DNA of 64,000 nt from contig JANXEO010000001.1 of assembly GCA_025058215.1 (NCBI GenBank), forward strand, positions 1 through 64,000. The letters run 5' to 3'. The stretch is from Candidatus Methanomethylicia archaeon. Lineage in GTDB: Archaea; Thermoproteota; Methanomethylicia; Culexarchaeales; Culexarchaeaceae. The translations under genes and the position numbers were made by a program. The notes under the pieces were generated by a model, which was not told where the DNA came from, ran no database searches, and worked only from the letters and a program-made list of their open reading frames with translations. Position 1 is the first letter of the stretch; every line of letters begins with the position of its first letter. Positions 1-64,000 of the stretch are shown here, in pieces.

Positions 1-324
1 TTATTTAATCAATTTATCTTTAAATGTATATGTCCAGTAAATATTACTGCTAGATTTGCAAAAGCCATTAAAAAACTCCCTTTCCCATTAACATTTATGC
101 CAACACAAGAAGGATTTGTACTAATAATACTTTTGCCACCATTAGGAATATCATATTTAGGTGAAGCATTACAGAAGTATGTAGAGAAAGTAGAGTTTAT
201 GTGGGCTGATTATAGAACAAGTAGAAGATATTACTTCTATGGTGAACCATTTAAAGGGGGGAGATGGCAAGCAGATAAGAAAACACTTGTAGACAATGTA
301 TTGGAAAGATTAAATCTTAAATAA
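1..324 (+). CDS. C-terminal part of an unidentified protein (cut by window start)
   Basis: The reading frame is open from base 1 to the stop at 322-324, so the 5' end lies outside the window. About 107 residues are visible. A hydrophobic stretch (around VLIILLPPLGISYLGEAL) is followed by a charged, aromatic C-terminus ending ...ERLNLK. The ATG at 97 is internal to this frame and probably not a start. The alternating hydrophobic beta-like segments vaguely resemble the C-terminal sensing domain of archaeal Lrp/AsnC-like regulators. No diagnostic motif is present, so I give no function. Confidence 0.6.
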   Translation, partial: LFNQFIFKCICPVNITARFAKAIKKLPFPLTFMPTQEGFVLIILLPPLGISYLGEALQKYVEKVEFMWADYRTSRRYYFYGEPFKGGRWQADKKTLVDNVLERLNLK

Positions 325-411
325 ATTTTCTTTTTCCATCTTAATTTTGAATTATTACATTAGATTTTAAGGTATTAAGTAAATTAAAGTAAATAAAAAT
401 TTTATTGTAGT

Positions 412-831
412 TTATGGTAAAACAGCATTTCTATAGTATTCATTACCAGTTGCTGTTACAATTTTCACAGTAATTACTCTACCACTCTTATAGCCTGATT
501 GCTCCCAATTCTTAATGGTAAATTTCTCTCCAGCTCCTGCAGTTAACGTATATGGTAAGGATGGACTTGGGGTAACCGATGATTCATCTATGTATATTGC
601 ACTTATGGTTGTTGTGGATGGTCCAGTGTTGTTAACAACAATCGTTATATCCCATTTCCCCGTTTTCCTCTCTATAGTAATTTGTGTTATGGCAATTGAT
701 TCATATTTTGTGAAGGCGCCCATTAATCCTGTCATCCAGAAGGCTGCTGCAATACTCATTACTATAGCTACTGCCACCATTATTATTGTTGCTATTACTG
801 GAGATATACCTCTACTCTTCTTATTCTTCAT
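412..831 (-). CDS. Archaeal type IV pilin
   Basis: 139 residues. The N-terminus is a class III signal: a short basic leader (MKNKKSRG) before ISPVIATIIMVAVAIVMSIA, the archaeal pilin/archaellin-like N-terminal helix (family DUF1628/pilin_N). Prepilin peptidase would cut after the G, leaving the hydrophobic helix to form the filament core. The rest is a Thr/Ser-rich beta domain, typical of an exported pilin head. It is transcribed away from the secretion ATPase gene to its right, across a 127-bp AT-rich divergent region. Pilus subunit is the likely role; whether it is the major or a minor pilin cannot be told. Confidence 0.85.
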   Translation of the reverse strand: MKNKKSRGISPVIATIIMVAVAIVMSIAAAFWMTGLMGAFTKYESIAITQITIERKTGKWDITIVVNNTGPSTTTISAIYIDESSVTPSPSLPYTLTAGAGEKFTIKNWEQSGYKSGRVITVKIVTATGNEYYRNAVLP

Positions 832-958
832 ATACTTCTACCTTTGTTTTATGTTTTAATGGTTTTTATTATTTAAAGCTTTTCTTTTAATTTTTGGTTG
901 AGGGTTTTGTTTATGATATGTTTATATGTTTTTAATGTATTTAGTTTTTTGGTTTTGT

Positions 959-2530
959 ATGATTAAGTTTCCTTTTATTAGTCCTAGAGTTCGTATTGTT
1001 AGGAGGATTATTGCTGAAAGAGCTTTAGAGTTTCTTCCTTTTGATGAAAGGTTTGAAGTTTTAGAGAGTTATAGTGTTTATGAACCTTTTGCTAGGGTTT
1101 TTATTGTTAGAATTCCATGGGAAGGTGGTTTAATTAGTTATTATGTGGATGAATATAAGCTTAGTGAGGGGGAGAAGGATGCTTATGATAGACTTGTGGA
1201 TTTGGTTACTGAGGAATTAAAGGTTTATAGTTTTTCTGATGATTTGAGAGGTCATGTTTTTAGTGAAATTAAACGTATTGTTGATAGATATCGTGGTAGT
1301 TTAAAGCTTAGTGGTGCTAGTAGGGATAGAGTTTTGTATTATGTTGAAAGAGATCTTCTTGGTTATGGTCCTATTCATGTTTTAATGCTTGATCCCAATG
1401 TAGAAGATGTTAGTTGTGTTGGTGTTAATAAGCCTATTTATGTTTGGCATAGGTATTATGAAAGTATACCTACAAATATTATTTTTAGAGATGTTAAAGT
1501 TTTAAATGAATTTATTTTGAAGCTTGCTCATAGAGCTGGCAAACATATTAGTCTTGCATATCCAACTCTTGATACTATGCTTCCTGAGAAACATAGGCTT
1601 GCAGCAACTTTTGGTTCTGAAGTTAGTACTGCTGGTCCAACTTTTACCATTAGGAAGTTTAGAGCTAAACCATTTTCTCCAATTGAACTTATAGCTGATA
1701 ATGTTATTAGTGATCTTATGGCTGCATATATATGGCTTATGCTTGATTATGGTAGAACTATTATGATTTCAGGTGGTACTGGTGCTGGTAAAACTACTCT
1801 TTTAAATGCTTTAAGTTTATTTATTAGACCTGGACTTAAAATAGTTACAGTTGAAGATACACCTGAATTAAATCTTCCACATGAAAATTGGATTCAATTA
1901 ACGGTTAGACCAACATATACTGTTGGTATAACTTTAACTGAAATTAAACTTTTTGATCTCATTAAATTATCTTTAAGGTATAGACCTGATTATCTTATTG
2001 TTGGTGAAATTAGAGGGGAAGAAGCTTTTGTACTATTTCAAGCTATGGCTACAGGTCATGGTGGAATATCTACAATACATGCTGAATCATTAGATTATGC
2101 TGTAAAAAGGATTACATCACCACCAATGAATATACCTGAAACATATGTTAAATTATTGAATATATTTATGCATATTGATAGAGTTACCATTGGGGAAAGA
2201 GTTAGAGTTGAAAGAAGAGTTCGAATTATACAAGAAGTAGAAGATTATGGAGAATATAGAGTTATATCTAGATGGGATCCAATTAGAGATGAACATATAT
2301 TTACATTGGAAAATTCATGGTTACTTCAAGAAATAAGTAGAATGAGTGGTAGAAGTATAGGGGAATTGAGAGAAGATATTGAGAGGAGGAGAGCTGTTTT
2401 AAGATGGCTTATGATGAAAGGAGTATATGATTTTACAGAAGTAAGTAAATGGATATTTAGATATCATTATAATCCAGAAGAAGTTTATAAAGAAGCGGTA
2501 AAAGAATTGGGAATTAGGAAAATTGTATAA
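959..2530 (+). CDS. Type II/IV secretion system ATPase (pilus assembly)
   Basis: Hexameric ATPase of the PilT/GspE/VirB11 superfamily that powers pilus subunit insertion. Visible motifs are Walker A GGTGAGKTT (about residue 275), the Asp-box region TVEDTPELNLPHENW, Walker B-like LIVGEIRGEEA, and the His-box stretch ATGHGGISTIHAES. The N-terminal half is the usual archaeal all-alpha/ferredoxin-like region. The frame is open from an ATG at 926, but the first eleven codons encode a hydrophobic run unlike the family, so I prefer the ATG at 959 (MIKFPFISPRVR). It is followed after 75 bp by an unknown gene and, convergently, by the platform protein gene, making a pilus locus. Which filament it serves is inference. 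Confidence 0.9.
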   Translation: MIKFPFISPRVRIVRRIIAERALEFLPFDERFEVLESYSVYEPFARVFIVRIPWEGGLISYYVDEYKLSEGEKDAYDRLVDLVTEELKVYSFSDDLRGHVFSEIKRIVDRYRGSLKLSGASRDRVLYYVERDLLGYGPIHVLMLDPNVEDVSCVGVNKPIYVWHRYYESIPTNIIFRDVKVLNEFILKLAHRAGKHISLAYPTLDTMLPEKHRLAATFGSEVSTAGPTFTIRKFRAKPFSPIELIADNVISDLMAAYIWLMLDYGRTIMISGGTGAGKTTLLNALSLFIRPGLKIVTVEDTPELNLPHENWIQLTVRPTYTVGITLTEIKLFDLIKLSLRYRPDYLIVGEIRGEEAFVLFQAMATGHGGISTIHAESLDYAVKRITSPPMNIPETYVKLLNIFMHIDRVTIGERVRVERRVRIIQEVEDYGEYRVISRWDPIRDEHIFTLENSWLLQEISRMSGRSIGELREDIERRRAVLRWLMMKGVYDFTEVSKWIFRYHYNPEEVYKEAVKELGIRKIV

Positions 2531-2605
2531 TACGTAGAAAAATTAAATTAAATAATTTTTAAATATAATATCGAGTATTCACCTTTAGTTTATTGGTGTA
2601 TTTAA

Positions 2606-3742
2606 ATGCTTAATAGTGGAAATAGTGATATTAAACTCTTAGATATCGTAAATTTAGCTGAAGAGAAATTAAGGAAGGTAATAGAGGAAATAGAGAAGTG
2701 TAAAGGTAATAGGAGGATTAAAGGATTAATAATATATCATCATGCTAGTTTTGATTTACAATTAAATTTTAGAGGGGGAAAGCCTTCATTAGCAATAATG
2801 AAGCATGGAGATGAAGAAATTCTTGGTAAAGAATGTTGGGTAAAGATTTCTGAAATTATGGATAAAATTACAGGAGTTATTGAAGTATATGAAATTAGTG
2901 AAAAAGAACTATCAATAGATGAACAAAAAAATCCAAATGCAATTATTAGATGTGAATCAGAACATAAAGTGAGAGTATTTGAAAAGATAGAAGAATGTAG
3001 TGGTAAAATATGTGGCATACCATTAATTAGACATTTAATTTTAAGGGGTAAAATGCAATTGAAAAATCAAATGAATATGTTTGAAAGCATGGAGGATATA
3101 GGTGAAGTAATTAAAAGATTCATCACAGAGAGTAAAGGTAAAATACTGTATATGTTTGTAATACTTTTAGATTCAAAGAATTGGAAAAGTTTTGAAGTAA
3201 TATTTAAGGATGGTGAAGCTATTTCAGCATCAATTACCCATGAAAATAGGACATTAACTGGTAAAAGTGCATTAAATGAAATATTAAATTTAAATAAAAT
3301 TGAGGGAGGAGGAAAATATACAGTTTTCCTATATGAATTAAATGAAGAAGATTTAAAATTATTGGAGAAAGATGAAATTGAATTAAAGAAAATTGTAGAT
3401 GAAATTGAATCTTCAAAAACAGTTTTAGATGTTAAAGCCAGAGTAGATAAACCTAGAAGAATTTTAATGGTGGAACCTGTTAAAATTGATTTAGAAAGAA
3501 TTAAAGCTAGAGCTTTAGAATATTTTAAAAGTACATTGGATTCTGCTGGATATGTAATTAATGAATTAAATATAAAATTAATTAATGAAATTATTTTATT
3601 TGAAGTTAAAATTAAGAAGAAGGGATTTGCAATTAGAAGGTGGAGTACATCTGATGTTGAAAGTAAACTTATTGATGATGCACAATGGGTTATGAAGAGT
3701 TTAGGTTATAATATTCCAGTAAAAGTTAATTTAATTGTTTAA
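2606..3742 (+). CDS. Unknown protein in the pilus locus with an apparent internal duplication
   Basis: 378 residues, no membrane segment, Lys/Glu-rich, no family recognised. Two regions look distantly alike. Around residues 40-100 there is a GLII...F-x-GGKP...LGK pattern ending in a beta strand (GVIEVYEIS). Around 178-248 there is GKILY...W-x-x-F-x-V-I-F-KDGEA...LTGKSAL...I...GGGKYTVFLYEL. A third region (about 295-378) is a mixed alpha/beta tail. The gene follows the secretion ATPase in the same direction and its 3' end faces the platform gene, so a cytoplasmic accessory role in pilus assembly is possible but unproven. The paired domains recall small ligand-binding or adaptor domains; this is only an impression. 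Confidence 0.7.
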   Translation: MLNSGNSDIKLLDIVNLAEEKLRKVIEEIEKCKGNRRIKGLIIYHHASFDLQLNFRGGKPSLAIMKHGDEEILGKECWVKISEIMDKITGVIEVYEISEKELSIDEQKNPNAIIRCESEHKVRVFEKIEECSGKICGIPLIRHLILRGKMQLKNQMNMFESMEDIGEVIKRFITESKGKILYMFVILLDSKNWKSFEVIFKDGEAISASITHENRTLTGKSALNEILNLNKIEGGGKYTVFLYELNEEDLKLLEKDEIELKKIVDEIESSKTVLDVKARVDKPRRILMVEPVKIDLERIKARALEYFKSTLDSAGYVINELNIKLINEIILFEVKIKKKGFAIRRWSTSDVESKLIDDAQWVMKSLGYNIPVKVNLIV

Positions 3743-3774
3743 GAATCTATATTTAATTAATTTAATTTAGATGA

Positions 3775-5553
3775 TTATACTCCTTCAACCATACCTAGCA
3801 TATATGCAATTCTTGGGGTTAAAATTAGTGTGATCATGGATACTATAGATAATATGAGGGCATGTTTAAATCCAGAAGCAGTAATACCAGTAGAAACTTT
3901 ACCTGCAATTAAACCCATGAATAAATTATTGAAGATTATTGCTGGAATAATGATTTTAATTGCAATTTTAAATTCTATTATGCCAACAGCTAATGTAGAC
4001 ATGAAAACAGTGAGAAAAACCATTGAACTTACAAGTATAATAGCACTAAGATAGGGTATTATTAAGAGTATTCTAACTGTTGCAGCTCTTTCTCTTTCAA
4101 TAGCTTCACTCATCTCAGCGAAATAAGCTATATTTTCAAGTGTTTCAGGGGTTCCTCCACCAACATCAATTGCATCTATGAGGTTATATAGAAATACATT
4201 GGCTCTCCAAGCTCTAATTCTAGTTATTAAATCTTTGTAAACTTTAGATAGAGGAAAACCTAAAGCTAATTTACTAGCTGCTTCCTTCAAATATTTAGAA
4301 AATAAACCATAATCTCTTTCAGCTAAAGTTATAATACATTTTTCAGGGGATAAACCAGTTTTTCTAACTTCCACTACATCTCTAAGAAATCTTACAACAC
4401 CACTTACAATTTTAGTATGTTTTCTAAATACTAACATTTCATATAGAGTTGAGGGTATTAGAGATAATGTGAGAACTATTGACATAGATAATGCAGGTGC
4501 ATAAATAATATCAACTTTAAATATGTTTAAAATATATGTGATTAATGATGATGATTCAATAACTAAGTAATTTAGTAATGGTGTAGTAATAGGATAGAAA
4601 AAGGGTAAAACCATTATGTATGTTAGGAAGATGAAGAGGGGAATTGTTGTTAACATAAATATTATGTATGGATCCCATATTATACCAGGTTCTCTATACT
4701 GCAATACATCAGATAAATATAAAACTACTAAAGAAAGAAAGGGCATTAAAATATATGAAAGAAAGAACAATGTATAGATATCTACACCTGGAATATATAT
4801 TCTTGCAATAGATAAGCTTACCAAGTACATAACACTTATTGTCATTAATAAGACAAATGAAATTGCAAGATAAGATTCTAATAATGTTGACATTCTTTCA
4901 CCAGCAGCTTTAATTCTAGCAATTAAACCACTAAAAGTATCTCTAGACCTCTTAATTAAATAATCAATAACGTCTCCACCAGCACCAACTGTAGCGATAT
5001 AACCAAATAGAACATCAGTTATCAACATGCTTCTAACTCTTCTAGCAATATCTTCAAATGCTGAGAGAGGATCCCAGCCCATAGCTCTAACTAAAATCTT
5101 AAATCTTTTAGCAACTTTAGAAAACCTTTTAAATAGGAAATCAGCGTTTTCAAGGCGTTCAAATGCGGTGTATGGGGATACGCCACCGGTAACCATGACA
5201 CTTAAATAAGCAAATACATATGGAGCTTCTTGATCAAATCCAGCAGCATTATTTAAACTTAAAGCTTTAGGTAGAATAAAACCTGAAATTATAAAGACAC
5301 CTATTGGAAATAATATTGAAAATATTGTTGTAAAGAATATTAACCATATTGGTAATATAATTATTGAAATTATCATTACAATAATGCTTACAATTATAGA
5401 TAGAATAAATGTAAATCCTCCAATAGAAGCATAAATTTCAGGATGAATACCTATACCAGAAGTTTTAATATCCTGAGATATAGTGGGATATATTGAGAGT
5501 AGAAGGCGACCAATCCAATTAAAACGTCTATGAATAAAATCTACAATAGACAA
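3775..5553 (-). CDS. Type II/IV secretion system platform protein (TadC/GspF family)
   Basis: 592 residues with two tandem T2SSF domains, each a cytoplasmic helical bundle followed by membrane helices. The first covers roughly residues 100-250 (EAPYVFAYLSVMVTGG, then the AMGWDPLSAFEDIAR stretch). The second is around 385-530 (VVRFLRDVVEVRKTGLSPEK, then IDAIDVGGGTPETLENIA). The length and double-domain layout are typical of archaeal pilus/archaellum platform proteins, which anchor the assembly ATPase in the membrane. It is convergent with the unknown gene at 2606-3742 and lies beside the ATPase, its expected partner. Its start is followed upstream by a 130-bp divergent region. Confidence 0.9.
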   Translation of the reverse strand: MSIVDFIHRRFNWIGRLLLSIYPTISQDIKTSGIGIHPEIYASIGGFTFILSIIVSIIVMIISIIILPIWLIFFTTIFSILFPIGVFIISGFILPKALSLNNAAGFDQEAPYVFAYLSVMVTGGVSPYTAFERLENADFLFKRFSKVAKRFKILVRAMGWDPLSAFEDIARRVRSMLITDVLFGYIATVGAGGDVIDYLIKRSRDTFSGLIARIKAAGERMSTLLESYLAISFVLLMTISVMYLVSLSIARIYIPGVDIYTLFFLSYILMPFLSLVVLYLSDVLQYREPGIIWDPYIIFMLTTIPLFIFLTYIMVLPFFYPITTPLLNYLVIESSSLITYILNIFKVDIIYAPALSMSIVLTLSLIPSTLYEMLVFRKHTKIVSGVVRFLRDVVEVRKTGLSPEKCIITLAERDYGLFSKYLKEAASKLALGFPLSKVYKDLITRIRAWRANVFLYNLIDAIDVGGGTPETLENIAYFAEMSEAIERERAATVRILLIIPYLSAIILVSSMVFLTVFMSTLAVGIIEFKIAIKIIIPAIIFNNLFMGLIAGKVSTGITASGFKHALILSIVSMITLILTPRIAYMLGMVEGV

Positions 5554-5684
5554 ATAATATCAAATTTCCTTTAATTAAAGTAAATTATTAAGTTTTCTTT
5601 TCACTTTAAAGACTTTTAAAGGGAAAGATATATTTAAACATAAAAATAAAAATAATAGTCTGAAAAAAGTTTAGTGGTCTAGTT

Positions 5685-6104
5685 ATGGTAAGTGAAATAA
5701 GAGAATTCAAAAACGTTGCAGAGTTGGTAGGATACTTGAATAAAAGAGTGGGTGAAATTGTTGAAGATATGAAGAAATATCATGGCTTATTAGAAGATAT
5801 TAAAAGGAGGATTGAAACTTATGGGAAATTTATTGAAATGATGGGTGTAGATGTTTCAGAGATTACAAAGTTACAAAATAGGCAAGAAATAGATTTTTAT
5901 GGTGTTGGAATAATAGTGAATCCAAGACCTGAAAGAGAAATTGAATTGATAAATGAAGTTTTAATTAAACTTAATGAAGAACTTACAGCATTACATAAGA
6001 TTAGGAGGGCTTTAGAGCTATTGGGTATAAATCCTGAAGCTAGAATAAATCTTCAAGTACTTATAGTAAATGATGTACCTAAAAAATTGATTATAAAATT
6101 ATGA
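5685..6104 (+). CDS. Small unknown coiled-coil protein
   Basis: 139 residues, no membrane segment. The N-terminal 60 residues are heptad-like and highly charged (VAELVGYLNKRVGEIVEDMKK), followed by a short beta-rich centre (IDFYGVGIIVNPRPE), another helix, and a hydrophobic C-terminus ending KKLIIKL. I recognise no family. A TATA-like element (gatatatttaaac, near 5627-5639) lies about 50 bp upstream of the ATG. The last six bases overlap the end of the convergent stomatin-like gene. Function unknown. Confidence 0.65.
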   Translation: MVSEIREFKNVAELVGYLNKRVGEIVEDMKKYHGLLEDIKRRIETYGKFIEMMGVDVSEITKLQNRQEIDFYGVGIIVNPRPEREIELINEVLIKLNEELTALHKIRRALELLGINPEARINLQVLIVNDVPKKLIIKL

Positions 6105-7040
6105 TTGTTTAACTTCTTTAGAAGATTCTGATTTAATTGATCCTTCAACTTCACTTAGAAATCTCCTTATTGGTGTTATCAATTCTGAGAATTCCATTGG
6201 AAATATGAATTTTGTAGCTGGAGATTGACCTAAACTCTTTAATGTTTCAAGGTATTGTAATGACATAGTTTTATAATCAAGTCTACTTGCAGCTTTAAAT
6301 ATTGTTTCTAAAGCTTGAGCATAACCTTCAGCTCGAAGTATACTTGCTTGTCTTTCACCTTCAGCTTTTAAAATATTTGCTTGTCTTTCACCTTCAGCAA
6401 CTTTTATTGCAGATTCCCTTTTACCTTCAGCTTCTAAGATCATAGCTCTCTTATTACGTTCAGCAGCCATTTGTTTTATCATAGCATCTTGAACATCTCT
6501 TGGCGGTAGTATTTCTCTAATTTCAACACTACTAACTTTAATACCCCAACGTTCAGTAACTTCATCAAGTTTTAAACGTAATACTCTATTTATTTCTTCT
6601 CTTCTAGCTAGAACATCATCAAGCATTATATCTCCAACAACTGCTCTAAGAATTGTGGTGGCCATACCCACTGCTGCACCTTCAAAATTCCTAACTTGCA
6701 ATGTAGACATTAATGGATCTACAACTTTATAGTATATTAGGAAATCTATGTCTACTGGAGCATTATCTTTAGTTATACAGGTTTGCCTTGAAACTTCAAG
6801 ATATCTTTCACGTAAATCAACAACTACAGGTCTATCTATAAAGGGAATTAAGAAGACTACGCCTGGACCCTTAGCACCAATACATCTACCAAGTCTAAAT
6901 ATTACTGAACGTTCATATTCTCTAACAACTCTAATAGCACTTGCAATTATTATTACTATTATTAAAATTGCTATTAACATGAGAATTAATGAAGTTAATC
7001 CAATAGGTATTATTTGATCAATTAATAATAGATTCTTCAT
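6099..7040 (-). CDS. SPFH/stomatin-like membrane protein (slipin)
   Basis: 313 residues: one N-terminal membrane helix (residues about 13-38), then the SPFH/Band 7 domain. Family signatures include VREYERSVIFRLGR, GPGVVFLIPFID and the conserved STLQVRNFEGAAVGMATT helix. A long coiled-coil with Ala/Glu/Arg repeats follows (AEGERQANILKAEGERQAS). Members form large membrane-bound rings and often work with an NfeD protein or a membrane protease. No nfeD gene is adjacent here, so the partner is unknown. The C-terminal tail is Ser/Glu/Lys rich. The family call is secure; the physiological role is not. Confidence 0.9.
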   Translation of the reverse strand: MKNLLLIDQIIPIGLTSLILMLIAILIIVIIIASAIRVVREYERSVIFRLGRCIGAKGPGVVFLIPFIDRPVVVDLRERYLEVSRQTCITKDNAPVDIDFLIYYKVVDPLMSTLQVRNFEGAAVGMATTILRAVVGDIMLDDVLARREEINRVLRLKLDEVTERWGIKVSSVEIREILPPRDVQDAMIKQMAAERNKRAMILEAEGKRESAIKVAEGERQANILKAEGERQASILRAEGYAQALETIFKAASRLDYKTMSLQYLETLKSLGQSPATKFIFPMEFSELITPIRRFLSEVEGSIKSESSKEVKQS

Positions 7041-7155
7041 ATTACTTTCAAGGTATATATTAAGTTGAACTACCTAATAATTTTATGGGTAAATGAAGAA
7101 AATTAAACTTTATTAATTTATTAATTACACTAAGTATTATCTAGAGTGATGATAT

Positions 7156-7980
7156 TTGGCAATTAAGTCTTTGATTATTGCTAAGAGATATTTAAATCTC
7201 GATTTAAAATATAAGTTTCAATTATTAATGGATTCATTGGTTATAGGTGGAAGTTTTATTGGATTTGGGGTTATAGGATTATTTCTAGATGCTAGAGGAA
7301 ATGTTTTACCTGAAGGTTATACTTTTGAGAAATTTATGTTAACTGGAACATACTTGTGGATTATGCTTGCAAGAATGTATGATGAATGTATAAAACTTTT
7401 AGGGGAAGAAGCTAGTAGGGGAACTATATTGTTGATGATTGAAAGTAATATAAGTATTATTGAAATGGTTTTAGGTAGAGCATTAGCATCAACTATAAAA
7501 CACGTATTAATAACATCAATATTTGGATTACCAATTTTAAACTATATTGGAGCATTCAAATTAAGTCTACAGTACATACCTTTTCTAATTTTGAGTTTTA
7601 TATGTTCATGGATATTTGTTTTTGGATTAGTTATAGTGTTGGTTTCAATGACATTGATATTTAAAAAGATTGGAATGATTACTATAACTGTAATGGAAGT
7701 AACTATGATGGCTATTGGATTCTACTTTCCAGTAGAATTACTTCCAAGTCAATTATGGCCAATAATAAGCATAATACCATTTACCATTGGAATGCAGATA
7801 TTTAGGGATATAATGATATTAGGATACCCAAGAAATAGTATTGATGCAGTGTATAGTAGTATTAGTATGGGGATTACTAAGATGATTATTTCATCATTAA
7901 TATTCATTGTAATAGTGTCTATAATAATTAGATATTCAGTAAAGAAAGCTGAAGAATGGGGTACAATAGAACAATATTAG
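7156..7980 (+). CDS. ABC-2 type transporter permease
   Basis: 274 residues with about six predicted membrane helices (for example IIGFGVIGLFL near 25-37 and SFICSWIFVFGLVIVLVSM near 148-166) and no signal peptide, fitting an ABC-2 type export permease. Start is TTG at 7156 after an agtgatgat Shine-Dalgarno region; ATG is not available nearby. It is followed after 8 bp by the ATPase gene, so the two form one exporter operon. Substrate unknown. The ATPase partner is unusual (next entry). Confidence 0.82.
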   Translation: MAIKSLIIAKRYLNLDLKYKFQLLMDSLVIGGSFIGFGVIGLFLDARGNVLPEGYTFEKFMLTGTYLWIMLARMYDECIKLLGEEASRGTILLMIESNISIIEMVLGRALASTIKHVLITSIFGLPILNYIGAFKLSLQYIPFLILSFICSWIFVFGLVIVLVSMTLIFKKIGMITITVMEVTMMAIGFYFPVELLPSQLWPIISIIPFTIGMQIFRDIMILGYPRNSIDAVYSSISMGITKMIISSLIFIVIVSIIIRYSVKKAEEWGTIEQY

Positions 7981-7988
7981 GTGATTAA

Positions 7989-8903
7989 ATGAAAGCTGTT
8001 GAATTCATAAATGTAACTAAAACTTTTAAAGGTGGGGTTTGGGGTAAGAAGGTTACTGCTTTAAATAATATTTCATTTCAACTTGAAGAAAGTGAATCTA
8101 TGGCTGTAATTGGACCAAGTCCTTCAGGTAAAACAACACTACTGAAACTTACTGCTGGAATATATAGACCAGAAAAAGGGGAAATAAAGATTATGGAGAA
8201 AAGTATAATTAAAGATCTTAGTTGGGCTAGGAAGAATACATATTATATTTCAGAACAAATGCAATTAAATAAAAAGTTAACTATAATAGAGGAAATATCA
8301 TACTTTCAAAAGATTTTCAATAAAAATATAGATGAAAAATGTATTGAAATGCTTGAATTAGCTGAAATATCTAAAAATGATTTTAATAGAAGAATAGAAA
8401 CTCTATCTGAAATGCAAACAACAATATTAAAGATGGTACTTGGATTAATAAAGAGACCGAAGATCATATTGATTGATGGTATTCTTGGAAGTTTAAATCA
8501 TGAAATATTTAAGGAAATTTCAAAAATATTTAAATCTATAAGTGGATTAACTATGATGATAACTGATAGAAATATTGATATACTGAATGATTTATGTAGT
8601 AAGGTTATGTTACTTGAAGATGGACGTATAATTGATTTTGGAGATTTAAAATCAATTTTATTGGATTATCCATATAAATACGATGTTGAATTAACATGTA
8701 AAGGTAAAATTATTGATAGAATAGATGTTTATGGATATCCATATCAAAAGTTTGGGGATATGATTAGATTCCATTTAAAAAATGAATTTGAAGTAGAAGA
8801 TTTAGTGAAGAAATTGCTTAAAGACATGAAAGAGAAAATAGTAAGTATAAATATATCTGGATTAGATATTGAAGATGTATATTATTGGAAGATAAAAAAG
8901 TAA
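7989..8903 (+). CDS. Degenerate ABC transporter ATP-binding subunit
   Basis: 304 residues, ABC ATPase fold: Walker A GPSPSGKTT at 42-50, Q-loop region YISEQ near 86-90. Three catalytic elements are altered. The signature motif reads LSEMQ (139-143) instead of LSGGQ. The residue after the Walker B aspartate D163 is G164, not the catalytic glutamate. The switch histidine position is D193 (MITDRN). The C-terminal 80 residues are an extra domain of unknown role. Shine-Dalgarno aggtgat precedes the ATG. ATP binding is likely; hydrolysis is probably weak or needs another subunit. It is co-transcribed with the permease at 7156-7980. Confidence 0.85.
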   Translation: MKAVEFINVTKTFKGGVWGKKVTALNNISFQLEESESMAVIGPSPSGKTTLLKLTAGIYRPEKGEIKIMEKSIIKDLSWARKNTYYISEQMQLNKKLTIIEEISYFQKIFNKNIDEKCIEMLELAEISKNDFNRRIETLSEMQTTILKMVLGLIKRPKIILIDGILGSLNHEIFKEISKIFKSISGLTMMITDRNIDILNDLCSKVMLLEDGRIIDFGDLKSILLDYPYKYDVELTCKGKIIDRIDVYGYPYQKFGDMIRFHLKNEFEVEDLVKKLLKDMKEKIVSINISGLDIEDVYYWKIKK

Positions 8904-8967
8904 ATAGTGATTGTTTTAAGAAAAATTAAATAACGAAAAAAATAAGTAAAAGAAAGTTAAAGGTTGA

Positions 8968-9318
8968 TTGAAGACTACGTTATTATGTGGAGGAACTTTC
9001 TTGTCTATGGAATGTAAACCTACATGTCCAAATTTTAGATGTGCTAAAAAAGCTTTAATGAAAACTACATCAAAATATAAGAGGGATTATAAGGGAATGG
9101 ATGTTCAAGCAATATGTTCGTGGGTAAATGATTATTGTAGTGGGCATAAATGTACATTTGCATTTTGTGAGATAAGAGCATTACTACCAGATGGAAGATG
9201 TGAATTAGAATTGAGAAAGAAGCCAATTAAGATTAGAGATATTGAAGAAGAAGCTAGAAAAGAGGATTTAGGTGTAAGTGATAAAGTTTTGAAGAAAATT
9301 AAGAAATGGGAATTTTAA
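8968..9318 (+). CDS. Small cysteine-rich protein, probably metal-binding
   Basis: 116 residues from a TTG at 8968. Nine or so cysteines fall in CxxxCxxxxC and CxxxxC-type groups (MECKPTCPNFRC; ICSWVNDYCSGHKCTFAFC), suggesting one or two structural zinc or FeS sites. The C-terminal third is Lys/Glu-rich and helical. An alternative start, TTG at 9001, has a much better Shine-Dalgarno (ggagg seven bases upstream) and would give MSMECKPTC as the N-terminus. I keep the longer form but the shorter is quite possible. It converges with the DUF1847 gene, overlapping by four bases. Family not recognised. Confidence 0.65.
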   Translation: MKTTLLCGGTFLSMECKPTCPNFRCAKKALMKTTSKYKRDYKGMDVQAICSWVNDYCSGHKCTFAFCEIRALLPDGRCELELRKKPIKIRDIEEEARKEDLGVSDKVLKKIKKWEF

Positions 9319-9962
9319 GTGGATCTAATACCGAAGAGCCTTCGATAATAACCACTATATATAACTACAGCTGGATTATGACCTGTAACTCTATCTTTAA
9401 CTATAAATGTTACAACTGGAGCTTTAGAATATCTATAGAATAATGAATCATGACCAACACATAAACCTACAACTATATTTAGATCTGTGCCTACAGCATT
9501 CAATACATATGCTTGAGCAATTGGATTACATATTGCTTCTATGGGTCTTTTACTAAGTTTATATTGTTCTGGAATACCAACAATAGTTTTATCAATACCT
9601 CCAATCTTACAACAAACTGAAAAAACTTTTAAATCAGCATTTTCAAGAGCTTGAGAAATATAATTTGCTTCATACCTTAAACCAATACAAAAAGCTAATC
9701 CAATTTTAGAAATTTTAAGCCTTTTACAATACTCTATTATTTCCTTTAATCTAGTCCATTGCATATACCCTAAGGCTTCAATTATTGATGCTTCTATAGC
9801 GATCTTCCTCGAGTAATCATTGTTTAAAAGTTCATTTTTAGCTTCCTCTATATAATTTCCAAAAATTTTCATTGGGCAATTGAGAGGTAAACGATTAAAA
9901 TCACCGGAATAACATGCATAAACTTCACAATATGCACATTTTGGTGATTCCATTAAATTCAT
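9315..9962 (-). CDS. DUF1847 family metal-binding protein
   Basis: 215 residues matching the DUF1847 pattern. An N-terminal cysteine cluster (CAYCEVYAC, then NCPM) is followed by the long helix and the KIGLAFCIGLRYEA strand-turn. Downstream come the conserved VCCKIGG, CNPIAQA and VGLCVGHDSLFYRYSKAP segments. Proteins of this family occur in anaerobic bacteria and archaea and are uncharacterised; the cysteines are presumed to bind zinc or iron. The gene stands alone, convergent with the small Cys-rich gene, both rich in cysteine but not obviously related. Confidence 0.8.
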   Translation of the reverse strand: MNLMESPKCAYCEVYACYSGDFNRLPLNCPMKIFGNYIEEAKNELLNNDYSRKIAIEASIIEALGYMQWTRLKEIIEYCKRLKISKIGLAFCIGLRYEANYISQALENADLKVFSVCCKIGGIDKTIVGIPEQYKLSKRPIEAICNPIAQAYVLNAVGTDLNIVVGLCVGHDSLFYRYSKAPVVTFIVKDRVTGHNPAVVIYSGYYRRLFGIRST

Positions 9963-10018
9963 TGTTAAATGCCCATAAACAATTTATTTATGTTTAAGCT
10001 TAAAGTTTATTAATTCAT

Positions 10019-11473
10019 TTATTTAATTGGAATACTAAATTTATCTTCAATAATACTCCTATGAATACTATTATGAGTACAAAATGGTCTAATAGTTCCA
10101 TCTGGTAAAGCATAATGTATAACACATCTATTAACTCTTTGAAGATCAAAATTCCATAAATCCATGAAATGCATACAGCCAATCATAACGATTTTCCTCA
10201 TAAACTTCCCTAAAGCTTCATAGCTACCCTCTCTTAAAACTGGGAAAAGTAAATCCTTTAGAAAACCGAATTTAACATATCTTAAACTTGAAATAGTTCT
10301 CAAATACGCTTTTCCCTTACTACCTTTAGATGCATCTTCATAAACTTTTTGCATAGAATTAAAGAATTTATCTACATCAGCTAATTTAGTTATAGGTTTC
10401 CAACCTTCATCAGTTTTAATAATAAAGGTTGCTACACCACAAAATGGACTTGTGGTAAATTCCACGTAACGTTTACCTTTAAGTGCACCAATAGCTCTTG
10501 AAAGAGGTACAACACATGGTACGGGTCTAAAATCATATTTAGATATCAACCCATTAGTTTGCTCTTCAACTAAATTCATAAAATCAGATGTATTAATTCT
10601 AAGAGCATCTCTCTCAAGTTTAGTTGCTCTTCCACTAAAAGAGATAGGTTGAAAGTTTACACATCTAACAACATCATGATTATCCAATGCAAATTTAATA
10701 ATCTCACCAATTTGATTATCATTAACACCTTTCGTCAATGTAACTACTAAAACTATACTTTCATGACCAATCTTCCTAGCATTTTCAATAACCTTCAATT
10801 TAATATTCTTCATTGGAATTCCTCTCAACCTAATGTACAAATCATCATTTAAACCATCAAATTGAAGGTATATTGTACTTACTCCAGCCTCTAATAAACT
10901 TTTATAATAATCTATATTATTTGCAAGTACAATACCATTAGTATTAACTTCAATATGCCTAAACCCCATTGATTTAGCCATTTTAATTATTTCAAAAAGA
11001 TCATTTCTAACAGTTGGTTCACCACCACTTAATTGTAATGCTGGTGGTGGAACAGGACCTATACTTCTAAGTTTCTCAAGCATAACTTTAATTTGATCTA
11101 ATGTGGGTTCATACATTAAACCTGAAGCTGCAGCATTAGCAAAACATATTGGGCAACGCATATTACATCTATTCGTAACATCGATTATTGCTAGAACAGT
11201 TGCAGATTTATGATTTTGACATAAACCACAATCAAAAGGACATCCCTTTAAATTATTAGTTATAGGGGTTGTTATACCACTGGGTTCATGAGCATACTTT
11301 TCAGCCCACTTATATAAATCTGGATTAGAGAAAGTATATATTTCAGTAAATTCACCATGATCAAGACAAAATCTTCTAATTTTAACTAAATTATCATTAT
11401 CGACGTAAATTTCAGCATCTAAAATCTTTAAACATTCTGGACATAAACTTTGAGTTTTATTTAGAACCTTCAT
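10019..11473 (-). CDS. tes: Radical SAM enzyme, tetraether lipid synthase-like
   Basis: 484 residues. N-terminal cysteine region C11-x2-C14 and C36, a second cluster C78-x3-C82-x2-C85 (CPFDCGLC), then the radical SAM motif C103-x3-C107-x2-C110 (CNMRCPIC) and the SAM-binding LQLSGGEPT. The C-terminal region carries further conserved cysteines (PFCGV, IGCMHFMD, PFCTH). This arrangement matches the family that includes archaeal Tes, which joins two archaeol lipid tails into a tetraether. Start chosen at ATG 11473, seven bases after an aggtg Shine-Dalgarno; a GTG at 11482 is less likely. Specificity within the family cannot be settled by eye, but a tetraether-making hyperthermophile fits. Confidence 0.78.
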   Translation of the reverse strand: MKVLNKTQSLCPECLKILDAEIYVDNDNLVKIRRFCLDHGEFTEIYTFSNPDLYKWAEKYAHEPSGITTPITNNLKGCPFDCGLCQNHKSATVLAIIDVTNRCNMRCPICFANAAASGLMYEPTLDQIKVMLEKLRSIGPVPPPALQLSGGEPTVRNDLFEIIKMAKSMGFRHIEVNTNGIVLANNIDYYKSLLEAGVSTIYLQFDGLNDDLYIRLRGIPMKNIKLKVIENARKIGHESIVLVVTLTKGVNDNQIGEIIKFALDNHDVVRCVNFQPISFSGRATKLERDALRINTSDFMNLVEEQTNGLISKYDFRPVPCVVPLSRAIGALKGKRYVEFTTSPFCGVATFIIKTDEGWKPITKLADVDKFFNSMQKVYEDASKGSKGKAYLRTISSLRYVKFGFLKDLLFPVLREGSYEALGKFMRKIVMIGCMHFMDLWNFDLQRVNRCVIHYALPDGTIRPFCTHNSIHRSIIEDKFSIPIK

Positions 11474-11633
11474 TGTTAACACCTAGTTGAACTTTAGTAT
11501 TAAAATAATGTTATTAACTATTTTACTCTAAAGGATATAAATATTACGAGGAAAACAAATATACAACTATATAATAAACTTTGAAGAATTGAAATAATAA
11601 TTAAACTTAAATTATTATAATTACTATCTTATA

Positions 11634-12383
11634 CTAAGTTATCTTAAATATTCCAGATGAATTTATTGAAAAACTAACCCAATTTGTGCTATGTGGAACT
11701 CCCTTCATCTTTCTAACTCTAAATTGTTTAACTAAAAAGCCTTGTTGCATATAGTGTGGGTCATATCTTAAATCAATAATTCCATCAACTATATACTCAA
11801 GTATTTGTTCAACATCATCAAAAGGCTTAACCCCAAAATGAAATGTTCCAAATATTGGGACATTCCTCTCTTTAGAACATTCAGCTCTTAAAATTTTAAT
11901 AACTTCTAGTGCTATAGTAGTTTCAGTTAAACTAAGTAGTTCAGTTAATGAATCTATGAATACAGCCCCCCTACTATTCATATTCAATTTGTCCATTAAA
12001 TTTGTTATTGCAGTAACCAATCCATACAAATCTCTAGGATTTTCAATATAGGTAATGTATGGAGGTATAGTTGACCTATCTGGAGCCATTCTAAAGGAGA
12101 AGCAATCTATAAATCTAAGTAGATCTCTATTAGCATATTCAAGTAAATTCCATTTAAATAATAATGATAATTGAATAACTGCAATTGGAATATCATCAAA
12201 ACATATAAAGATACACGGTTCATCAGCTAGCAATCTTGCATACATTAAGTGAGTTATTAAAACTGATTTCCCAGTTCCACCTTCACCTAAAATTAACACC
12301 ATGTTATTTCTAGGTATACCATTTGGAAGAATTTCATCTAAAACTTGAATACCAGTTTTAAATGATTCTACATATTTAAACAA
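11634..12383 (-). CDS. KaiC/RecA-superfamily ATPase
   Basis: About 249 residues. The N-terminus has the KaiC-like entry TGIQVLDEILPNGIP, followed by Walker A ILGEGGTGKSV, the CIFICFDD strand and Walker B GAVFIDSLTELL. It is a single-domain archaeal KaiC-like protein; such proteins act in signalling or regulation of motility and other processes, mostly unknown. The frame is open to an ATG at 12452, but the first residues are hydrophobic and unlike the family. I take TTG at 12383, six bases after a ggtg core. It is divergent from the ribbon-helix-helix gene. Confidence 0.8.
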   Translation of the reverse strand: MFKYVESFKTGIQVLDEILPNGIPRNNMVLILGEGGTGKSVLITHLMYARLLADEPCIFICFDDIPIAVIQLSLLFKWNLLEYANRDLLRFIDCFSFRMAPDRSTIPPYITYIENPRDLYGLVTAITNLMDKLNMNSRGAVFIDSLTELLSLTETTIALEVIKILRAECSKERNVPIFGTFHFGVKPFDDVEQILEYIVDGIIDLRYDPHYMQQGFLVKQFRVRKMKGVPHSTNWVSFSINSSGIFKIT

Positions 12384-12478
12384 TATGTGCACCAGAAGAT
12401 TTATGTACATTAAGAAAATAAAATGTTTTTGCAAACGATTTATCAATAACATTATTTAAGATTATATTGTGATAGTTT

Positions 12479-12652
12479 ATGAAAATTATATGTATAAGAC
12501 TTCATGAAGGTTATGTTGAAATCATAGATGAATTGATAAGAGCTGGAGTATATCCAAGTAGAAGTGAATTCATTAGAACAGCTATAAGGGAGCAATTAAA
12601 GAGAGATTTAGAATCAAAAGCTGTTATTAGGAGGATTATAAGGGAGATATAG
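12479..12652 (+). CDS. Ribbon-helix-helix DNA-binding protein
   Basis: A 57-residue ORF starting ATG at 12479. It has the classic short RHH layout: a strand KIICIRLHEG, helix one VEIIDELIRAG, the turn V-Y-P-S-R-S-E, then helix two FIRTAIREQLKR and a basic tail. The pattern YPSRSEFIR matches CopG/NikR-like archaeal RHH regulators. It ends seven bases before the helicase ATG, so the two are probably one transcript, and it is divergent from the KaiC-like gene. No toxin partner is nearby, so a transcription factor is more likely than an antitoxin. Target genes unknown; autoregulation of the 12384-12478 region is a reasonable guess. Confidence 0.82.
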   Translation: MKIICIRLHEGYVEIIDELIRAGVYPSRSEFIRTAIREQLKRDLESKAVIRRIIREI

Positions 12653-12659
12653 TGTAACC

Positions 12660-15452
12660 ATGAATTCATTTCAAAAACTACATAGTAAACTTAGAGAAAT
12701 TATAGAGGATTACGGGTATTTAGAACCTACAGAACCTCAGGAATTAGCTATACCTGAAATACTAAATGGGAGAAATATTCTATTAATAGCTCCAACTGGA
12801 TCCGGAAAAACTGAAGCAGCATTATTCCCAGTAATGAGCATGATACTTAATGGAGATTTAAAAGGTATAAAGGCTATATACATAACACCATTAAGAGCAT
12901 TAAATAGAGATATATTTAGGAGAATGGTGGAAATAGCTAATGAAATTGGATTATCAATTGAAGTTAGACATGGAGATACACCTGAAGCTGCTAGAAAAAA
13001 GCAAGCTATAAAACCACCACAAATATTGATAACAACTCCAGAAACATTACAAGCTATACTTCCAGGTAGAGTTATGCGTAAACACTTATCAAAAGTTGAA
13101 TATGTTATCGTGGATGAATTACATGAATTAATGTCTGATAAAAGAGGAGTACAATTATCATTAGCATTAGAAAGACTTGAAGAAATATGTGGAAGAAATA
13201 TTCAAAGAATAGGTTTATCAGCCACTATAAGTAGTAGACTGGAAGCAGCAAAATTCTTAGTTGGAATTAATAGAGATGTAAAAATAATAGATTCAACTGA
13301 AGAAAAGAAGTTTGAGATAAATGTCGAAGTAGCAATGGATTATGGAGAACAAGAAAATAAATTAGATTTACCAATAGATTTAATTGTAAGATTAAGGAAG
13401 ATAATAGAAATATCTTCTGGGAATAGAGCTACACTATTATTCACAAATACAAGAGAAACAGCTGAAGCACTTACAACATTAATTAAAAAATTAAATCCAC
13501 CATTTAAAATTGGGGTTCACCACAGCTCATTATCAAGAGAAGAAAGATTAAATATTGAAGAAGAATTTAAAAATGGACTTATAAAACTTTTAATATGTAC
13601 ATCATCTCTAGAGCTTGGAATAGATATTGGATCTATTGATTTAGTCATACAATATACATCTCCAAGACAAGTTATGAATTTAATTCAAAGAGTGGGAAGA
13701 GCTGGACATAAACTTTGGGAAACTTCACGTGGAATAATAATAGCTTCAACAATAGATGACATACTTGAATCAACAGTTCTAGCTAGAAGAGGAGTTATTA
13801 AAGAAGTAGAATTATCAAAAATCCATGAAAATGCTTTAGATGTACTTGCACATCAAATTGTAGGTTTAATACTTGATTGGGGTTTAATAAGAGTAAATGA
13901 TATTAAAAGGATATTTAGTAGAACATATCCATATAGGAATTTAACTGAAGAGGAAATAGTAAAAGTAGTATCATTTCTATCTGAAATAAAGATTTTGAAT
14001 TATTTTAAAGAAGAGGGAGTTATAAAAGCTAAGAAAAGTAGAACTTGGAAGTACTATTACGATAACATATCTATGATACCAGACATAAGGAAATTTAAAG
14101 TTATATCAATTGAAGATAGAAGACCTATAGGAACTTTAGATGAAGATTTTATAGTAATCCATGGTAAAGATCCATTTATATTATCTGGTAGAACTTGGAG
14201 TATTGTAAATGTAGATGAAGATGAATTGAAAGTTTATGTAGAGTATGTTGGTGAAGAGTTAGCAGCTATACCAGCATGGATTGGAGAATTAATTCCAGTA
14301 CCAATGGAAGTAGCTATGGAAGCTACAGATTTAAGAGAGAAAATAGTTAATGGAGAGAATTTAGCCAAATATCCATTGAATAGAGAGTTAATAGATTATG
14401 TTAAAGGAGAATTGAAAAAGCATTTAGATATTGGATTACCAATACCCACATCAAAAAGAATTTTAATTGAAGGATTTGGGAAAATAAACGTTATACATAT
14501 ACCTCTTGGAACAAATGGTAATAGAGCTTTAGCAGCTTTACTAGCTTTTAATATTATGGAGAAATTGAAAATGGATGTTAAAATTATAAGTGATCAGTAT
14601 AGAGTGGCATTGATAACTCCAAGATCAATAAATCCAGAGTACGTATTTGAAGTACTTAGAAAATTAAATGTGAAAAATGATGAATTCATAAAAGCATTGA
14701 AGAAGACTCGAGAATATAAATGGAAGATATTTCATGTTGCTAGGAGAATGGGGGTTATAGAAAAAGATGCAAAGATAAATAGAATTGAAAGTATAATACC
14801 AATTTTAGAGGATACAGTAGTTGAGGAAGAAGCTATTAGAGAAGCTTTACAAGATTATTTTGATATTGAATCATTAAGTAGGTATTTGAATAAATTGAAA
14901 ATGGGGAGTGTTGAAATTGAAATTTGTATGAGGGATTTAAATAAAGATATTTCACCATTAACAAAACAAGTATTAATGCAATTGTTACCACATGGATTAA
15001 TACCGAAATTAGAAGTTCCATTAAATTTAATGGAATTAATTAAGAATAGACTTGAAAATAAAGATGTTGTATTGGCATGTATACATTGTAGAAAGTGGAT
15101 AGCTAAATATAAAATAAAATATCTTCCAGATCAATTAATGTGCCCAAAGTGTGGAGCTAAAGCTATTGGAACAACATATAGAGAGGATATCTTAAAATTA
15201 TTGGATAAATGGTTTAAAGGTAGAAAGTTAAATGAAGAAGAAGTAAAAGATTTAGAGAATTTTAGGAAGAGTGTAACTCTAGTAATGAGTTATGGGAAGA
15301 AAGCTTTAATAACTTTAGCAGCTAGAGGTATAGGTCCTACAATTGCTTTAAGAATTCTTAGAGAATCATATAAAACTGAAGAAGAATTTTATCTTAAAAT
15401 AATAGAAGCTGAAAAAGAATATTTGAGAACTAGAATGTTTTGGGGTGAATAA
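12660..15452 (+). CDS. lhr: Lhr-family superfamily 2 DNA helicase
   Basis: 930 residues. SF2 motifs in order: motif I APTGSGKTEAALFP (near 41), Ia YITPLRALNRD, motif II VDELHEL (a DELH box, diagnostic of Lhr-type enzymes), motif III LSATIS, motif IV-V TSSLELGIDIG, motif VI QRVGRAGH (near 345). The central part is the Lhr winged-helix/beta-barrel region. Near residues 802-836 there is a four-cysteine zinc site (CIHCRKW ... CPKCGAK), present in some archaeal members. Lhr proteins are 3'-5' helicases implicated in repair of stalled or damaged DNA. Downstream the dUTPase gene starts four bases after the stop. Confidence 0.92.
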   Translation: MNSFQKLHSKLREIIEDYGYLEPTEPQELAIPEILNGRNILLIAPTGSGKTEAALFPVMSMILNGDLKGIKAIYITPLRALNRDIFRRMVEIANEIGLSIEVRHGDTPEAARKKQAIKPPQILITTPETLQAILPGRVMRKHLSKVEYVIVDELHELMSDKRGVQLSLALERLEEICGRNIQRIGLSATISSRLEAAKFLVGINRDVKIIDSTEEKKFEINVEVAMDYGEQENKLDLPIDLIVRLRKIIEISSGNRATLLFTNTRETAEALTTLIKKLNPPFKIGVHHSSLSREERLNIEEEFKNGLIKLLICTSSLELGIDIGSIDLVIQYTSPRQVMNLIQRVGRAGHKLWETSRGIIIASTIDDILESTVLARRGVIKEVELSKIHENALDVLAHQIVGLILDWGLIRVNDIKRIFSRTYPYRNLTEEEIVKVVSFLSEIKILNYFKEEGVIKAKKSRTWKYYYDNISMIPDIRKFKVISIEDRRPIGTLDEDFIVIHGKDPFILSGRTWSIVNVDEDELKVYVEYVGEELAAIPAWIGELIPVPMEVAMEATDLREKIVNGENLAKYPLNRELIDYVKGELKKHLDIGLPIPTSKRILIEGFGKINVIHIPLGTNGNRALAALLAFNIMEKLKMDVKIISDQYRVALITPRSINPEYVFEVLRKLNVKNDEFIKALKKTREYKWKIFHVARRMGVIEKDAKINRIESIIPILEDTVVEEEAIREALQDYFDIESLSRYLNKLKMGSVEIEICMRDLNKDISPLTKQVLMQLLPHGLIPKLEVPLNLMELIKNRLENKDVVLACIHCRKWIAKYKIKYLPDQLMCPKCGAKAIGTTYREDILKLLDKWFKGRKLNEEEVKDLENFRKSVTLVMSYGKKALITLAARGIGPTIALRILRESYKTEEEFYLKIIEAEKEYLRTRMFWGE

Positions 15453-15456
15453 TAAA

Positions 15457-15951
15457 ATGATAATAACTGGTATAGATGCCTATAGAATGGGGATAGTTGA
15501 AAATTTATTAAATGAAGAACTTCAAATTCAACCTGCAGGTATAGAGTTGACATTGAATAGTGTTGAGAAATTTATTGATGCAGGAATAATGGATTTAACA
15601 AATGAATTTAGAAGAGTATCTAGAACTGAACCTATACCATTTGATAATGAAGAGAAAATTTTCTTAGCTAAAGGAGTTTATAGAATTAAATTTAATGAAG
15701 TAATAAAGATTCCGGAGAATGTTGTAGCTATAGGATATCCTAGATCATCATTGATAAGAAGTGGTGTAACAATATATACAGCAATATGGGATCCAGGATA
15801 TATTGGTAGAAGTGAATGCTTATTATGTGTATTTAATGATAATGGAGTATACTTGTATAGAAATGCTAGATTACTTCAACTAATATTCATTAAAATCGAG
15901 GGGAAACCACATAAAATATACAATGGTAAATATCAAAAAGAAAATATTTAG
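15457..15951 (+). CDS. dut: dUTP diphosphatase (dUTPase/dCTP deaminase fold)
   Basis: 164 residues from ATG 15457, preceded by a ggtga Shine-Dalgarno that overlaps the end of the helicase gene; the longer frame from 15445 is less likely. Trimeric dUTPase motifs are visible: IQPAGIELTL, the nucleotide-binding GYPRSSLIRSGV and AIWDPGYIGR with the catalytic aspartate. It lacks the clear glutamate-based deaminase motif of dCTP deaminase, so I favour hydrolysis of dUTP to dUMP, which keeps uracil out of DNA. Some archaeal relatives are bifunctional. The operon with a helicase suggests a genome-maintenance setting. Confidence 0.8.
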   Translation: MIITGIDAYRMGIVENLLNEELQIQPAGIELTLNSVEKFIDAGIMDLTNEFRRVSRTEPIPFDNEEKIFLAKGVYRIKFNEVIKIPENVVAIGYPRSSLIRSGVTIYTAIWDPGYIGRSECLLCVFNDNGVYLYRNARLLQLIFIKIEGKPHKIYNGKYQKENI

Positions 15952-15962
15952 GGTAATTGAAT

Positions 15963-16565
15963 TTATTTGACACCTATCTTTGGATATATTTCTTCTTTTA
16001 ACCTTCTATAAACTTCATTATTTATTGAATCATAGAAGTTATTTCCATGTGAATCTATTACAACCATTAGCGGACCAAAATCTTCAACTTCAATAACCCA
16101 AAGAGCTTCTGGAATTCCTAAATCAAGCCAATGAACTCCAAGAACCTTCTTCATACCCTTAACTGCTAAAACAGCTGCACCACCAGTGAATATCGTGTAA
16201 ACAGCACCAAATTTTCTACAAGCTTCAACAGTTCTACTACCCATACCACCTTTACCAATAACCATTCTAATACCAGTTTTCTCAATAAAATCATATTCCA
16301 ATGCATCCATTCTAGCACTAGTAGTTGGACCAGCAGCAACCATAATCCATTCATCGCCTTTCTTATCAACTACTGGACCACAATGATATATTGCTAAACC
16401 ATTAAGATCTATTGGCAATTTACCGCCAGAATTTAATATGGATAAAGCTCTACTATGAGCTGCATCTCTAGCTGTAACTATAATTCCACTTAAATAAACT
16501 ATATCTCCAATATTTAAACTCCTAATAACATTTTCATTTAAAGGTGTTTTTAAACGATATTCCAA
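15963..16565 (-). CDS. Class I fumarate hydratase, beta (C-terminal) subunit
   Basis: About 200 residues from TTG 16565, placed five bases after a perfect ggaggtg that overlaps the alpha-subunit stop. The ATG at 16586 lies upstream of that Shine-Dalgarno. Family segments are VYLSGIIVTARDAAHSRAL, IYHCGPVV, AAGPTTSARMD, and the GKGGMGSRT loop. In anaerobic archaea this beta domain is encoded separately and pairs with the FeS-bearing alpha subunit to interconvert fumarate and malate. Tartrate dehydratase is the main alternative, since the two families are hard to tell apart. Confidence 0.88.
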   Translation of the reverse strand: MEYRLKTPLNENVIRSLNIGDIVYLSGIIVTARDAAHSRALSILNSGGKLPIDLNGLAIYHCGPVVDKKGDEWIMVAAGPTTSARMDALEYDFIEKTGIRMVIGKGGMGSRTVEACRKFGAVYTIFTGGAAVLAVKGMKKVLGVHWLDLGIPEALWVIEVEDFGPLMVVIDSHGNNFYDSINNEVYRRLKEEIYPKIGVK

Positions 16566-16569
16566 AATA

Positions 16570-17475
16570 TCACCTCCAAAATTCATTCATAAAATTATGG
16601 GTTATGAAATTAACGTTACCTTCACTATTGATTGTCATAGTTGATCTTCTCACAGCCCAACAATTGAAAACTACTGCAACAGCATAAGATGCTGGATGTC
16701 TATGAGCACAATCCACATGTACGTCGAGAACTGTAGTTTTACCACCAACACCATGAGGTCCAATACCAAGACTATTTATTAAATTAATTAATTCCTCTTC
16801 AATTTTAGCAATCTCCTCCACACTACTTCTAACACCAATAGGACGTAAAAGAGCTTTTTTAGCTATTTTCACAGCTAAATCAATAGTTCCACCTAAACCA
16901 ACTCCAATAAGTGTAGGTGGACATGGTTTGGCTCCAGCATCAACAACTGTATCTAATACAAGTTTTTTAGCATACTTTAAACCTTCTGTTGGAAGAATAA
17001 CTTTAGCAATACATGGAGTTTCACTACCACCACCCTTTAAGAAAACTGTGATTTCAGCTTTATCTGTATTAGGGATAAATTCCCAATCAATACTTGGAAT
17101 ATATCTACCAGTATTATCACCACTATTTTTACCAGTTAATACATCAACAGCATTAGGTCTAAGTGGAACTTCTTTAGTAGCTCTAATAGTAGCAGTTTTA
17201 ATTATATTCATTAATTTACTTTTAATTGGGAAATTATCACCTATAGATATATAAAATGATATTAAACCTGTATCTTGACATACGGGTTTACTTTCAGCTT
17301 CAGCAAGTTCACAATTCTTAATTATAGCATTTAATTGAGCTTTAGCAAGAGGGTTATCTTCAATATCTCTAGCTCTAATTAATACATTTTTAACATCTTT
17401 TGGAAGATGTATAGATGCAGCTTTAATCAACATCACAATAGCATCTTCAATTTTAGATTCAAAAGAACTCTTCAA
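16570..17475 (-). CDS. Class I fumarate hydratase, alpha (FeS) subunit
   Basis: About 301 residues; start at TTG 17475 after a ggtg core (a GTG at 17484 overlaps that core). Signature segments are PVCQDTGLISFYISIG, with the first cluster cysteine, then GGGSETPCIAKVI, CPPTLIGVGLGGT, and DVHVDCAHRHPASYAVAV. Cysteines in CQDTG, CPPT and DCAHRHPAS positions would hold the [4Fe-4S] cluster used as a Lewis acid. It is followed directly by the beta subunit, with the stop inside its Shine-Dalgarno. Role: reversible hydration of fumarate in a (perhaps incomplete) TCA path. Confidence 0.9.
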   Translation of the reverse strand: MKSSFESKIEDAIVMLIKAASIHLPKDVKNVLIRARDIEDNPLAKAQLNAIIKNCELAEAESKPVCQDTGLISFYISIGDNFPIKSKLMNIIKTATIRATKEVPLRPNAVDVLTGKNSGDNTGRYIPSIDWEFIPNTDKAEITVFLKGGGSETPCIAKVILPTEGLKYAKKLVLDTVVDAGAKPCPPTLIGVGLGGTIDLAVKIAKKALLRPIGVRSSVEEIAKIEEELINLINSLGIGPHGVGGKTTVLDVHVDCAHRHPASYAVAVVFNCWAVRRSTMTINSEGNVNFITHNFMNEFWR

Positions 17476-17517
17476 ATTTAACACCGAAATAGTTAAATAG
17501 ATTTAGTAGATATAACG

Positions 17518-17952
17518 TTAACTACTACTTGATTTACTTGAAACCCAATACTCCCCTTTATCAGTAATTTCCTTTTTCCAAATATGAACTTCACTTTTAA
17601 CTCTCTCTACAATCTCCCTTAAAACTTTAAATCCTTCACTTCTATGCTTAGATGCAACACCAACAATAAATGTACAATCACCTGGATTTGCTAAACCAAG
17701 CATATGCATAACTTCAACTGAAAAAATACCATTAATCTGCATAACATCAGAAACTATTTTCTCTAATTCCTTCTTTGCAAGATCTTCATATGCTTCATAA
17801 AATAAATTTTTAACAATACCACCATTAGCACCTTCAGACCTCACAAATCCAATAAACAATAATACACAACCAACATTGAGAGAAGAAGATTTCAATTTAT
17901 TAATTAAATTATTGAAGTCAATGGATTTCAAATCTCCAACGAATACATTCAT
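17518..17952 (-). CDS. moaE: Molybdopterin synthase catalytic subunit MoaE
   Basis: 144 residues with the full MoaE pattern: GCVLLFIGFVR, YEAYEDLAKKEL, HMLGLANPGDCTFIVGVASKHR, and the catalytic IWKKE lysines followed by GEYWV. It transfers sulfur from MoaD to make molybdopterin, so the cell makes a molybdenum or tungsten cofactor. MoaD is not in the window. It lies in the same direction as the fumarase genes, 33 bp upstream of the alpha ORF, and starts with ATG seven bases after ggtg. Confidence 0.92.
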   Translation of the reverse strand: MNVFVGDLKSIDFNNLINKLKSSSLNVGCVLLFIGFVRSEGANGGIVKNLFYEAYEDLAKKELEKIVSDVMQINGIFSVEVMHMLGLANPGDCTFIVGVASKHRSEGFKVLREIVERVKSEVHIWKKEITDKGEYWVSSKSSSS

Positions 17953-18013
17953 AATTCAACACCACATAAAATTTAATTTTTAAGTGATAAATAACTAATT
18001 TTGTTACAAGGCT

Positions 18014-18475
18014 ATGTATGTACGAGGAGCTGAAAAATACATACCTTGGAAAGAATCTGGAAAATGGAGATGTATAAGATGTGGGAAGTGTTGTGTAGCT
18101 TATATTGTACCATTAAAAACCCATGAAGCATTATCATTAATGAGGACATATGGATCGGTAGTTGTATATTATGATGGAAGATACTACTTATCTAAAAAAG
18201 CCGATAATTCATGTATATTTTTAACAAAAATTGGGAATATAGCTTATTGCATTAATTATCTTGAAAGACCATTATGTTGTAAACTATATCCATTTCATAT
18301 ATCTAGAAGACCTATTGAAGGATTAAGTGAAAAGAATGCTGAAATAAATATCTATGGTAAAAAATTATATTTATACGTAGATGCATTATGCCCAGGTATT
18401 GGGCAAGGATATTCAATAGAGAATTTTATAATGAAAATATATGAATTATGGAGGTTATATGGAACTACCATTTAA
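18014..18475 (+). CDS. YkgJ-like cysteine cluster protein
   Basis: 153 residues. It has the CIRCGKCCVAY motif of the YkgJ/zinc-or-iron chelatase family (CxxCxxCC) near residue 22. Further conserved cysteines follow in NSCIFL, YCINYLERPLCCKLYPFHIS and ALCPGIG. The cysteine pattern and length match the family, whose biochemical role is not settled. Its end overlaps the end of the convergent pyrF gene by four bases. Confidence 0.85.
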   Translation: MYVRGAEKYIPWKESGKWRCIRCGKCCVAYIVPLKTHEALSLMRTYGSVVVYYDGRYYLSKKADNSCIFLTKIGNIAYCINYLERPLCCKLYPFHISRRPIEGLSEKNAEINIYGKKLYLYVDALCPGIGQGYSIENFIMKIYELWRLYGTTI

Positions 18476-19236
18476 AACCAACTTAAATCTCTAAATTTCC
18501 TAGCTACATTAACTGGATCTTTTGATTCAATTATAGATCTACCTACAATAAAATATTTTGATCCAGCTTGAATACAAGCATTTATATCACCACCTTGAAA
18601 TCCAATTCCAGGAGTATATATTGGAATGGAATCACCAATAACATTTCTAACCTCCCTTATAATATTTGGATATGTTCCTCCAACAATAACCCCTTCAGCC
18701 CCCCATTTCAAAGCTTTTTCAGCAAAAATTAAGTAAATTGGTTTTAATACATTACCATCATAAATCTTTAATTCATAACTTTCAGGAGAAGCTTTATGAC
18801 TCATATAAACTAGAAGTATTACACCTCTACCACCATATTCTTTAGCAACATTGAATACAGGTTCCATACCTTCACTCCAACCAACAAATGGATTAACTAT
18901 TAAAGCATCAAATCCAGCTTCAAAATAGTGTTTAGTAGCCCATAAATTCGTATGTCCAACGTCACTCAATTTACAATCCATAATTACAGGTAAACCATTA
19001 TCATGAGCTAAATCAATAATGTCACTAACACCACCATAAAGACCTAGGGGAAGTAGTAATTGCATATTAATTTTTACGGCACATATATATTCTGAAATTG
19101 ATGAAAGGATTTTCATAGCATTATACTTTAAATCTTTAAATTCAGAACTTTTAGGGATACTAGATATATCTAAAGCTAAAACTATCCTACTACGATTCCT
19201 ATTAGAAGCTGATGAAATAAAGGTTTTATAATCCAA
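18472..19236 (-). CDS. pyrF: Orotidine 5'-phosphate decarboxylase
   Basis: 254 residues, TIM barrel. It shows the start strand RIVLALDIS, the substrate lysine region CAVKIN, and the catalytic DxKxxD motif as DCKLSDVGHTN. The phosphate-binding end is IYTPGIGFQGGD followed by FIVGRSII. It decarboxylates OMP to UMP, the last step of de novo pyrimidine synthesis. Start is TTG at 19236 after ggggattt. It is longer than the shortest archaeal forms (about 210-230 residues), because of an insertion around 150-170. No other pyrimidine gene is adjacent. Confidence 0.92.
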   Translation of the reverse strand: MDYKTFISSASNRNRSRIVLALDISSIPKSSEFKDLKYNAMKILSSISEYICAVKINMQLLLPLGLYGGVSDIIDLAHDNGLPVIMDCKLSDVGHTNLWATKHYFEAGFDALIVNPFVGWSEGMEPVFNVAKEYGGRGVILLVYMSHKASPESYELKIYDGNVLKPIYLIFAEKALKWGAEGVIVGGTYPNIIREVRNVIGDSIPIYTPGIGFQGGDINACIQAGSKYFIVGRSIIESKDPVNVARKFRDLSWF

Positions 19237-19368
19237 TTAAATCCCCATAAATGGATTAAATGTAGAGTAATATATAGATAATCCTTATCGTTAAAATTAG
19301 TAATTTAACTTTAAATTTAAATGAAGAAATATTTACAAGCCTATTATACATATATATTATGAGTAGAA

Positions 19369-19587
19369 ATGAGTTTAAATGAAGAAAAGAAAAAGAAAGA
19401 ATTAGATAAACTAGTTAGAGATAGATTATTATTTCATAGATTGATTGGAGAAACCTTAGATACACCATTACAAGAAATGTATTTGCGTGGTGAAGTAGTT
19501 AGATTGTTAATGAAAATTATAGAGGATCTAAATAGAATGGAGAAGAAAATAGATGAAATATTACTAATCCTCAAATCACGTAGTTAA
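19369..19587 (+). CDS. Small unknown helical protein
   Basis: 72 residues, all predicted helix and highly charged (MSLNEEKKKKELDKLVRD at the N-terminus, MEKKIDEILLILKSRS at the end); no cysteine, no membrane helix. Start is the ATG at 19369; the preceding region carries AT-rich promoter-like sequence. It precedes trmI by 43 bp in the same direction. I recognise no family. Confidence 0.55.
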   Translation: MSLNEEKKKKELDKLVRDRLLFHRLIGETLDTPLQEMYLRGEVVRLLMKIIEDLNRMEKKIDEILLILKSRS

Positions 19588-19630
19588 AAATAAATATAAT
19601 AGGTTGTGTTAATACATCGATTATAGGGGA

Positions 19631-20428
19631 TTGACTATTGGGAAATTTATAGAAGAAAATGAAAATGTAATATTGTATTTAAATCAAAATGTAAATTTCA
19701 TGATTAATTTAAAGAGGGGACAAGTCTTCCATAGTCATAAAGGATATGTAAATTTAAATGATATTATTGGGAAGAGATATGGATCTAAAGTAAAAAGTAA
19801 TACTGGAAGTGAATTTTACATTGTAAAACCATTAATTAAAGATTACATTATGAAAAGTCATAGGAAGACTCAAATAATATATCCAAAAGATATAGCAGTA
19901 ATAATACATTACTCTGGGATAAGTTCAGGTTCAAGAGTTATAGAAGCGGGAACAGGTTCAGGGGCTTTAACTATGGCTCTTGCATATTACGTTAAACCAA
20001 ATGGGAGAGTGTATAGCTATGAAAATAGGGAAGAACATCTAAATCTAGCTAAGAAGAATCTTGAAAAAGCTGGATTATTAGATTATGTTGAATTAAAACT
20101 TAAAGACGTTAATGAGGGATTTGATGAAAGAGATGTAGATGCAGTTATACTTGATTTACCATCACCATGGAAAATCGTAGATAAAGCATATGATGCATTA
20201 GCTGATTGGGGTGTATTAATTAGTTATAGTCCAACAATAGAACAAGTTATAAAAACTGTTGAAACATTAGAAAAATATAATTTTGTGGGTATAGAATGTT
20301 TAGAGAATATGCAAAGAAGATGGAAAATTAAAACAAATGAAACTAGACCGGAAACTTTAATGATTGGACATACAGGATATATATTATGTGCTAGAAAAAC
20401 TCTAGGTGATAATCTTGAAGTTAAGTAA
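19631..20428 (+). CDS. trmI: tRNA (adenine-57/58-N1)-methyltransferase TrmI
   Basis: 265 residues. The N-terminal beta domain is followed by a Rossmann methyltransferase: the TrmI-specific KTQIIYPKDIAVIIHYSGI, SAM motif I VIEAGTGSGALTMALAYYV, then VYSYENREEH, and motif IV as DAVILDLPSPW. Archaeal TrmI methylates A57 and A58 of the tRNA T-loop, a stabilising change in thermophiles. The start is uncertain: TTG at 19631 is the only standard in-frame start, though aggg lies immediately in front of it. It overlaps the start of the metalloprotease gene. Confidence 0.9.
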   Translation: MTIGKFIEENENVILYLNQNVNFMINLKRGQVFHSHKGYVNLNDIIGKRYGSKVKSNTGSEFYIVKPLIKDYIMKSHRKTQIIYPKDIAVIIHYSGISSGSRVIEAGTGSGALTMALAYYVKPNGRVYSYENREEHLNLAKKNLEKAGLLDYVELKLKDVNEGFDERDVDAVILDLPSPWKIVDKAYDALADWGVLISYSPTIEQVIKTVETLEKYNFVGIECLENMQRRWKIKTNETRPETLMIGHTGYILCARKTLGDNLEVK

Positions 20429-21992
20429 ATTAAGTTTAATATTACTATTACTAATTATAACATTAAACATTACTACAGTATTAATAAATACCTATGCAAA
20501 GTTTACATCACAATATAGTGGGTTATATGAGTATGCATGTTATGTTGATGATGATGGAGTAAGTAATATAGTAATAATATATCAAAACTATGTGGGAAGT
20601 GGAAGTTCATGGCTTTTAGTTCCAAGAAACTTTACGAAATACACTGTAAGTATACTTGATGGAATTATCGTTAATAGTGAAGTTAAAAGAGCATATACAG
20701 CAACAGGTGAAGTATTTACATTTTACGATAACTTTACATTTACATATATTGGAAATCCAAAATTTAAGTTACAAATAAATTATGTAATGGACAATGGAGC
20801 TTTAATAGTTGAACCAAGAGGATTCTTTTATTCACCACAAATATACTTTAATCCAAAAGATAAGGGGGTTGTATACGTATATCTACCTGGAGATACTAAG
20901 GTAAATAATGTTCAACCTCAACCTACAAACATTGAAATTGAAGGTGGTAGAAATAAAGTGACAGTACAATTACAATCTAATAATGCTAGAGTAGCTGTAG
21001 AGTACATTGTAACAAAGTTTGGAAAATTTGAAACATATAGTAGTGGAATATTCCATGTTATAACACCAACAAGATATCTTACGATAGCTAAAAACCTTAT
21101 TGAAACTTACAATACGTTCTATCGAAATTTAACTAAAATATTCAATGTAAATCTTACAGAGGTAAAGATACAATTTTTTGCACCTAGAATTGCTGATCTT
21201 GGAATTGGTGGGTATATACCATTTAATGGAACACATTTGGGAAATATATATTTAAACCTACTTTATATAAGGACGGTGCAAGGATTCTGGGAGCAAATAG
21301 CATTACATGAATTAATACATCACTTCGTATGGGCTGCTGGAATATCGCCAAATTTACTATGGGTTCATGAAGGACTAGCAGAATATTTAAGTATAAAATT
21401 AACTATTGAAACCGGTTGGGAAGGAGCATTATCAAGGAAGAAGACATTGGAAAGTACAGCTTTAAAGTTAGGTGGAAAATATGGATTTGTACAATGGTGG
21501 AATCCTGTTCAAACACCGCAAAATATAGCAGATTATTACGCTGCATCATATATGATTATTAAAGAGGTAGTTGAAGGTTATGGAGGATTAACTCTCTTAC
21601 AAAAATTATTCAATCGTATTAAGGGGTCAACAATCAGTGATACAAATACATTTATAGAATATCTAAATATAGCTGCTGGAAAGGATTTAACAATGAAATT
21701 CATGGGGTGGGGATTCAAAATTTCAGAAGGAATACAAGTATATCAATATATTGTTGAAGCAAAGTATTTACTTATGAATAAAAGATTAGCTCAACCAATA
21801 GCATTTATAGCTAATACACTATTAGATTTAGCTCAAAATCTACTTATATCTGGAAACATTATTTTAGCATTAATAATTGGATGGATTGGAGTATTTATGG
21901 CATATACAGCGATAACTTTAACTGTTATTCTGTGGGGAGGATTATTGGTAATTATTTTCAGGAGGTTAAAATACTATGAAAGGTTACCATAG
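20415..21992 (+). CDS. Membrane-anchored zinc metalloprotease (gluzincin type)
   Basis: About 525 residues: an N-terminal signal/anchor helix (KLSLILLLLIITLNITTVLI), a large extracytoplasmic beta domain of about 230 residues, and the zinc motif HELIHH (HExxH, near residue 298). About 25 residues later comes HEGLAEYLS, whose glutamate is the likely third zinc ligand. A C-terminal membrane helix follows (LALIIGWIGVFMAYTAITLTVILW, near 490-515). The layout matches M1/M61-like cell-surface peptidases, but subfamily is unclear. Start chosen at TTG 20415 after aggtgat; GTG at 20406 is inside that core. It overlaps trmI upstream and cofE downstream, indicating one operon. Confidence 0.78.
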   Translation: MKLSKLSLILLLLIITLNITTVLINTYAKFTSQYSGLYEYACYVDDDGVSNIVIIYQNYVGSGSSWLLVPRNFTKYTVSILDGIIVNSEVKRAYTATGEVFTFYDNFTFTYIGNPKFKLQINYVMDNGALIVEPRGFFYSPQIYFNPKDKGVVYVYLPGDTKVNNVQPQPTNIEIEGGRNKVTVQLQSNNARVAVEYIVTKFGKFETYSSGIFHVITPTRYLTIAKNLIETYNTFYRNLTKIFNVNLTEVKIQFFAPRIADLGIGGYIPFNGTHLGNIYLNLLYIRTVQGFWEQIALHELIHHFVWAAGISPNLLWVHEGLAEYLSIKLTIETGWEGALSRKKTLESTALKLGGKYGFVQWWNPVQTPQNIADYYAASYMIIKEVVEGYGGLTLLQKLFNRIKGSTISDTNTFIEYLNIAAGKDLTMKFMGWGFKISEGIQVYQYIVEAKYLLMNKRLAQPIAFIANTLLDLAQNLLISGNIILALIIGWIGVFMAYTAITLTVILWGGLLVIIFRRLKYYERLP

Positions 21993-22749
21993 TGATATTG
22001 TAATAGAGATAATTGGTTTAAAGGGCATTCCAGACATAAAAGCTGGAGATGACATTGGGAAAATAATATGTGAAAAAGCTGATGAACAAATAGGGGGATT
22101 AAGAAATGGAGATATAGTGGTTGTAGCAAGTAAAATTGTTGCTAAATCTGAAGGTAGAATAGTTAAGTTGAGTGATGTACAACCATCACCATTTGCAATT
22201 AGAGTTGCAGAGTTAACTGGTAAAAGCCCTGAGCTTGTGGAATTAATATTGAGGGAAAGTAATAAGATAGTTAGGATGAGGGATGGACATCTAATAGTTG
22301 AAACAAAACATGGATTTATATGTGCTAATGCTGGAATAGATAGATCAAATGTTGCTGGTGGAGAAGATGTTGTTGCACTTCTACCAGAGGATCCTGATCA
22401 ATCAGCTAAGAGAATAAGAATGAAGATAGCGGAACTTAAGGGTATAGATGTTGCAGTAATAATTTCAGATACATTTGGAAGAGCTTGGAGGAGAGGACAT
22501 GTGAATTTTGCTGTAGGTATATCTGGAATAAAGATTATAAAGGATTATAGAGGTATGAAAGACATGTATGGATACATACTTAGTGTAACACAGATGGCTG
22601 TAGTAGACGAATTAGCAGCGGCAGCGGAATTAGCTATGGGTAAAAGTAGTGGAGTACCAATTGTTATAATAAGAGGTTATGAGTATCCTAGAGGAGAAGA
22701 TTCAATAAAGGAGATCTTTTATCCAGAAGAAAAAGATCTATTTAGATAA
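21976..22749 (+). CDS. cofE: Coenzyme F420:L-glutamate ligase
   Basis: 257 residues, ATG at 21976 after a perfect ggaggt. Family segments: GDIVVVASKIVAKSEGR, IVETKHGFICANAGIDRSN, LLPEDPDQSAKRIR, VIISDTFGRAWRRGHVNFAVG, and the C-terminal DELAAAAELAMGKSSGVP. CofE adds glutamates to F420-0, using GTP. It shows that the organism makes F420, consistent with a methanogen-related or other F420-using archaeon. It overlaps the metalloprotease gene by 17 bases. Because some relatives act on folate-like substrates, the F420 assignment rests on sequence family. Confidence 0.92.
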   Translation: MKGYHSDIVIEIIGLKGIPDIKAGDDIGKIICEKADEQIGGLRNGDIVVVASKIVAKSEGRIVKLSDVQPSPFAIRVAELTGKSPELVELILRESNKIVRMRDGHLIVETKHGFICANAGIDRSNVAGGEDVVALLPEDPDQSAKRIRMKIAELKGIDVAVIISDTFGRAWRRGHVNFAVGISGIKIIKDYRGMKDMYGYILSVTQMAVVDELAAAAELAMGKSSGVPIVIIRGYEYPRGEDSIKEIFYPEEKDLFR

Positions 22750-22765
22750 ATTTTTAATTGTATTA

Positions 22766-23760
22766 TTATTTATAGATCCATACTTCATTTATTAGAGTAT
22801 ACCCTGGATTTTTAGGTTAAATGTGTTTGTCAGATTCTTCAAATTAAAACAACTTTAACATAAAAATCCTTCTGATTACTTCAACTATTTCTGGAGGACC
22901 TATTCTGATAAAACGAACTAAACCATTAAATTTTTCAGATACACCTAAATATTACATTGGGCGCATTTATTGAGTAAACTATTGCTTCACCACTAAATTT
23001 CAATCATTATTCATGTGAAAATAATGTTCTAATAATATCGTCAGACAAAATACTTCCACATTCATCAACTCTAAAATCAAAATAAGCTAAACTCTTTAAA
23101 AGAATATTTGAAATTTTAAACTAGAAAAATCAACATTTGCACTTCTACCCAGGGAAAAATATCTAGATGATTATTATGCTTAGATAGAAATATAGTGTAT
23201 AAGGGTTATTTCCCACATCCTCCCACAACATTGAGATCAATGCTTTGAAGGTTATGAGAAATTGAGATTTTAAGAATAAATTCACATATAATTAACAAAT
23301 ATCATCAAGAACATATATAGACCAAAATTTACTTGAAATTTTAAATTAGAATATACACTATCTCCAATAATTCTAGATTCATAGTGATAATTCACCAATA
23401 TAACTTAAAGAACATTAAAACACAGTACCTTGGAAGCATATGGCTAGTTAATATCATTATTGTACCATCAAGTTTTACAAGTTTTAAATGTTTAACTACA
23501 TGTAGAAAAACTGATATTGATACAAGATCAACATAAATAATATTTAATTCAGGGTAAATAACATTTTTTTAACTAAAAAATTTAACTAAGTTATAGAAAG
23601 TTTAATTGAAAGTTCAAGGGTTAAAGAAGAATCAATTTCACCTTTAACATCAGAAGTTCCCAAAAAACTTTAATTTAGAAATACGATATGAAATTATCTG
23701 AAATATTCAAATAAACTGCACTACAGGAATTATCATTAATACAAAAAGAAAAATAAGAGT
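22766..23760 (-). pseudogene. Decayed reverse-strand gene of unknown identity
   Basis: The 1.2 kb between cofE and speD has no intact ORF of useful size. Read on the reverse strand, protein-like stretches line up in order but in changing frames. They are VIYPELNIIYVDLVSISVFL... (23562 down to about 23395, 56 codons), IGDSVYSNLKFQVNFGLYMF (near 23370-23290), SLAYFDFRVDECGSILSDD (near 23090-23030), NGLVRFIRIGPPEIVEVIRR (near 22925-22865) and NPGYTLINEVWIYK before TAA at 22766-22768. They look like one protein of about 300 residues broken by several frameshifts and stops. I do not recognise the family. The 200 bp before speD (23760-23957) is A/purine-rich with no gene; it should hold the speD promoter. 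Confidence 0.6.
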
Positions 23761-23957
23761 TTAAATTGAAATTAAAAGGAAATTTTGTGTTTTTGCTGAG
23801 AAAAAAGAAAAAGAAAAAGGTTAAAAACATTTAGAATTGGAAATTAAGATTTAAAATCAATTTATCAAAAAAATTGATTTAAAAATAAAATTTAAAGCTT
23901 AAATTTTAGAGAATATAAAAAAATAAAGCAAGAAAAAGTTTAAATTTTAGTTTATAT

Positions 23958-24332
23958 ATGTTGAAGGGGGAAATGCAGGCAGGTGAGATTAAAGCTATTG
24001 GGAAACACATATATGGAAATCTATATGGATGTGAGAGAAATAAGCTAGAGGATATTGTGTTTTTAAAGAATTTGGTGATTAAAGCTATTGAAATTGCTAA
24101 AGCAAAGTTAGTGAGTGTTGAAACATATAGTTTTGAGGGTTATTGTGCAGCAATAGGAGTAATTTTAGAATCACATGTGTCTATACATGCATGGCCTTCA
24201 CTTGAATATGCTACTGTTGATGTATTTACATGTGGTAACACAAATCCTGAAGCTGCATTTAATTTCATAATAGAAATGTTAAAACCTAAGAAATACGTAA
24301 AAAATTATGTTGATAGATCTAATGAATTATAG
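23958..24332 (+). CDS. speD: S-adenosylmethionine decarboxylase proenzyme (pyruvoyl)
   Basis: 124 residues, the short bacterial/archaeal class. Motifs: GKHIYGNLYGC near the N-terminus, and the self-cleavage site ESHVSIHAWPS (the serine of ESH becomes the pyruvoyl group). The YATVDVFTCG cysteine segment is the processing/proton-donor region. The product, decarboxylated AdoMet, feeds polyamine synthesis; some archaeal relatives act instead on arginine to make agmatine, which motif reading cannot exclude. Start at ATG 23958; the ATG five codons later is also possible. Confidence 0.88.
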   Translation: MLKGEMQAGEIKAIGKHIYGNLYGCERNKLEDIVFLKNLVIKAIEIAKAKLVSVETYSFEGYCAAIGVILESHVSIHAWPSLEYATVDVFTCGNTNPEAAFNFIIEMLKPKKYVKNYVDRSNEL

Positions 24333-24344
24333 AGGCGTATAAAC

Positions 24345-24845
24345 TTGTCTGAAATAGAGTGTATATATTGTGGTAAATCATCTAAGACTAGTATTTGTTA
24401 TAAATGTCTATCAGAAAGGGATATTAATAGACTTAAAAATGAAATCTTGTTTAGAGTTGAGGGAAGAGTTTCATTAAATGAATTTAGAAAGTTTATTTTA
24501 ACATCAATAGCTAGACATAATTTATCATTGATAGAACAATATTTTAATCAGAAAAATTTATTTCCAGAGATTTCTGGAAGGATATGGTTGAATGCTAATA
24601 GGAAAGAGGTTATTGGTAGTTTTGAGATATATAGTGGGGAAACTGTAGATATAGTTAGAGCATATGAAGTTTATCAAATAACGTATAAGAGTAAAAGTAA
24701 ACATACAATATTAAAGTGGAAAACTATATGGAAAACTGAAGGGACTATGAGTGGTATAGCAACTGTACATTCATTAAGAAATTTGCATGAAGCAGGTGTA
24801 GGGATAGATAAAATTAAAATTGAAAGTATAAAATTGAATTTATGA
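24345..24845 (+). CDS. Zinc-ribbon protein of unknown function
   Basis: 166 residues, start TTG at 24345, 12 bp after speD, so probably co-transcribed. The N-terminus is a short zinc ribbon (CIYCGKSSKTSICYKC), followed by a helical linker and an alpha/beta C-terminal region (GRIWLNANRKEVIGSFEIYSG) ending in a strand. Its last six bases overlap the convergent antiporter-like gene. I do not recognise the family. Confidence 0.65.
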   Translation: MSEIECIYCGKSSKTSICYKCLSERDINRLKNEILFRVEGRVSLNEFRKFILTSIARHNLSLIEQYFNQKNLFPEISGRIWLNANRKEVIGSFEIYSGETVDIVRAYEVYQITYKSKSKHTILKWKTIWKTEGTMSGIATVHSLRNLHEAGVGIDKIKIESIKLNL

Positions 24846-26327
24846 TAAGAAGGATGTTAATAAATCCATTAATATTCTTGGATATACGCCTAGTAGAACT
24901 GTGAAGAAAGCTAGAATTATCATTGGAGCTAAAACTTCTATTGATGGTTCATGAACATCTTCTAATTCTTCACGTAGAGGACCGAAAAAGACCCTTCTCA
25001 TAGTCCAAAGGGCATAACCAGCTGTTAATACACTACCCATTAATCCAAGTGCAACAACTATGAGTCTAAGGGTATTATGAGAAACAATAGCTCCATAAAA
25101 TGCTCCAGTAAATATAAGCCATTCACTTTGAAATCCATTTAATGGTGGAGTACCTGCAATACCTAGAAAACCTATTAATGCCATAGTAGCAGTTAATGGC
25201 ATTTTCTTAGATAAACCACCAAGTTTCGAAATACTTCTTATACCATGAGTTTCAAGTATTAATGCACCTGCAACAATGAAGAGTATGGCTTTACATGTTC
25301 CATGACTAAAATAATGAAACATAGCTCCAGAAATCCCCCTTGGATCAGCACTTGCTAACCCCATTAATATATATCCCATTTGTGAAGCACTTGAATAAGC
25401 TAATAGCCTCTTAATATCATCTTGAGCTAAAGCCATAGCACCACAATAAACCATACTTATTAAAGCTAAAGTACTTAAGAAAAGACTGAATGAATCCCAT
25501 ATCTCAGGGAAAATTGAGTAAACTATTCTAACAGTGGCATATCCACCTAAACCAATCATAGCTGGAGATAAAAGTGCACTTATAGGTGTTGGAGCTTCAG
25601 CATGTGCATCTGGAAGCCATGTGTGTAATGGAACTATAGCCATTTTAACTGCAAAACCGAAAAACATAGCTATAATAATCCATTTAGCTATATCTCCAAT
25701 ATATATAAATCTACTCAATGAAATTATTGATGGAAGTTCAAATGTTCTAAATATTGAATATAAAGTTAATATGCCAGCCAGCAAAGCTAATGCACCAACA
25801 TGGGTATATATAAAGTATTTTAATGCTATCTTTTCCCTTTCACCATAACCCCAAATATTTATCAAAGCCCATGATGGAAGTAACATGAGTTCCCAAAAGA
25901 AGTAGAATTGAATTAAATTGGTGGATATAGCTGTTCCAATCATACCTAATGCATAAAGCAAATACAACGCATAGTAAGCTGCATGTTGAGTCTTATGTTC
26001 ACCAATATGATGCTCCATGTACGGTACAGAGAATATAGAAACTACAGTACAAAGTAGAGTTATAGTGAATATTACAGGTAGACTTAAACCATCAATTAGA
26101 AATCCAAAGTTTAAACCAACAGTTGGAGCTAATGGAAAAACAATGTATATTGGACCTTTAAAAGTGATTATTGGAAGGAGTATTAATGAAACTATGAATG
26201 TATATAGTAAGGGGATGAATGTAACCCAACCACATTTACTACCAATACGTCTACCTGCAATATATACTATTGGTAGAGAGAATAAAGGAGTTAAAATCAA
26301 AGAAAGAACTATACCTTCAAATAGCAT
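24840..26327 (-). CDS. Antiporter-like membrane subunit, NuoM type (hydrogenase/complex I-like)
   Basis: About 495 residues and 14 predicted membrane helices. Complex I antiporter-like features are QFYFFWELMLLPSWALI with the key helix-5 glutamate, the lysine-bearing AVKMAIVPLHTWLPDAHAEAP, and ALAQDDIKRLLAYSSASQMGYILMG. Start at ATG 26327, seven bases after gaggtg; the frame open to 26342 includes MRCC, which is unlikely. In this cluster it belongs with the hydrogenase D/B subunits 15 kb away, as one of three ion-pumping subunits. It is last of three same-strand genes (L-type, FAU-1, this one). Confidence 0.9.
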   Translation of the reverse strand: MLFEGIVLSLILTPLFSLPIVYIAGRRIGSKCGWVTFIPLLYTFIVSLILLPIITFKGPIYIVFPLAPTVGLNFGFLIDGLSLPVIFTITLLCTVVSIFSVPYMEHHIGEHKTQHAAYYALYLLYALGMIGTAISTNLIQFYFFWELMLLPSWALINIWGYGEREKIALKYFIYTHVGALALLAGILTLYSIFRTFELPSIISLSRFIYIGDIAKWIIIAMFFGFAVKMAIVPLHTWLPDAHAEAPTPISALLSPAMIGLGGYATVRIVYSIFPEIWDSFSLFLSTLALISMVYCGAMALAQDDIKRLLAYSSASQMGYILMGLASADPRGISGAMFHYFSHGTCKAILFIVAGALILETHGIRSISKLGGLSKKMPLTATMALIGFLGIAGTPPLNGFQSEWLIFTGAFYGAIVSHNTLRLIVVALGLMGSVLTAGYALWTMRRVFFGPLREELEDVHEPSIEVLAPMIILAFFTVLLGVYPRILMDLLTSFLS

Positions 26328-26393
26328 GTTACAGCACCTCAAAACTCTAAATTACAACACAAGTCTATTATATAAATCAATATAAAACCTTTA

Positions 26394-27821
26394 TCATTCA
26401 AATAAAGCTTTATCTCCACTTAAAATCTTATTTTTAAGTTCTTCTACGAGTTTGTAAGTATACATATACAAGCATTCAGATATTATCCCAATGTTAAAGG
26501 CTTTACGAAGGGAATTCATATCTAAAATTTTAATTTCACCATTGGGTTTAAAACATATGTCAACTTCTAAATCTACATATCTAATTCTATCACTATAGAT
26601 TTCAATAGGAGTATTTACATTGATATACCCACCTAAAAATGAGCCATCGACAGAATAATATTTTGAAATATAATACCATTTATCAAAGAAGATTTTAGTG
26701 ACAATTTTATCCCCAATATTTTTAGTTATATTTAAACCATCATAAACACCAGGAGATTTAACCCTTCTATAAACAATTAAACAATTACCATCAATTCTAA
26801 CTTGTTCAATATTTCCAAGAGTGAAAATTTTACCATTTAATTTAACATGTTCTAATAACTTTACCTTATCAACTAAACTCTTTCTAAAATTATTTAAGCT
26901 TTCAATTAGAGTTTCTGTTTTTATACCATTGGAAATAAGAGATTCAGCATAATCAACTATTTTAGAAGTATCTATACTCAAAACTTTAAAGTAATGATGT
27001 AAAGGTATTGTTGGAGTTACAAAATTTCTAATTGAATCCATAATCCTTTTAGATGATTGTGGGAATTCAACTATTAATAATGAGTATCCTTCACTAAGTA
27101 AACTCCTTTTTGGCGATATATTAAATAAATTCATGAGTTTATTGTATTCTGCTACTAGATTTGATATTTCATTTAATATTTCTTCATGTGATGCACTTTT
27201 AAATGAAGATCTAAAAATTATGCCAAAACCTTTAGGTAGAATTTTTTCACATTTATCTATAAGTTCACGATCTATATTAACACCCATACTTCTAGCTCTT
27301 CTACTAAGTTTTAAACCACCATCTTTAAATAAAACAGTATATTTACCAGCCAAACCTATACGTGAAGTTAAATTTGGTATATCTAAACTCAATCTACGTT
27401 TATCAACTTGAACTGGAATTTCGTTTCCCACACTTAAATTTTCACCTTCAGATATATGTAAAACACCTTTAAGATATGGTTTAATAGATACATATGCTAT
27501 ATTTCTAAATTTATCCACAGCTTCAATAATACCTTTATAAATTCCACTAACACTATAAGGTGCAATCCTAATTACAGCATCAAATAAATATCTATGTAAA
27601 ATACTTCTAATTTTATTTAAGTATTGTTTTGGTGAAAGTATGTAAACACCATGTTTATCATCCCTATCAAAAATATCCACATCATATGGTACGAAGTCCA
27701 CTTCATCATCAATATCAAATCTATCTTTAATGGCTTCCGATGGTTGAACTATTGTGCAATTTTCATTCATGAAAATTCTAGATAAGGCTGTAGCATATAT
27801 ACCTCTAATTCTAACACGCAA
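26394..27821 (-). CDS. FAU-1/AU-1 RNA-binding protein (RNase E/G-like with DUF402)
   Basis: 475 residues, TTG start at 27821 after ggagtgat. The N-terminal half resembles RNase E/G: an S1-like part (GIYKGIIEAVDKFRNIAYVSI ... GVLHISEGE), then IPVQVDKRRLSLDIPNLT and FRSSFKSASHEEILNEI. The C-terminal third is a DUF402 domain (SPGVYDGLNITKNIGDKIVTK, WYYISKYYSVDG, VDLEVDICFKPNGEIKILD). This matches Pyrococcus FAU-1, an AU-rich RNA binding protein with RNase activity in rRNA processing. It sits between two hydrogenase/complex I-type genes on the same strand, 31 bp after the L-type gene. Confidence 0.9.
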   Translation of the reverse strand: MRVRIRGIYATALSRIFMNENCTIVQPSEAIKDRFDIDDEVDFVPYDVDIFDRDDKHGVYILSPKQYLNKIRSILHRYLFDAVIRIAPYSVSGIYKGIIEAVDKFRNIAYVSIKPYLKGVLHISEGENLSVGNEIPVQVDKRRLSLDIPNLTSRIGLAGKYTVLFKDGGLKLSRRARSMGVNIDRELIDKCEKILPKGFGIIFRSSFKSASHEEILNEISNLVAEYNKLMNLFNISPKRSLLSEGYSLLIVEFPQSSKRIMDSIRNFVTPTIPLHHYFKVLSIDTSKIVDYAESLISNGIKTETLIESLNNFRKSLVDKVKLLEHVKLNGKIFTLGNIEQVRIDGNCLIVYRRVKSPGVYDGLNITKNIGDKIVTKIFFDKWYYISKYYSVDGSFLGGYINVNTPIEIYSDRIRYVDLEVDICFKPNGEIKILDMNSLRKAFNIGIISECLYMYTYKLVEELKNKILSGDKALFE

Positions 27822-27851
27822 TTAAATCACTCCAAAAGAAAACTACTAAAA

Positions 27852-30011
27852 TTAAAGTATGAAAAGTAGTAATATTAAGATTATTATTCCAATACTTATC
27901 CCCAATATGTTAAATGATGATATACCAGTTTGAATTCTCCTAAATACTTGAGAGAAGAATATAAAACCTTTTGCAATTAGATAGTTTAATCCATCTAAAA
28001 CGGGCTTCTCAAAGTATTTGAAGACTACATTGCTAAAGGATATTACAAAATTTGCTGAAGCATAATTAAATCTATCAATTACAGCTTTCTCAAACCCCTT
28101 AAACACTTTTACACTACCATTTATTAATGAGTAAACAAATACTTTGTAGTATAGTGTGTTTATATACCATCTATTCCATAAGAAGTTGTATAAACCTTTA
28201 AGTCCATGAACTTCCACAAAGGATTCTGGATCTACTTTACGTGAAATATACATTAAATATGCTGGAAGACCTCCAATTACAAGCATACAGAAAGTGATAG
28301 ATAAAGTTATTAATTGAATGGGAATTCCATAAACTGTAGCTTCAGCACCATAAACAACGTTTGAAAGATGTTTTTTATAATGAATCATATGTATTGAAGG
28401 CTCCAAGAAATAATGTAGATATTTTTCAAATAATGGTCCAATCAAACCTAAAGCTATTGTTGATGAAGCAAGTATCATATATGGAACCCACATAACCTTT
28501 GAAACTTCATGTACATGATGACCTTCATGTTCTAATTCCTTCAAATGTTCACTTTTATCTCCAAGAAATGTTATTCCAATCATTCTTAAACTATAGAAGA
28601 ATGTTATAGCAGCAGTAATAGCTGCAAGAGCTAGTAATACATATTGACCTGAAATTATACAAGCTGTAAATATAACTTCTTTACTCCAAAATCCACTAAG
28701 TGGAGGTATACCTGAAAGGGATAAAGCTCCAATAAGCATACAAATGAAGGTTATAGGCATATCCTTTCTAATACCACCCATGTTAAACATATCAGTACTT
28801 TCACATACATGGATAACTGCGCCAGCAGCCATGAATAATAAAGCTTTAAATATTGCATGACTAGCTAAATGGAATACTCCAGCCACATAGCCTATAGCCA
28901 CATCTTTAGCTAAACCTCCAGCACCTAAACCAAGCATCATATAACCTATTTGTGAAACCGTAGAATAAGCTAGAACCTTTTTTAATTCTCTATTAACCAT
29001 AGCTTGAGTAGCTGCTAAGAATGCAGTAAATGCACCAATCCAAGCAACTGTTAAAAAGAAGTTACTTCGAGCTTGTAAAATTAATTTTTCAATTGCTAAT
29101 CCATGAACGTGCTCAGTTGCTAAAACAAAAGCATCATTAAAAACTGGGAAAATTCTAGCCACAAGATATACACCTGCTTTAACCATTGTAGCTGCATGTA
29201 TTAATGCCGAAACAGATGTAGGTCCAGCCATAGCTTCAGGAAGCCATTCATGTAGTGGAAATTGAGCTGATTTACCTACTGGACCTAGGAAGAAGAGAAC
29301 GGTTACAGGAATTATTAAGCCAAGTCTAGCAAGATCAATTATCCATTCATAGTGTGTTTGAAGATCTATGAAATTGAATGTCCCGGAAACTATGAATATT
29401 ATGAAGGCAGATATCATTAAGAAGAGATCGCCAATTTTAGTTGTTATAAATGCCTTCATGCCAGCATGTGATGGTGGAATATTACCAATCCACTTCTTCT
29501 TCTCATCACTATAGTAAAAACCAATTAATTGATAGCTGCACAATCCAACACCTTCCCATCCAAATAACATTTGCAAGATGTTATCAGACATAACAAGTAG
29601 AAGCATATTACCAATGAAGAAATTCATGAAAAACCAATATCTAGTTAAACCTTCTTCACCATGCATGTAACCTAAACTATAAACCATTATTAAAAATGAA
29701 ATCCAGGCAACTATTAAACCCATAAAAGCACTAAGTGGGTCTAATAATACACCAATCTCTAGTGGATATCCTGGAATGATAAACCAACGTAAGCGCCAAT
29801 CAATTGGTACTTTAACATAACCTAAACCAGGAATCTCCATGCCACCAGAAACAACGTAATTAAAGTTTATAGTAGCCATTAAAGCAGCTATGAAAGATAC
29901 AAAAACAGCAAATAAATCTCGAATTCTTTCACTAAAACGAGCAATTAAAGGTGTTAAAAGTGCACCAACAATGGGTATTATCCAAACAAGCCAAGGGGAA
30001 TAAATTAACAT
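27852..30011 (-). CDS. Antiporter-like membrane subunit, NuoL type with C-terminal extension
   Basis: About 719 residues; ATG at 30011 after ggaggg, preferred over TTG 30026. L-type features: LLFGWEGVGLCSYQLIGFYY with the key glutamate, GKSAQFPLHEWLPEAMAGPTS, TAFLAATQAMVNRELKKVLAYSTVSQIGYM. The C-terminal 180 residues extend past the antiporter core, with repeated FxKxFEKxV-type segments and a final hydrophobic helix, as in the lateral helix and anchor of NuoL. This suits an ion-pumping arm connected along the membrane domain. It leads the three-gene block and is divergent from the gene at 30120. Confidence 0.92.
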   Translation of the reverse strand: MLIYSPWLVWIIPIVGALLTPLIARFSERIRDLFAVFVSFIAALMATINFNYVVSGGMEIPGLGYVKVPIDWRLRWFIIPGYPLEIGVLLDPLSAFMGLIVAWISFLIMVYSLGYMHGEEGLTRYWFFMNFFIGNMLLLVMSDNILQMLFGWEGVGLCSYQLIGFYYSDEKKKWIGNIPPSHAGMKAFITTKIGDLFLMISAFIIFIVSGTFNFIDLQTHYEWIIDLARLGLIIPVTVLFFLGPVGKSAQFPLHEWLPEAMAGPTSVSALIHAATMVKAGVYLVARIFPVFNDAFVLATEHVHGLAIEKLILQARSNFFLTVAWIGAFTAFLAATQAMVNRELKKVLAYSTVSQIGYMMLGLGAGGLAKDVAIGYVAGVFHLASHAIFKALLFMAAGAVIHVCESTDMFNMGGIRKDMPITFICMLIGALSLSGIPPLSGFWSKEVIFTACIISGQYVLLALAAITAAITFFYSLRMIGITFLGDKSEHLKELEHEGHHVHEVSKVMWVPYMILASSTIALGLIGPLFEKYLHYFLEPSIHMIHYKKHLSNVVYGAEATVYGIPIQLITLSITFCMLVIGGLPAYLMYISRKVDPESFVEVHGLKGLYNFLWNRWYINTLYYKVFVYSLINGSVKVFKGFEKAVIDRFNYASANFVISFSNVVFKYFEKPVLDGLNYLIAKGFIFFSQVFRRIQTGISSFNILGISIGIIILILLLFIL

Positions 30012-30119
30012 TACTATACCCTCCAAGAACTTAATGAACTAATAACAAAATCAATTCAATGTAACAAAATAAAAAGTTAGCGATTCAAATTTAAATTAAA
30101 ATTAAATATTTTAAATTGA

Positions 30120-30683
30120 ATGAGTATGGATGAAATGGAAGAAATATATGTAGAGCCAACAGAGAAAGTTATAAAAGCTTTAAAAACAGCTATGGAAACT
30201 CTTGGTAGAAATAGATTTATTGTAGAATTGAATTTAGAAGATGAAAAATTAAATAAGTGGATTAATGGTGTAGAATGGATACCATTAAGAGTACTATATG
30301 AAACTTGTAGAATAAATTTGAGATTTAATAAGCCATATAATAGATTGTCTGATACAATTGAGGGAGCAACAGTAATATCTAAAAGGGAAACTAGAGAAAC
30401 TGCAAAAACTGAAGCTATAGTTAAAAAGATTGAAGAAGAAAGAATTCCTGTAGAAAAGGAGGTTGAAAAAGAGCTTGAAGAAAAGAGAAAGAGGGTATTT
30501 ATGTATTTAATGAGTAGGAGTATGGTATTATTAATGCTGATGTTACCATTAGCATTAATTGGATATGTTATTGGAGCTAGAATAAGTGGATTTTATGCAG
30601 GAGTAGGAATGGTTATTGGTGTATTAATATGGTTAATTATAGTAACCGTATACATAATTTTAAAACCAATTAAATATAAGTAG
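30120..30683 (+). CDS. Unknown two-helix membrane protein upstream of the ATP synthase C gene
   Basis: 187 residues. A cytoplasmic-looking charged N-terminal half (about 1-120, Glu/Lys-rich, helical, ending KEVEKELEEKRKRVF) is followed by two membrane helices (SMVLLMLMLPLALIGYVIG near 137-155, and the stretch to VTVYIILKPIK near 161-183). No family recognised. It lies 36 bp before the ATP synthase C gene in the same direction and the strand faces away from the L-type gene. It may be an ATP synthase assembly or hydrogenase-associated factor; this is only context. Confidence 0.62.
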   Translation: MSMDEMEEIYVEPTEKVIKALKTAMETLGRNRFIVELNLEDEKLNKWINGVEWIPLRVLYETCRINLRFNKPYNRLSDTIEGATVISKRETRETAKTEAIVKKIEEERIPVEKEVEKELEEKRKRVFMYLMSRSMVLLMLMLPLALIGYVIGARISGFYAGVGMVIGVLIWLIIVTVYIILKPIKYK

Positions 30684-30719
30684 TTATAAAACCAGATGTT
30701 GTAAAAAGAATGTGAGCTG

Positions 30720-31781
30720 ATGAACTTGTTTGGCGTATTGAGGTATGGATTCATAAATACTAAGATTAGAGGTTTAAAAAGAGAGTATATAACTTTAGAT
30801 AAATATCAAAAATTAATTGAAGCTTCGTACAATGATATCGTTAAGATATTGATGGATACACCATATGGTAAAGAGTTAATGAATATTGGAGTAGAGCCAA
30901 CCCCGGTAGAATTTGAAAAAGCATTTTTAAGAGCATTAACCAAAGCATATCTAAAAGTTTTAAGATGGCTTCCAAAGCAATCTATGAGGGTAATAGCTTT
31001 ACACATGATGAAATATGAAATTGAAAATATAAAAACAGTATTAAGACTTAAAACTTTAAATTCTCCAACAGAGAAATTAAAACAACATGTAATTCAAATA
31101 CCATTAGGAATTAAAGTTGAAGAATATGTTGAAGCCTACGAAAAATCAAAAAACTTAATGGAATTACTGAAGAATCTTATTGAAATTGGAGTGCCGATAC
31201 CATTAGATAAAATAATTAAGAAGGGAACTTTTGAGGATGTAACGATTTTAGAAGCAGAATTGGAAAAATTAATTTACGCAACGATATTGAAAGAATCTGA
31301 AAAACTTGATTCAAAAAGTTCAAAAAGTATGAGGGACCTCATAGGATTTGAAGTAGATTTAACTAATATAAAGAATACCATAAGAGCAAAGAAACTTAAT
31401 ATGTCTTGGAAAGATTTAGAAGTAAACATTATAACACCAACATATAAAGTGAAAACTGGAAAAATAAAGATAGCTTTTGAAAAAGATGATTTAAAAAGAA
31501 TGTTAGAAGAAATGATGATGAAGAATTATAGTGAATTATTGAAACCCAGTGTAGAAGTATTAGAAAAGGGGGGTTTAGAAGCATTAGAGAAAATGTTCAA
31601 TAAAGAAATTTATAAGGGTTATCAAAGAATTTGGAGGAGGAGAGGCTTTCAATATGATCTCTCATTAACATTAGCATACTTAACTAGAAAATGGATGGAA
31701 GTAAAGAATTTAAAGATAATAGTTTATTGTAAACACTTTGGATTACCAAAGCAAAGGATAATGGAGGAAATAATAGTCTAG
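30720..31781 (+). CDS. atpC: A-type ATP synthase subunit C (d subunit)
   Basis: 353 residues, ATG at 30720. Family pattern of V/A-type C (AC39/d) subunits is visible. There is an N-terminal helical stretch (GVLRYGFINTKIRGLKREYI), internal helical repeats with the MKYEIENIKTVLRLKTLN and LIGFEVDLTNIKNTIRAKK signatures, and a C-terminal FGLPKQRIMEEI. The subunit links the rotating proteolipid ring to the central stalk. The other soluble subunits (A, B, D, E, F) are not in the window, so the operon is split. It faces the repeat protein and the proteolipid genes. Confidence 0.88.
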   Translation: MNLFGVLRYGFINTKIRGLKREYITLDKYQKLIEASYNDIVKILMDTPYGKELMNIGVEPTPVEFEKAFLRALTKAYLKVLRWLPKQSMRVIALHMMKYEIENIKTVLRLKTLNSPTEKLKQHVIQIPLGIKVEEYVEAYEKSKNLMELLKNLIEIGVPIPLDKIIKKGTFEDVTILEAELEKLIYATILKESEKLDSKSSKSMRDLIGFEVDLTNIKNTIRAKKLNMSWKDLEVNIITPTYKVKTGKIKIAFEKDDLKRMLEEMMMKNYSELLKPSVEVLEKGGLEALEKMFNKEIYKGYQRIWRRRGFQYDLSLTLAYLTRKWMEVKNLKIIVYCKHFGLPKQRIMEEIIV

Positions 31782-31787
31782 TATTGG

Positions 31788-32555
31788 TTAATCAAGAAAT
31801 CTCTTAATAGCACCTTTACTTTTACTTATTGATGAAGATATTGCAGAATTCATTCTAGTTGTTGATGATGAAATTACATTCTCCATTCTAGTTGTTGATG
31901 ATGAAATTACATTCTCCATTCTAGTTGTTGATGATGAAATTACATTCTCTAATCTAGTCTTAGATGAGGAGGTTACGATGTCCAATTTAGTTTTTGAAGA
32001 TGAGATCATGGAAAGATAATTATTAAGTTTAGGTTTAGATTTCAAAAAGGTTTTATTGAAATCTTTAAATCCACTAGTCAATCTGATGTATAAATTGGTA
32101 TGCCATGATCGAACTTCACGCATAGATACAATGAAAGATTTTGAGTAGAGTATTGGTGGAAAAGCAAGTTTTCTGCGAATACGAAGACTCATAGAGAATA
32201 TGCCAGTTAAAAATACATGTAAACCTTTATATATGTAGCTTTTAACACTTAATATCTTTGATGGTTTAGATTTTAGAATAAAGGATTGTTTATCAATTAA
32301 AGAGTAAATTTTAATTAAACTTTCATCAACGTTAAACTTACTGCTACTTATGTTTTTGATACTCTCTTTAACAGAGTTCTCTATGAGCTTAGCATTTTCG
32401 TATTTGACATTTAAAGGTTTACGAATATTACTCTTAACTGTTGAATTTGCTTTAAAAATTTTTACTTTAACTTTGAGGATCATCCTTTTATACATTCTTT
32501 TTGTATGTTTAAGTAGTTCATTTAACTTCTCTAGCTTACCACTTGTGCTCATCAT
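31788..32555 (-). CDS. Unknown basic protein with a C-terminal 11-residue repeat, downstream of the ATP synthase K gene
   Basis: 255 residues, Lys/Ser-rich, no clear membrane helix apart from a mildly hydrophobic segment (GLHVFLTGIFSMSL near 109-122). Residues about 190-240 are a tandem hendecad, SSSTTRMENVI, with three identical DNA-level copies and two diverged ones (SSSKTKLDIVT, SSSKTRLENVI). Eleven-residue periodicity suggests an amphipathic helix or right-handed coiled coil. The ATG ATG start follows ggagtg, 17 bp after the proteolipid gene, so it is in that operon. Archaeal A-ATPase operons carry helical stalk subunits H/E near K, but I cannot align it with them. No function assigned. 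Confidence 0.65.
   Translation of the reverse strand: MMSTSGKLEKLNELLKHTKRMYKRMILKVKVKIFKANSTVKSNIRKPLNVKYENAKLIENSVKESIKNISSSKFNVDESLIKIYSLIDKQSFILKSKPSKILSVKSYIYKGLHVFLTGIFSMSLRIRRKLAFPPILYSKSFIVSMREVRSWHTNLYIRLTSGFKDFNKTFLKSKPKLNNYLSMISSSKTKLDIVTSSSKTRLENVISSSTTRMENVISSSTTRMENVISSSTTRMNSAISSSISKSKGAIKRFLD
31851..31949. repeat. Three perfect 33-bp tandem repeats
   Basis: Units at 31851-31883, 31884-31916 and 31917-31949 are identical by eye (each begins cattctagttg and ends attacattctc). A fourth, diverged unit follows at about 31950-31982. The repeat lies wholly inside the gene at 31788-32555 and keeps the reading frame (33 = 11 codons). Perfect copies suggest recent expansion by slippage or unequal recombination. 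Confidence 0.95.
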
Positions 32556-32572
32556 TTATGTGGGCACTCCAT

Positions 32573-33022
32573 CTATATTGTGCCTATTAACATTATGGAG
32601 ATTAATAATCCATAAATCGCTAAAGCTTCTGCTAAAACAACTGCTAAAAGTGTTTTTGTAACTATCTCAGGTTTTTCAACTCCAGCTCCAGCCATGGCAG
32701 ACCCAGTATATGCAATTGCAATTGAAGCAAGTAAACCGCACACAGCCATTACTAAACTTGCCGATAAAGCCTTCATAGCTGCTTCATATGAAGCAAAAAT
32801 TATAGAGAGCTTTCCTATGAGCATTATTGAAGTAAGTAATCCATAAATTCCTATAGCTTCAGCCAATACTACTGCTAAGAGTAGTTTTGTAACTATTTCT
32901 GGACGTTCTGTTCCAGCTCCAGCCATGGATATCCCTGCAGTTACGATTCCATATGCTGCACCAGATATTGGTATACAGCTTGAGAGTAAAACGCTCACAA
33001 GACCGATTATTGTTTCGTCCAT
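32573..33022 (-). CDS. atpK: A-type ATP synthase proteolipid subunit K (c-ring)
   Basis: 149 residues: two helical hairpins that repeat each other, PEIVTKLLLAVVLAEAIGIYGLL (41-63) and the near copy at 118-140. Each has the ion-binding carboxylate in LAEA: E55 and E132. The ring carries the ion in rotary ATP synthesis. Start ATG 33022 follows aggggga. The gene precedes the repeat-protein gene and lies 86 bp after the subunit I stop, with its own TATA-like element. A ring with both carboxylates conducts more ions per turn than one with one per two hairpins. Confidence 0.9.
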   Translation of the reverse strand: MDETIIGLVSVLLSSCIPISGAAYGIVTAGISMAGAGTERPEIVTKLLLAVVLAEAIGIYGLLTSIMLIGKLSIIFASYEAAMKALSASLVMAVCGLLASIAIAYTGSAMAGAGVEKPEIVTKTLLAVVLAEALAIYGLLISIMLIGTI

Positions 33023-33068
33023 ACCCGTCCCCCTATATAACTACTACTTACACAATAATGTTGATTTA

Positions 33069-33076
33069 TTTATAAA
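33069..33076 (-). promoter_or_regulatory. TATA-like element before the proteolipid gene
   Basis: tttataaa on the reverse strand, about 47-54 bases upstream of the ATG at 33022, leaving room for a start site about 25 bases downstream and a 20-25 nt leader holding the aggggga Shine-Dalgarno. A separate promoter after subunit I fits the need for many c-subunits per complex. Not tested. Confidence 0.5.
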
Positions 33077-33108
33077 CGTTATTTATTTATACACATATAA
33101 TAACCATT

Positions 33109-34740
33109 TTATTTAATACCCAAAGGTTTATATTCCTCTCCACCACCGCGGAAGTATTTAAAGCCAAATTCAACCCATGTAAGCCTTAATACATGTGTAA
33201 ATGAAACCAATCCTTCAAGAGCCATTATAAGGGTTATAGTCCCTATAGCTAATATAATGTAACCTGCAGCTCCAAGTGCTGGGATGACTGATGACAATAA
33301 TTGACTTAACATTCCATGTGACAATGATAATGCTAATATACGTCCATAGGAAACTGTATGTGAAAGTGAACTTATAGCTGCTTCAAATGTATGTGCAAAT
33401 CCATCTATTGGACCTTCAGTAAGGATCATGCCAATAAGCATTAAAACTACTGGAAGTACTACTAAGGGTATTGTTAAATATCCGGAAATCCATTTATCCA
33501 TGTTAAGTTTATATACAAATAATCCTAAGTACATTAATCCTAAGTAAAACCATAACCAACATGCTGAACCAAAAATTGCCTTTTTATATTCACCTTCAAG
33601 TATATCATTTATCATACTTAGAATTAATCCTAAACTTATATGTATCATTCCAACCATTAATGAAAGTTTAAACATCTTCATAGGCTCTTTCAATGGACTG
33701 AAGGCACGGCCAATTCCAGGTATAGCTTTAAGTATGAATTCTAATGGTGGATGATGTATATGGAAACCGAAGATTTCACCAAACATTAAACCTCCAAATA
33801 TTGCTGCAATACCACATAGAAGGTATAATTCAGCTCCAGACAATACTAAATTAACCATTTCACCCCCAGAGAAACCTTTACGTTTAAGCATACATGAGAA
33901 AACGCCGAATATTGCTAAGAGAAGACCATGACCTATATCTGCAAATGCTAATCCAAATAACATTGGAAAAGTTATACTTACAATTATTGTTGGATTAAGT
34001 TCATGTGGTGAAGGAATATCATAAGTTTTTATAAGAGATTCAAATGGTTTTAAAGCTTTTGGAGATTTTGAAAGAAAGGGGGGATGGTCATGTTTACTTG
34101 GATGTGAAATGGATATAACTACTGAATTATCAGTAACTCTATTTAGAGTTTCAATAACTTCATTTACTCTGTCTTCCGGAACCCAACCAAACATGTATGT
34201 GAGGAAATCACCATGAAAAACTTTATCATCTTGATCTAAAATCATTTCAAAAACGTATTTTGCTTCTGAAAGTATAGATTCATAATTTGGAAATATTTCA
34301 TACAACTTATCCTTAAGGCTAAACTTTTCTTCTCCCTCAATAAGTTTTGAAGCCTCTTTTATCTTTGAATCAAGTAAACTCAATTTATCTTCAAGTTTAG
34401 TTAAATAATCTTCATCTATCTTTATTTCTTTAGAAATAGTCCTTAGAGATTCAGCTTCAAGTCCAAGCATTCTAATTAAATTTTGAGTATTTTCCAATAC
34501 ACGTTTAAATTTATCACTTTCATTATGAAGTTTACTAAGAGATTTAATATCAATTTCCTTTCCACTTTCTTCACCTTCAATATAATGTTCCTTTATGAAA
34601 TCAACAAATTCTTCATCATCCCACCAAGCATCTAAATGTAATGTCTTCAAATTTATTAAAGCAAATTTCACACGATAATAGTAATCTTTGGGAATAATTA
34701 TCCTAAATTTACACATACTAGCAGATTTAAAGACGCTCAT
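33109..34740 (-). CDS. atpI: A-type ATP synthase subunit I (a subunit)
   Basis: 543 residues. The N-terminal 220 residues are soluble, with coiled coil (KFKRVLENTQNLIRMLGLEAE, LTKLEDKLSLLDSKIKEASK). The C-terminal half has membrane helices. Conserved stretches include PMLFGLAFADIGHGLLL, GEIFGFHIHHPPLEF, and the arginine-bearing helix SLSHTVSYGRILALSLSHGM. It forms the ion half-channels against the K ring and part of the stator. Start ATG 34740 follows ggtggcg. It leads the I-K-unknown run. Confidence 0.92.
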   Translation of the reverse strand: MSVFKSASMCKFRIIIPKDYYYRVKFALINLKTLHLDAWWDDEEFVDFIKEHYIEGEESGKEIDIKSLSKLHNESDKFKRVLENTQNLIRMLGLEAESLRTISKEIKIDEDYLTKLEDKLSLLDSKIKEASKLIEGEEKFSLKDKLYEIFPNYESILSEAKYVFEMILDQDDKVFHGDFLTYMFGWVPEDRVNEVIETLNRVTDNSVVISISHPSKHDHPPFLSKSPKALKPFESLIKTYDIPSPHELNPTIIVSITFPMLFGLAFADIGHGLLLAIFGVFSCMLKRKGFSGGEMVNLVLSGAELYLLCGIAAIFGGLMFGEIFGFHIHHPPLEFILKAIPGIGRAFSPLKEPMKMFKLSLMVGMIHISLGLILSMINDILEGEYKKAIFGSACWLWFYLGLMYLGLFVYKLNMDKWISGYLTIPLVVLPVVLMLIGMILTEGPIDGFAHTFEAAISSLSHTVSYGRILALSLSHGMLSQLLSSVIPALGAAGYIILAIGTITLIMALEGLVSFTHVLRLTWVEFGFKYFRGGGEEYKPLGIK

Positions 34741-34835
34741 ATTACAACGCCACCAACATACTTGAATTCCAATTAAAAATATATTTATTGAAATAAAATT
34801 TAAAATTTAAATTTTAAATTATTGACTTCATAAAA

Positions 34836-36335
34836 TTATAATGGCATTACCCCTCTAATGTACATAATCTTTTGAAATGTATAATGAGCAGCTAATTCAG
34901 CTATCAGTGATAGTGGTTGAGGCCAAATTCCAAGAATTACACATAGTATTGACAATATAATTAAGGATAATACGATTAAGGGGGAAGATTCGCTAGCTTT
35001 AATTACACTTTCAATAGGTCTCCTAAATATCACTTGTATAATGCGAATATAATAAACTACGCCAATAACACTATTCAATAAACCTATTATAGTTAAAATA
35101 TACGCTTGAGAAGCTATTGCTGCTCCAAAAATCAAATATTTACTTATAAATCCATTTAATGAAGGTATTCCAGCTAATGATAGAAGAGCTATTGAAAAAG
35201 CTATACCGGTAATGGGCATTCTCCTACCAACACCAACTAAATCATTAAGATCTCTAGTTTTCAATTCATGTATAATTGAACCTGCACAAAGAAATGCAAG
35301 ACCTTTCATTAAGGCGTGATTAAAGAAGTGTACAATACCAGCCATTAAACCAAATTCGGTTCCAAGAGATAAAGCTAAAGTTAAGTATCCAATTTGAGCT
35401 ATACTGGAGTATGCAAGTAAACGTTTTATATCATTTTGAACTAAAGCTAATAGATTACCTACAGTCATAGTGAAAACTGAAAGTATTGCAAGCATCCACC
35501 TATAATCAACAATTGAAACACTAAATAAAGTGTATGAAGCCCTAATTATAGCGTAAACTCCAGTTTTTATAACAACACCTGAAAGCATAGCACTTATAGG
35601 ACTTGGAGCTGCTGGATGTGCATCTGGAAGCCATGAGTGAAAAGGTACAATTGCTGCTTTAACACCAAATCCAACCATTAACATTATAAATAATAAGTAT
35701 AAGAGACTTGAAGGTTTAGCACCCATTAAAGATAATGCTATTTGTGCAAAACTCAATGAACCAGTTAAACCATAAATATATGACATTGAGAACAATATGA
35801 ATGCTGAACCTACAGCACTCATAAGCAGATATTTAAATCCAGCCTCAATGGGTTCCCATAAGTGCTTTCTAAATCCAACAAGACAATACGATGATATACT
35901 CATAAGCTCCCAGAAAACATATAATGTTAAGAAATCTCCGGCCATAGCTAAACCTACCATACCACAAACCATTAATAGTAGTAGGGAATAGTATGAGGGT
36001 AAGCCAGTATCATGAGACATATAATCAATTGAATGTAATGTTGAAATTAAACCTAGGAAAATGAAGCCTAATGAAAATATAAAGCTAAGCCAATCTAGAA
36101 CTAAGAAGCCTATAGTTGGACTACCAGTAATTGGGAACATTGAGTATATTGTTATTGGTTTAACGTAAAGTATATCCATAAACTTTAAACATACAATTAG
36201 AGAAACTATAAAACCGAATAAAGCCCATCCACTTACTAAATTCCTCAATTTCAATTTTTCACATAACCATCCAATCATTGGTGTAGAAATACCGAAAAAT
36301 GCTAAAACAATTATTGGATATACAATTTCAATCAA
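34836..36335 (-). CDS. Antiporter-like membrane subunit, NuoN/MrpD type
   Basis: About 499 residues with 14 membrane helices. Key features: TLYVFWELMSISSYCLVGF (glutamate), FGVKAAIVPFHSWLPDAHPAAPSP (lysine), and ALVQNDIKRLLAYSSIAQIGYLTLALS. Start: TTG 36335 after gaggtgg, a Shine-Dalgarno that overlaps the stop of the K-type gene; the longer GTG at 36344 lies inside it. Third antiporter-like subunit of the window and the last of the J-J-K-N run. It is probably part of the hydrogenase membrane arm; Mrp-type antiporter role is an alternative. Confidence 0.88.
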   Translation of the reverse strand: MIEIVYPIIVLAFFGISTPMIGWLCEKLKLRNLVSGWALFGFIVSLIVCLKFMDILYVKPITIYSMFPITGSPTIGFLVLDWLSFIFSLGFIFLGLISTLHSIDYMSHDTGLPSYYSLLLLMVCGMVGLAMAGDFLTLYVFWELMSISSYCLVGFRKHLWEPIEAGFKYLLMSAVGSAFILFSMSYIYGLTGSLSFAQIALSLMGAKPSSLLYLLFIMLMVGFGVKAAIVPFHSWLPDAHPAAPSPISAMLSGVVIKTGVYAIIRASYTLFSVSIVDYRWMLAILSVFTMTVGNLLALVQNDIKRLLAYSSIAQIGYLTLALSLGTEFGLMAGIVHFFNHALMKGLAFLCAGSIIHELKTRDLNDLVGVGRRMPITGIAFSIALLSLAGIPSLNGFISKYLIFGAAIASQAYILTIIGLLNSVIGVVYYIRIIQVIFRRPIESVIKASESSPLIVLSLIILSILCVILGIWPQPLSLIAELAAHYTFQKIMYIRGVMPL

Positions 36336-36337
36336 AA

Positions 36338-36658
36338 CTACCACCTCAATCTCTTAAGTTCTCTAATATCTAGAGTCTTGTAATGCCTATAGGCATTTAT
36401 CACAAAAGTTAAAGCAACACCTATCAAGCATGCTTCAACAGATATAGCAATTATAGCTATAACATGTGCTAATGGATCTATAAACCCAAAAAGTCTAAAA
36501 TATGCAAAATTCACTAAATTCAATATTGCTGAACTAAACATTATTTCAAGAGAAATAACCATTTTAATCATATTACGCTTAGATGTTAATCCATACATTC
36601 CAATAGTCAGTAAAACCCCTGAAACTGCAATAAATGTGTATGGTTCAGTGGACATCAA
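36338..36658 (-). CDS. NuoK/MrpC-like small membrane subunit
   Basis: 106 residues, three membrane helices. The two membrane glutamates of the NuoK family are present (SLEIMFSSAILNLV and ISVEACLIGVAL), with the basic loop at the C-terminus. These residues form part of the ion path of complex I and MrpC. Its ATG overlaps the preceding gene's stop by four bases (translational coupling) and its stop overlaps the N-type gene's Shine-Dalgarno. Confidence 0.9.
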   Translation of the reverse strand: MMSTEPYTFIAVSGVLLTIGMYGLTSKRNMIKMVISLEIMFSSAILNLVNFAYFRLFGFIDPLAHVIAIIAISVEACLIGVALTFVINAYRHYKTLDIRELKRLRW

Positions 36659-36933
36659 TGCTCCACCTCTTCACGTAAAAGTGCAATAACACCTACAATT
36701 GAAGCAAAAAGAAGTAATGCTTGAGCTAACACATTGATACTACAATTACCCCATAGAATTTCACTCATATAATTGCTTAAATTATGAAATAGAGGGTCAG
36801 GTTTTAAAACATTTAATGGTGCAGTATCATAAGCAAAAAGTCCAATATTAGATACACCAATAACTAGCAATTGAGTTAACAAGAAAGCTAAAATTAAAAC
36901 TAGTATGATACTTAGGAAATCACTCAATTTCAA
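36655..36933 (-). CDS. NuoJ C-terminal-half/MbhE-like membrane subunit
   Basis: 92 residues: one N-terminal membrane helix (IILVLILAFLLTQLLVIG), an extracytoplasmic loop, and a second helix VLAQALLLFASIVGVIALLREEV. The end resembles MbhE and the C-terminal half of NuoJ. It begins one base after the stop of the J N-half gene and is coupled to the K-type gene. The split is not a frameshift: each has its own start and the junction is between domains, as with MbhD/MbhE and the split FpoJ of methanogens. Confidence 0.78.
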   Translation of the reverse strand: MKLSDFLSIILVLILAFLLTQLLVIGVSNIGLFAYDTAPLNVLKPDPLFHNLSNYMSEILWGNCSINVLAQALLLFASIVGVIALLREEVEH

Positions 36934-36934
36934 T

Positions 36935-37186
36935 TTAATCTACCTCCACTTTACCAGTCAACATTAAAGCTATAATGAATAAAGCGGTAACTGCACCTGC
37001 AATAACAGCCAATTGGAAAACTCCAACTAGTGGTGCTGATAAATAGAAGAAAGCAATAGCTAAAACAATACTGAAACCACATAAAGTCAAAATTGAATAC
37101 ATTATCTTATTAAATTCTAAACTTAAAACAGCTAATACGATCAATAGAACACCAAGAAGAACATTAATCCAACTAAAATTCAGCAA
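36935..37186 (-). CDS. NuoJ N-terminal-half/MbhD-like membrane subunit
   Basis: 83 residues, three membrane helices. The last helix, LVGVFQLAVIAGAVTALFII, matches the NuoJ helix-3 pi-bulge region (QLAVIAGAVTALF) and the DUF4040/MbhD family. It leads the J-J-K-N run and lies 112 bp from the divergent DedA gene. In complex I this helix rotates between open and closed states. Role: membrane arm of the hydrogenase complex (inferred from the rest of the cluster). Confidence 0.78.
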   Translation of the reverse strand: MLNFSWINVLLGVLLIVLAVLSLEFNKIMYSILTLCGFSIVLAIAFFYLSAPLVGVFQLAVIAGAVTALFIIALMLTGKVEVD

Positions 37187-37298
37187 TCACATCACCACAT
37201 TAACAAAATCATTATGCAATTTACTAATAATAAGTTTTAAACTTTTCTAAAAAAACAAATGTTAATTAACTTGTGAAATTAAATGTAAATGAAGAAAA

Positions 37299-37976
37299 TT
37301 GCTTGATTGGATTATTGATTTTATGTTTAAAATAGCTTTAAACTATAGCTATGTAGGAGCATTAATAATATCCATATTAGGAAATTTTCTACCATTCATA
37401 CCAATACCATATTTATTAGCAATATACTATATGGCTTCATATCTTCCAGTAGATCCAGTAGTATTGGGTTTTGCAAGTGGTTTTGGAGGAGCAATTGGTA
37501 AAAGTGTAATATATGTATTGGGATTTGAGAGTAGCAGGATAGTTATAAACGATGAAGTTAAAAGAAAACAAGTGGAAAAATTTCGTGAAATACTTGGTAA
37601 ATATGGCGCTATAGCAGTATTCTTTGCAACTGTTACACCATCACCAGATGATGTTGTAATAATACCACTAGGATTAATTAAATATAGTTTCCGAAAGTTC
37701 TTTATAGCCACATTAGCTGGAAAAACATTGCTGAGTATATTTATAGCTGTATCAGGTAGATATTTTACTGAATATTTAAAGATAGTCTTTGGTGAAGGTA
37801 GTATTTATGGTATAATTGTATCAATAGTAATAATGATATTAATAACTGTAATGATATTGAAAACAGATTGGATTAAAGTTGCAGATATAATAGGTAAAGA
37901 AGGTATTAAAGGAATTGTTAGAATTATAACTGAAAGAAGATGGAAGGAATTATTAATAGAGAGTAAAAAGGGCTGA
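37299..37976 (+). CDS. DedA/VTT-family membrane protein
   Basis: 225 residues, five or six membrane helices. The family core is visible: ALIISILGNFLPFIPIPYLL, then FASGFGGAIGKSVIYVLG, an amphipathic loop with KRKQVEKFREIL, then VFFATVTPSPDDVVIIPLGLIKYSFRKFF. DedA/VTT proteins are scramblase- or transporter-like membrane proteins. TTG start; the Shine-Dalgarno is weak. It is alone on this strand between two blocks of the hydrogenase genes; no tie to the complex is evident. Confidence 0.82.
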   Translation: MLDWIIDFMFKIALNYSYVGALIISILGNFLPFIPIPYLLAIYYMASYLPVDPVVLGFASGFGGAIGKSVIYVLGFESSRIVINDEVKRKQVEKFREILGKYGAIAVFFATVTPSPDDVVIIPLGLIKYSFRKFFIATLAGKTLLSIFIAVSGRYFTEYLKIVFGEGSIYGIIVSIVIMILITVMILKTDWIKVADIIGKEGIKGIVRIITERRWKELLIESKKG

Positions 37977-37985
37977 ATAATGAAG

Positions 37986-39248
37986 CTAGGTAGTTATGTA
38001 ACTTCTTAAATCTATTTTAGAACCAAACATGTTTATTTTTCCATAAACACCATCGAATCCTGGAGTGATTGAGTAACGACGTTCTCTCATACATTTAATG
38101 TATAAAGCTATAGTAGAAGACAGCTTTGAAATTTCATCTATTGGAGCTTCAAGTAATACATTGAATTCAGAACCAAATCTTGAAACTAATTTGGAATATA
38201 AATTCCATATGGAACCACTATTAAGTTTATGAACTTCATCTTCGCTTATACCCATACTAAAGGCTATTATGGTTTGCAATGGTAATACTTTAATAAAATC
38301 TATGTGATCTTGAGGCATAAAACCTTTAGGTCTATCTGAAAGTTCTTCAACTCTATCTTCAACTCCTTTAGTAAGTTTTCTACCACAGATGGGACATATA
38401 TAATTTAGCTTTCTAGCCTCATTTGGAGAAAGAGGTCCCACATTACAATTTCTATGCCCAGACCAGTGATACTTCCCATATGCTGGATCAACTTCTATAG
38501 TCATTAGAAATTTACTTTTATCTCTAGATTTAATTGTATTTACAAGTTCTTTGTAATTCAATTTGTTTAAGTTAAATAAACATGCTTCTCTACCAAGTCT
38601 AAATGGATATGGAGAATGAGAATCTGAAAAGCTTAAAATTGAAAACTTATTTAATTGACTTACACACCAATTCATTTCTGGATCACTGCTTAAGCCAGTT
38701 TCAATAGCATAAATTTTATTTACTTTATCACTATAACAATCTTCAATTCTATCAACACCACTAAAAGATCCAAACATGCTCCACCATGGTGTCCATATAT
38801 GTGCTGGGAAAATTAAGCATTCAGATTCTACACTTAAAACTATATCTATAAGTTCTGAGGGGTGTATGTTAAATATTGGACGCCCATTGGAAATTACATC
38901 ACCATAACGTGATAAACAATCGGAAAGTTGTTCTGCAACTTCTAAACTTGGCATTAAAATAACGTGGTGAACTCTCCTCTTTTTACCATTAAATTCAAAT
39001 ATTGTTCCAACTTCGCTTTGAGCTATGAACATTACATGTGGATTAAGTCTATAATGATATAAACCACCATCAACACTTACAAGATTTTCCTTTAATTCCC
39101 TAAGCCAACTTGGATGAAAACAATCCCCTGTACCAAGGAGATTTAAACCTTTAATTAAAGCATATGAAACTAAAGTGGGAATATTCATTTGAAGACTAGA
39201 GCCACCACTATACTTTGAGTGTATATGTAAATCTGCATAAACTTTCAT
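37986..39248 (-). CDS. Endonuclease Q (PHP-type)
   Basis: 420 residues. PHP metal ligands: DLHIHSKYSGG at the N-terminus, GTGDCFHPSWL, and the FSDSHSPYP segment. A C4 zinc site is visible as HRNCN ... CPICGRKL. Next comes RVEELSDRPKGFMPQDHIDF, typical of archaeal EndoQ, then a C-terminal helix-hairpin-like tail. EndoQ nicks DNA 5' of uracil, hypoxanthine and abasic sites. It follows the NuoI-type gene by 37 bp on the same strand. That placement links repair of deaminated bases to the hydrogenase operon only by transcription, not by function. Confidence 0.88.
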   Translation of the reverse strand: MKVYADLHIHSKYSGGSSLQMNIPTLVSYALIKGLNLLGTGDCFHPSWLRELKENLVSVDGGLYHYRLNPHVMFIAQSEVGTIFEFNGKKRRVHHVILMPSLEVAEQLSDCLSRYGDVISNGRPIFNIHPSELIDIVLSVESECLIFPAHIWTPWWSMFGSFSGVDRIEDCYSDKVNKIYAIETGLSSDPEMNWCVSQLNKFSILSFSDSHSPYPFRLGREACLFNLNKLNYKELVNTIKSRDKSKFLMTIEVDPAYGKYHWSGHRNCNVGPLSPNEARKLNYICPICGRKLTKGVEDRVEELSDRPKGFMPQDHIDFIKVLPLQTIIAFSMGISEDEVHKLNSGSIWNLYSKLVSRFGSEFNVLLEAPIDEISKLSSTIALYIKCMRERRYSITPGFDGVYGKINMFGSKIDLRSYITT

Positions 39249-39286
39249 TAATACTCAATTAAAAATTGTTAATTTAATAAATAATC

Positions 39287-39649
39287 TTAACTTTTAGTAT
39301 AAGTAGCTTCTTCACTATGTAATAATAGATTACGATTATAAGAAGCTAATTCATAGAATTGTGTTAAATGTATTGCAGCTCTTGGACATATTCTTTCACA
39401 TTGCATACAGAAAATGCATTTATCTAAGTAGAATACTGGTTTTCTACCATTAACGGTCTTATCTGAAGGAATCAATTCAATTGCCATAGCTGGACATTCA
39501 CGGGCACATAAACCACATCCAACACATCTATCGATATAGAAAATGTGTTTACCCCTATACCTTTCAGCAATTGGGGTTTTCTCAAAGGGATATTTAACAG
39601 TTACTGGACGTTTAAATAAATGTCTGAAAACTTCACGTAGCATAGCCAT
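39287..39649 (-). CDS. NuoI/MbhN-like 2x[4Fe-4S] ferredoxin subunit
   Basis: 120 residues with two CxxCxxCxxxCP motifs (CVGCGLCARECP and CIFCMQCERICP), giving two [4Fe-4S] clusters between the electron input and the B-type cluster. It lies between the H-type gene (start one base after its stop) and EndoQ. It is expected to take electrons from reduced ferredoxin. C-terminus is short compared with bacterial NuoI (about 180). Confidence 0.9.
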   Translation of the reverse strand: MAMLREVFRHLFKRPVTVKYPFEKTPIAERYRGKHIFYIDRCVGCGLCARECPAMAIELIPSDKTVNGRKPVFYLDKCIFCMQCERICPRAAIHLTQFYELASYNRNLLLHSEEATYTKS

Positions 39650-40600
39650 TTAAAACACCACCCCAATAAACTTACTTAATACTAATTGTAGTATTGAGAG
39701 GGGAATGAGATACTTCCAACAACTAGAAACCATTTGATCAATTCTCAATCTTGCAAATAGAGATCTAATGTAGGAACTTAATATGACCACGAACACCATC
39801 TTTAAAACAAACCATACTACTGGTGGTAAAATTGGACCACTGCCACCACCAAGAAATATTGCTGTAGCTAAAGCAGAGCCTAAAACAAGTTTTAGATCTT
39901 CTGCAAACCTTAAAAATGCAAGTTTTGGACCACAATACTCAGTTAGCCAACCAGCAACTATTTCACTTTCAGCTTCAGGAATATCAAAAGGTATACGTTC
40001 AAGTTCAGCTTGAAGAGCAACTATAAACACTATGAAACCTAATGGTTGAAGCAGAATCATTGGGATTGGTTGATTTTGAGAAATATAAGTTATAGATGTT
40101 GAACCAATATACATAACTACAGAAACTATTGAAATAAACATTGGTATTTCATAAGCTAGAAACTGAAGTATTGCTCTTGTAGCACCAATAATACTAAATC
40201 TATTTGTTGAAGTCCAACCAGCTATAAAGACAAGTATAGTGTATATTGTTAATAATGTTAATAAGAGTACTACATCACCTTCAAATGGTGGTAAAATTGA
40301 TTTACCATCTATTGGAATATATAGTGATGCAAATACTAGTATAGCGACTGCAAGTATAGGTATATTGTTAAATACTACTGAATCAACGTATGTAGGCGTA
40401 ATATCTTCTTTAGCCATAAGCTTAATAAAATCAGCTATTGGTTGTAAAATACCGCTAGGACCAGCATATAAAGGTCCAATTCTATTTTGAAATCTTGCAT
40501 AAGCTTTCCTATCAATCCATTCAAATAAAAATGCTAAAAAGGATAGGAAGCAAATTCCCGGAAATATTAGAAGTCTAAATATAAGTATTAATGGATCCAT
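39650..40600 (-). CDS. NuoH/MbhM-like membrane subunit
   Basis: 316 residues, eight predicted membrane helices. Family marks: ARFQNRIGPLYAGPSGILQPIADFIKL, the glutamate-rich loop ERIPFDIPEAESEIVAG with WLTEYCGP, and the helix LFARLRIDQMV. In complex I this subunit forms the quinone cavity and connects to the membrane arm; in hydrogenases it plays the equivalent joint without quinone. Start ATG 40600 after gaggtgt; directly after the D-type gene (3 bp). Confidence 0.92.
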   Translation of the reverse strand: MDPLILIFRLLIFPGICFLSFLAFLFEWIDRKAYARFQNRIGPLYAGPSGILQPIADFIKLMAKEDITPTYVDSVVFNNIPILAVAILVFASLYIPIDGKSILPPFEGDVVLLLTLLTIYTILVFIAGWTSTNRFSIIGATRAILQFLAYEIPMFISIVSVVMYIGSTSITYISQNQPIPMILLQPLGFIVFIVALQAELERIPFDIPEAESEIVAGWLTEYCGPKLAFLRFAEDLKLVLGSALATAIFLGGGSGPILPPVVWFVLKMVFVVILSSYIRSLFARLRIDQMVSSCWKYLIPLSILQLVLSKFIGVVF

Positions 40601-40603
40601 AAT

Positions 40604-41767
40604 TTACACCTCTAAACCATAATATTTACGACTATATCTACGAAGTTCTTCAAAATTCCAAATCCACTTTTTACCATTTTTCTGATCTATAAATAATAAT
40701 CTTTCAGTACAACAATAACATGGATCAATACTCGCAACTATAGCTGGAATATCAGCAATGTAATGTCCTTTCAACATTTCGCATAAAGCAGGTATATTTG
40801 CTAAAGTGGGAGTACGCATCTTAGTTCTATATGGAGTTTCTTTACCATCAGATTTAACATAATGTAAGAGTTCACCTCTTGGAGCTTCTACTCTAGCTGT
40901 AGCTTCACCGATAGGTGGAATACGTTTAACTTTAATATTTATAGGTCCAGGTCTCATTTTATTAAGAGCTTGTCTAATAGCTTTTATAGATTCAATAGTT
41001 TCATCAACTCTAACCATGGCTCTACCCCAAATATCACATGTTGAATAAGTTATTAAATTGAAATCTAGAGTATCATAGAGTGTATATGGATCATCAAATC
41101 TAACATCGCTTTTAATATCTGAAGCTCTTGCAATAGGACCTACAGCACATAAATCTAAAGCTTTATCCTTACTTAAAATCCCAACACCTTCAGTTCTAGC
41201 CCTTAAACTTGGATCTTCCATAATAACCTTCTTATAGTATTTAGTTCTTTCCTCAAGGAAATCTAAATTCTTCCTAATTATAGATTCCATTTGATAGGTA
41301 ATATCGTAAACCACTCCACCAATACAATTCATTGATGGCGTAACCCTATTACCGCTAATCATTTCTACAAGATCCATAACCTTTTCCCTATCTCTCCAAA
41401 CATACATGAAAAGTGTATTGAAACCAAGCTCCATACCTAAAATTCCAATCCACAATAAATGGCTATGAATCCTATTCAATTCGTTAATTATTATCCTAAG
41501 ATATTTTGCACGTTCAGGAATATCAATACCATAAAGTTTCTCTACAGCTAGAGAAAAACAAGTTGTATGTGGAACATTACATATACCACATATTCTTTCA
41601 GCTAAAAATAATCCTTGAGACCATGTTCTAAGTTCCATAGCCTTTTCTATACCTCTATGAACAAATCCAAACCTAGGCTTAACATCAATAATTAATTCAC
41701 CATCTAGAATGAAATTAAATTGAAAAGCTTCTTTAATAGCTGGATGCTGAGGACCTATTGGAATCAT
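40604..41767 (-). CDS. Group 4 [NiFe]-hydrogenase large (catalytic) subunit, NuoD type
   Basis: 387 residues. Both nickel-ligand motifs are present: L1 R58-x-C60-G-x-C63-x3-H67 (ERICGICNVPH) and L2 D348-P-C350-x2-C353 (SIDPCYCCTER). NuoD and FpoD of complex I lack them. The rest is a typical NuoD-like scaffold (GPQHPA, GFVHRGIEKAM, NRIHSHLLWIG, APRGELLHYV). So this subunit should hold a NiFe(CN)2CO site and make or oxidise H2. Short N-terminus, ATG 41767. Like other group 4 subunits it extends only 34 residues past the last cysteine, so whether maturation requires a C-terminal cleavage cannot be read here. Subgroup not assigned. Confidence 0.9.
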   Translation of the reverse strand: MIPIGPQHPAIKEAFQFNFILDGELIIDVKPRFGFVHRGIEKAMELRTWSQGLFLAERICGICNVPHTTCFSLAVEKLYGIDIPERAKYLRIIINELNRIHSHLLWIGILGMELGFNTLFMYVWRDREKVMDLVEMISGNRVTPSMNCIGGVVYDITYQMESIIRKNLDFLEERTKYYKKVIMEDPSLRARTEGVGILSKDKALDLCAVGPIARASDIKSDVRFDDPYTLYDTLDFNLITYSTCDIWGRAMVRVDETIESIKAIRQALNKMRPGPINIKVKRIPPIGEATARVEAPRGELLHYVKSDGKETPYRTKMRTPTLANIPALCEMLKGHYIADIPAIVASIDPCYCCTERLLFIDQKNGKKWIWNFEELRRYSRKYYGLEV

Positions 41768-41780
41768 ATAGTAGCTCAGA

Positions 41781-42242
41781 TTATTTCACCTCCACCTTCC
41801 AGTCTTTCCTAAGGGGATAAACTTTTTCAGGCCAATCATCAGGTAATATAAGTCTTTCAAGTGATGGATGACCATCAAAAACAACACCCAATATATCATG
41901 AACCTCCCTCTCGTATAGAACAGCTCCAGGTAAAAGTGAAACTATAGATTGTATATGAGGATTTTCTCTTGAAATTTTAACTTTAACATTAACTAAAACT
42001 CTACGGTCAATTGGGGATAAATGGTAAATTAATTCAATAGAATCACCAAGATCAGTTCCAGTTATAGTAACTATATGTTTAAGATGATATTTATCCTTTA
42101 AATAACATATTACATCATGTAGAATCTTAGTATCAATACTGATGTAAACACTTCTTGGACCATCGGGTTTATAATCAAGAATCATATTTGGAAAAAATGC
42201 CATTAAATCTTTAATTATCATACTTAATTGTGGAATTAACAT
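41781..42242 (-). CDS. NuoC/MbhK-like subunit
   Basis: 153 residues, family pattern YHLSPIDRRVLVNVKV, then LLPGAVLYEREVHDILGVVFDGHPSLERLILPDDWP. It forms the 30-kDa-type structural subunit that packs on the D-type subunit. ATG 42242 follows gaggtg. It lies 13 bp upstream of the large-subunit gene, and 9 bp downstream of the B-type gene. Separate from D, unlike the C/D fusions of some complexes. Confidence 0.9.
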   Translation of the reverse strand: MLIPQLSMIIKDLMAFFPNMILDYKPDGPRSVYISIDTKILHDVICYLKDKYHLKHIVTITGTDLGDSIELIYHLSPIDRRVLVNVKVKISRENPHIQSIVSLLPGAVLYEREVHDILGVVFDGHPSLERLILPDDWPEKVYPLRKDWKVEVK

Positions 42243-42251
42243 GAATACACC

Positions 42252-42677
42252 TCAACCAGATTTCAATTTAGCAATAAGTTTAGCTACACCATCAATAACA
42301 GCTTCAGGTCTAACTGGGCATCCAGGAATATACATACTAACAGGGATAACTTTATCTATACCACCAAGAACATTATAGCAACCCCAATAAACACCACCTG
42401 AAATTGCACATGTACCAGCAGCAATAACAAATTTTGGATCAGGCATTTGCTCATATATTCTTATAAGCCTAGGTGCCACTTGCCTAGTAACAGCTCCTGT
42501 AACTACTAATGCATCAGCATGCCTAGGACTACCTTTAAGTAGGATTCCAAAACGTTCCACATCATATTTAGGAGCTAAAGCTGCTAAAACTTCAATATCA
42601 CATGCATTACAAGCTCCAGTACACATGTATAATATCCATGGACTTCTAATCCTAGACCAAGCAACAATTGAAACCAT
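42252..42677 (-). CDS. Group 4 [NiFe]-hydrogenase small subunit, NuoB type
   Basis: 141 residues. Proximal [4Fe-4S] ligands: C23-x2-C26 in GACNACDIE, C90 in AAGTCAISGG and C120 in PGCPVRP. Complex I NuoB has adjacent cysteines (CC) at the first site; the CxxCDxE spacing is that of group 4 hydrogenases. It passes electrons from the I-type subunit to the NiFe site. ATG 42677, ggtg Shine-Dalgarno. It follows the A-type gene by 4 bp. Confidence 0.92.
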   Translation of the reverse strand: MVSIVAWSRIRSPWILYMCTGACNACDIEVLAALAPKYDVERFGILLKGSPRHADALVVTGAVTRQVAPRLIRIYEQMPDPKFVIAAGTCAISGGVYWGCYNVLGGIDKVIPVSMYIPGCPVRPEAVIDGVAKLIAKLKSG

Positions 42678-42681
42678 AAGG

Positions 42682-43011
42682 TCACCTTCTTGGAAGCATA
42701 ATCAAAGCTGAAAGTATAATACAAATATATATCATGAAGTAAATTATGTTTGCATTAAATGATAAGAGTAATATGAAAATTGCAACATCGAATATCGTAA
42801 AGTAAATAGCATACTTATATAATTGAACATTTAATTGAATCTTTTCAGGTGGAAATTTATCAATACCTTCACCACAAGCATAAGGTTCTAAACTCATTAT
42901 ACTACGTCTAGGCTTAGGGCCAAGCCTTTTTAAACTTGTAAACAAAATATACATTAATATGAAGATCCATATGAAGATTGCAAGAGGCGAAAGAATTATT
43001 TCAAACCACAA
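42682..43011 (-). CDS. NuoA-like membrane subunit
   Basis: 109 residues, three predicted membrane helices and the loop EPYACGEGID, corresponding to the YECGE loop of NuoA/ND3. Start TTG 43011, eight bases after ggtg. It leads the A-B-C-D-H-I operon and is divergent from proS, 102 bp away. A-type subunits are constant in complex I, whereas many group 4 hydrogenases lack a clear one, so its presence with a NiFe large subunit is of interest. Confidence 0.82.
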   Translation of the reverse strand: MWFEIILSPLAIFIWIFILMYILFTSLKRLGPKPRRSIMSLEPYACGEGIDKFPPEKIQLNVQLYKYAIYFTIFDVAIFILLLSFNANIIYFMIYICIILSALIMLPRR

Positions 43012-43113
43012 TGTTGATGCACCGCACTAACCATAATAGAAGTAATATAATTACAATTTTTAAGTTTTAAGGTTTATTTAAATGAATTTCACTTATATTT
43101 AAGAGGGGATTTA

Positions 43114-44547
43114 ATGGGTAAAGTGAAAAGAGAACTATGGTTAAATAATTTCGGTGAATGGTTTAGAAATATACTCGATGAAGCAGAAATATATGATTAT
43201 AGATATCCAGTAAAAGGTTGTGGTGTATGGATGCCATATGGATTTGCAATTAGAAAAAATGTAATTAATGTAATGAGGGAAATATTGAATTCATTAGGAC
43301 ATGAAGAAATACTATTACCACTACTAATACCAGAGGATTTATTTGAAAAGGAATCTGAACATATAAGAGGATTTGAAAAACAAGTATTTTGGGTTACTAA
43401 AGGCGGAGATACTGAACTAGATGTAAAATTAGCTTTAAGACCTACAAGTGAAACTGTTATAGGTCCAATGTTAAAATTATGGATTAAAGCTCATACAGAT
43501 TTACCAAGAAAATATTATCAAATAGTTAGTACATTTAGATATGAAACTAAAGCTACAAGACCTATGATAAGAGTTAGAGAAATAACAACATTTAAAGAAG
43601 CACATACAACACATGCAACATTTGAAGATTCTGAAAAACAGATAAGGGAAGCTATATACGCTTATAGTAAGATATTTGATGAATTATGTATACCATATGT
43701 TAAAAATAGGAGACCTGATTGGGATAAATTTGCAGGAGCATTGTACACCATAGCTTTTGATACAATAATGCCTGATGGAAAAGTTATGCAAATAGGAACC
43801 ATACATAATCTAGGCCAAAACTTTGCAAAAGCTTTTGACATAAAATATCTAACCCCGGAAGGGAAAATGGAATATGTTTGGCAGACATGTTATGGAATAT
43901 CTGAAAGAGCTATAGCAGCATTAATAGCAATACATGGTGATGACAATGGAATAGTACTACCACCACACATTGCTCCAATACAAGTAATCATAGTGCCAAT
44001 ACCATACAAAAGTTTTGAAGAAGAAGTAGATAAAACATGCAAAGAGGTTTTAAAAGTGTTAATAGATGAAGGTATAAGAGCAAAGTATGATGATAGAGAA
44101 ATAACTCCTGGGAGCAAATTCTATTACTGGGAGAAGAGAGGAGTACCAATAAGAATAGAAATAGGACCTGAAGATTTAAAGGATAATTGTGTAACTATAA
44201 GTAGAAGGGATACTTTAACTAGAGAGAAAATTGACAGAGATAAACTTGTTAACAGAATTAAAGAATTAATGGTTGAAATAAGAAAATCAATTAGAGATAG
44301 AGCTTGGGAGATGTTTAAATCAAACATACGTAAGGTTAGGGACATGGATGAATTTAAGAAGTTCATAGAATTTGAGTATGGAATAATAGAAGTAGATTGG
44401 TGTGGAAAAGAGGAATGTGCACATAAATTAGAAGAAGAAATAGATGTATTGGGTGAACCATGTGAAGAACATTATCAAGAACCAAAGAAATGTATTGTTT
44501 GTAGTGGAGAAGCAAGAAAGATACTTAGACTTTCAAAAACATATTAG
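43114..44547 (+). CDS. proS: Prolyl-tRNA synthetase (archaeal type)
   Basis: 477 residues, class II. Motif 1 region GFAIRKNVINVMREIL, motif 2 FRYETKATRPMIRVREI with EAHTTHAT, motif 3-like YGISERAIAALIAIHGDD. The C-terminal zinc domain C-x4-C ... CEEH ... CIVC is present, as in archaeal and eukaryotic ProRS. ATG at 43114 after gagggg. Charges tRNA-Pro. The TATA-like aaggtttatttaaat precedes it. Confidence 0.95.
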   Translation: MGKVKRELWLNNFGEWFRNILDEAEIYDYRYPVKGCGVWMPYGFAIRKNVINVMREILNSLGHEEILLPLLIPEDLFEKESEHIRGFEKQVFWVTKGGDTELDVKLALRPTSETVIGPMLKLWIKAHTDLPRKYYQIVSTFRYETKATRPMIRVREITTFKEAHTTHATFEDSEKQIREAIYAYSKIFDELCIPYVKNRRPDWDKFAGALYTIAFDTIMPDGKVMQIGTIHNLGQNFAKAFDIKYLTPEGKMEYVWQTCYGISERAIAALIAIHGDDNGIVLPPHIAPIQVIIVPIPYKSFEEEVDKTCKEVLKVLIDEGIRAKYDDREITPGSKFYYWEKRGVPIRIEIGPEDLKDNCVTISRRDTLTREKIDRDKLVNRIKELMVEIRKSIRDRAWEMFKSNIRKVRDMDEFKKFIEFEYGIIEVDWCGKEECAHKLEEEIDVLGEPCEEHYQEPKKCIVCSGEARKILRLSKTY

Positions 44548-44608
44548 AAGAGTATATAGATAGATATATCAATTAGTAGTATATTTGAATATGTGGATGG
44601 TGTAAATA

Positions 44609-44899
44609 TTGCCTAAAAAGAGGAAGTCTAGGGGGAGGGGTAAAGGGCAAAAAGGGAAGGAATCTAGAGTACAATGTGATTCATGTGGTGCATGGGTTCC
44701 AAGAAGTAAAGCTAAAAAGGTAACTACGTATCTATCTCCAGTAGATCCACAATTAGCTAAAGAATTGGAGAGTAAAGGAACTGTAATTACAAAATATCCA
44801 GTTATAAAAACTTATTGCGTATCATGTGCAATATTTAGAGGTGTAGTTAAAGTTAGAGCTGAAGATGAAAGGAAGTTAACTAAACTTAAGAAAACTTAA
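44609..44899 (+). CDS. rps26e: Small ribosomal subunit protein eS26
   Basis: 96 residues: basic N-terminus MPKKRKSRGRGKGQKG, the zinc knuckle CDSCGAWVPRSKAKK, then CVSCAIFRGVVKVR. This is eS26, located on the small subunit near the mRNA exit channel. In archaea it is limited to the TACK/Asgard side, which helps place the organism. Start TTG 44609, six bases after ggtg; the proS stop is 61 bp upstream. Confidence 0.93.
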   Translation: MPKKRKSRGRGKGQKGKESRVQCDSCGAWVPRSKAKKVTTYLSPVDPQLAKELESKGTVITKYPVIKTYCVSCAIFRGVVKVRAEDERKLTKLKKT

Positions 44900-45490
44900 T
44901 TACTCAAAGCCAATTTCATCTAAGAAATTATTTATTAACCATATGCATTGACTTGATAAGTATGGTACTCTACCAAGACTAATTTTTGGAACTCCAATGA
45001 ATTCTAAATACTTCTCAGAACTTAAATCTAAACCGAATTGATCACCAATAATAAAACAGTAATTCGAATTTAAATCGAATTTAAATTCATCTATTAAAAT
45101 ACCATTTTCATGCATATAAATAAGCTTTACATTACCTTTAACAAGTTTTTCAATAATATCCTTAAACCCCATTTTATGAATGTTAAAACCACTGAAAGAT
45201 TTACCAGACATTAAATCTGCAATTACACTTGCAATCCAAACTTCATTTAAAATGAATTTCTCAACTTTAGATCCATCAATACATATTGTTTTGGGAGGAG
45301 AAGGAGGACCTTCAAGAACACTATAAAAAATAACATTACGTCTAAAAATCGATTTATCTATGAAGAAAGAATTCAATATACATCTACAAACAACATCAAT
45401 TCTACCACTAGAACTAGAAATACATTTAAGATCAAATATAGGTTCTGTAAAAGCAGTTGAAGATTTAACTAGAAATATTCTCTTTCCCAA
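44900..45490 (-). CDS. trmY: tRNA pseudouridine-54 N1-methyltransferase TrmY
   Basis: About 196 residues, SPOUT fold. Family pattern: GRIDVVCRCILNSFF, IFRRNVIFYSVLEGPPSPPKTI, the N-terminal VSST-like start, then NYCFIIGDQFGL and the knot end ISLGRVPYLSSQCIWLINNFLD. It methylates pseudouridine 54 in archaeal tRNA T-loops. Start taken as TTG 45490, six bases after ggtga inside the end of the upstream gene; TTG 45502 is less likely. Its end meets the end of the convergent rps26e gene at base 44899/44900. Confidence 0.88.
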   Translation of the reverse strand: MGKRIFLVKSSTAFTEPIFDLKCISSSSGRIDVVCRCILNSFFIDKSIFRRNVIFYSVLEGPPSPPKTICIDGSKVEKFILNEVWIASVIADLMSGKSFSGFNIHKMGFKDIIEKLVKGNVKLIYMHENGILIDEFKFDLNSNYCFIIGDQFGLDLSSEKYLEFIGVPKISLGRVPYLSSQCIWLINNFLDEIGFE

Positions 45491-45491
45491 T

Positions 45492-46055
45492 TCAATCACC
45501 AAGTATTTTTAAAATTCTATAAAACCTTTCAACAATTGTAAATATTATGAGGGGACATAAAAGGTACATTGAAATGTAAACCATGTTTAAAATTAACCCC
45601 AATGAAATTATTATAAGTCTTTCAGAGCGCTCAGCTAAACCCACACCGGCAAGTGAAACCCCTAAACATTCACCTTTACATCTAATATAGCTAACCATAA
45701 AACTACCAATTAAAACTATTAAACCAATGTTCAATTCACAAATTCCAGAGTAAATTATTGAAGAGAAAATGAAGGCATCAGAAAATCTATCTAAAACTGA
45801 ATCTAGAAATCCACCAAGCTTTGACGTTAAACCACTAATTCTAGCTACAAAACCATCCATAATATCGAAAAAACCGGAAATCAATATTAAAATACCTCCA
45901 AAAAACTGATTTCCAAAGAGTATTTGTATAGAGGAGGATAAAGCTGTAAGAAATCCTATAACTGTAATAATATTTGGGGGAACACCAAGATTAATAAATA
46001 TTAAAGCTAAAGGATAAAAGATTTTTTCAACAAAAATTCTTAATTTATCCATCAA
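45492..46055 (-). CDS. CDP-alcohol phosphatidyltransferase, archaetidylinositol phosphate synthase-like
   Basis: 187 residues with six membrane helices. The catalytic motif D-G-x2-A-R-x8-G-x3-D-x3-D is read across DIMDGFVARISGLTSKLGGF, which is followed by LDSVLDR. Length and context fit the archaeal AIS enzyme, which joins inositol phosphate to CDP-archaeol; another head group cannot be excluded. It overlaps nothing downstream but ends one base before the TrmY start, so the two are coupled. ORF start 46055 (TTG) or ATG 46052. Confidence 0.82.
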   Translation of the reverse strand: MMDKLRIFVEKIFYPLALIFINLGVPPNIITVIGFLTALSSSIQILFGNQFFGGILILISGFFDIMDGFVARISGLTSKLGGFLDSVLDRFSDAFIFSSIIYSGICELNIGLIVLIGSFMVSYIRCKGECLGVSLAGVGLAERSERLIIISLGLILNMVYISMYLLCPLIIFTIVERFYRILKILGD

Positions 46056-46143
46056 GGAAATACACCAAATACATTTATTTTTATCTAAAGTTATAAAATA
46101 TAAAGGTCTAATATACGTTTAGCTATATTAGATGGTGAAGTTG

Positions 46144-47742
46144 ATGCATGATGTTGATGTAAAACATTGGGTAGATGTACTAGCAGAAAATTTAGCTTCA
46201 AAAAGAATTGAGGAACATGTAATAAATGGTGGAATGGCAGCTTCAGGAAGAATACATATAGGGAAAACCCGTGGAGAAATATTTCTTCAAGCAGCAGTAG
46301 CAAATAGACTTAGGAAAATGGGTGAAAAAGTTAAACATTTATTAGTGGTATACACGCAAGATCCATTGAAAGCTAAACCACCATTAATAACAAAGAAGTT
46401 TGAAGATGAATGGAAGGGGGTTAGAATACTTGATGTACCATGCCCAGAAGAATGTTGTAAAAATTGGGTTGAACATTGGATGAATCCATTTTATGAAACA
46501 TACAAGGAATATGATATTGGAGATATAATATTCGTTGAAACATCAAAAGTATATGAAATGACTGAAATGACTGAAGTCATAAAGACTTACATAAATAAGA
46601 GAGATATAGTAAGAGAAGTATTAAATAGGTATAGAGGACAGAAGTATGGGAAAGATTGGATACCATTTAAACCTTTATGTCCAAAATGTAAAAATATATC
46701 AACAACAAAAGCCATTTCAGCAAATATAGAGAAAGAAGAAGCAGAATATGAATGTCCAAGATGTAGAAGTAAAGGTAAAGTAAAGTTAAATGAAGGTAAA
46801 TTGGAATGGAGATTAGAGTGGGCTGCATTATGGAAAGTTTTGAAAGTAACATTTGAACCTTATGGTAAAGATCACGCAGCTGCAGGTGGAAGTAGAGATA
46901 CGTGCACAGCATTAGCAAAAGAGATTTTAGAAATAGAACCTCCAGAAGGATTCCCATATGAATGGGTGTACTTAGATGGTGAAGCTATGTCGAGTTCAGG
47001 TGGAATATCATTTGATTTTTCAGAATGGAATAAAGTTGCAAATCCACATGTACTTAAATATTGGTATTATGTTTCAAAACCAATGACACATCTAGAATTT
47101 TCAGTGAGTAAAATACCACAATTATGTGAAGAATATGAGAAAGCTGAAAGAATATATTACGGATTGGAATCTATAAGGGATAAGAAAGTTGAAAAAATCA
47201 TGAAGAGAAGTTATGAACTTGCACATAATGAAAAACCCCCAAAAGAAATGCCATTACAAATACCATATACATTTAGTATAATTCTAGTTCAAGTAGTTCC
47301 AGAAGGAGATGAGCAATTAAATGAAATCATTAATAGATTAATTAAAACAGGACACTTAAAAGTTAAACTAGATCAAGAAAATCTAGATAGAATAAGAACT
47401 ATAATTAATAGAGCTAAATACTATGTTGAAAAATATGCTCCAGAAGAAATGAAGATAAAAGTTTTACAGGAGATTCCAATGGAAATATTAAATTCAATAA
47501 GTTTGGAGGAAAGAGAGTTTTTAAATAAACTTTCAGATGTTTATTTAAGTAGGAAATTTACACCAAATGAACTTGAAGCAAAAATTGTAGAAATAGCTAG
47601 AAGCATGAATCTAGATATAAAAAGTGTTTTTAGAACTATGTATAGAATATTACTTGGTAGAGATAGTGGACCTAGATTAGCTCCATTTATGTTAAGTTTA
47701 AATGATGAATTTGTAATTAAAAGATTGAAATTGATAAGTTAA
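46144..47742 (+). CDS. lysS: Lysyl-tRNA synthetase, class I
   Basis: 532 residues. Class I motifs: the HIGH-type ASGRIHIGKTRG near residue 33 and the KMSKS-type EAMSSSGG near 280. A zinc-binding insert has paired CxxC (CPKCKN ... CPRCRS). Class I LysRS is the usual form in archaea. Start ATG 46144, five bases after ggtga; ATG 46132 lies upstream of that core. Confidence 0.93.
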   Translation: MHDVDVKHWVDVLAENLASKRIEEHVINGGMAASGRIHIGKTRGEIFLQAAVANRLRKMGEKVKHLLVVYTQDPLKAKPPLITKKFEDEWKGVRILDVPCPEECCKNWVEHWMNPFYETYKEYDIGDIIFVETSKVYEMTEMTEVIKTYINKRDIVREVLNRYRGQKYGKDWIPFKPLCPKCKNISTTKAISANIEKEEAEYECPRCRSKGKVKLNEGKLEWRLEWAALWKVLKVTFEPYGKDHAAAGGSRDTCTALAKEILEIEPPEGFPYEWVYLDGEAMSSSGGISFDFSEWNKVANPHVLKYWYYVSKPMTHLEFSVSKIPQLCEEYEKAERIYYGLESIRDKKVEKIMKRSYELAHNEKPPKEMPLQIPYTFSIILVQVVPEGDEQLNEIINRLIKTGHLKVKLDQENLDRIRTIINRAKYYVEKYAPEEMKIKVLQEIPMEILNSISLEEREFLNKLSDVYLSRKFTPNELEAKIVEIARSMNLDIKSVFRTMYRILLGRDSGPRLAPFMLSLNDEFVIKRLKLIS

Positions 47743-47744
47743 AA

Positions 47745-48395
47745 TTAAAGTTTGATCATAGCAGTAATTCTAATACCCATTAAACTAGTTAAACCTAACA
47801 TAATTTTGCATGGGGGAGTAGTAGTCCATGGAATTAATATAGAGTTCTTAGTATAATTGTATGTGGATATTTTAATCCATGAATTATTGTAATAAAACCA
47901 TAAATCTATGTTAATTGGATCTACTAAAATTCCATTTTCAATAAGTAGGTAATGTAATAGTATGAAAGAATTGTTCAAAATGTAATTAGGTATCAGTAGA
48001 GTTAAGTTGTATACTATAATACGTTTAAAATGTACTGAAACTATTTTAATATTGAATTCACATTTAAAGTAAACTTGAGAAAATGAATCATTGTAGTGGA
48101 AAATGGTCTGTATTAAATAATCTATTCTATTTATGTAGATACCATTATTAGGTTTATACTTTAAAATCGTATTAACAAAACGATTAATATTGAAATTAAT
48201 ATAACTTGAATTTAGAGGATAGAATTTTAGATTGTCACTAATATACTTATCTATGAGTATATTGATGGATTGACAATATAAAATTTCAATACCAATAGGT
48301 TTTAGTTTAATTGGAGAAGAAATTATGTGAACTCCTAGAAACATTATCATCAATGATATAATAAGTGAAGATATTAAGAAAGTTTCACCCTTCAA
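47745..48395 (-). CDS. Pilin-like exported protein (fourth in the run)
   Basis: 216 residues. N-terminus MKG-ETFLISSLIISLMIMFLGV: a very short basic leader with a KG cleavage-like site followed by a hydrophobic helix, as in class III prepilins. The rest is a beta-rich, Asn/Tyr-rich exported domain. TTG start after ggggtgg, overlapping the preceding gene by 11 bp. Not recognised as a named pilin; role as a minor pilin in a filament made with the prepilin peptidase nearby is inferred. Confidence 0.68.
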   Translation of the reverse strand: MKGETFLISSLIISLMIMFLGVHIISSPIKLKPIGIEILYCQSINILIDKYISDNLKFYPLNSSYINFNINRFVNTILKYKPNNGIYINRIDYLIQTIFHYNDSFSQVYFKCEFNIKIVSVHFKRIIVYNLTLLIPNYILNNSFILLHYLLIENGILVDPINIDLWFYYNNSWIKISTYNYTKNSILIPWTTTPPCKIMLGLTSLMGIRITAMIKL

Positions 48396-48777
48396 TCTTC
48401 CACCCCAGAAATATAATGATTATCTTCCCATCAAAAGAATAAAAGGGGTAATAGAGGCGAAGAGGAATTAAAATATTTTGAGGGTAATTAAATATAACTT
48501 CATCATTTAAACTATCAACAACAATTAATTTAACAATACCATTACAATACTGCTTAAGTAAATTGTATAACTTCATGTAATTATTTGACCTATAAACATC
48601 ATTTAAAAATCCAATTTCATCAAGTGAAATAAGCAATGATAAAAATTTAATATCTTCACTTGATTCACTATAATACTCGATATTATGTCTTGATATTAAT
48701 GTAAAAGTAAAGAGTATGGATGATATAAGTATAAGTATGGAAAGTGAAACTTCAATATATGAAGTACCCTTATCCAT
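48385..48777 (-). CDS. Type IV pilin/pseudopilin-like protein (third in the run)
   Basis: 130 residues. The N-terminus MDKG-TSYIEVSLSILILIS is the clearest prepilin signal of the four: cleavage expected after G4, with glutamate at mature position +5 as in type IV pilins. A short exported domain follows. It overlaps both neighbours by 8 and 11 bp. Small size suggests a minor pilin. Confidence 0.72.
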   Translation of the reverse strand: MDKGTSYIEVSLSILILISSILFTFTLISRHNIEYYSESSEDIKFLSLLISLDEIGFLNDVYRSNNYMKLYNLLKQYCNGIVKLIVVDSLNDEVIFNYPQNILIPLRLYYPFYSFDGKIIIIFLGWKIEG

Positions 48778-49135
48778 CTAAATCACACTCAAAAACTCCA
48801 ATGAAGTATAATGCATCGTTTAAATTCACAAAAAATGATGAATGAAAATTAACATTATAAAAATTGCAATTGTTGATGACGTAATTTACCCGTAAAATTA
48901 GAATTTTAAATGTACAATCTAAATATTGAATTGAAATTGTAGAATTTGAAATCTCAGAATAGATATTTCCACGATAAACTTCACTTATCAAAAATCCCTC
49001 TATAATAATTGATTTACGTATATGTTCAATACTTTCAATTGCAAAATCCCTTAGAAGAATTATACTATTAAATGAGAATAGGAGTGCCATAATTATTACA
49101 ATAAAAGAAGTTGAAAACTCAATTGAAATAGACAT
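48770..49135 (-). CDS. Pilin-like exported protein (second in the run)
   Basis: About 121 residues from ATG 49135 (MSISIEFSTSFIVIIMALLF); the longer frame to 49174 is not supported, since the Shine-Dalgarno agtggttgat sits just before 49135. A single N-terminal helix with a short leader, then a beta-rich domain with two or three cysteines (LDCTF, NNCNFY, ECDLDG at the end). It begins one base after the upstream stop. Leader lacks a clear KG site, so cleavage by prepilin peptidase is uncertain. Confidence 0.62.
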   Translation of the reverse strand: MSISIEFSTSFIVIIMALLFSFNSIILLRDFAIESIEHIRKSIIIEGFLISEVYRGNIYSEISNSTISIQYLDCTFKILILRVNYVINNCNFYNVNFHSSFFVNLNDALYFIGVFECDLDG

Positions 49136-49136
49136 A

Positions 49137-49577
49137 TCAACCACTTGAAATACGTACTTCAATATGAGAATCATGGAAAATTACGCTTAAGATTACAAGT
49201 CCACCATAAGTTTTAAAATATGTTTCAGAAACAGATATACATGTTGGGAAAATCATTGAGTAAGTTGATTCACCTTCACCTATCATTATTAAACTATATT
49301 CATTAGAGCTAATTAGTCTAAATACATATTGTGATGGAGGAAATCTATATGGTAAATTAAATATAACTTTAACTTCTCTAATACCACTATAATCTTTTAA
49401 ACTGAGAATTTCATTTATCGATGAATGTATAAATGTACATATTAAACGATTTTCATGAAACAATAATTTATTCATTCCATTATAAGTGACTATACCGATA
49501 AAAAGAGTTAAACTACTTGATAAAATTATTGATAAAAATAAGCATAGAGAAAATTCTACACTCTTAATTTCAACCAC
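49137..49577 (-). CDS. Pilin-like exported protein (first in the run)
   Basis: 146 residues from GTG 49577. A short leader MVEIKS then EFSLCLFLSIILSSSLTLFIG; K-S/V-E-F is a plausible prepilin site. The exported part is about 110 residues, beta-rich. It heads a four-gene run of overlapping genes. Not recognised outside this context. Confidence 0.62.
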   Translation of the reverse strand: MVEIKSVEFSLCLFLSIILSSSLTLFIGIVTYNGMNKLLFHENRLICTFIHSSINEILSLKDYSGIREVKVIFNLPYRFPPSQYVFRLISSNEYSLIMIGEGESTYSMIFPTCISVSETYFKTYGGLVILSVIFHDSHIEVRISSG

Positions 49578-49619
49578 TATTTAAGTTTCTAAAGAACATA
49601 TTTATTATCTATTCTGATA

Positions 49620-49787
49620 TTATAATGGAAATTCATGACCACAATTTGGACATTTAGCATACCCACAAGAACCAAGTACAGAATAACTACAACCACTGCA
49701 TGAAAATGTTCTTGAGAAAGTTAAATCAAATTTATACTTACATTTTGGACACGTGAGAAACACTGGATTTTTCGATTTTATCTTCAA
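49620..49787 (-). CDS. Small zinc-ribbon protein
   Basis: 55 residues from TTG 49787 (ggtg six bases upstream): MKIKSKNPVFL, then three CxxC knuckles CPKC (13-16), CSGC (30-33), and CPNC (46-49) plus C41, ending GHEFPL. Probably binds one or two zinc ions. It lies between the pilin-like run and the prepilin peptidase. The stop is TAA at 49620-49622. Function unknown, perhaps nucleic-acid binding. Confidence 0.75.
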   Translation of the reverse strand: MKIKSKNPVFLTCPKCKYKFDLTFSRTFSCSGCSYSVLGSCGYAKCPNCGHEFPL

Positions 49788-49896
49788 ATTCTACACCAAA
49801 ACTTAGTTATATAAACTGGGAAATAAAATTTTCACATAAGTGCCTCGAATTAAGTCTTAATATAATTAATTTATTAAAATTTATATTAGATTTACA

Positions 49897-50691
49897 ATGT
49901 TAAGTGGAATTCAGCTTATAAGAATTTTAATTGCAACGTTACTATTTACCATAGCGTCATGGCAAGATTGGAAGAGAAGGGAAATTGATGATGAAATATG
50001 GATAGCTATGACATTAATTGGTATACCATTACTCATTTATGAAATCTGGATAAGAGGTTTGGGATCATGGTTTATATTGGCAATGGTTTCAATAACTTCA
50101 TCAATTACTATAGGATTAGCTTTATATAAACTAGATTTCTTTGGAGGTGCAGATGCAAAAGCAATAATATCACTTAGCATATTAATGCCATTAATACCTG
50201 AAGAATTAACATTAAAATTTAAAACTCATCAATTAACATCAATAGCCACATTTAACAATTCAATACTAATTTCAGTTATACCGACAGTATATTTACTCAT
50301 TAAAAATATACGTAGGATTATTAATGGGGAAAAGATATTCCAAGGACTTGAAGATGAAAATATACTAAAGAAAATCTTAGCCTTAATTACTGGATGTAGA
50401 ATACATTTAAAAGAACTTAAAAATAGGAGGTTTATGTATCCAGTAGAAGAGTTCACATTTAATGGTAATGTGATTAAAAGAAGATTAAATGTAAAAATTG
50501 GAGTATCAATTGGGGAAGAAAGGTACATGAAAACAATTGAAATGTATGAAAAAGGAATTATAGATGGATATGTTTGGGTTACACCTGCACTCCCATTAAT
50601 AATATTCATTTACATTGGAATGTTGATAGCAATTGTTTATGGAGATATTATTTTTAAATTAGCAATTACATTAAGTAGAGCAACAATTTAA
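49897..50691 (+). CDS. Type IV prepilin peptidase (A24 family)
   Basis: 264 residues, membrane aspartate protease that removes prepilin leaders. First catalytic Asp in SWQDWKRREIDDE, second in the GxGD-like FFGGADAKA. Membrane helices surround them; residues about 150-210 form a cytoplasmic insert (KKILALITGCRIHLKELKNRR). It faces away from the pilin-like genes, a natural pairing. It would also serve the pilin at 412-831, as no other A24 gene is visible in the window. Confidence 0.87.
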   Translation: MLSGIQLIRILIATLLFTIASWQDWKRREIDDEIWIAMTLIGIPLLIYEIWIRGLGSWFILAMVSITSSITIGLALYKLDFFGGADAKAIISLSILMPLIPEELTLKFKTHQLTSIATFNNSILISVIPTVYLLIKNIRRIINGEKIFQGLEDENILKKILALITGCRIHLKELKNRRFMYPVEEFTFNGNVIKRRLNVKIGVSIGEERYMKTIEMYEKGIIDGYVWVTPALPLIIFIYIGMLIAIVYGDIIFKLAITLSRATI

Positions 50692-50692
50692 A

Positions 50693-51172
50693 TTAATGGT
50701 TAAGTAAAATTAGAATTGGATTTAAACCTAAATTGAAATATAAATTGTAAATATTGTTTGAGATAACCAGGCAATCTACAATTCCAAAATAATGTAAATG
50801 GCTTAAACAATTACAATCTGTAGAACCAAATCTATGTATTGGAATTCCATTAAGCTTAAATATAATTCCATTTGAAACTTTACATTCAAATTTCACATTA
50901 CTACGTGATACACACACAGCTTTAATTTCAGTATTACCTCCACTCAAAAAGTAATCTATATGCCACCTTAACCTCTTATTTTGAGATAAATGTCTTGAAA
51001 CCCTATTGTATAATGCAAATTTTCCACCAAGAGCAGAACCAGTATAAGTGTATATACCAATATTAAAATCAATTAAGCCTAGAGATCCAATATTGGCTTT
51101 TAGAAATTTAGGAAGCCAAATTATAAGTGTGTATACTCCACCATTAAGTGATAAAAGTTCTCTTAAATCCAT
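50693..51172 (-). CDS. GIY-YIG nuclease-like protein (DUF123)
   Basis: 159 residues: GGVYTLIIWLPKFL, IGIYTYTGSALGGK, RVSRHLSQNKRLRWHIDYFL. This is the archaeal DUF123/GIY-YIG-like family. The later half has CxC and SHLHYFG. These proteins are related to GIY-YIG endonucleases, but whether this one cuts DNA is unknown. Its 3' end is separated from the prepilin peptidase stop by one base. Upstream of its start lies the guide-RNA region. Confidence 0.82.
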   Translation of the reverse strand: MDLRELLSLNGGVYTLIIWLPKFLKANIGSLGLIDFNIGIYTYTGSALGGKFALYNRVSRHLSQNKRLRWHIDYFLSGGNTEIKAVCVSRSNVKFECKVSNGIIFKLNGIPIHRFGSTDCNCLSHLHYFGIVDCLVISNNIYNLYFNLGLNPILILLNH

Positions 51173-51188
51173 ACTAGCAATAAATTAA

Positions 51189-51196
51189 TTTTAAAT
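51189..51196 (+). promoter_or_regulatory. TATA-like element upstream of the guide RNA pair
   Basis: ttttaaat centred about 22 bases before the proposed first base of the guide RNA (51214). The spacing fits archaeal promoters. A divergent promoter for the GIY-YIG gene must share this region. Weak evidence by itself. Confidence 0.4.
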
Positions 51197-51213
51197 CTTT
51201 GTATATAAATTAT

Positions 51214-51271
51214 AGGCTGTGAGGAGGAACTCGGGTTCTGAATTTATGATGATGTTAGACCATCTGAGCCT
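51214..51271 (+). ncRNA. C/D box guide RNA 1
   Basis: Order: AGGC (51214-51217), box C gtgagga (51219-51225, one mismatch to RUGAUGA), 12-nt guide ggaactcgggtt (51226-51237), box D' CTGA (51238-51241), 4-nt spacer, box C' ATGATGA (51246-51252), 11-nt guide tgttagaccat (51253-51263), box D CTGA (51264-51267), then GCCT (51268-51271), which pairs with AGGC as a terminal stem. The segment is much more GC-rich than its surroundings. Archaeal C/D RNAs direct 2'-O-methylation of rRNA or tRNA. Targets not checked. Confidence 0.78.
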
Positions 51272-51335
51272 GCGCAACGATGATAGAGGGTCAAAGCACT
51301 GATAAATGACGATGCCGCTATAATTGAGTTGCGCA
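51271..51335 (+). ncRNA. C/D box guide RNA 2
   Basis: A perfect 8-bp terminal stem TGCGCAAC (51271-51278)/GTTGCGCA (51328-51335) encloses: box C acgatga (51277-51283), 15-nt guide, box D' CTGA (51299-51302), 3-nt spacer, box C' ATGACGA (51306-51312), 11-nt guide tgccgctataa (51313-51323) and box D TTGA (51324-51327, one change from CTGA). The stem placement directly outside C and D is that of a C/D RNA. Non-consensus C and D boxes lower confidence a little. It starts on the last base of guide RNA 1. Confidence 0.72.
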
Positions 51336-51539
51336 TTATTTAGGCGTATACTCTTTAGGCTTTATCCAAGCATAAACTGTAGGTGTAGTCTTTATAATTT
51401 CATATACTTGATCCCAAGTTAAACCATATTTACTAGCTAATTCATCAAAGGTGTAATTGTAATGCACCCACTCATAAATGATCCTATGTTTCAATTCTTC
51501 ATTTATATTTGAAGTATCCACAATCTCAGAAATATCCAA
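51336..51539 (-). CDS. Small unknown protein with a possible helix-turn-helix
   Basis: About 67 residues; start TTG 51539 six bases after ggtg (GTG 51548 lies in the core). Helical, with YTFDELASKYGLTWDQVYEIIKTT as a likely helix-turn-helix, preceded by an acidic helix. Stop at 51336 touches the end of guide RNA 2, so transcripts from the two strands meet here. A DNA-binding role is possible; nothing stronger. Confidence 0.6.
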   Translation of the reverse strand: MDISEIVDTSNINEELKHRIIYEWVHYNYTFDELASKYGLTWDQVYEIIKTTPTVYAWIKPKEYTPK

Positions 51540-51658
51540 AATTAACACCAGAAAAGTAGAGATGTTAAAGATGTAAATAAATTTTTATCATTTAAAAAAT
51601 TGAATGAACTAAAAAGATAAATATTTGTCTTATAGTTTAAGATTGGGAAGGGATTGAG

Positions 51659-51967
51659 ATGGTTAAAAAAATAATAGTTGTTTCAGCGTCATGGGAAGAA
51701 GCATCAAAATACGTTAGAAAAGCTGTAGCAGAATTAGTTAATGAAAGAGGATTCGAAGTGGAATTTAAAGAAGAAGATTATGATTTCTTAGAAAAATATG
51801 GTGTTAAAAATGAATTTGGAGGAATAGACATACCACAAGTATTCATATTGGATGAAAATGGTGAAATCAAGTACGTGATGTCTAGAGTACCACTAAATGA
51901 AAAAGGTCAACCAAATATAAATGAAGCTAAAAGAATTATCTTAAGAGCTATGGGGGAAATAAATTGA
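51659..51967 (+). CDS. Small thioredoxin-fold-like protein without active-site cysteines
   Basis: 102 residues: beta-alpha-beta pattern KKIIVVSASWEEASKYVRKA ... IPQVFILDENGEIKYVMSR, like a thioredoxin fold with the cis-proline segment IPQVF. No CxxC is present, so redox chemistry is not expected. ATG follows gaagggatt. It overlaps the next gene by four bases (TTGA). Family unrecognised. Confidence 0.65.
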   Translation: MVKKIIVVSASWEEASKYVRKAVAELVNERGFEVEFKEEDYDFLEKYGVKNEFGGIDIPQVFILDENGEIKYVMSRVPLNEKGQPNINEAKRIILRAMGEIN

Positions 51968-52401
51968 AAACTATGGTAATACTATCAGAAAATGGTAATG
52001 CACAAATATATAAAGAATTAAATATGGAACTTGAGAAAGCTGTAAAATGGATTGCTAAAGAAGCCATGGATATATGGGATTTAAATAAATCTGATTTCAT
52101 AATAATAAGAGATAACTATCCTGCAGAAATAAAATTACCATTAACAAGTGAAGAATACGATGCATATTCAAAATTAAAAATTCAAAGAACTTCACAGAAA
52201 ACTGTAATAGTAGAATTACCACTATACATAATATCATTTGATAATGAATGGCTAGATGATGGATATAAAGATAATAAAGTTTTCGTAATTACATTAGGTT
52301 CACCATTAAGAGAAGAAGTTAAGAAAGAGATTATTGAATGGAGTAAAGAGATGACTAAAGCTGTAATGGGGGAAGAGGAAGAAGAAGAGGAAGAAGGTTA
52401 A
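51964..52401 (+). CDS. Unknown protein with acidic tail
   Basis: 145 residues from TTG 51964, six bases after ggggga. Mixed alpha/beta, ending in EEEEEEEEG after MGE. The tail could be an electrostatic docking segment. Translation is coupled to the preceding gene. The 3' end overlaps the convergent gene by four bases. Family unrecognised. Confidence 0.62.
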   Translation: MKTMVILSENGNAQIYKELNMELEKAVKWIAKEAMDIWDLNKSDFIIIRDNYPAEIKLPLTSEEYDAYSKLKIQRTSQKTVIVELPLYIISFDNEWLDDGYKDNKVFVITLGSPLREEVKKEIIEWSKEMTKAVMGEEEEEEEEG

Positions 52402-52781
52402 TCTCCAAAAATCCAGAATTTCTTCTTCTTTTCATTTGCTGACATCATTTGCTTCATCTTCTTCTTAGCTTCTTTAGCAGCTCTTTCCTTCTCCTTTTCT
52501 ATTTCAACAAGTTCTTCAATTCTCTTAATTAATTCTTCAACAGCAGATCTATCATGAAAAATAGCTGTAATTTCATCTACTATTTGACTTGTGGTTATAG
52601 CTTTAATATATGGGAATAAGTAGAAAATAGCCATCTCAGCTCCAATAAAACTTAAAGGTTTAATTGTTTCAAGAAACATAATAGCAGGGGTTTCAAGACC
52701 CCTCTTAACTATTTCATTGGCAATTCTATCTATTAACTGCTTCCTCCTTTCAGGAGATAATTCTAAATTTACATAACCCAT
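52398..52781 (-). CDS. Unknown helical protein with basic C-terminus
   Basis: 127 residues: LSPERRKQLIDRIANEIVKR, then a hydrophobic stretch (AMIFYLFPYI-like, residues 45-60, one possible membrane-associated helix), acidic-basic helix VEELIKRIEELVEIEKEKER, and a very Lys-rich tail ending KKKFWIFGD. Basic tail here and the acidic tail of the opposite gene are a curious pair. Family unrecognised. Confidence 0.6.
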   Translation of the reverse strand: MGYVNLELSPERRKQLIDRIANEIVKRGLETPAIMFLETIKPLSFIGAEMAIFYLFPYIKAITTSQIVDEITAIFHDRSAVEELIKRIEELVEIEKEKERAAKEAKKKMKQMMSANEKKKKFWIFGD

Positions 52782-52834
52782 TTACAACACCAAATAATAT
52801 CTAATTGAAGGAACTATAATTATTTTTCTACAAT

Positions 52835-53725
52835 TTATACGTACATCAAAAGATCTTTTACTTTTAAATCAGCGTTCTGCCTATATGATCTAATTATTTC
52901 AGGGAGATTTTCAGATGTTTCCACATTTCCTAATAGAAGTTTATAATAGATTTCATGTGCGCCTGGAATCTCCCTCTTCAGTATTTCATAAAGTTTTAAT
53001 CCAATTTGAGCTGCATTTTCACATTTAGGATCATGAGGTATAAAATTGCTTGAGAAGAAAGAGAATACATTTGGTTTATCTCCAACTTTCTTTAAATCTT
53101 TAATTTGATTAGATATTCTACCTTCTACATAAATTCCAGAAGCCCTTTCATCAGCATATCTTTTAACACAACACTCAGGGTACCCAAGTATTAAACCTAA
53201 TTCAGAAACAAATTTTGAAGATAATTCTTCAGGATAAGCTAGTAATGATGGTGGAAGATTCACATTTTGCATTTTATATATTGCTTTTCTAATTTCACTT
53301 CTAACATAAAAAAGATTCTTAATTCTCTTACCAATATTCTTATCTTTATATAGGTAAACTTCACAAATACTAGGTCTAATCTTATCCATACACATTTTAA
53401 GATTAAGTTCTTTAGCCCAATGTTCATGAGCTTTAAATATATCAGATTTCAAAACATATTTTTCAAATAATTTATCTATTTTATGTCTTAGCTCAACTAT
53501 AAGTTCTCCTCTCAATTGAATATCTCTAGTGGACATTATCAATAAAAGATCATCTTTACATTCAATATCTATCTTACTACCTATTTCCTTAGCGTTTGGA
53601 AGTTCAGCTATCATAGTGAAAAAGGAAGATGGTCTAACATCAAAATAAACTGAAAGATAATCTTCAATTTTAACTCTATCTAAAATACGTTTATCTTCAA
53701 GAAAGAGTTTCAATAGTTCATTCAT
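52835..53725 (-). CDS. DUF483 family protein
   Basis: About 296 residues from ATG 53725 (MNELLKLFLEDKR); the open frame to 53758 adds a hydrophobic run and is not preferred. DUF483 features: LGLILGYPECCVKRYADER with paired cysteines, then FIPHDPKCENAAQIGLKLYEILK. The CC, H and C residues suggest a metal site. Function of the family is not established. Confidence 0.8.
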   Translation of the reverse strand: MNELLKLFLEDKRILDRVKIEDYLSVYFDVRPSSFFTMIAELPNAKEIGSKIDIECKDDLLLIMSTRDIQLRGELIVELRHKIDKLFEKYVLKSDIFKAHEHWAKELNLKMCMDKIRPSICEVYLYKDKNIGKRIKNLFYVRSEIRKAIYKMQNVNLPPSLLAYPEELSSKFVSELGLILGYPECCVKRYADERASGIYVEGRISNQIKDLKKVGDKPNVFSFFSSNFIPHDPKCENAAQIGLKLYEILKREIPGAHEIYYKLLLGNVETSENLPEIIRSYRQNADLKVKDLLMYV

Positions 53726-53786
53726 AAATACCACAACACTCATATAGAAAATACACAAACATGTAAATAAGTATTAGGTGTGGTGT

Positions 53787-54170
53787 TTGAGCCATAGAAT
53801 GCCAAGATTAGAAGAATATATTGCAGGAGCATTATTAGCTAATTCTCTAGGATGGTTAACAATAGCTATAATACCATACATACTGGAATACTATGGTGAA
53901 ACTATAATGTCAATTGCTGAAATATTAATATCAATTGCATACTTAATTTCAACAGTAGCAGCAAGCTATCTAGTATGTAGAATAGCATATAGAGACAAAA
54001 TGAAAATTGGTTTAACTATTGGATCTACAGCAATACTAATTAACATGTTATTTCTAGCAACTATGAGAGGACCACCATTAATATTACTAATAGAGTTAAT
54101 TTGTGCACAAGTTTTTGGAGGAATTTTAGGAGCATATATAGCTGAAAAAAAGTTTCCATCTACTTCTTAA
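53787..54170 (+). CDS. Small membrane protein, four helices
   Basis: About 127 residues from TTG 53787, six bases after ggtg. Four predicted membrane helices (ALLANSLGWLTIAIIPYIL; MSIAEILISIAYLISTVAAS; KIGLTIGSTAILINMLFLA; LLIELICAQVFGGILGAYI), a basic C-terminus. No motif. It overlaps the end of the convergent DNA polymerase gene by 11 bp. Unknown function. Confidence 0.6.
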   Translation: MSHRMPRLEEYIAGALLANSLGWLTIAIIPYILEYYGETIMSIAEILISIAYLISTVAASYLVCRIAYRDKMKIGLTIGSTAILINMLFLATMRGPPLILLIELICAQVFGGILGAYIAEKKFPSTS

Positions 54171-56787
54171 AGAAAAATTTATCTAAATTTCTAATTCCGA
54201 AAATTTCATTTAAATTTACTCCAATAGCTTCCAATATTTGTCTAAGTGTAGTTTCCATATGTCCTACATATTTTTCCACATCAATTTCATCAATTCTAGC
54301 AAGTTGAACAGGTTTAACTCCAATATCGCCTTTAACCTTAACATAAGAAATTATATCGCCTGCACCAAGCTTTCTTGAATGGAATTTTTCAAGAAGTTTA
54401 GCAGCTTTAACATGTTGTGGAGTTGTTTTAACATACTTATCTAAATCCTTAGACAATTTAACTCTAAAAGCTAAATCATCTAAATTCAATCCTCTATTCT
54501 TCAATTTAATATAGTAATCCCTAACGATAGAACTAATTTTATATTTAGCTTCTTCAAAATCTCTAATTGTTTGAACATTACTTAAAACATTAACAACTTC
54601 AATAAACAATTTCTTTAAGAATTCAGGTGTATTCCTCTTCTTACCAACAAGACCTTTAATATCTACAGATCCATCAGTTAAAACTCCAAGATAATTCTTT
54701 TTAAGCCCTGAAAAAGTTACGTATCTATAAACTTTATCTACATCAAGATCTATCTTAAATTCTTTAATAGACCACTCAATAAGTTTCTTAACTTGATCTT
54801 GAGATGGTTTATAGAGGAAAATACTATCTGTATCACCGTACACTACTTCAACACCAAGATCTCTAGCTTTCTCAATACTCTTAGATATTACATGTCTACC
54901 AACAGCAGTAATACTTTCAGCGACAGGAGGACAATAAAGTGGGAAATTCTCATCACCCATAACACCATAACTAGCATTTAAAAATACTTTTAAACCTTGA
55001 TCAACAACAGAATACCAAGCTCTAACATCACTACTTAAACTTTTATCTTTAGTTTTAGGTTTAAACCAGTAAACCCTCAAATTCCTTAGAATACCTATTA
55101 TTATTGATGATGTCCCTCTCCTCTTACCGCAAACCCAATGTGGAAGTTCTGGAATTTTATTGTTCATACATTCTTTATGTGGGCAATTTATAGTTTCATA
55201 AGATAAATTCCACCTGTATAAAATTGATGGGTATAGAGATGCAAAATCTAAAACTGTAACATCAAAATAAACTCCAGGTTTAGGTTCAATAACTATTGCA
55301 CCCATATACTTTTTTCCTTTAATTAAAGCTCTAGTAACTGATAAACCTTTAGAAGCAATTATATCCTCTTTAGATGGTATTAAGTAATTGTGTTTCCTAT
55401 GTTCATAATATAGCATATTCCTAATCCAAACAGATACACCCCTTCTAACAACATCTCCCATACCAAGCTTACTAATCCTCATTAAAAGAAGTATAAGTTT
55501 CATTACTATACCATCATTGAAAGTAGTTAATTTCAAAGTTATTTCAGCATCTCTAAAACAATATGCAGCGAGATCATAATAAGACAATTCACTAATTGTA
55601 CGATCTAAAGTTATTTTACCAATTCCCAGAATAGCTGTTGCAATAACATCTAAAGTTGTATCTTTATATTTATTTCCAAAAGCGTAGACTTGAATAGATC
55701 TATTACTGAAAAATTTGTATAAATCGATGTGAATTCCAGGAACAACATCAACATAATTTCTACCCATAGCCAATGGAATATTTTCACGTTTAATTCCAAT
55801 TCTAGAAGCTCTATGCCTAAGATAATTTAAATCAAAATCATCACCATTAAATGTAACTATTATTGGATATGACATTATAAGTTTGAAGACATCAAGAAGC
55901 ATTTTAGCTTCATCATCATAAAATATGAATTCAATATCTTCACCAAGATAGCTAGGTTTAATACCACTCTTAACACCCTCCCTCTTAAGCATAAAAACCC
56001 TCTTTAAATTGTCTGAAGAAACACAGGAAACACATATTACTTGATCTTCAGCTTTTGAAGGTTCTGGAATTCTATCAGCAGTAGATAAAACTTCAATATC
56101 TATAGCTAATCTAGGTATATCTGGAACTGGAATTAAAAATAATGGAAGCCATTCTTTAACGCAATCTAAAACTTCTACAGGTTCATTTTCAAATAATTTA
56201 ATAATTTGATTGAAAACATCAATAGGTAAATTGTACTCTACAGGTTTTAATTGACCATTAACTACCCTATAATATAAACCGGGAATTAAACCTTTATCAT
56301 AGATATAACAATTATTGTATGGAATTCTATCTTCCCAAGCTTTAGGTAAAATTTCTCTAATACTCTTCCTTCTTCCACCAATAGCTAATGGATCTGAAGC
56401 AATAATCTTAGACAATTTAACAAATTTATCTCTAATTAAATCGTATTTTTCAACCTCTACAACACTTCTAAACCCCTTATGAGTTACAACAGTATGTCTC
56501 TTAACTTGCTCAGGAGTTAAATCTGTTAAACAATATGGCATATGACCACTTTTATCATGCCAATAATAAATTTTCTTAGACATTGGATCATAAAGCTTGC
56601 AAAGAGCTTTACCCACAGAACCATCATAAATTACAGCTAAAAGAATACAATCGCCAGTATTCTCAGGTTCTTCAATTGTAATTGGAACAACTTCTAACTC
56701 TTCTTCTTCAAAAGATTCTCTAAGCTCCTCTTCTTCCTCTTCTTCAAAAACTTCCTCTTCAATTTTAACTATATCTCCAACGTTCAT
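54160..56787 (-). CDS. polB: DNA polymerase, family B (B1-like)
   Basis: 875 residues. Exonuclease motifs: Exo I IDIEVLS, Exo II TFNGDDFDLNYL, Exo III AYCFRDAEIT. Polymerase motifs: A DFASLYPSI, B region FLNASYGVMGDENFPLY, C YGDTDSIF. The central HKECMNNKIPELPHWVC ... RRGTSS segment and overall pattern match the crenarchaeal B1 type. Both polymerase and proofreading should be active. Residues 9-35 form a remarkably acidic N-terminal tail (about 20 Glu). ATG 56787 follows aaggag inside the previous gene. B3 is a less likely assignment. Confidence 0.92.
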   Translation of the reverse strand: MNVGDIVKIEEEVFEEEEEEELRESFEEEELEVVPITIEEPENTGDCILLAVIYDGSVGKALCKLYDPMSKKIYYWHDKSGHMPYCLTDLTPEQVKRHTVVTHKGFRSVVEVEKYDLIRDKFVKLSKIIASDPLAIGGRRKSIREILPKAWEDRIPYNNCYIYDKGLIPGLYYRVVNGQLKPVEYNLPIDVFNQIIKLFENEPVEVLDCVKEWLPLFLIPVPDIPRLAIDIEVLSTADRIPEPSKAEDQVICVSCVSSDNLKRVFMLKREGVKSGIKPSYLGEDIEFIFYDDEAKMLLDVFKLIMSYPIIVTFNGDDFDLNYLRHRASRIGIKRENIPLAMGRNYVDVVPGIHIDLYKFFSNRSIQVYAFGNKYKDTTLDVIATAILGIGKITLDRTISELSYYDLAAYCFRDAEITLKLTTFNDGIVMKLILLLMRISKLGMGDVVRRGVSVWIRNMLYYEHRKHNYLIPSKEDIIASKGLSVTRALIKGKKYMGAIVIEPKPGVYFDVTVLDFASLYPSILYRWNLSYETINCPHKECMNNKIPELPHWVCGKRRGTSSIIIGILRNLRVYWFKPKTKDKSLSSDVRAWYSVVDQGLKVFLNASYGVMGDENFPLYCPPVAESITAVGRHVISKSIEKARDLGVEVVYGDTDSIFLYKPSQDQVKKLIEWSIKEFKIDLDVDKVYRYVTFSGLKKNYLGVLTDGSVDIKGLVGKKRNTPEFLKKLFIEVVNVLSNVQTIRDFEEAKYKISSIVRDYYIKLKNRGLNLDDLAFRVKLSKDLDKYVKTTPQHVKAAKLLEKFHSRKLGAGDIISYVKVKGDIGVKPVQLARIDEIDVEKYVGHMETTLRQILEAIGVNLNEIFGIRNLDKFFFKK

Positions 56788-56986
56788 ACATTTTCTCCTT
56801 CTTTAAAAACTTTTTAATAATTTTATAATGATTTTCACATAAGTAAACTCTACGTGAAACCTTTGAATCTACATTTAAACCAGCATCTAAAATAGCTTTA
56901 GAAATTTCAAAATAGGATAGAGATCTAATAGCATGACTACTACAACCAGTAATACTGCAATTTACACCTTTATCAATTCTACCCAA
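56765..56986 (-). CDS. Small zinc-finger-like protein upstream of polB
   Basis: 73 residues: an N-terminal C-x4-C pair (NCSITGCSS), the segment SLSYFEISKAILDAGL, then RRVYLCENHYKIIKKFLKK with C-x2-H, giving a possible C3H zinc site. Overlaps polB by 23 bp, so it is translationally coupled and likely works with, or is at least regulated with, the polymerase. Crenarchaeal PolB1 has small accessory proteins; homology to them is not shown. Promoter-like ttttataaatt is upstream. Confidence 0.66.
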   Translation of the reverse strand: MGRIDKGVNCSITGCSSHAIRSLSYFEISKAILDAGLNVDSKVSRRVYLCENHYKIIKKFLKKEKMYERWRYS

Positions 56987-57351
56987 ATACCTACACCAAT
57001 AATATACATCAATAAGAAATTTATAAAATATATAGGGAGGAAAAATACGTAGAACATACTTTCTTTAATTTAATAAAAGTATTTAAATAGTATAAGTAGT
57101 GAAAAGATTATCAAACACATGTTTACTAGAGGTATTTTTCAAGTTAGTGAAGCTTTAAATATGACAGAAATTCCAGCTTCCATATTTATCATAAACTACA
57201 ATGGTGAAAATATTCTGCTAGTATCTCATCACCATTTACAATATCTTTGATGAAAGTTTAAAACTTCGTTCTTACAGTATACTTATAAGGAAAAACTAAA
57301 AACTTCTTAAATTATTAGTATTTTTGATTAAAATCTTCTGCCATGTAAAAT
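56987..57351. other. Intergenic region between the polB operon and tRNA-Arg
   Basis: 365 bp, AT-rich. It holds a reverse-strand TATA-like element for the polB operon and a forward one (agtatttaaatag, near 57080). After the latter is a 43-codon ORF (57119-57250, next entry). The last 100 bp before the tRNA have no gene that I can see. No repeat or IS remnant noticed. Confidence 0.6.
57119..57250 (+). CDS. Possible 43-residue ORF, or remnant
   Basis: ATG 57119 to TGA 57250: MFTRGIFQVSEALNMTEIPA then an Ile/Leu-rich part ending LLVSHHHLQYL. The TATA-like agtatttaaatag lies about 40 bp upstream. No Shine-Dalgarno is evident and no family is recognised, so this may be a leaderless small gene or a piece of a larger decayed one. 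Confidence 0.3.
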   Translation: MFTRGIFQVSEALNMTEIPASIFIINYNGENILLVSHHHLQYL

Positions 57352-57426
57352 GGGCCCGTAGCTCAGTTTGGACAGAGCGCTGGTCTCCGGAGCCAGAAGT
57401 CCCGGGTTCAAATCCCGGCGGGCCCG
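57352..57426 (+). tRNA. tRNA-Arg (anticodon CCG)
   Basis: 75 nt, intronless, foldable by eye. Acceptor GGGCCCG/CGGGCCC (perfect), D arm GCTC...GAGC, anticodon arm CTGGT-CTCCGGA-GCCAG with anticodon CCG, T arm CCGGG-TTCAAAT-CCCGG, discriminator G. No encoded CCA. The CCG anticodon reads CGG arginine codons, rare in this AT-rich genome. Confidence 0.95.
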
Positions 57427-57567
57427 TTAGTTTAGAGTAATTATTTCTTTCCTACTAATTATATTTTATTTCACCCATTTTCTCCATTTTGAAATAGGTA
57501 TGACTTAAGAATAATAGATTTGATATAATCCTTTACAATATATAGTATTTTAAATTATAATTGTTTA

Positions 57568-58092
57568 ATGGAGATGATTAATACGTTAATAGCTATTTGT
57601 GGTTTACCTGGAACTGGTAAAAGTACTGTAGCAGATATTTTATCAAAAAAAATTAAAGCTCCAGTTTTGAGAACAGATGAAATAAGGAAAAAAATAATTG
57701 AGAAACCAACATATTCAGAAGAAGAGAAAAAATTGGTTTATAAAGTGATGTTTATTATAGCAGAATATTTGATAAAACAAGGGATTTCCTGCATTCTTGA
57801 TGCTACTTTTAACAAGGAGGAAAATAGGAAGGAGATTGTTAAGTTGGCTGAGAGGAATAACGTCCCCCTCTATTTTATTGAATGTGTTTGTAATGAAGAA
57901 GTAATTAGGGAGAGATTAAGAGGAGATAAGAGATTCTCTTCAGATGCAAATTGGGAAGTTTATTTAAAATTAAAGAGTGAGTTTGAACCAATTAAAGAAG
58001 ATCACATAGTTGTTGATACAACTAAAGGTTCTAAAGAAGCTGCAGATATCTTAATTGAAAAATTAAAATTGCTTGGCATAATTAAAAGCTAA
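57568..58092 (+). CDS. P-loop kinase (COG0645-like)
   Basis: 174 residues: Walker A CGLPGTGKST (near residue 11), VLRTDEIRKKI, GISCILDATFNKEENR, VDTTKGS. This is the small zeta/AAA-type kinase fold of COG0645. In many bacteria it is fused to the phosphotransferase-like domain encoded just opposite (next entry). ATG at 57568. The last 30 bases overlap the end of that convergent gene. Substrate unknown. Confidence 0.82.
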   Translation: MEMINTLIAICGLPGTGKSTVADILSKKIKAPVLRTDEIRKKIIEKPTYSEEEKKLVYKVMFIIAEYLIKQGISCILDATFNKEENRKEIVKLAERNNVPLYFIECVCNEEVIRERLRGDKRFSSDANWEVYLKLKSEFEPIKEDHIVVDTTKGSKEAADILIEKLKLLGIIKS

Positions 58093-59100
58093 ATTGAAGT
58101 ATTTTCTAGCTTTCTTAATTGCAATCTTCTTTTCTCTATTTCTAATATTAGGGTCTTTTAATTTGAAACTTTCAACTTTCCCTCTAACATAAGCTCTATA
58201 ACATTTATAGAACGGTAGTAATTTAAGAAGTTCTCTATCTCCTGAAATTTCAACGTACTTATTGACAAAAATATCACTAAGATCACTTCTATCGTGGAAA
58301 TCTAAATCCATAGCAAGAAAAGCCACTTCACTTGCAACATCTGAAAATCTAAATCGATCTATAAATTCTAAACAATCAAAAATGTATATTTCATTTGGAG
58401 TTATGAAAATGCTTTCAGAATGTAAATCCCCATGACAGTCTCTAATTCTACCATACTTAATTCTCTTCTCAAAAAGATCCATACTTCTATGAATAAAGTC
58501 ATCAATTACATCTTTTATAAAATTAAATTGATTTTCAGAAATGGTTATATTTATGAATTCTCTTGTTTGTTCAAAATTCTCATTCCAATTAAACCTTAAA
58601 ATTTCAATAGAACCATATCTGTTTATTTCATTACTACTCTCAGCTTTAAAATGGAAATTAGCAATAATCTTAGCAATATTTTCAACGTCTCTACCACTAA
58701 TCCTATTTTCTTCTAGAAGTTTAGACATTAGATATCTCTCAGGTATTCGCTTCATTTTTAAAGCATATTCAACAATTCTACCTCTACCATCAACTTTAAT
58801 AACTCCATTATCCATGGTTATAGGAACTATTCCAATATAAAGATTTGGTGCTAAACGCTTATTCAACTTCAACTCCTTTTCTAAATCTTCTTTCCTCTTC
58901 TCTAAAGTTGAAAAATCAAAATAAGGAAATTTTACAGCTTTCTTAATTTTATAAGCAAAATTTCCAGCTAGAAAAACAAAGGAATGATAAGTTTGAATAA
59001 GTTTCACTCTATTTACCTTTACATCATAAACTTCAGGATTTAATAAGACTTTAACAATTAAATCTTGCAAATTCAAATTATCATAGTTCAACGATGTCAT
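58063..59100 (-). CDS. Aminoglycoside phosphotransferase-like protein (COG2187)
   Basis: About 345 residues from ATG 59100 (MTSLNYDNLNLQDLIVK); the open frame to 59199 adds an unlike hydrophobic run. Kinase-like marks: VFLAGNFAYKIKKAVKFPYFDFS, catalytic RDCHGDLHSESIF, metal-binding IFDCLEFIDRFRFSDVASE. C-terminal KAYVRGKVESF helix typical of COG2187. Partner of the opposite kinase gene, with which it overlaps by 30 bp at the 3' ends. Antibiotic resistance is not implied. Confidence 0.8.
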   Translation of the reverse strand: MTSLNYDNLNLQDLIVKVLLNPEVYDVKVNRVKLIQTYHSFVFLAGNFAYKIKKAVKFPYFDFSTLEKRKEDLEKELKLNKRLAPNLYIGIVPITMDNGVIKVDGRGRIVEYALKMKRIPERYLMSKLLEENRISGRDVENIAKIIANFHFKAESSNEINRYGSIEILRFNWNENFEQTREFINITISENQFNFIKDVIDDFIHRSMDLFEKRIKYGRIRDCHGDLHSESIFITPNEIYIFDCLEFIDRFRFSDVASEVAFLAMDLDFHDRSDLSDIFVNKYVEISGDRELLKLLPFYKCYRAYVRGKVESFKLKDPNIRNREKKIAIKKARKYFNLAFNYAKQF

Positions 59101-59222
59101 CAATAAGAAATATCTACATTGAATATATAAGCCTAAAGCCATAATATCCAGCTTGCAATTTGATTGATAAATTAATGAATTTAAAGTAAAATTATACATT
59201 AATCTTCCTCATATATAAATGT

Positions 59223-59247
59223 GAAAATGATTTAAAGGATCATTTTC
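59223..59247. promoter_or_regulatory. 9-bp inverted repeat between divergent genes
   Basis: gaaaatgat (59223-59231) and atcattttc (59239-59247) are perfect reverse complements around a 7-base loop. It lies between the COG2187 gene and the nitroreductase gene, in their divergent region. It may be an operator, or a weak hairpin. In AT-rich DNA such repeats also arise by chance. Confidence 0.4.
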
Positions 59248-59348
59248 TTAAAAAGTGACAGTTATTCATACCATGTATGGGTTAAATCAATAATAAACAA
59301 AACTATTTTAATAATTACTTATAAAGAGAGAAGTGTAGGTGTTAACAT

Positions 59349-59885
59349 ATGAATGTTTTTGAAGCTATAAGAACAAGACGTAGTATAAGGATTTATGAAG
59401 AAAAGCCTATTGAAGAAGAAAAATTAAAGAGAGTTTTAGAAGCAGCTAGACTTGCACCTTCAGCAGGCAATAGACAACCTTGGAAATTCATTGTTGTAAA
59501 TGATAAGAGGATTATAGAAGAATTGAAAACAATAAAAGAAAGAATAATGCCACCTACTAGAAGACCTTATAGAGGACCATTAGCTACAACACCTATAGTT
59601 ATTGTTGGATGCGCTATTCCAAGTGAAAGTTTCCCTGGAACAGATTTCTGGAAGATCGATGTGACTATAGCATTACAGAATTTAGTTTTAGCTGCATGGG
59701 AATTAGGTCTTGGAACATGTTGGGTAGGGGTATTTCACGATGAAAATGATATAAAGAAGGTTCTAGGAATACCTGATGATGTTCGCATTGTAGCTATGAT
59801 AACATTAGGATATCCAGCTGAAAAGAAAGATCCAGTAACGGATAGAAAACCACTGGAAGAAATAGTTAGGTATAATCATTGGTGA
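59349..59885 (+). CDS. Nitroreductase-family flavoprotein
   Basis: 178 residues. N-terminus AIRTRRSIRIYEEKPIEEEK, then LAPSAGNRQPWKF, FWKIDVTIALQNLVLAAWELGLGTCWVG and MITLGYPAEKK, the standard FMN-binding nitroreductase layout. It uses NAD(P)H or another donor to reduce an unknown substrate. A TATA-like cttataaag ends about 20 bases before the ATG, suggesting a leaderless or short-leader transcript. Isolated gene. Confidence 0.9.
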   Translation: MNVFEAIRTRRSIRIYEEKPIEEEKLKRVLEAARLAPSAGNRQPWKFIVVNDKRIIEELKTIKERIMPPTRRPYRGPLATTPIVIVGCAIPSESFPGTDFWKIDVTIALQNLVLAAWELGLGTCWVGVFHDENDIKKVLGIPDDVRIVAMITLGYPAEKKDPVTDRKPLEEIVRYNHW

Positions 59886-60072
59886 AAATTAATTAAATTC
59901 CATTTACTAAAAATTGTTTTAAACTTAAGTTTATTTGTGATGTAAATAAATGTAGTCGATAGAAATATAAGTATTAGAACTTATGAAAATGAACTAAATT
60001 ATCATTAATTGTTTACTTTAAGTGTTAGTGTTTAATACAATTATTTAGAATCAAATTTTAGATTATAGAAAT

Positions 60073-62499
60073 TTACTTGAAAGATATACTTTCCCCTTTA
60101 TCTTCAATTATCTTGTAGTTTTCTAATAAATGTAAATCTTTTAATTCTTCAATTATATCCTTATATTCAATTGTAAATACTACCTCTAATTTTAATGGAC
60201 TACTTAAACTTAAACCTAGATTCTTCTTATAACTCCATATTTTACTATTAGCTGAAATCAATAATTCAAGTGCTTTTGTTGAATAATTCCACTCTGGGTT
60301 AGGGTTTATTATTCTTTCTACGTGTATACTTTTTTCAGAATATATTTTCCTCCATATAGATTCTGTTATTATTGGCATAATTGGTGCAAGGAGTTTTAGT
60401 ATATTTGAAAACACGAAGTGTAAAGTATACCATGAAGCTTTTTGTTCATTTTCACAATATTTCCCATCATCATTATAAGCTCTAGATTTAACTGCCTCAA
60501 TGTAGTGTGATGCAAAAAGATTCCAAGTGAAATTATATATTTCTGTTGCAGGAATATATGTATCCATTGAATCATATGCCGAAATACATTTCTCAATTAA
60601 CCTATTAAATGCAGAAATCATAGCTAAATCAATAGTTCTAAACTTTAGTTCATTTAAGTTAGGAAAGGGAAATGATGATATAAATCTAGCAATATTCCAA
60701 AGTTTAGTTATAAACAATGCACCAGTTTTAATTAATTGTTCTGAAAATCTATAGTCACTTCCAAGTTTAGATGCTGCTGCAGCCCAAAATCTAAATGCAT
60801 CAATACCATACTTATTAATGTAGGGCTTTGGATCTATAACATTACCTTTAGATTTATGCATTGCCTCTCCCTTCTCATCAAGACCCATACCACTAATTCT
60901 AACATATTTAAATGCAGGTTTCTTCAATAACTGATAAATTCTTAGAAGAGAATAGTAAAGCCATGTTCTAATAATATCATAACCTTGAGGTCTAACAGTA
61001 TTTGGAAATAGTTTATTGAATAAATTTTCACCATATTTTGAAACATATAATACAGTTATTGAAGAATCAAACCATGTATCAAGAACTTTAACTTCACCAT
61101 AGATCTTATCATTTAATGCACCACAATTAAAACATGATTCAAATGGAGGTTTATCAATCCAAGGTCTATAATATCCACCAACTTCAGGAAGTAAAATTGA
61201 ATTACACTCTTTACATTTCCAAACTGGAACTTCAGTAGCATAATACCTATCTTTACTAATAGGCCAATCAGTAGATATAGATTCAACCCAATCAAGAAGT
61301 CTCTTTTTATGTTCTTCGGGGTAAAATATCATTAAATCAATTATTTTCTTAAGATCCTCTTTAAATTCCACTTGCTTCAAGAAGTATTCTTTAGCATGAA
61401 TAAATTCAATTGGAGTTTTACATCTCCAACAAACTGGAAATTCATGTTCAAAATCTTCAACTTTAACTATTAAATTTCTAAGTTTAAGTTCTTCAACAAT
61501 TCTACTTCTAGCTTCAGATATAGTTAAACCCTTTAGGAAACCTGAAAATTCATTCATTCGCCCATCTCTATCAATAATGAGCCTAGGCTCAAGAAACATA
61601 TCCCTAAAAATCCTAACATCCATATTATCACCATAGCTACATATCATAGCTAATCCAGTTCCAAATTCAGGTCTAGCTTCATATCTTTCAACTATTGGAA
61701 CTATTCCTTCATATATTGGAATAATGGCATGTTTCCCCTTTAAGTATTTGTATCTATCATCATTTGGATTATAAATTAATATTGCACATGCACCTAAAAG
61801 TTCAGGTCTAGTTGTAGCTATAACTATGGATTCACCAGATTCATATACTTTAAACTTTATGTAATATAGTTTTGTTAAACTAGATTTATATTCTAATTCT
61901 GCATCTGCGAGTGTAGTTCTACAACGTGGACACCAATTAACAGGTCTTTCAGCTTCATAAATTAATCCATGTTTAAATAATTCAATGAAGGTAGCTTGAG
62001 TAATTCTTCTGTAATTTGGACTATCTGTTCCACTGGACCAATACTCAAAACTACATCCGCTATTAATTAAATCATCAATTAACATTTTTTCAATAGCATC
62101 CAATTCCCTTTTGCAAATATTCAAAAAGTATTCTCTACCACTATGGGTTGATGCAATTTCATGAATATTTAAATTATATTTACGTTCAACTTGAACTTCA
62201 ACTGGAAGACCATTCCTATCAGCGTAAAATGGTAGAAGTACATTGTAACCTCTCATTCTAAAATATCTTCCAATAATATCTATTTGTATATAATGTGCTA
62301 AATTACCAACATTCCAAGGACCAGATGTATATGGTGGAGGGGTATCGAAAACTATTACTGGTCTTGGATCATTTATATCGTAATTGAATTTATATATTCC
62401 CTCTTTCCACCATAATTCAATAATTTTAGATTCTTCTGACCTATCCCAACGTTTACTCAACAATTTAGGTTTATATTTTTCACCAATAGAAGTCACCAA
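60073..62499 (-). CDS. valS: Valyl-tRNA synthetase
   Basis: 808 residues, class Ia. PPYTSGPWNVGNLAHYIQID is the HIGH region, reading NVGN in place of H-x-G-H. KMSKS appears as AMHKSKGNVIDP. The editing domain includes YIKFKVYESGESIVIATTRPE. Zinc pairs: NWCPRCRT, and CKECNS with CFNCGA. RFWAAAASKLGSDYRF is ValRS-like. Edits and charges tRNA-Val. Start TTG 62499, GTG 62496 an alternative. ArgRS is 42 bp upstream on the same strand. Confidence 0.9.
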   Translation of the reverse strand: MVTSIGEKYKPKLLSKRWDRSEESKIIELWWKEGIYKFNYDINDPRPVIVFDTPPPYTSGPWNVGNLAHYIQIDIIGRYFRMRGYNVLLPFYADRNGLPVEVQVERKYNLNIHEIASTHSGREYFLNICKRELDAIEKMLIDDLINSGCSFEYWSSGTDSPNYRRITQATFIELFKHGLIYEAERPVNWCPRCRTTLADAELEYKSSLTKLYYIKFKVYESGESIVIATTRPELLGACAILIYNPNDDRYKYLKGKHAIIPIYEGIVPIVERYEARPEFGTGLAMICSYGDNMDVRIFRDMFLEPRLIIDRDGRMNEFSGFLKGLTISEARSRIVEELKLRNLIVKVEDFEHEFPVCWRCKTPIEFIHAKEYFLKQVEFKEDLKKIIDLMIFYPEEHKKRLLDWVESISTDWPISKDRYYATEVPVWKCKECNSILLPEVGGYYRPWIDKPPFESCFNCGALNDKIYGEVKVLDTWFDSSITVLYVSKYGENLFNKLFPNTVRPQGYDIIRTWLYYSLLRIYQLLKKPAFKYVRISGMGLDEKGEAMHKSKGNVIDPKPYINKYGIDAFRFWAAAASKLGSDYRFSEQLIKTGALFITKLWNIARFISSFPFPNLNELKFRTIDLAMISAFNRLIEKCISAYDSMDTYIPATEIYNFTWNLFASHYIEAVKSRAYNDDGKYCENEQKASWYTLHFVFSNILKLLAPIMPIITESIWRKIYSEKSIHVERIINPNPEWNYSTKALELLISANSKIWSYKKNLGLSLSSPLKLEVVFTIEYKDIIEELKDLHLLENYKIIEDKGESISFK

Positions 62500-62541
62500 T
62501 CAACCATTAAATGTTTATTTACAAAATAAATTTTTCGCAAA

Positions 62542-64000
62542 CTACATTCTTTTGGGAGCTTCAATACCGAGAATACTTAATCCATTCTTTAAAGTTTTCA
62601 TAACGGATTTAACAAGCATAATTCTAGCATTTCTTAACCCTCTATCTTCACATCTCAAAACCGGAAGATTATCATAGAATAGATTGAAATCCATAGCTAA
62701 ATTATTAAGGTATACACATAGAGATTCAAAACTTAATTTTGAAATAGTTTCAGATATAACTTCTGGAAATTTTGCTACATCTACTATTAACTTATGTTCA
62801 AGGGGATTCATTAATTTGTAAACATCATAATCACTATAATCCCAATCAACTTTTGCTAAAATATTATATGCTCTCGCATGAGCATACTGTATGAAGGGAC
62901 CGCTATTCTGATTAAAATCTAAAGCTTTATTCCAATCGAAAATTATTCTCTTATTTGGAGATACAGAAAGTATTGCATATCTTATAGCCCCTACAGCAAC
63001 AATTTCAGCTATATTTCTAACATCAGATACACTTAAATTTGGATTCCTCTTAGAAACCTCAATTTCACATCTCTTCACAGCTTCTTCAAATAAACTATCT
63101 AGATCTACATATCTACCACGTCTACTAGACATTTTAAATCCAGGTAAATGAACAAGTTCATATGAATAATGTATTAAGTTCAAAGCATAATCTATAAATC
63201 CCATACATGCAAGAGCCACCCTTAATTGAAGTTGAGCTAAAGATTGTTCATTACCAATAACATGTATAACCATATCAGCATCTTTAAATTGCCTCAAAGT
63301 ATAAGCTATATCTCTAGTCGTATACAGAGTTCTACCATCAGATCTAGTTAATGTTAACTTAGGAATTTCATGAGATTCAACAATATTTAGTATTTTTTTC
63401 AAACCAAGCTTTCTACATACAGATTCAACGTCGAAAACCATCACATCATCGTACTTCACAAAACCAGATTTCTTAAGTTTATCTAAAACTGTATAAACAT
63501 CTCCACTCCAAACAACATCACTTTCCCAATCCCAAAATTCATGATGAATATTAAATTTAGAAAGAGATTCTTTAAATCCATCAATAACCATTGTGCAAAG
63601 TTCACGAACCACACTTTTAACGTAACTTGAACCACGTTCATAATCTAAATCAAGCTTATTAATTGAAGTTATAGGATCTGGATCTAAATCAACGTAATTA
63701 GCTAAAACATCAAATAAAACTGTATTTCTTTCCCTCAATTCATTAGCAATTGAAACCCATTCTGAAAGTTCAGAATTTAATTTAGCAATCTCATTAACAT
63801 CTGGGTTTGGAAAAGCTTTTAGAGAAGCTAAACGATTCTTTAAATGTTTAATTTCAACAAGACAATTGGTAATTGCATAAATTAAACCTACAAAATGATC
63901 AGATTTCATATTACATTTAACTTTATCTTTCACACCCATATAACCATAAGTTGCTATGGCAACTTGAAGACCAACATCATCAATATAGAAGTGTGTTCTA
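62542..64000 (-). CDS. argS: Arginyl-tRNA synthetase, 5' end outside window
   Basis: The frame is open through base 64000, so the ATG at 63939 is internal. The upstream residues HFYIDDVGLQVAIATYGYMG are ArgRS-like (the YxDDxGxQ segment). Later marks are TLTRSDGRTLYTTRDIAYTL and LPGFKMSSRRGRYVDLDSLF, the KMSKS equivalent, then the ArgRS anticodon domain with FNLFYDNLPVLR. About 486 residues are visible of an expected 600 or so, so roughly 100-150 N-terminal residues are missing. Upstream of and co-directional with valS. Confidence 0.9.
   Translation of the reverse strand, partial: RTHFYIDDVGLQVAIATYGYMGVKDKVKCNMKSDHFVGLIYAITNCLVEIKHLKNRLASLKAFPNPDVNEIAKLNSELSEWVSIANELRERNTVLFDVLANYVDLDPDPITSINKLDLDYERGSSYVKSVVRELCTMVIDGFKESLSKFNIHHEFWDWESDVVWSGDVYTVLDKLKKSGFVKYDDVMVFDVESVCRKLGLKKILNIVESHEIPKLTLTRSDGRTLYTTRDIAYTLRQFKDADMVIHVIGNEQSLAQLQLRVALACMGFIDYALNLIHYSYELVHLPGFKMSSRRGRYVDLDSLFEEAVKRCEIEVSKRNPNLSVSDVRNIAEIVAVGAIRYAILSVSPNKRIIFDWNKALDFNQNSGPFIQYAHARAYNILAKVDWDYSDYDVYKLMNPLEHKLIVDVAKFPEVISETISKLSFESLCVYLNNLAMDFNLFYDNLPVLRCEDRGLRNARIMLVKSVMKTLKNGLSILGIEAPKRM

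Follow-up and report, generated by a model that had tools for sequence, protein, structure and literature searches.

The window, a stretch of 64,000 nucleotides from a Candidatus Methanomethylicia archaeon of the order Culexarchaeales, holds genes for every one of the 11 subunit types of the complex I core (A, B, C, D, H, I, J, K, L, M and N, with J split in two), which are listed in Table 1 together with the neighbouring ATP synthase genes. The segment at 40604-43011 on the minus strand contains, in the order of transcription, subunits A, B, C and D, with H and I following downstream. The two metal-site motifs of subunit D, L1 (RICGIC; C60, C63) and L2 (DPCYCC, in the context DPCYCCTER; C350, C353), contain the four NiFe cysteines, which are invariant across 30 aligned D proteins, the others of which are 48-60% identical to window D; the cysteines of the protein are found at positions 60, 63, 350, 352 and 353, plus others. 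Subunit B carries the hydrogenase-type sequence CNACDIE, and its listed cysteines (19, 23, 26, 90, 100 and 120) include a putative ligand pattern for the proximal [4Fe-4S] cluster, C23-N-A-C26-D-I-E with C90 and C120. In subunit A, a loop alignment places a YACGE loop around C46.

Table 1. Genes of the hydrogenase complex and interleaved ATP synthase genes in the window
Feature	Coordinates	Strand	Match or remark
Subunit A (NuoA/FpoA-like), 109 aa	42682..43011	-	PF00507 1.5e-06; TTG start
Subunit B, 141 aa	42252..42677	-	PF01058 5.6e-32
Subunit C, 153 aa	41781..42242	-	PF00329 1.4e-32
Subunit D, [NiFe]-hydrogenase large subunit, 387 aa	40604..41767	-	PF00346 2.5e-74, PF00374 1.3e-14
Subunit H, NuoH-like, 316 aa, loop ERIPFDIPEAESE	39650..40600	-	PF00146 5.5e-95
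Subunit I, two [4Fe-4S] ferredoxin-like clusters, 120 aa	39287..39649	-	Fer4 2.8e-14; NuoI TIGR01971 5e-31
Subunit J1 (N-terminal half of NuoJ / MbhD-like), 83 aa	36935..37186	-	PF00499 2.3e-07; MbhD PF13244 1.7e-06
Subunit J2 (C-terminal half of NuoJ by position), 92 aa	36655..36933	-	position and conservation
Subunit K, 106 aa	36338..36658	-	PF00420 2.2e-21
Subunit N, antiporter-like, 502 aa	34836..36344	-	PF00361 1.6e-80; best E. coli match NuoN
A-type ATP synthase subunit I (a), neighbour	33109..34740	-	PF01496 1.2e-48; same place in relatives
A-type ATP synthase subunit K (c-ring), neighbour	32573..33022	-	PF00137 1e-25
A-type ATP synthase subunit C (d), neighbour	30720..31781	+	PF01992 1.9e-53
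Subunit L, antiporter-like, 724 aa	27852..30026	-	PF00361 1.7e-65, PF00662 2.8e-15, PF01010 2e-05
Subunit M, antiporter-like, 500 aa	24840..26342	-	PF00361 2.9e-73; best E. coli match NuoM

Within the membrane arm, a Pfam search gave no match for J2; the protein is conserved at 41-59% identity in the same place in four related genomes, and in other archaeal loci J2 sits between J1 and K. All three antiporter-like subunits retain charged residues: E158, K252, H390, K394 and K449 in L, which also has a long C-terminal extension and matches NuoL best in E. coli (2e-95), E151, K233, H347 and E407 in M, and E146, K171, K229 and K402 in N. Charges are retained at the positions of E. coli NuoL E144, K229 and K399, NuoM E144, K234 and E407, and NuoN E133, K217 and K395, all of which are known to matter for pumping. 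Among the ORFs of the hydrogenase block, neither an MrpE/F/G-like gene nor a NuoEFG or FpoFO input module was recognised. The earlier note on this DNA, made from its letters, had described both CxxC nickel motifs in D, a CxxCDxE pattern in B, a NuoA-like subunit with a YxCGE-like loop, and a split J, K and three antiporter-like subunits; each of these is present as described, J2 being assigned by position and conservation.

In sequence, D and B resemble hydrogenase subunits, while H, L, M and N resemble those of complex I. Among solved structures, window D is best matched by MbhL (2.2e-78), followed by HycE (1.6e-75) and Thermus Nqo4 (3.3e-71), and the best solved relative of B is MbhJ (8.3e-45). 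H matches E. coli NuoH at 1.4e-51 as opposed to 1e-25 for the Mbh M subunit, and L, M and N are each best matched by their own E. coli counterparts, NuoL, NuoM and NuoN. The fold itself gives no separation between hydrogenase and complex I, as an AlphaFold2 model of window D (pLDDT 88.9) scores alike against FHL HycE and Thermus Nqo4. When the related enzyme types are considered in turn, the NiFe cysteines that are lost in Ehr are intact in window D. Mbh carries an Mrp-type Na+ module and is without NuoA and the L/M/N trio; in the window, NuoA is present and the block has no recognised MrpE/F/G-like ORF. This group 4d enzyme (Pyrococcus furiosus, 6cfw) is the best solved relative of D and B, has a split J and evolves H2 with ferredoxin as the driving donor, but window H is far nearer to NuoH than to its Mbh counterpart. 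Complex I and the 11-subunit Fpo core share the subunit set of the window, including its complex I-type H, L, M and N; complex I, however, has a tandem CC in B, is without the NiFe cysteines in D and works with quinone or methanophenazine, whereas the window has four D cysteines and CNAC in B. Elsewhere in the same phylum, one genome (G041) encodes four D-type paralogues (L137-L140), of which L137 and L139 have intact NiFe motifs, L138 has lost its first cysteine (RVFGIC) and L140 is degenerate; these paralogues may show steps in the loss of a NiFe site.

The hydrogenase genes are distributed in several pieces among other genes, unlike an Fpo-like operon, and this layout is conserved across the order. 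Between N and L, interleaved with the hydrogenase genes, lie three genes of the A-type ATP synthase (I, K and C), and their placement (30720-34740) is shared by relatives that belong to other genera and families within the order; the catalytic A/B subunits are encoded elsewhere in the same genome (C1:263151-265355). The gene order running from M through the ATP synthase genes, N-K-J2-J1 and I-H-D-C-B-A to prolyl-tRNA synthetase is also found in G001 and G003, up to the contig end in G002, largely in G005 and in part in G006, genomes which represent three families of the order. Identity to window D is 83-85% for members of its own family and 72-74% for the two remaining families; in G001, G002, G003 and G005, where the conserved order of the block excludes a chance arrangement, it is 74-85%. 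As other genomes of the order have the layout too, it cannot be put down to misassembly, and the conserved gene order likewise speaks against its being rare. Since the subunit set is complete, we treat the scattered layout as variation. Several other genes share the region. A 420-aa PHP-like protein (37986-39248), for which a Pfam search gave no match, lies between the two main hydrogenase gene blocks and is 62-79% conserved in the order; a 255-aa protein (31788-32555) with near-repeats of SSSTTRMENVI at its end lies between atpK and atpC and is approximately 38% conserved; and a DUF402-containing RNase E/G-like protein (26394-27821) lies between L and M, as it does in relatives. The atpI, atpC and atpK genes also adjoin hydrogenase genes of this kind in a Borrarchaeum locus (L053).

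The window's assembly (G000) amounts to 452 kb and is 45.6% complete; its order is represented by seven genomes (G000-G006), four of them 91-99% complete. The maturation protein HypD is present in G001, G002, G003, G005 and G006, and was not found in the window's assembly or in G004, each less than half complete. In favour of a link between the two, G012, of the same class and 95% complete, yielded neither a D subunit of this type nor HypD. The window's genome may, however, encode further hydrogenases, so that HypD does not point specifically to the present enzyme. Searches of all seven genomes of the order for the NuoF family and for mcrA gave no match. A single NuoF-family match (G026:C32:2370-2624) occurs among 40 genomes of the class. 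Other hydrogenase genes were encountered as well: a 480-aa ORF with a weak D match in the window's own genome (G000:C1:373785-374879) is probably a group 3-type large subunit, and in G001 the D frame of a second group 4 hydrogenase is 545 aa long, with NuoA absent from its surroundings (L122; G001:C2:118643-119788).

With the subunits, metal ligands, key charged residues and gene order described above, with HypD in the more complete genomes of the order, and with no NuoF-type NADH module found there, we consider it very probable that the locus specifies an energy-converting [NiFe] hydrogenase of the Hfo type that has the complete complex I core of 11 subunits, is ferredoxin-linked and works as proposed below. 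The type itself has been known since 2021, when Loh, Herve and Brune named an 11-subunit Fpo-like hydrogenase of Bathyarchaeia Hfo, recognised the same kind of cluster in Ca. Methanomethylicus mesodigestum and Pyrodictium delaneyi, and suggested that this enzyme is the closer link to complex I; as of that year, no 4g hydrogenase had been biochemically characterised (PMC7886697). A 4g hydrogenase has also been reported in Culexarchaeia (PMC9723716). The window enzyme is an Hfo, probably of subgroup 4g: it shares the 11 subunit types, the intact L1 and L2 motifs, and a block free of NADH or F420 modules. It differs in belonging to another order of archaea and in its genes being dispersed among those for ATP synthase I, K and C, the PHP-like protein and the RNase E/G-like protein. 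Its grouping with the Hfo of Methanomethylicales and Bathyarchaeia is suggested by the trees described below. A further parallel is provided by the group 4 complex I-like hydrogenase of the Asgard archaea Freyarchaeia and Atabeyarchaeia, reported in 2024 to be encoded with ATP synthase (PMC11291895). Like the window enzyme, it combines a NiFe D with a complex I-type L, which has a long HL helix, and shares a syntenic block with ATP synthase genes, but the lineage and gene order are different and eight Nuo-like membrane genes are named (PMC11291895). In our trees, a Freyarchaeota locus (L110) groups with the Hfo set.

It is now evident that Hfo is widespread rather than rare. The earlier note had supposed that few hydrogenases carry this full set, whereas 79 examined loci have the four D cysteines, a CxxC-type B and subunit A together, a number which shows that the kind is common but not how common, as loci were picked by similarity to D. 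Some Hfo loci, from Chloroflexota and related groups (such as L075, L077, L084 and L102), have the cysteine of the subunit A loop replaced (YASGE or YGSGE), and it is therefore not essential in all Hfo.

Based upon these features, several steps can be proposed for the working of the complex. Electrons from reduced ferredoxin would enter at the two [4Fe-4S] clusters in I and travel by way of B's proximal cluster (C23, C26, C90, C120) to the NiFe site of D (C60, C63, C350, C353), where protons would be reduced to H2. This redox step, at the junction of D, B, H and A, would be coupled via H, J1/J2 and K to L, M and N, which would export H+ or Na+. Presumably, the exported ions would drive the A-type ATP synthase, three subunits of which (I, K and C) are encoded among the hydrogenase genes. 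When H2 is plentiful, the complex could reverse and make reduced ferredoxin. The simplest reading of the electron donor, product, coupling ion and direction is probably that of an ion-pumping, reversible ferredoxin-linked hydrogenase, which we infer to run towards H2 in a fermenting cell.

The direction of this reaction is the point at which the main alternative arises. The same complex could serve mainly as an H2-driven ferredoxin reductase, with the membrane potential driving H2 oxidation to supply reduced ferredoxin for biosynthesis, which is the direction proposed for the bathyarchaeal Hfo by Loh et al. (PMC7886697), and the genes fit either direction. We nonetheless regard this as unlikely for the window's lineage, given that mcrA was not found in its order and that Culexarchaeia have been described as generalists in which the 4g hydrogenase could oxidise fermentation ferredoxin and evolve H2 (PMC9723716). 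A second alternative concerns the active site itself, namely that the complex is a complex I-type ferredoxin:quinone oxidoreductase which merely retains ancestral cysteines. NuoA, the NuoH-type H with its ERIPFDIPEAESE loop and the full L, M and N would all suit such an enzyme, and window D scores above the NuoD cut-off of NCBIfam NF004739 (371 vs 360). Yet the 79 loci throughout combine the four cysteines with a CxxC-type B, whereas the complex I-type loci, E. coli included, are missing the D cysteines and have CC in B. Furthermore, the known structures of the two enzymes put the NiFe site about where the quinone head would be, and we consider a quinone-reducing enzyme highly improbable. It is similarly improbable that J-K-N, L and M form a separate Mrp-type antiporter and only A-B-C-D-H-I the hydrogenase: the PHP-like, VTT-domain and ATP synthase genes do separate the former from the latter, but L, M and N each best match their own complex I counterparts, no MrpE/F/G-like gene was recognised in the block, and many other archaea and bacteria carry the same subunits directly beside A-B-C-D-H-I. 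The ferredoxin-linked [NiFe] hydrogenase with an 11-subunit core accordingly remains our preferred reading of the locus.

The relationship of this hydrogenase to complex I was examined in trees of D alone and of B, D and H combined. The D tree (64 rows) united the complex I-type proteins in one clade (100/100) and placed window D outside, with the same outcome without the motif columns. The earlier note had named a position of D inside NuoD or FpoD as evidence against a group 4 [NiFe]-hydrogenase; D instead lies outside the NuoD clade, among rows that do not include FpoD proper, and its best solved relatives, like those of B, are Mbh subunits, in agreement with the group 4 assignment. Whether window D is sister to the NuoD clade was left open by D alone (AU p 0.237), and as D gives no resolution of this question, B, D and H were combined; trees of B or H by themselves carried part of the signal, with long branches brought together in some of them. 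The combined tree comprised 44 rows with the metal-site columns removed and with Fpo proper not among them. Its bacterial complex I rows came from the genomes of the examined bacterial loci, from E. coli, and from Sinorhizobium and Mycobacterium plasmids, while a haloarchaeal plasmid match, consisting of H alone, was left out of the trees. Complex I again formed one clade (100/100), which was joined with seven Hfo in a 21-row set (100/98): four of the window's order, AUK163, S4B6_HD70 and one of the Methanomethylicales. Hfo as a single clade was rejected (AU p 0.0007), as was a union of complex I with bacterial Hfo (p 4e-5). A smaller B+D+H tree with the metal-site columns kept gave the same result (98/97; p 0.005). 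Six-class amino-acid recoding, which controls shared thermophile composition only partly, retained the 21-row set at weaker support (SH-aLRT 88, bootstrap 74).

Given a root among the group 4 hydrogenases without A, which is an assumption, complex I would form one clade within a grade of Hfo; without that root, these sequences would place Hfo between the other hydrogenases and complex I, and nothing more. The earlier suggestion of an intermediate between ferredoxin-linked hydrogenase and complex I is supported by the B+D+H trees, but it depends on the rooting and on rows without true Fpo. A possible history, which we put forward tentatively, is that complex I descended from an archaeal Hfo-type hydrogenase already having NuoA and L/M/N, with Hfo of the Methanomethylicia type, those of the window's order included, as its closest living NiFe-bearing relatives. 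If true, the loss of the NiFe cysteines and the change from CxxC to CC in B would belong to the final stages on the way to complex I.

How respiratory complex I arose has long been asked. The present analysis adds a new lineage in which the split layout is conserved, a broad set of relatives among bacteria and archaea, and a multi-gene tree that puts the enzyme of the lineage with those nearest to complex I. An enzyme combining the whole complex I frame with a hydrogenase site separates two changes that are usually lumped together, the gain of the pump module and the loss of the metal site. As the trees would set the enzyme of the window's lineage near the base of complex I, its members offer concrete targets for structure work and for a rooted phylogeny.

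Follow-up and report, generated by a model that had tools for sequence, protein, structure and literature searches.

Two adjoining C/D box guide RNA genes with a shared base and candidate tRNA targets in a Culexarchaeaceae archaeon

The window analysed here is a 64-kb stretch (64,000 nucleotides) from a Candidatus Methanomethylicia archaeon, and it carries two C/D box guide RNAs, s1 and s2, both on the + strand, which together occupy 122 bp without a spacer (Table 1). A preliminary description had read this segment as two guide RNAs joined end to end, each with its own terminal stem, and the outer ends, both stems and the statement that the last base of the first RNA is the first base of the second all agree with our analysis. 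The shared base is T51271, and the same T is found in three genomes of a sister genus (G001, G002 and G003). Each RNA has boxes C, D', C' and D in this order with guides of 10-13 nt, and the boxes are kept in relatives. Neither a spacer nor a terminator lies between the two RNAs. The gene upstream of s1 encodes a DUF123 protein and is divergent, and a convergent 70-aa ORF follows s2, with its stop codon formed by the three bases right after s2. This ORF has no Pfam match, and it is conserved in the sister genus with 67-82% identity. In the A+T-rich stretch before s1, AATTAATT at about -24 to -31 from s1, an A+T-rich match, is a possible TATA element.

Table 1. Features of the s1-s2 locus, with positions in the window
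Feature	Position	Strand	Remarks
DUF123 gene	50693-51172	-	divergent from s1
A+T-rich intergenic stretch	51180-51213	+	between start of DUF123 gene and s1; partly conserved in sister genus
s1, C/D box sRNA 1	51214-51271	+	sequence, conservation, covariance models, descriptor scan
s1 terminal stem, 5' arm AGGC	51214-51217	+	partner 51268-51271
s1 box C GTGAGGA	51219-51225	+	relatives ATGAGGA or ATGAAGA
s1 D' guide GGAACTCGGGTT	51226-51237	+	identical in 4/4 genomes of the family
s1 D' guide base -5	51233	+	predicted to pair with C50 of tRNA-Gly/Glu/Asp
s1 box D' CTGA	51238-51241	+	sequence
s1 box C' ATGATGA	51246-51252	+	sequence
s1 D guide TGTTAGACCAT	51253-51263	+	complementary to D-arm of tRNA-Asp(GUC), by 11 bp here and 8 bp in G001, or to tRNA-Gly(GCC)
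s1 box D CTGA	51264-51267	+	sequence
s1 terminal stem, 3' arm GCCT	51268-51271	+	T51271 shared with s2
s2, C/D box sRNA 2	51271-51335	+	sequence, conservation, covariance models, descriptor scan
s2 terminal stem, 5' arm TGCGCAAC	51271-51278	+	invariant in the family; innermost 4 bp covary between families
s2 box C ATGATAG	51280-51286	+	k-turn bulge GAT 51279-51281; 51285 covaries with 51324
s2 D' guide AGGGTCAAAGCA	51287-51298	+	CAAAGC core kept in 19/20 listed members
s2 D' guide base -5	51294	+	predicted to pair with U34 of tRNA-Gln(UUG)
s2 box D' CTGA	51299-51302	+	sequence
s2 box C' ATGACGA	51306-51312	+	ATGATGA in sister genus
s2 D guide TGCCGCTATAA	51313-51323	+	complementary to tRNA-Gln D-arm TGTAGCGGC
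s2 box D TTGA	51324-51327	+	sister genus has ATGA, other families GTGA
s2 terminal stem, 3' arm GTTGCGCA	51328-51335	+	next base is end of convergent 70-aa ORF
70-aa ORF	51336-51548	-	convergent to s2

A descriptor made of two box pairs and a terminal stem in k-turn position and spacing was scanned over both strands of the window, and exactly two matches, s1 and s2, were returned where about 0.15 would be expected; twenty first-order Markov sequences gave 0-1 matches each and 3 altogether. A strict box pattern search missed both RNAs. At a permissive threshold nearly all Rfam matches were to C/D snoRNA families and on the + strand, and these covered 51214-51271 and 51272-51329 separately; none reached its gathering score, the best being 22-23 bits against thresholds of 35-50. 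Minimum free energy folding was uninformative (z = -1.0).

The preliminary description had named four box and guide units, three of which (gtgagga-CTGA, ATGATGA-CTGA and ATGACGA-TTGA) stand, whereas 'acgatga' as box C of s2 gives way to ATGATAG. The rejected motif does not fit a k-turn with an 8-bp stem. The stem TGCGCAAC/GTTGCGCA stops directly before GAT-GA, and the k-turn bulge is therefore GAT and box C is ATGATAG. The sixth base of this box C and the first base of box D form a Watson-Crick pair in 12 of 14 distinct sequences and take three forms, A-U here, U-A in the sister genus and C-G in other families; the textbook G-C was never seen. For the stem and the box pair together, 85.7% of cells were paired as compared to 62.6% in shuffles, and the covariation score was reached by none of 500 shuffles. 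Shuffling ignores relatedness, yet between the two sister genera by themselves both bases of the pair have changed. The k-turn of s2, a terminal stem beside boxes C and D, is thus marked by covariation of both its stem and its box pair, while the s1 stem AGGC/GCCT is supported by sequence; clean covariation of the box pair was absent by eye among the listed s1 sequences. The s2 stem has 8 invariant bp in the family of the window's genome (f1) and 3-5 bp elsewhere.

The spacerless pair, with the same flanking genes, recurs in the three sister-genus genomes of family f1, which have 16S rRNA about 95% identical to that of the window's genome (G000), at 86-88% identity, which excludes an assembly accident. 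The junction CTGAGCCTGCGCAACGATG is invariant in these four genomes of two genera, all of which have a fibrillarin gene. A contig of Culexmicrobium profundum (L032), found through its 102-aa protein, begins within the 70-aa gene and does not reach the sRNA site. We searched 398 genomes of the phylum with a covariance model of the pair and then with separate models of s1 and s2; both RNAs, with the same guides, are present in several further families of this class, with values mostly between 1e-10 and 1e-18 per genome. The guides are among the most conserved parts of s1 and s2 between families. The distance from the D' guide to box D' was fixed in 20 of 20 listed s1 and 20 of 20 listed s2 sequences, and the conserved D' cores in these sequences are CGGGT plus one base in s1 and CAAAGC (CATAGC in one) plus one base in s2. 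Given this constant distance, the position-5 rule always points to C50 for s1 and to U34 for s2.

The preliminary description had proposed a search of rRNA and tRNA for complements of the guides, and the best conserved complement of each of the four guides, judged by base pairing, is in a tRNA; the refuting case it had set, that of no guide having a matching rRNA or tRNA site, does not arise. The search of 16S and 23S rRNA gave no conserved target for any guide. The sole strong rRNA match was that of the s1 D' guide to 23S position 2023 (E. coli 1875), a perfect 11 bp in this genome only (L046, L035); the sister genus has the same guide but not this match, and we therefore treat it as chance or lineage-specific. 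The search for G015 and G010 used the rRNAs of G000 as a stand-in, and rRNA matches there are not evidence. The tRNA sets held 40 entries for the window's genome, 45 for G001, 43 for G015 and 37 for G010. A tRNA-Gln was not found in the window's genome, a bin that is 46% complete, and the tRNA-Gln of G001 was used for its guides. With 39 tRNA matches, contig C1 of this bin (445 kb) comes close to the near-complete relative, which has 45, but no tRNA-Gln was found among them.

The D' guide of s2 pairs with the anticodon loop of tRNA-Gln(UUG), its CAAAGC with G31-G36 across the UUG anticodon and further bases with C38-C40, and U34 falls at position 5. The motif GCTTTGG is confined to tRNA-Gln(UUG) in the tRNA sets of G001, G015 and G010. 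What faces G37 in the s2 D' guides is A, T, G or two bases; in s2 and its relatives the guide mostly lacks a pair at G37 and always lacks one at position -1. The mispairing at G37 would fit a methylated G37 that is unable to pair. The D guide of s2 (GCCGCTAC/T) is complementary to the D-arm of tRNA-Gln, and TGTAGCGGC occurs only in the two tRNA-Gln species within the three tRNA sets holding tRNA-Gln. In G001, with one mismatch allowed, neither s2 guide had a better complement than tRNA-Gln(UUG), which tied with tRNA-Gln(CUG) for the D guide; in G010 tRNA-Gln was not the top match, and the D guide has an extra base there. Of 1500 shuffled pairs in each genome, 3 (G001) and 6 (G015) attained the summed score of one tRNA fitting both s2 guides. 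Shuffling one guide at a time gave weak results for some of them (p = 0.32 for s2 D' alone in G001, one mismatch allowed).

The D' guide of s1 pairs with the T-arm of tRNA-Gly, tRNA-Glu and tRNA-Asp and places C50 at position 5. Its D guide pairs either with the D-loop of tRNA-Asp, by 11 Watson-Crick pairs in this genome and 8 in G001, or with the D-arm of tRNA-Gly(GCC). The summed score of both s1 guides on the best tRNA, Asp or Gly, was reached by none of 600 shuffles in G000 and by one of 600 in G001. The register is thus constant for the D' guides (C50, U34), and the D guides are complementary to their tRNAs in a register that is not constant. Position 5 of the s2 D guide lies on A14 in family f1 and on U13 or G12 elsewhere, and not on the G18 of the Sulfolobus-type double guide for U34 and G18 of tRNA-Gln, which makes a methylation-guide role of this guide doubtful. 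The D guides keep their sequence and not their distance to box D, which fits holding of the tRNA better than methylating it.

Overall, s1 and s2 are probably two tRNA-directed C/D guide RNAs, with a probability of about 0.8. Each half would fold into a terminal-stem k-turn of boxes C and D and an internal C'/D' motif, to which L7Ae, Nop5 and fibrillarin may bind, and each sRNP would guide 2'-O-methylation of tRNA. The D' guide of s2 would direct Um34 of tRNA-Gln(UUG) while its D guide holds the D-arm of the same tRNA, and the D' guide of s1 would direct Cm50 in the T-arm of tRNA-Gly, Glu or Asp while its D guide holds the D-arm of tRNA-Asp or tRNA-Gly. It is very unlikely that one or both RNAs are orphan or decayed guides that methylate nothing. 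Box D of s2 is TTGA and its box C is degenerate, and about 28% of Pyrobaculum guides are without a target (PMC7994747), but the degenerate boxes covary and the guides are highly conserved between families.

The tRNA-Gln(UUG) of S. acidocaldarius carries Um34 (PMC7668247), and C/D guides have been predicted there for U34 and G18 of tRNA-Gln(UUG) (PMC7668247, citing Ziesche et al. 2004) and for C50 of tRNA-Gly(CCC) (PMC7668247). Similar to that tRNA-Gln guide, s2 addresses the same tRNA and the same wobble residue U34 and has a second guide on the D-loop or D-arm; unlike it, s2 has A14 in f1 and not G18 at position 5 of the D guide, and its gene is fused to another sRNA. Like the Sulfolobus guide for C50, the s1 D' guide addresses this residue in tRNA-Gly and in other tRNAs that have CCCGGGTTC, but the Glu and Asp tRNAs fit it as well. 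The likeness to the Sulfolobus guides rests on targets and not on guide sequences. The Nanoarchaeum equitans sRNA23 (primer in PMC3491384) resembles the s2 D guide in having GCCGCTACT ahead of CTGA, but its CTGA is followed by ATGATG, i.e., it is in the D' position, and that RNA is circular. Clustered and dicistronic archaeal C/D sRNAs and tRNA-sRNA dicistrons are known (Tripp et al. 2017, as covered in the review PMC7994747), and N. equitans is also cited for them (PMC3491384). Those clusters consist of two or three sRNA genes or of an sRNA joined directly to a tRNA, but s1 and s2 differ in a negative spacer of one shared base that is conserved between genera; no report of sRNAs joined with a negative spacer was met in the papers searched, to which Tripp et al. 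2017 and Lui et al. 2018 themselves do not belong. Since Um34, the predicted U34 and C50 guides and dicistronic sRNAs are all known, the guides of s1 and s2 are of known kinds.

Tandem dual-guide units with C/D-like motifs also bear a superficial likeness to a TIGR array, in which a tandem guide RNA built of C/D-like repeats serves Tas proteins. Such an array would have repeated units and a nearby Tas gene; the locus has two unlike units and no repeats, its guides match tRNA, and no Tas was seen among the nameable neighbours (DUF123, DUF2286, A24 peptidase and family B DNA polymerase), and the probability of this explanation is negligible.

Among members of the class with both sRNAs, most have the pair in one block with the A24 peptidase, DUF123 and ORF102-DUF2286 genes, and the arrangement within the block varies. 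Family f1 has <-DUF123 s1-> s2-> with the one-base overlap, and family f6 has <-DUF123 s1-> s2-> <-DUF2286 with 31-63 nt between the sRNAs. In genus g16 of f6 (G023, G025) the order is s1-> <-s2, tail-to-tail with touching 3' ends, and some f6 genera gave a clear match for s1 only. The two genes are head-to-head in families f7, f8 and f4, 71-83 nt apart (212 in G020), with <-DUF123 <-s1 and s2-> DUF2286-> in f7; in f5 the matches are on different contigs. The simplest reading would seem to be that single sRNA genes of about 60 bp have reversed orientation in situ between some of these arrangements. At L142 and L150 (G023, G025), L154, L172, L173 and L193 (f7), L137 (f8) and L129-L136 (f6), s1 and s2 keep to one locus beside DUF123 and DUF2286 in which single sRNA genes appear inverted, and the two RNAs often have an identical terminal stem (GGGC/GCCC or TAGC/GCTA). 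Some genomes outside the class have both s1 and s2, never adjoining. At L139 (G234), L141 (G358) and L135 (G378), all outside the class, s1 or s2 adjoins a third C/D sRNA whose guides resemble GGATGGGAAG and CATCTCACAC, in G358 with almost no spacer.

The opposite orientations in f4, f7, f8 and genus g16 imply separate promoters there, which raises the explanation that s1 and s2 are two touching transcription units, the s2 promoter lying inside s1 at GAATTTATGATG (51240-51251), about 26 bases before s2. This segment is A+T-rich, but its sequence is accounted for by the s1 elements that it spans, the D'-C' linker and box C', and it has no further conservation; we consider an own s2 promoter rather improbable. 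A dicistronic sRNA gene read from one + strand promoter seems somewhat favoured, with s1 and s2 co-transcribed and then cut. With no spacer between them, s1 and s2 could be released separately from a shared transcript only if it were cut at or next to 51271.

If the transcript stayed uncut, one 122-nt RNA would carry two sRNPs side by side and act on several tRNAs. The shared base and zero spacer, unchanged over two genera, speak for such an RNA, as does the s2 stem, which has grown to 8 invariant bp and would hold two k-turns apart. Outside f1, however, the genes are separate and often on opposite strands, so joint action is unneeded, and both terminal stems are kept as in separate RNAs; a lasting 122-nt RNA is unlikely, and cutting would in our view be the more likely course. 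The long s2 stem, 8 bp here and shorter elsewhere, may signal or bar the cut. Vertebrate tandem C/D scaRNAs (scaRNA2, 9 and 17), which guide snRNA modification, also have two C/D domains in one RNA, but they are much longer and no homology is claimed. A more specific form, in which the RNA is never separated and serves as a bipartite guide whose D' guides methylate U34 and C50 and whose D guides only hold the D-arm, is distinctly improbable; if true, this division of labour would explain the fixed D' spacing as compared to the drifting D spacing.

To the known kinds of guides this analysis adds the overlap without a spacer, the covariation of a box pair that is not G-C, and the history of a locus that is kept over much of the class while single 60-bp sRNA genes within it appear flipped in place. 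Each of the four guides now has a candidate target in these uncultured archaea, the tRNA-Gln wobble base being one of them. The pair also offers a clean way to test how sRNA ends arise when there is no spacer for trimming.
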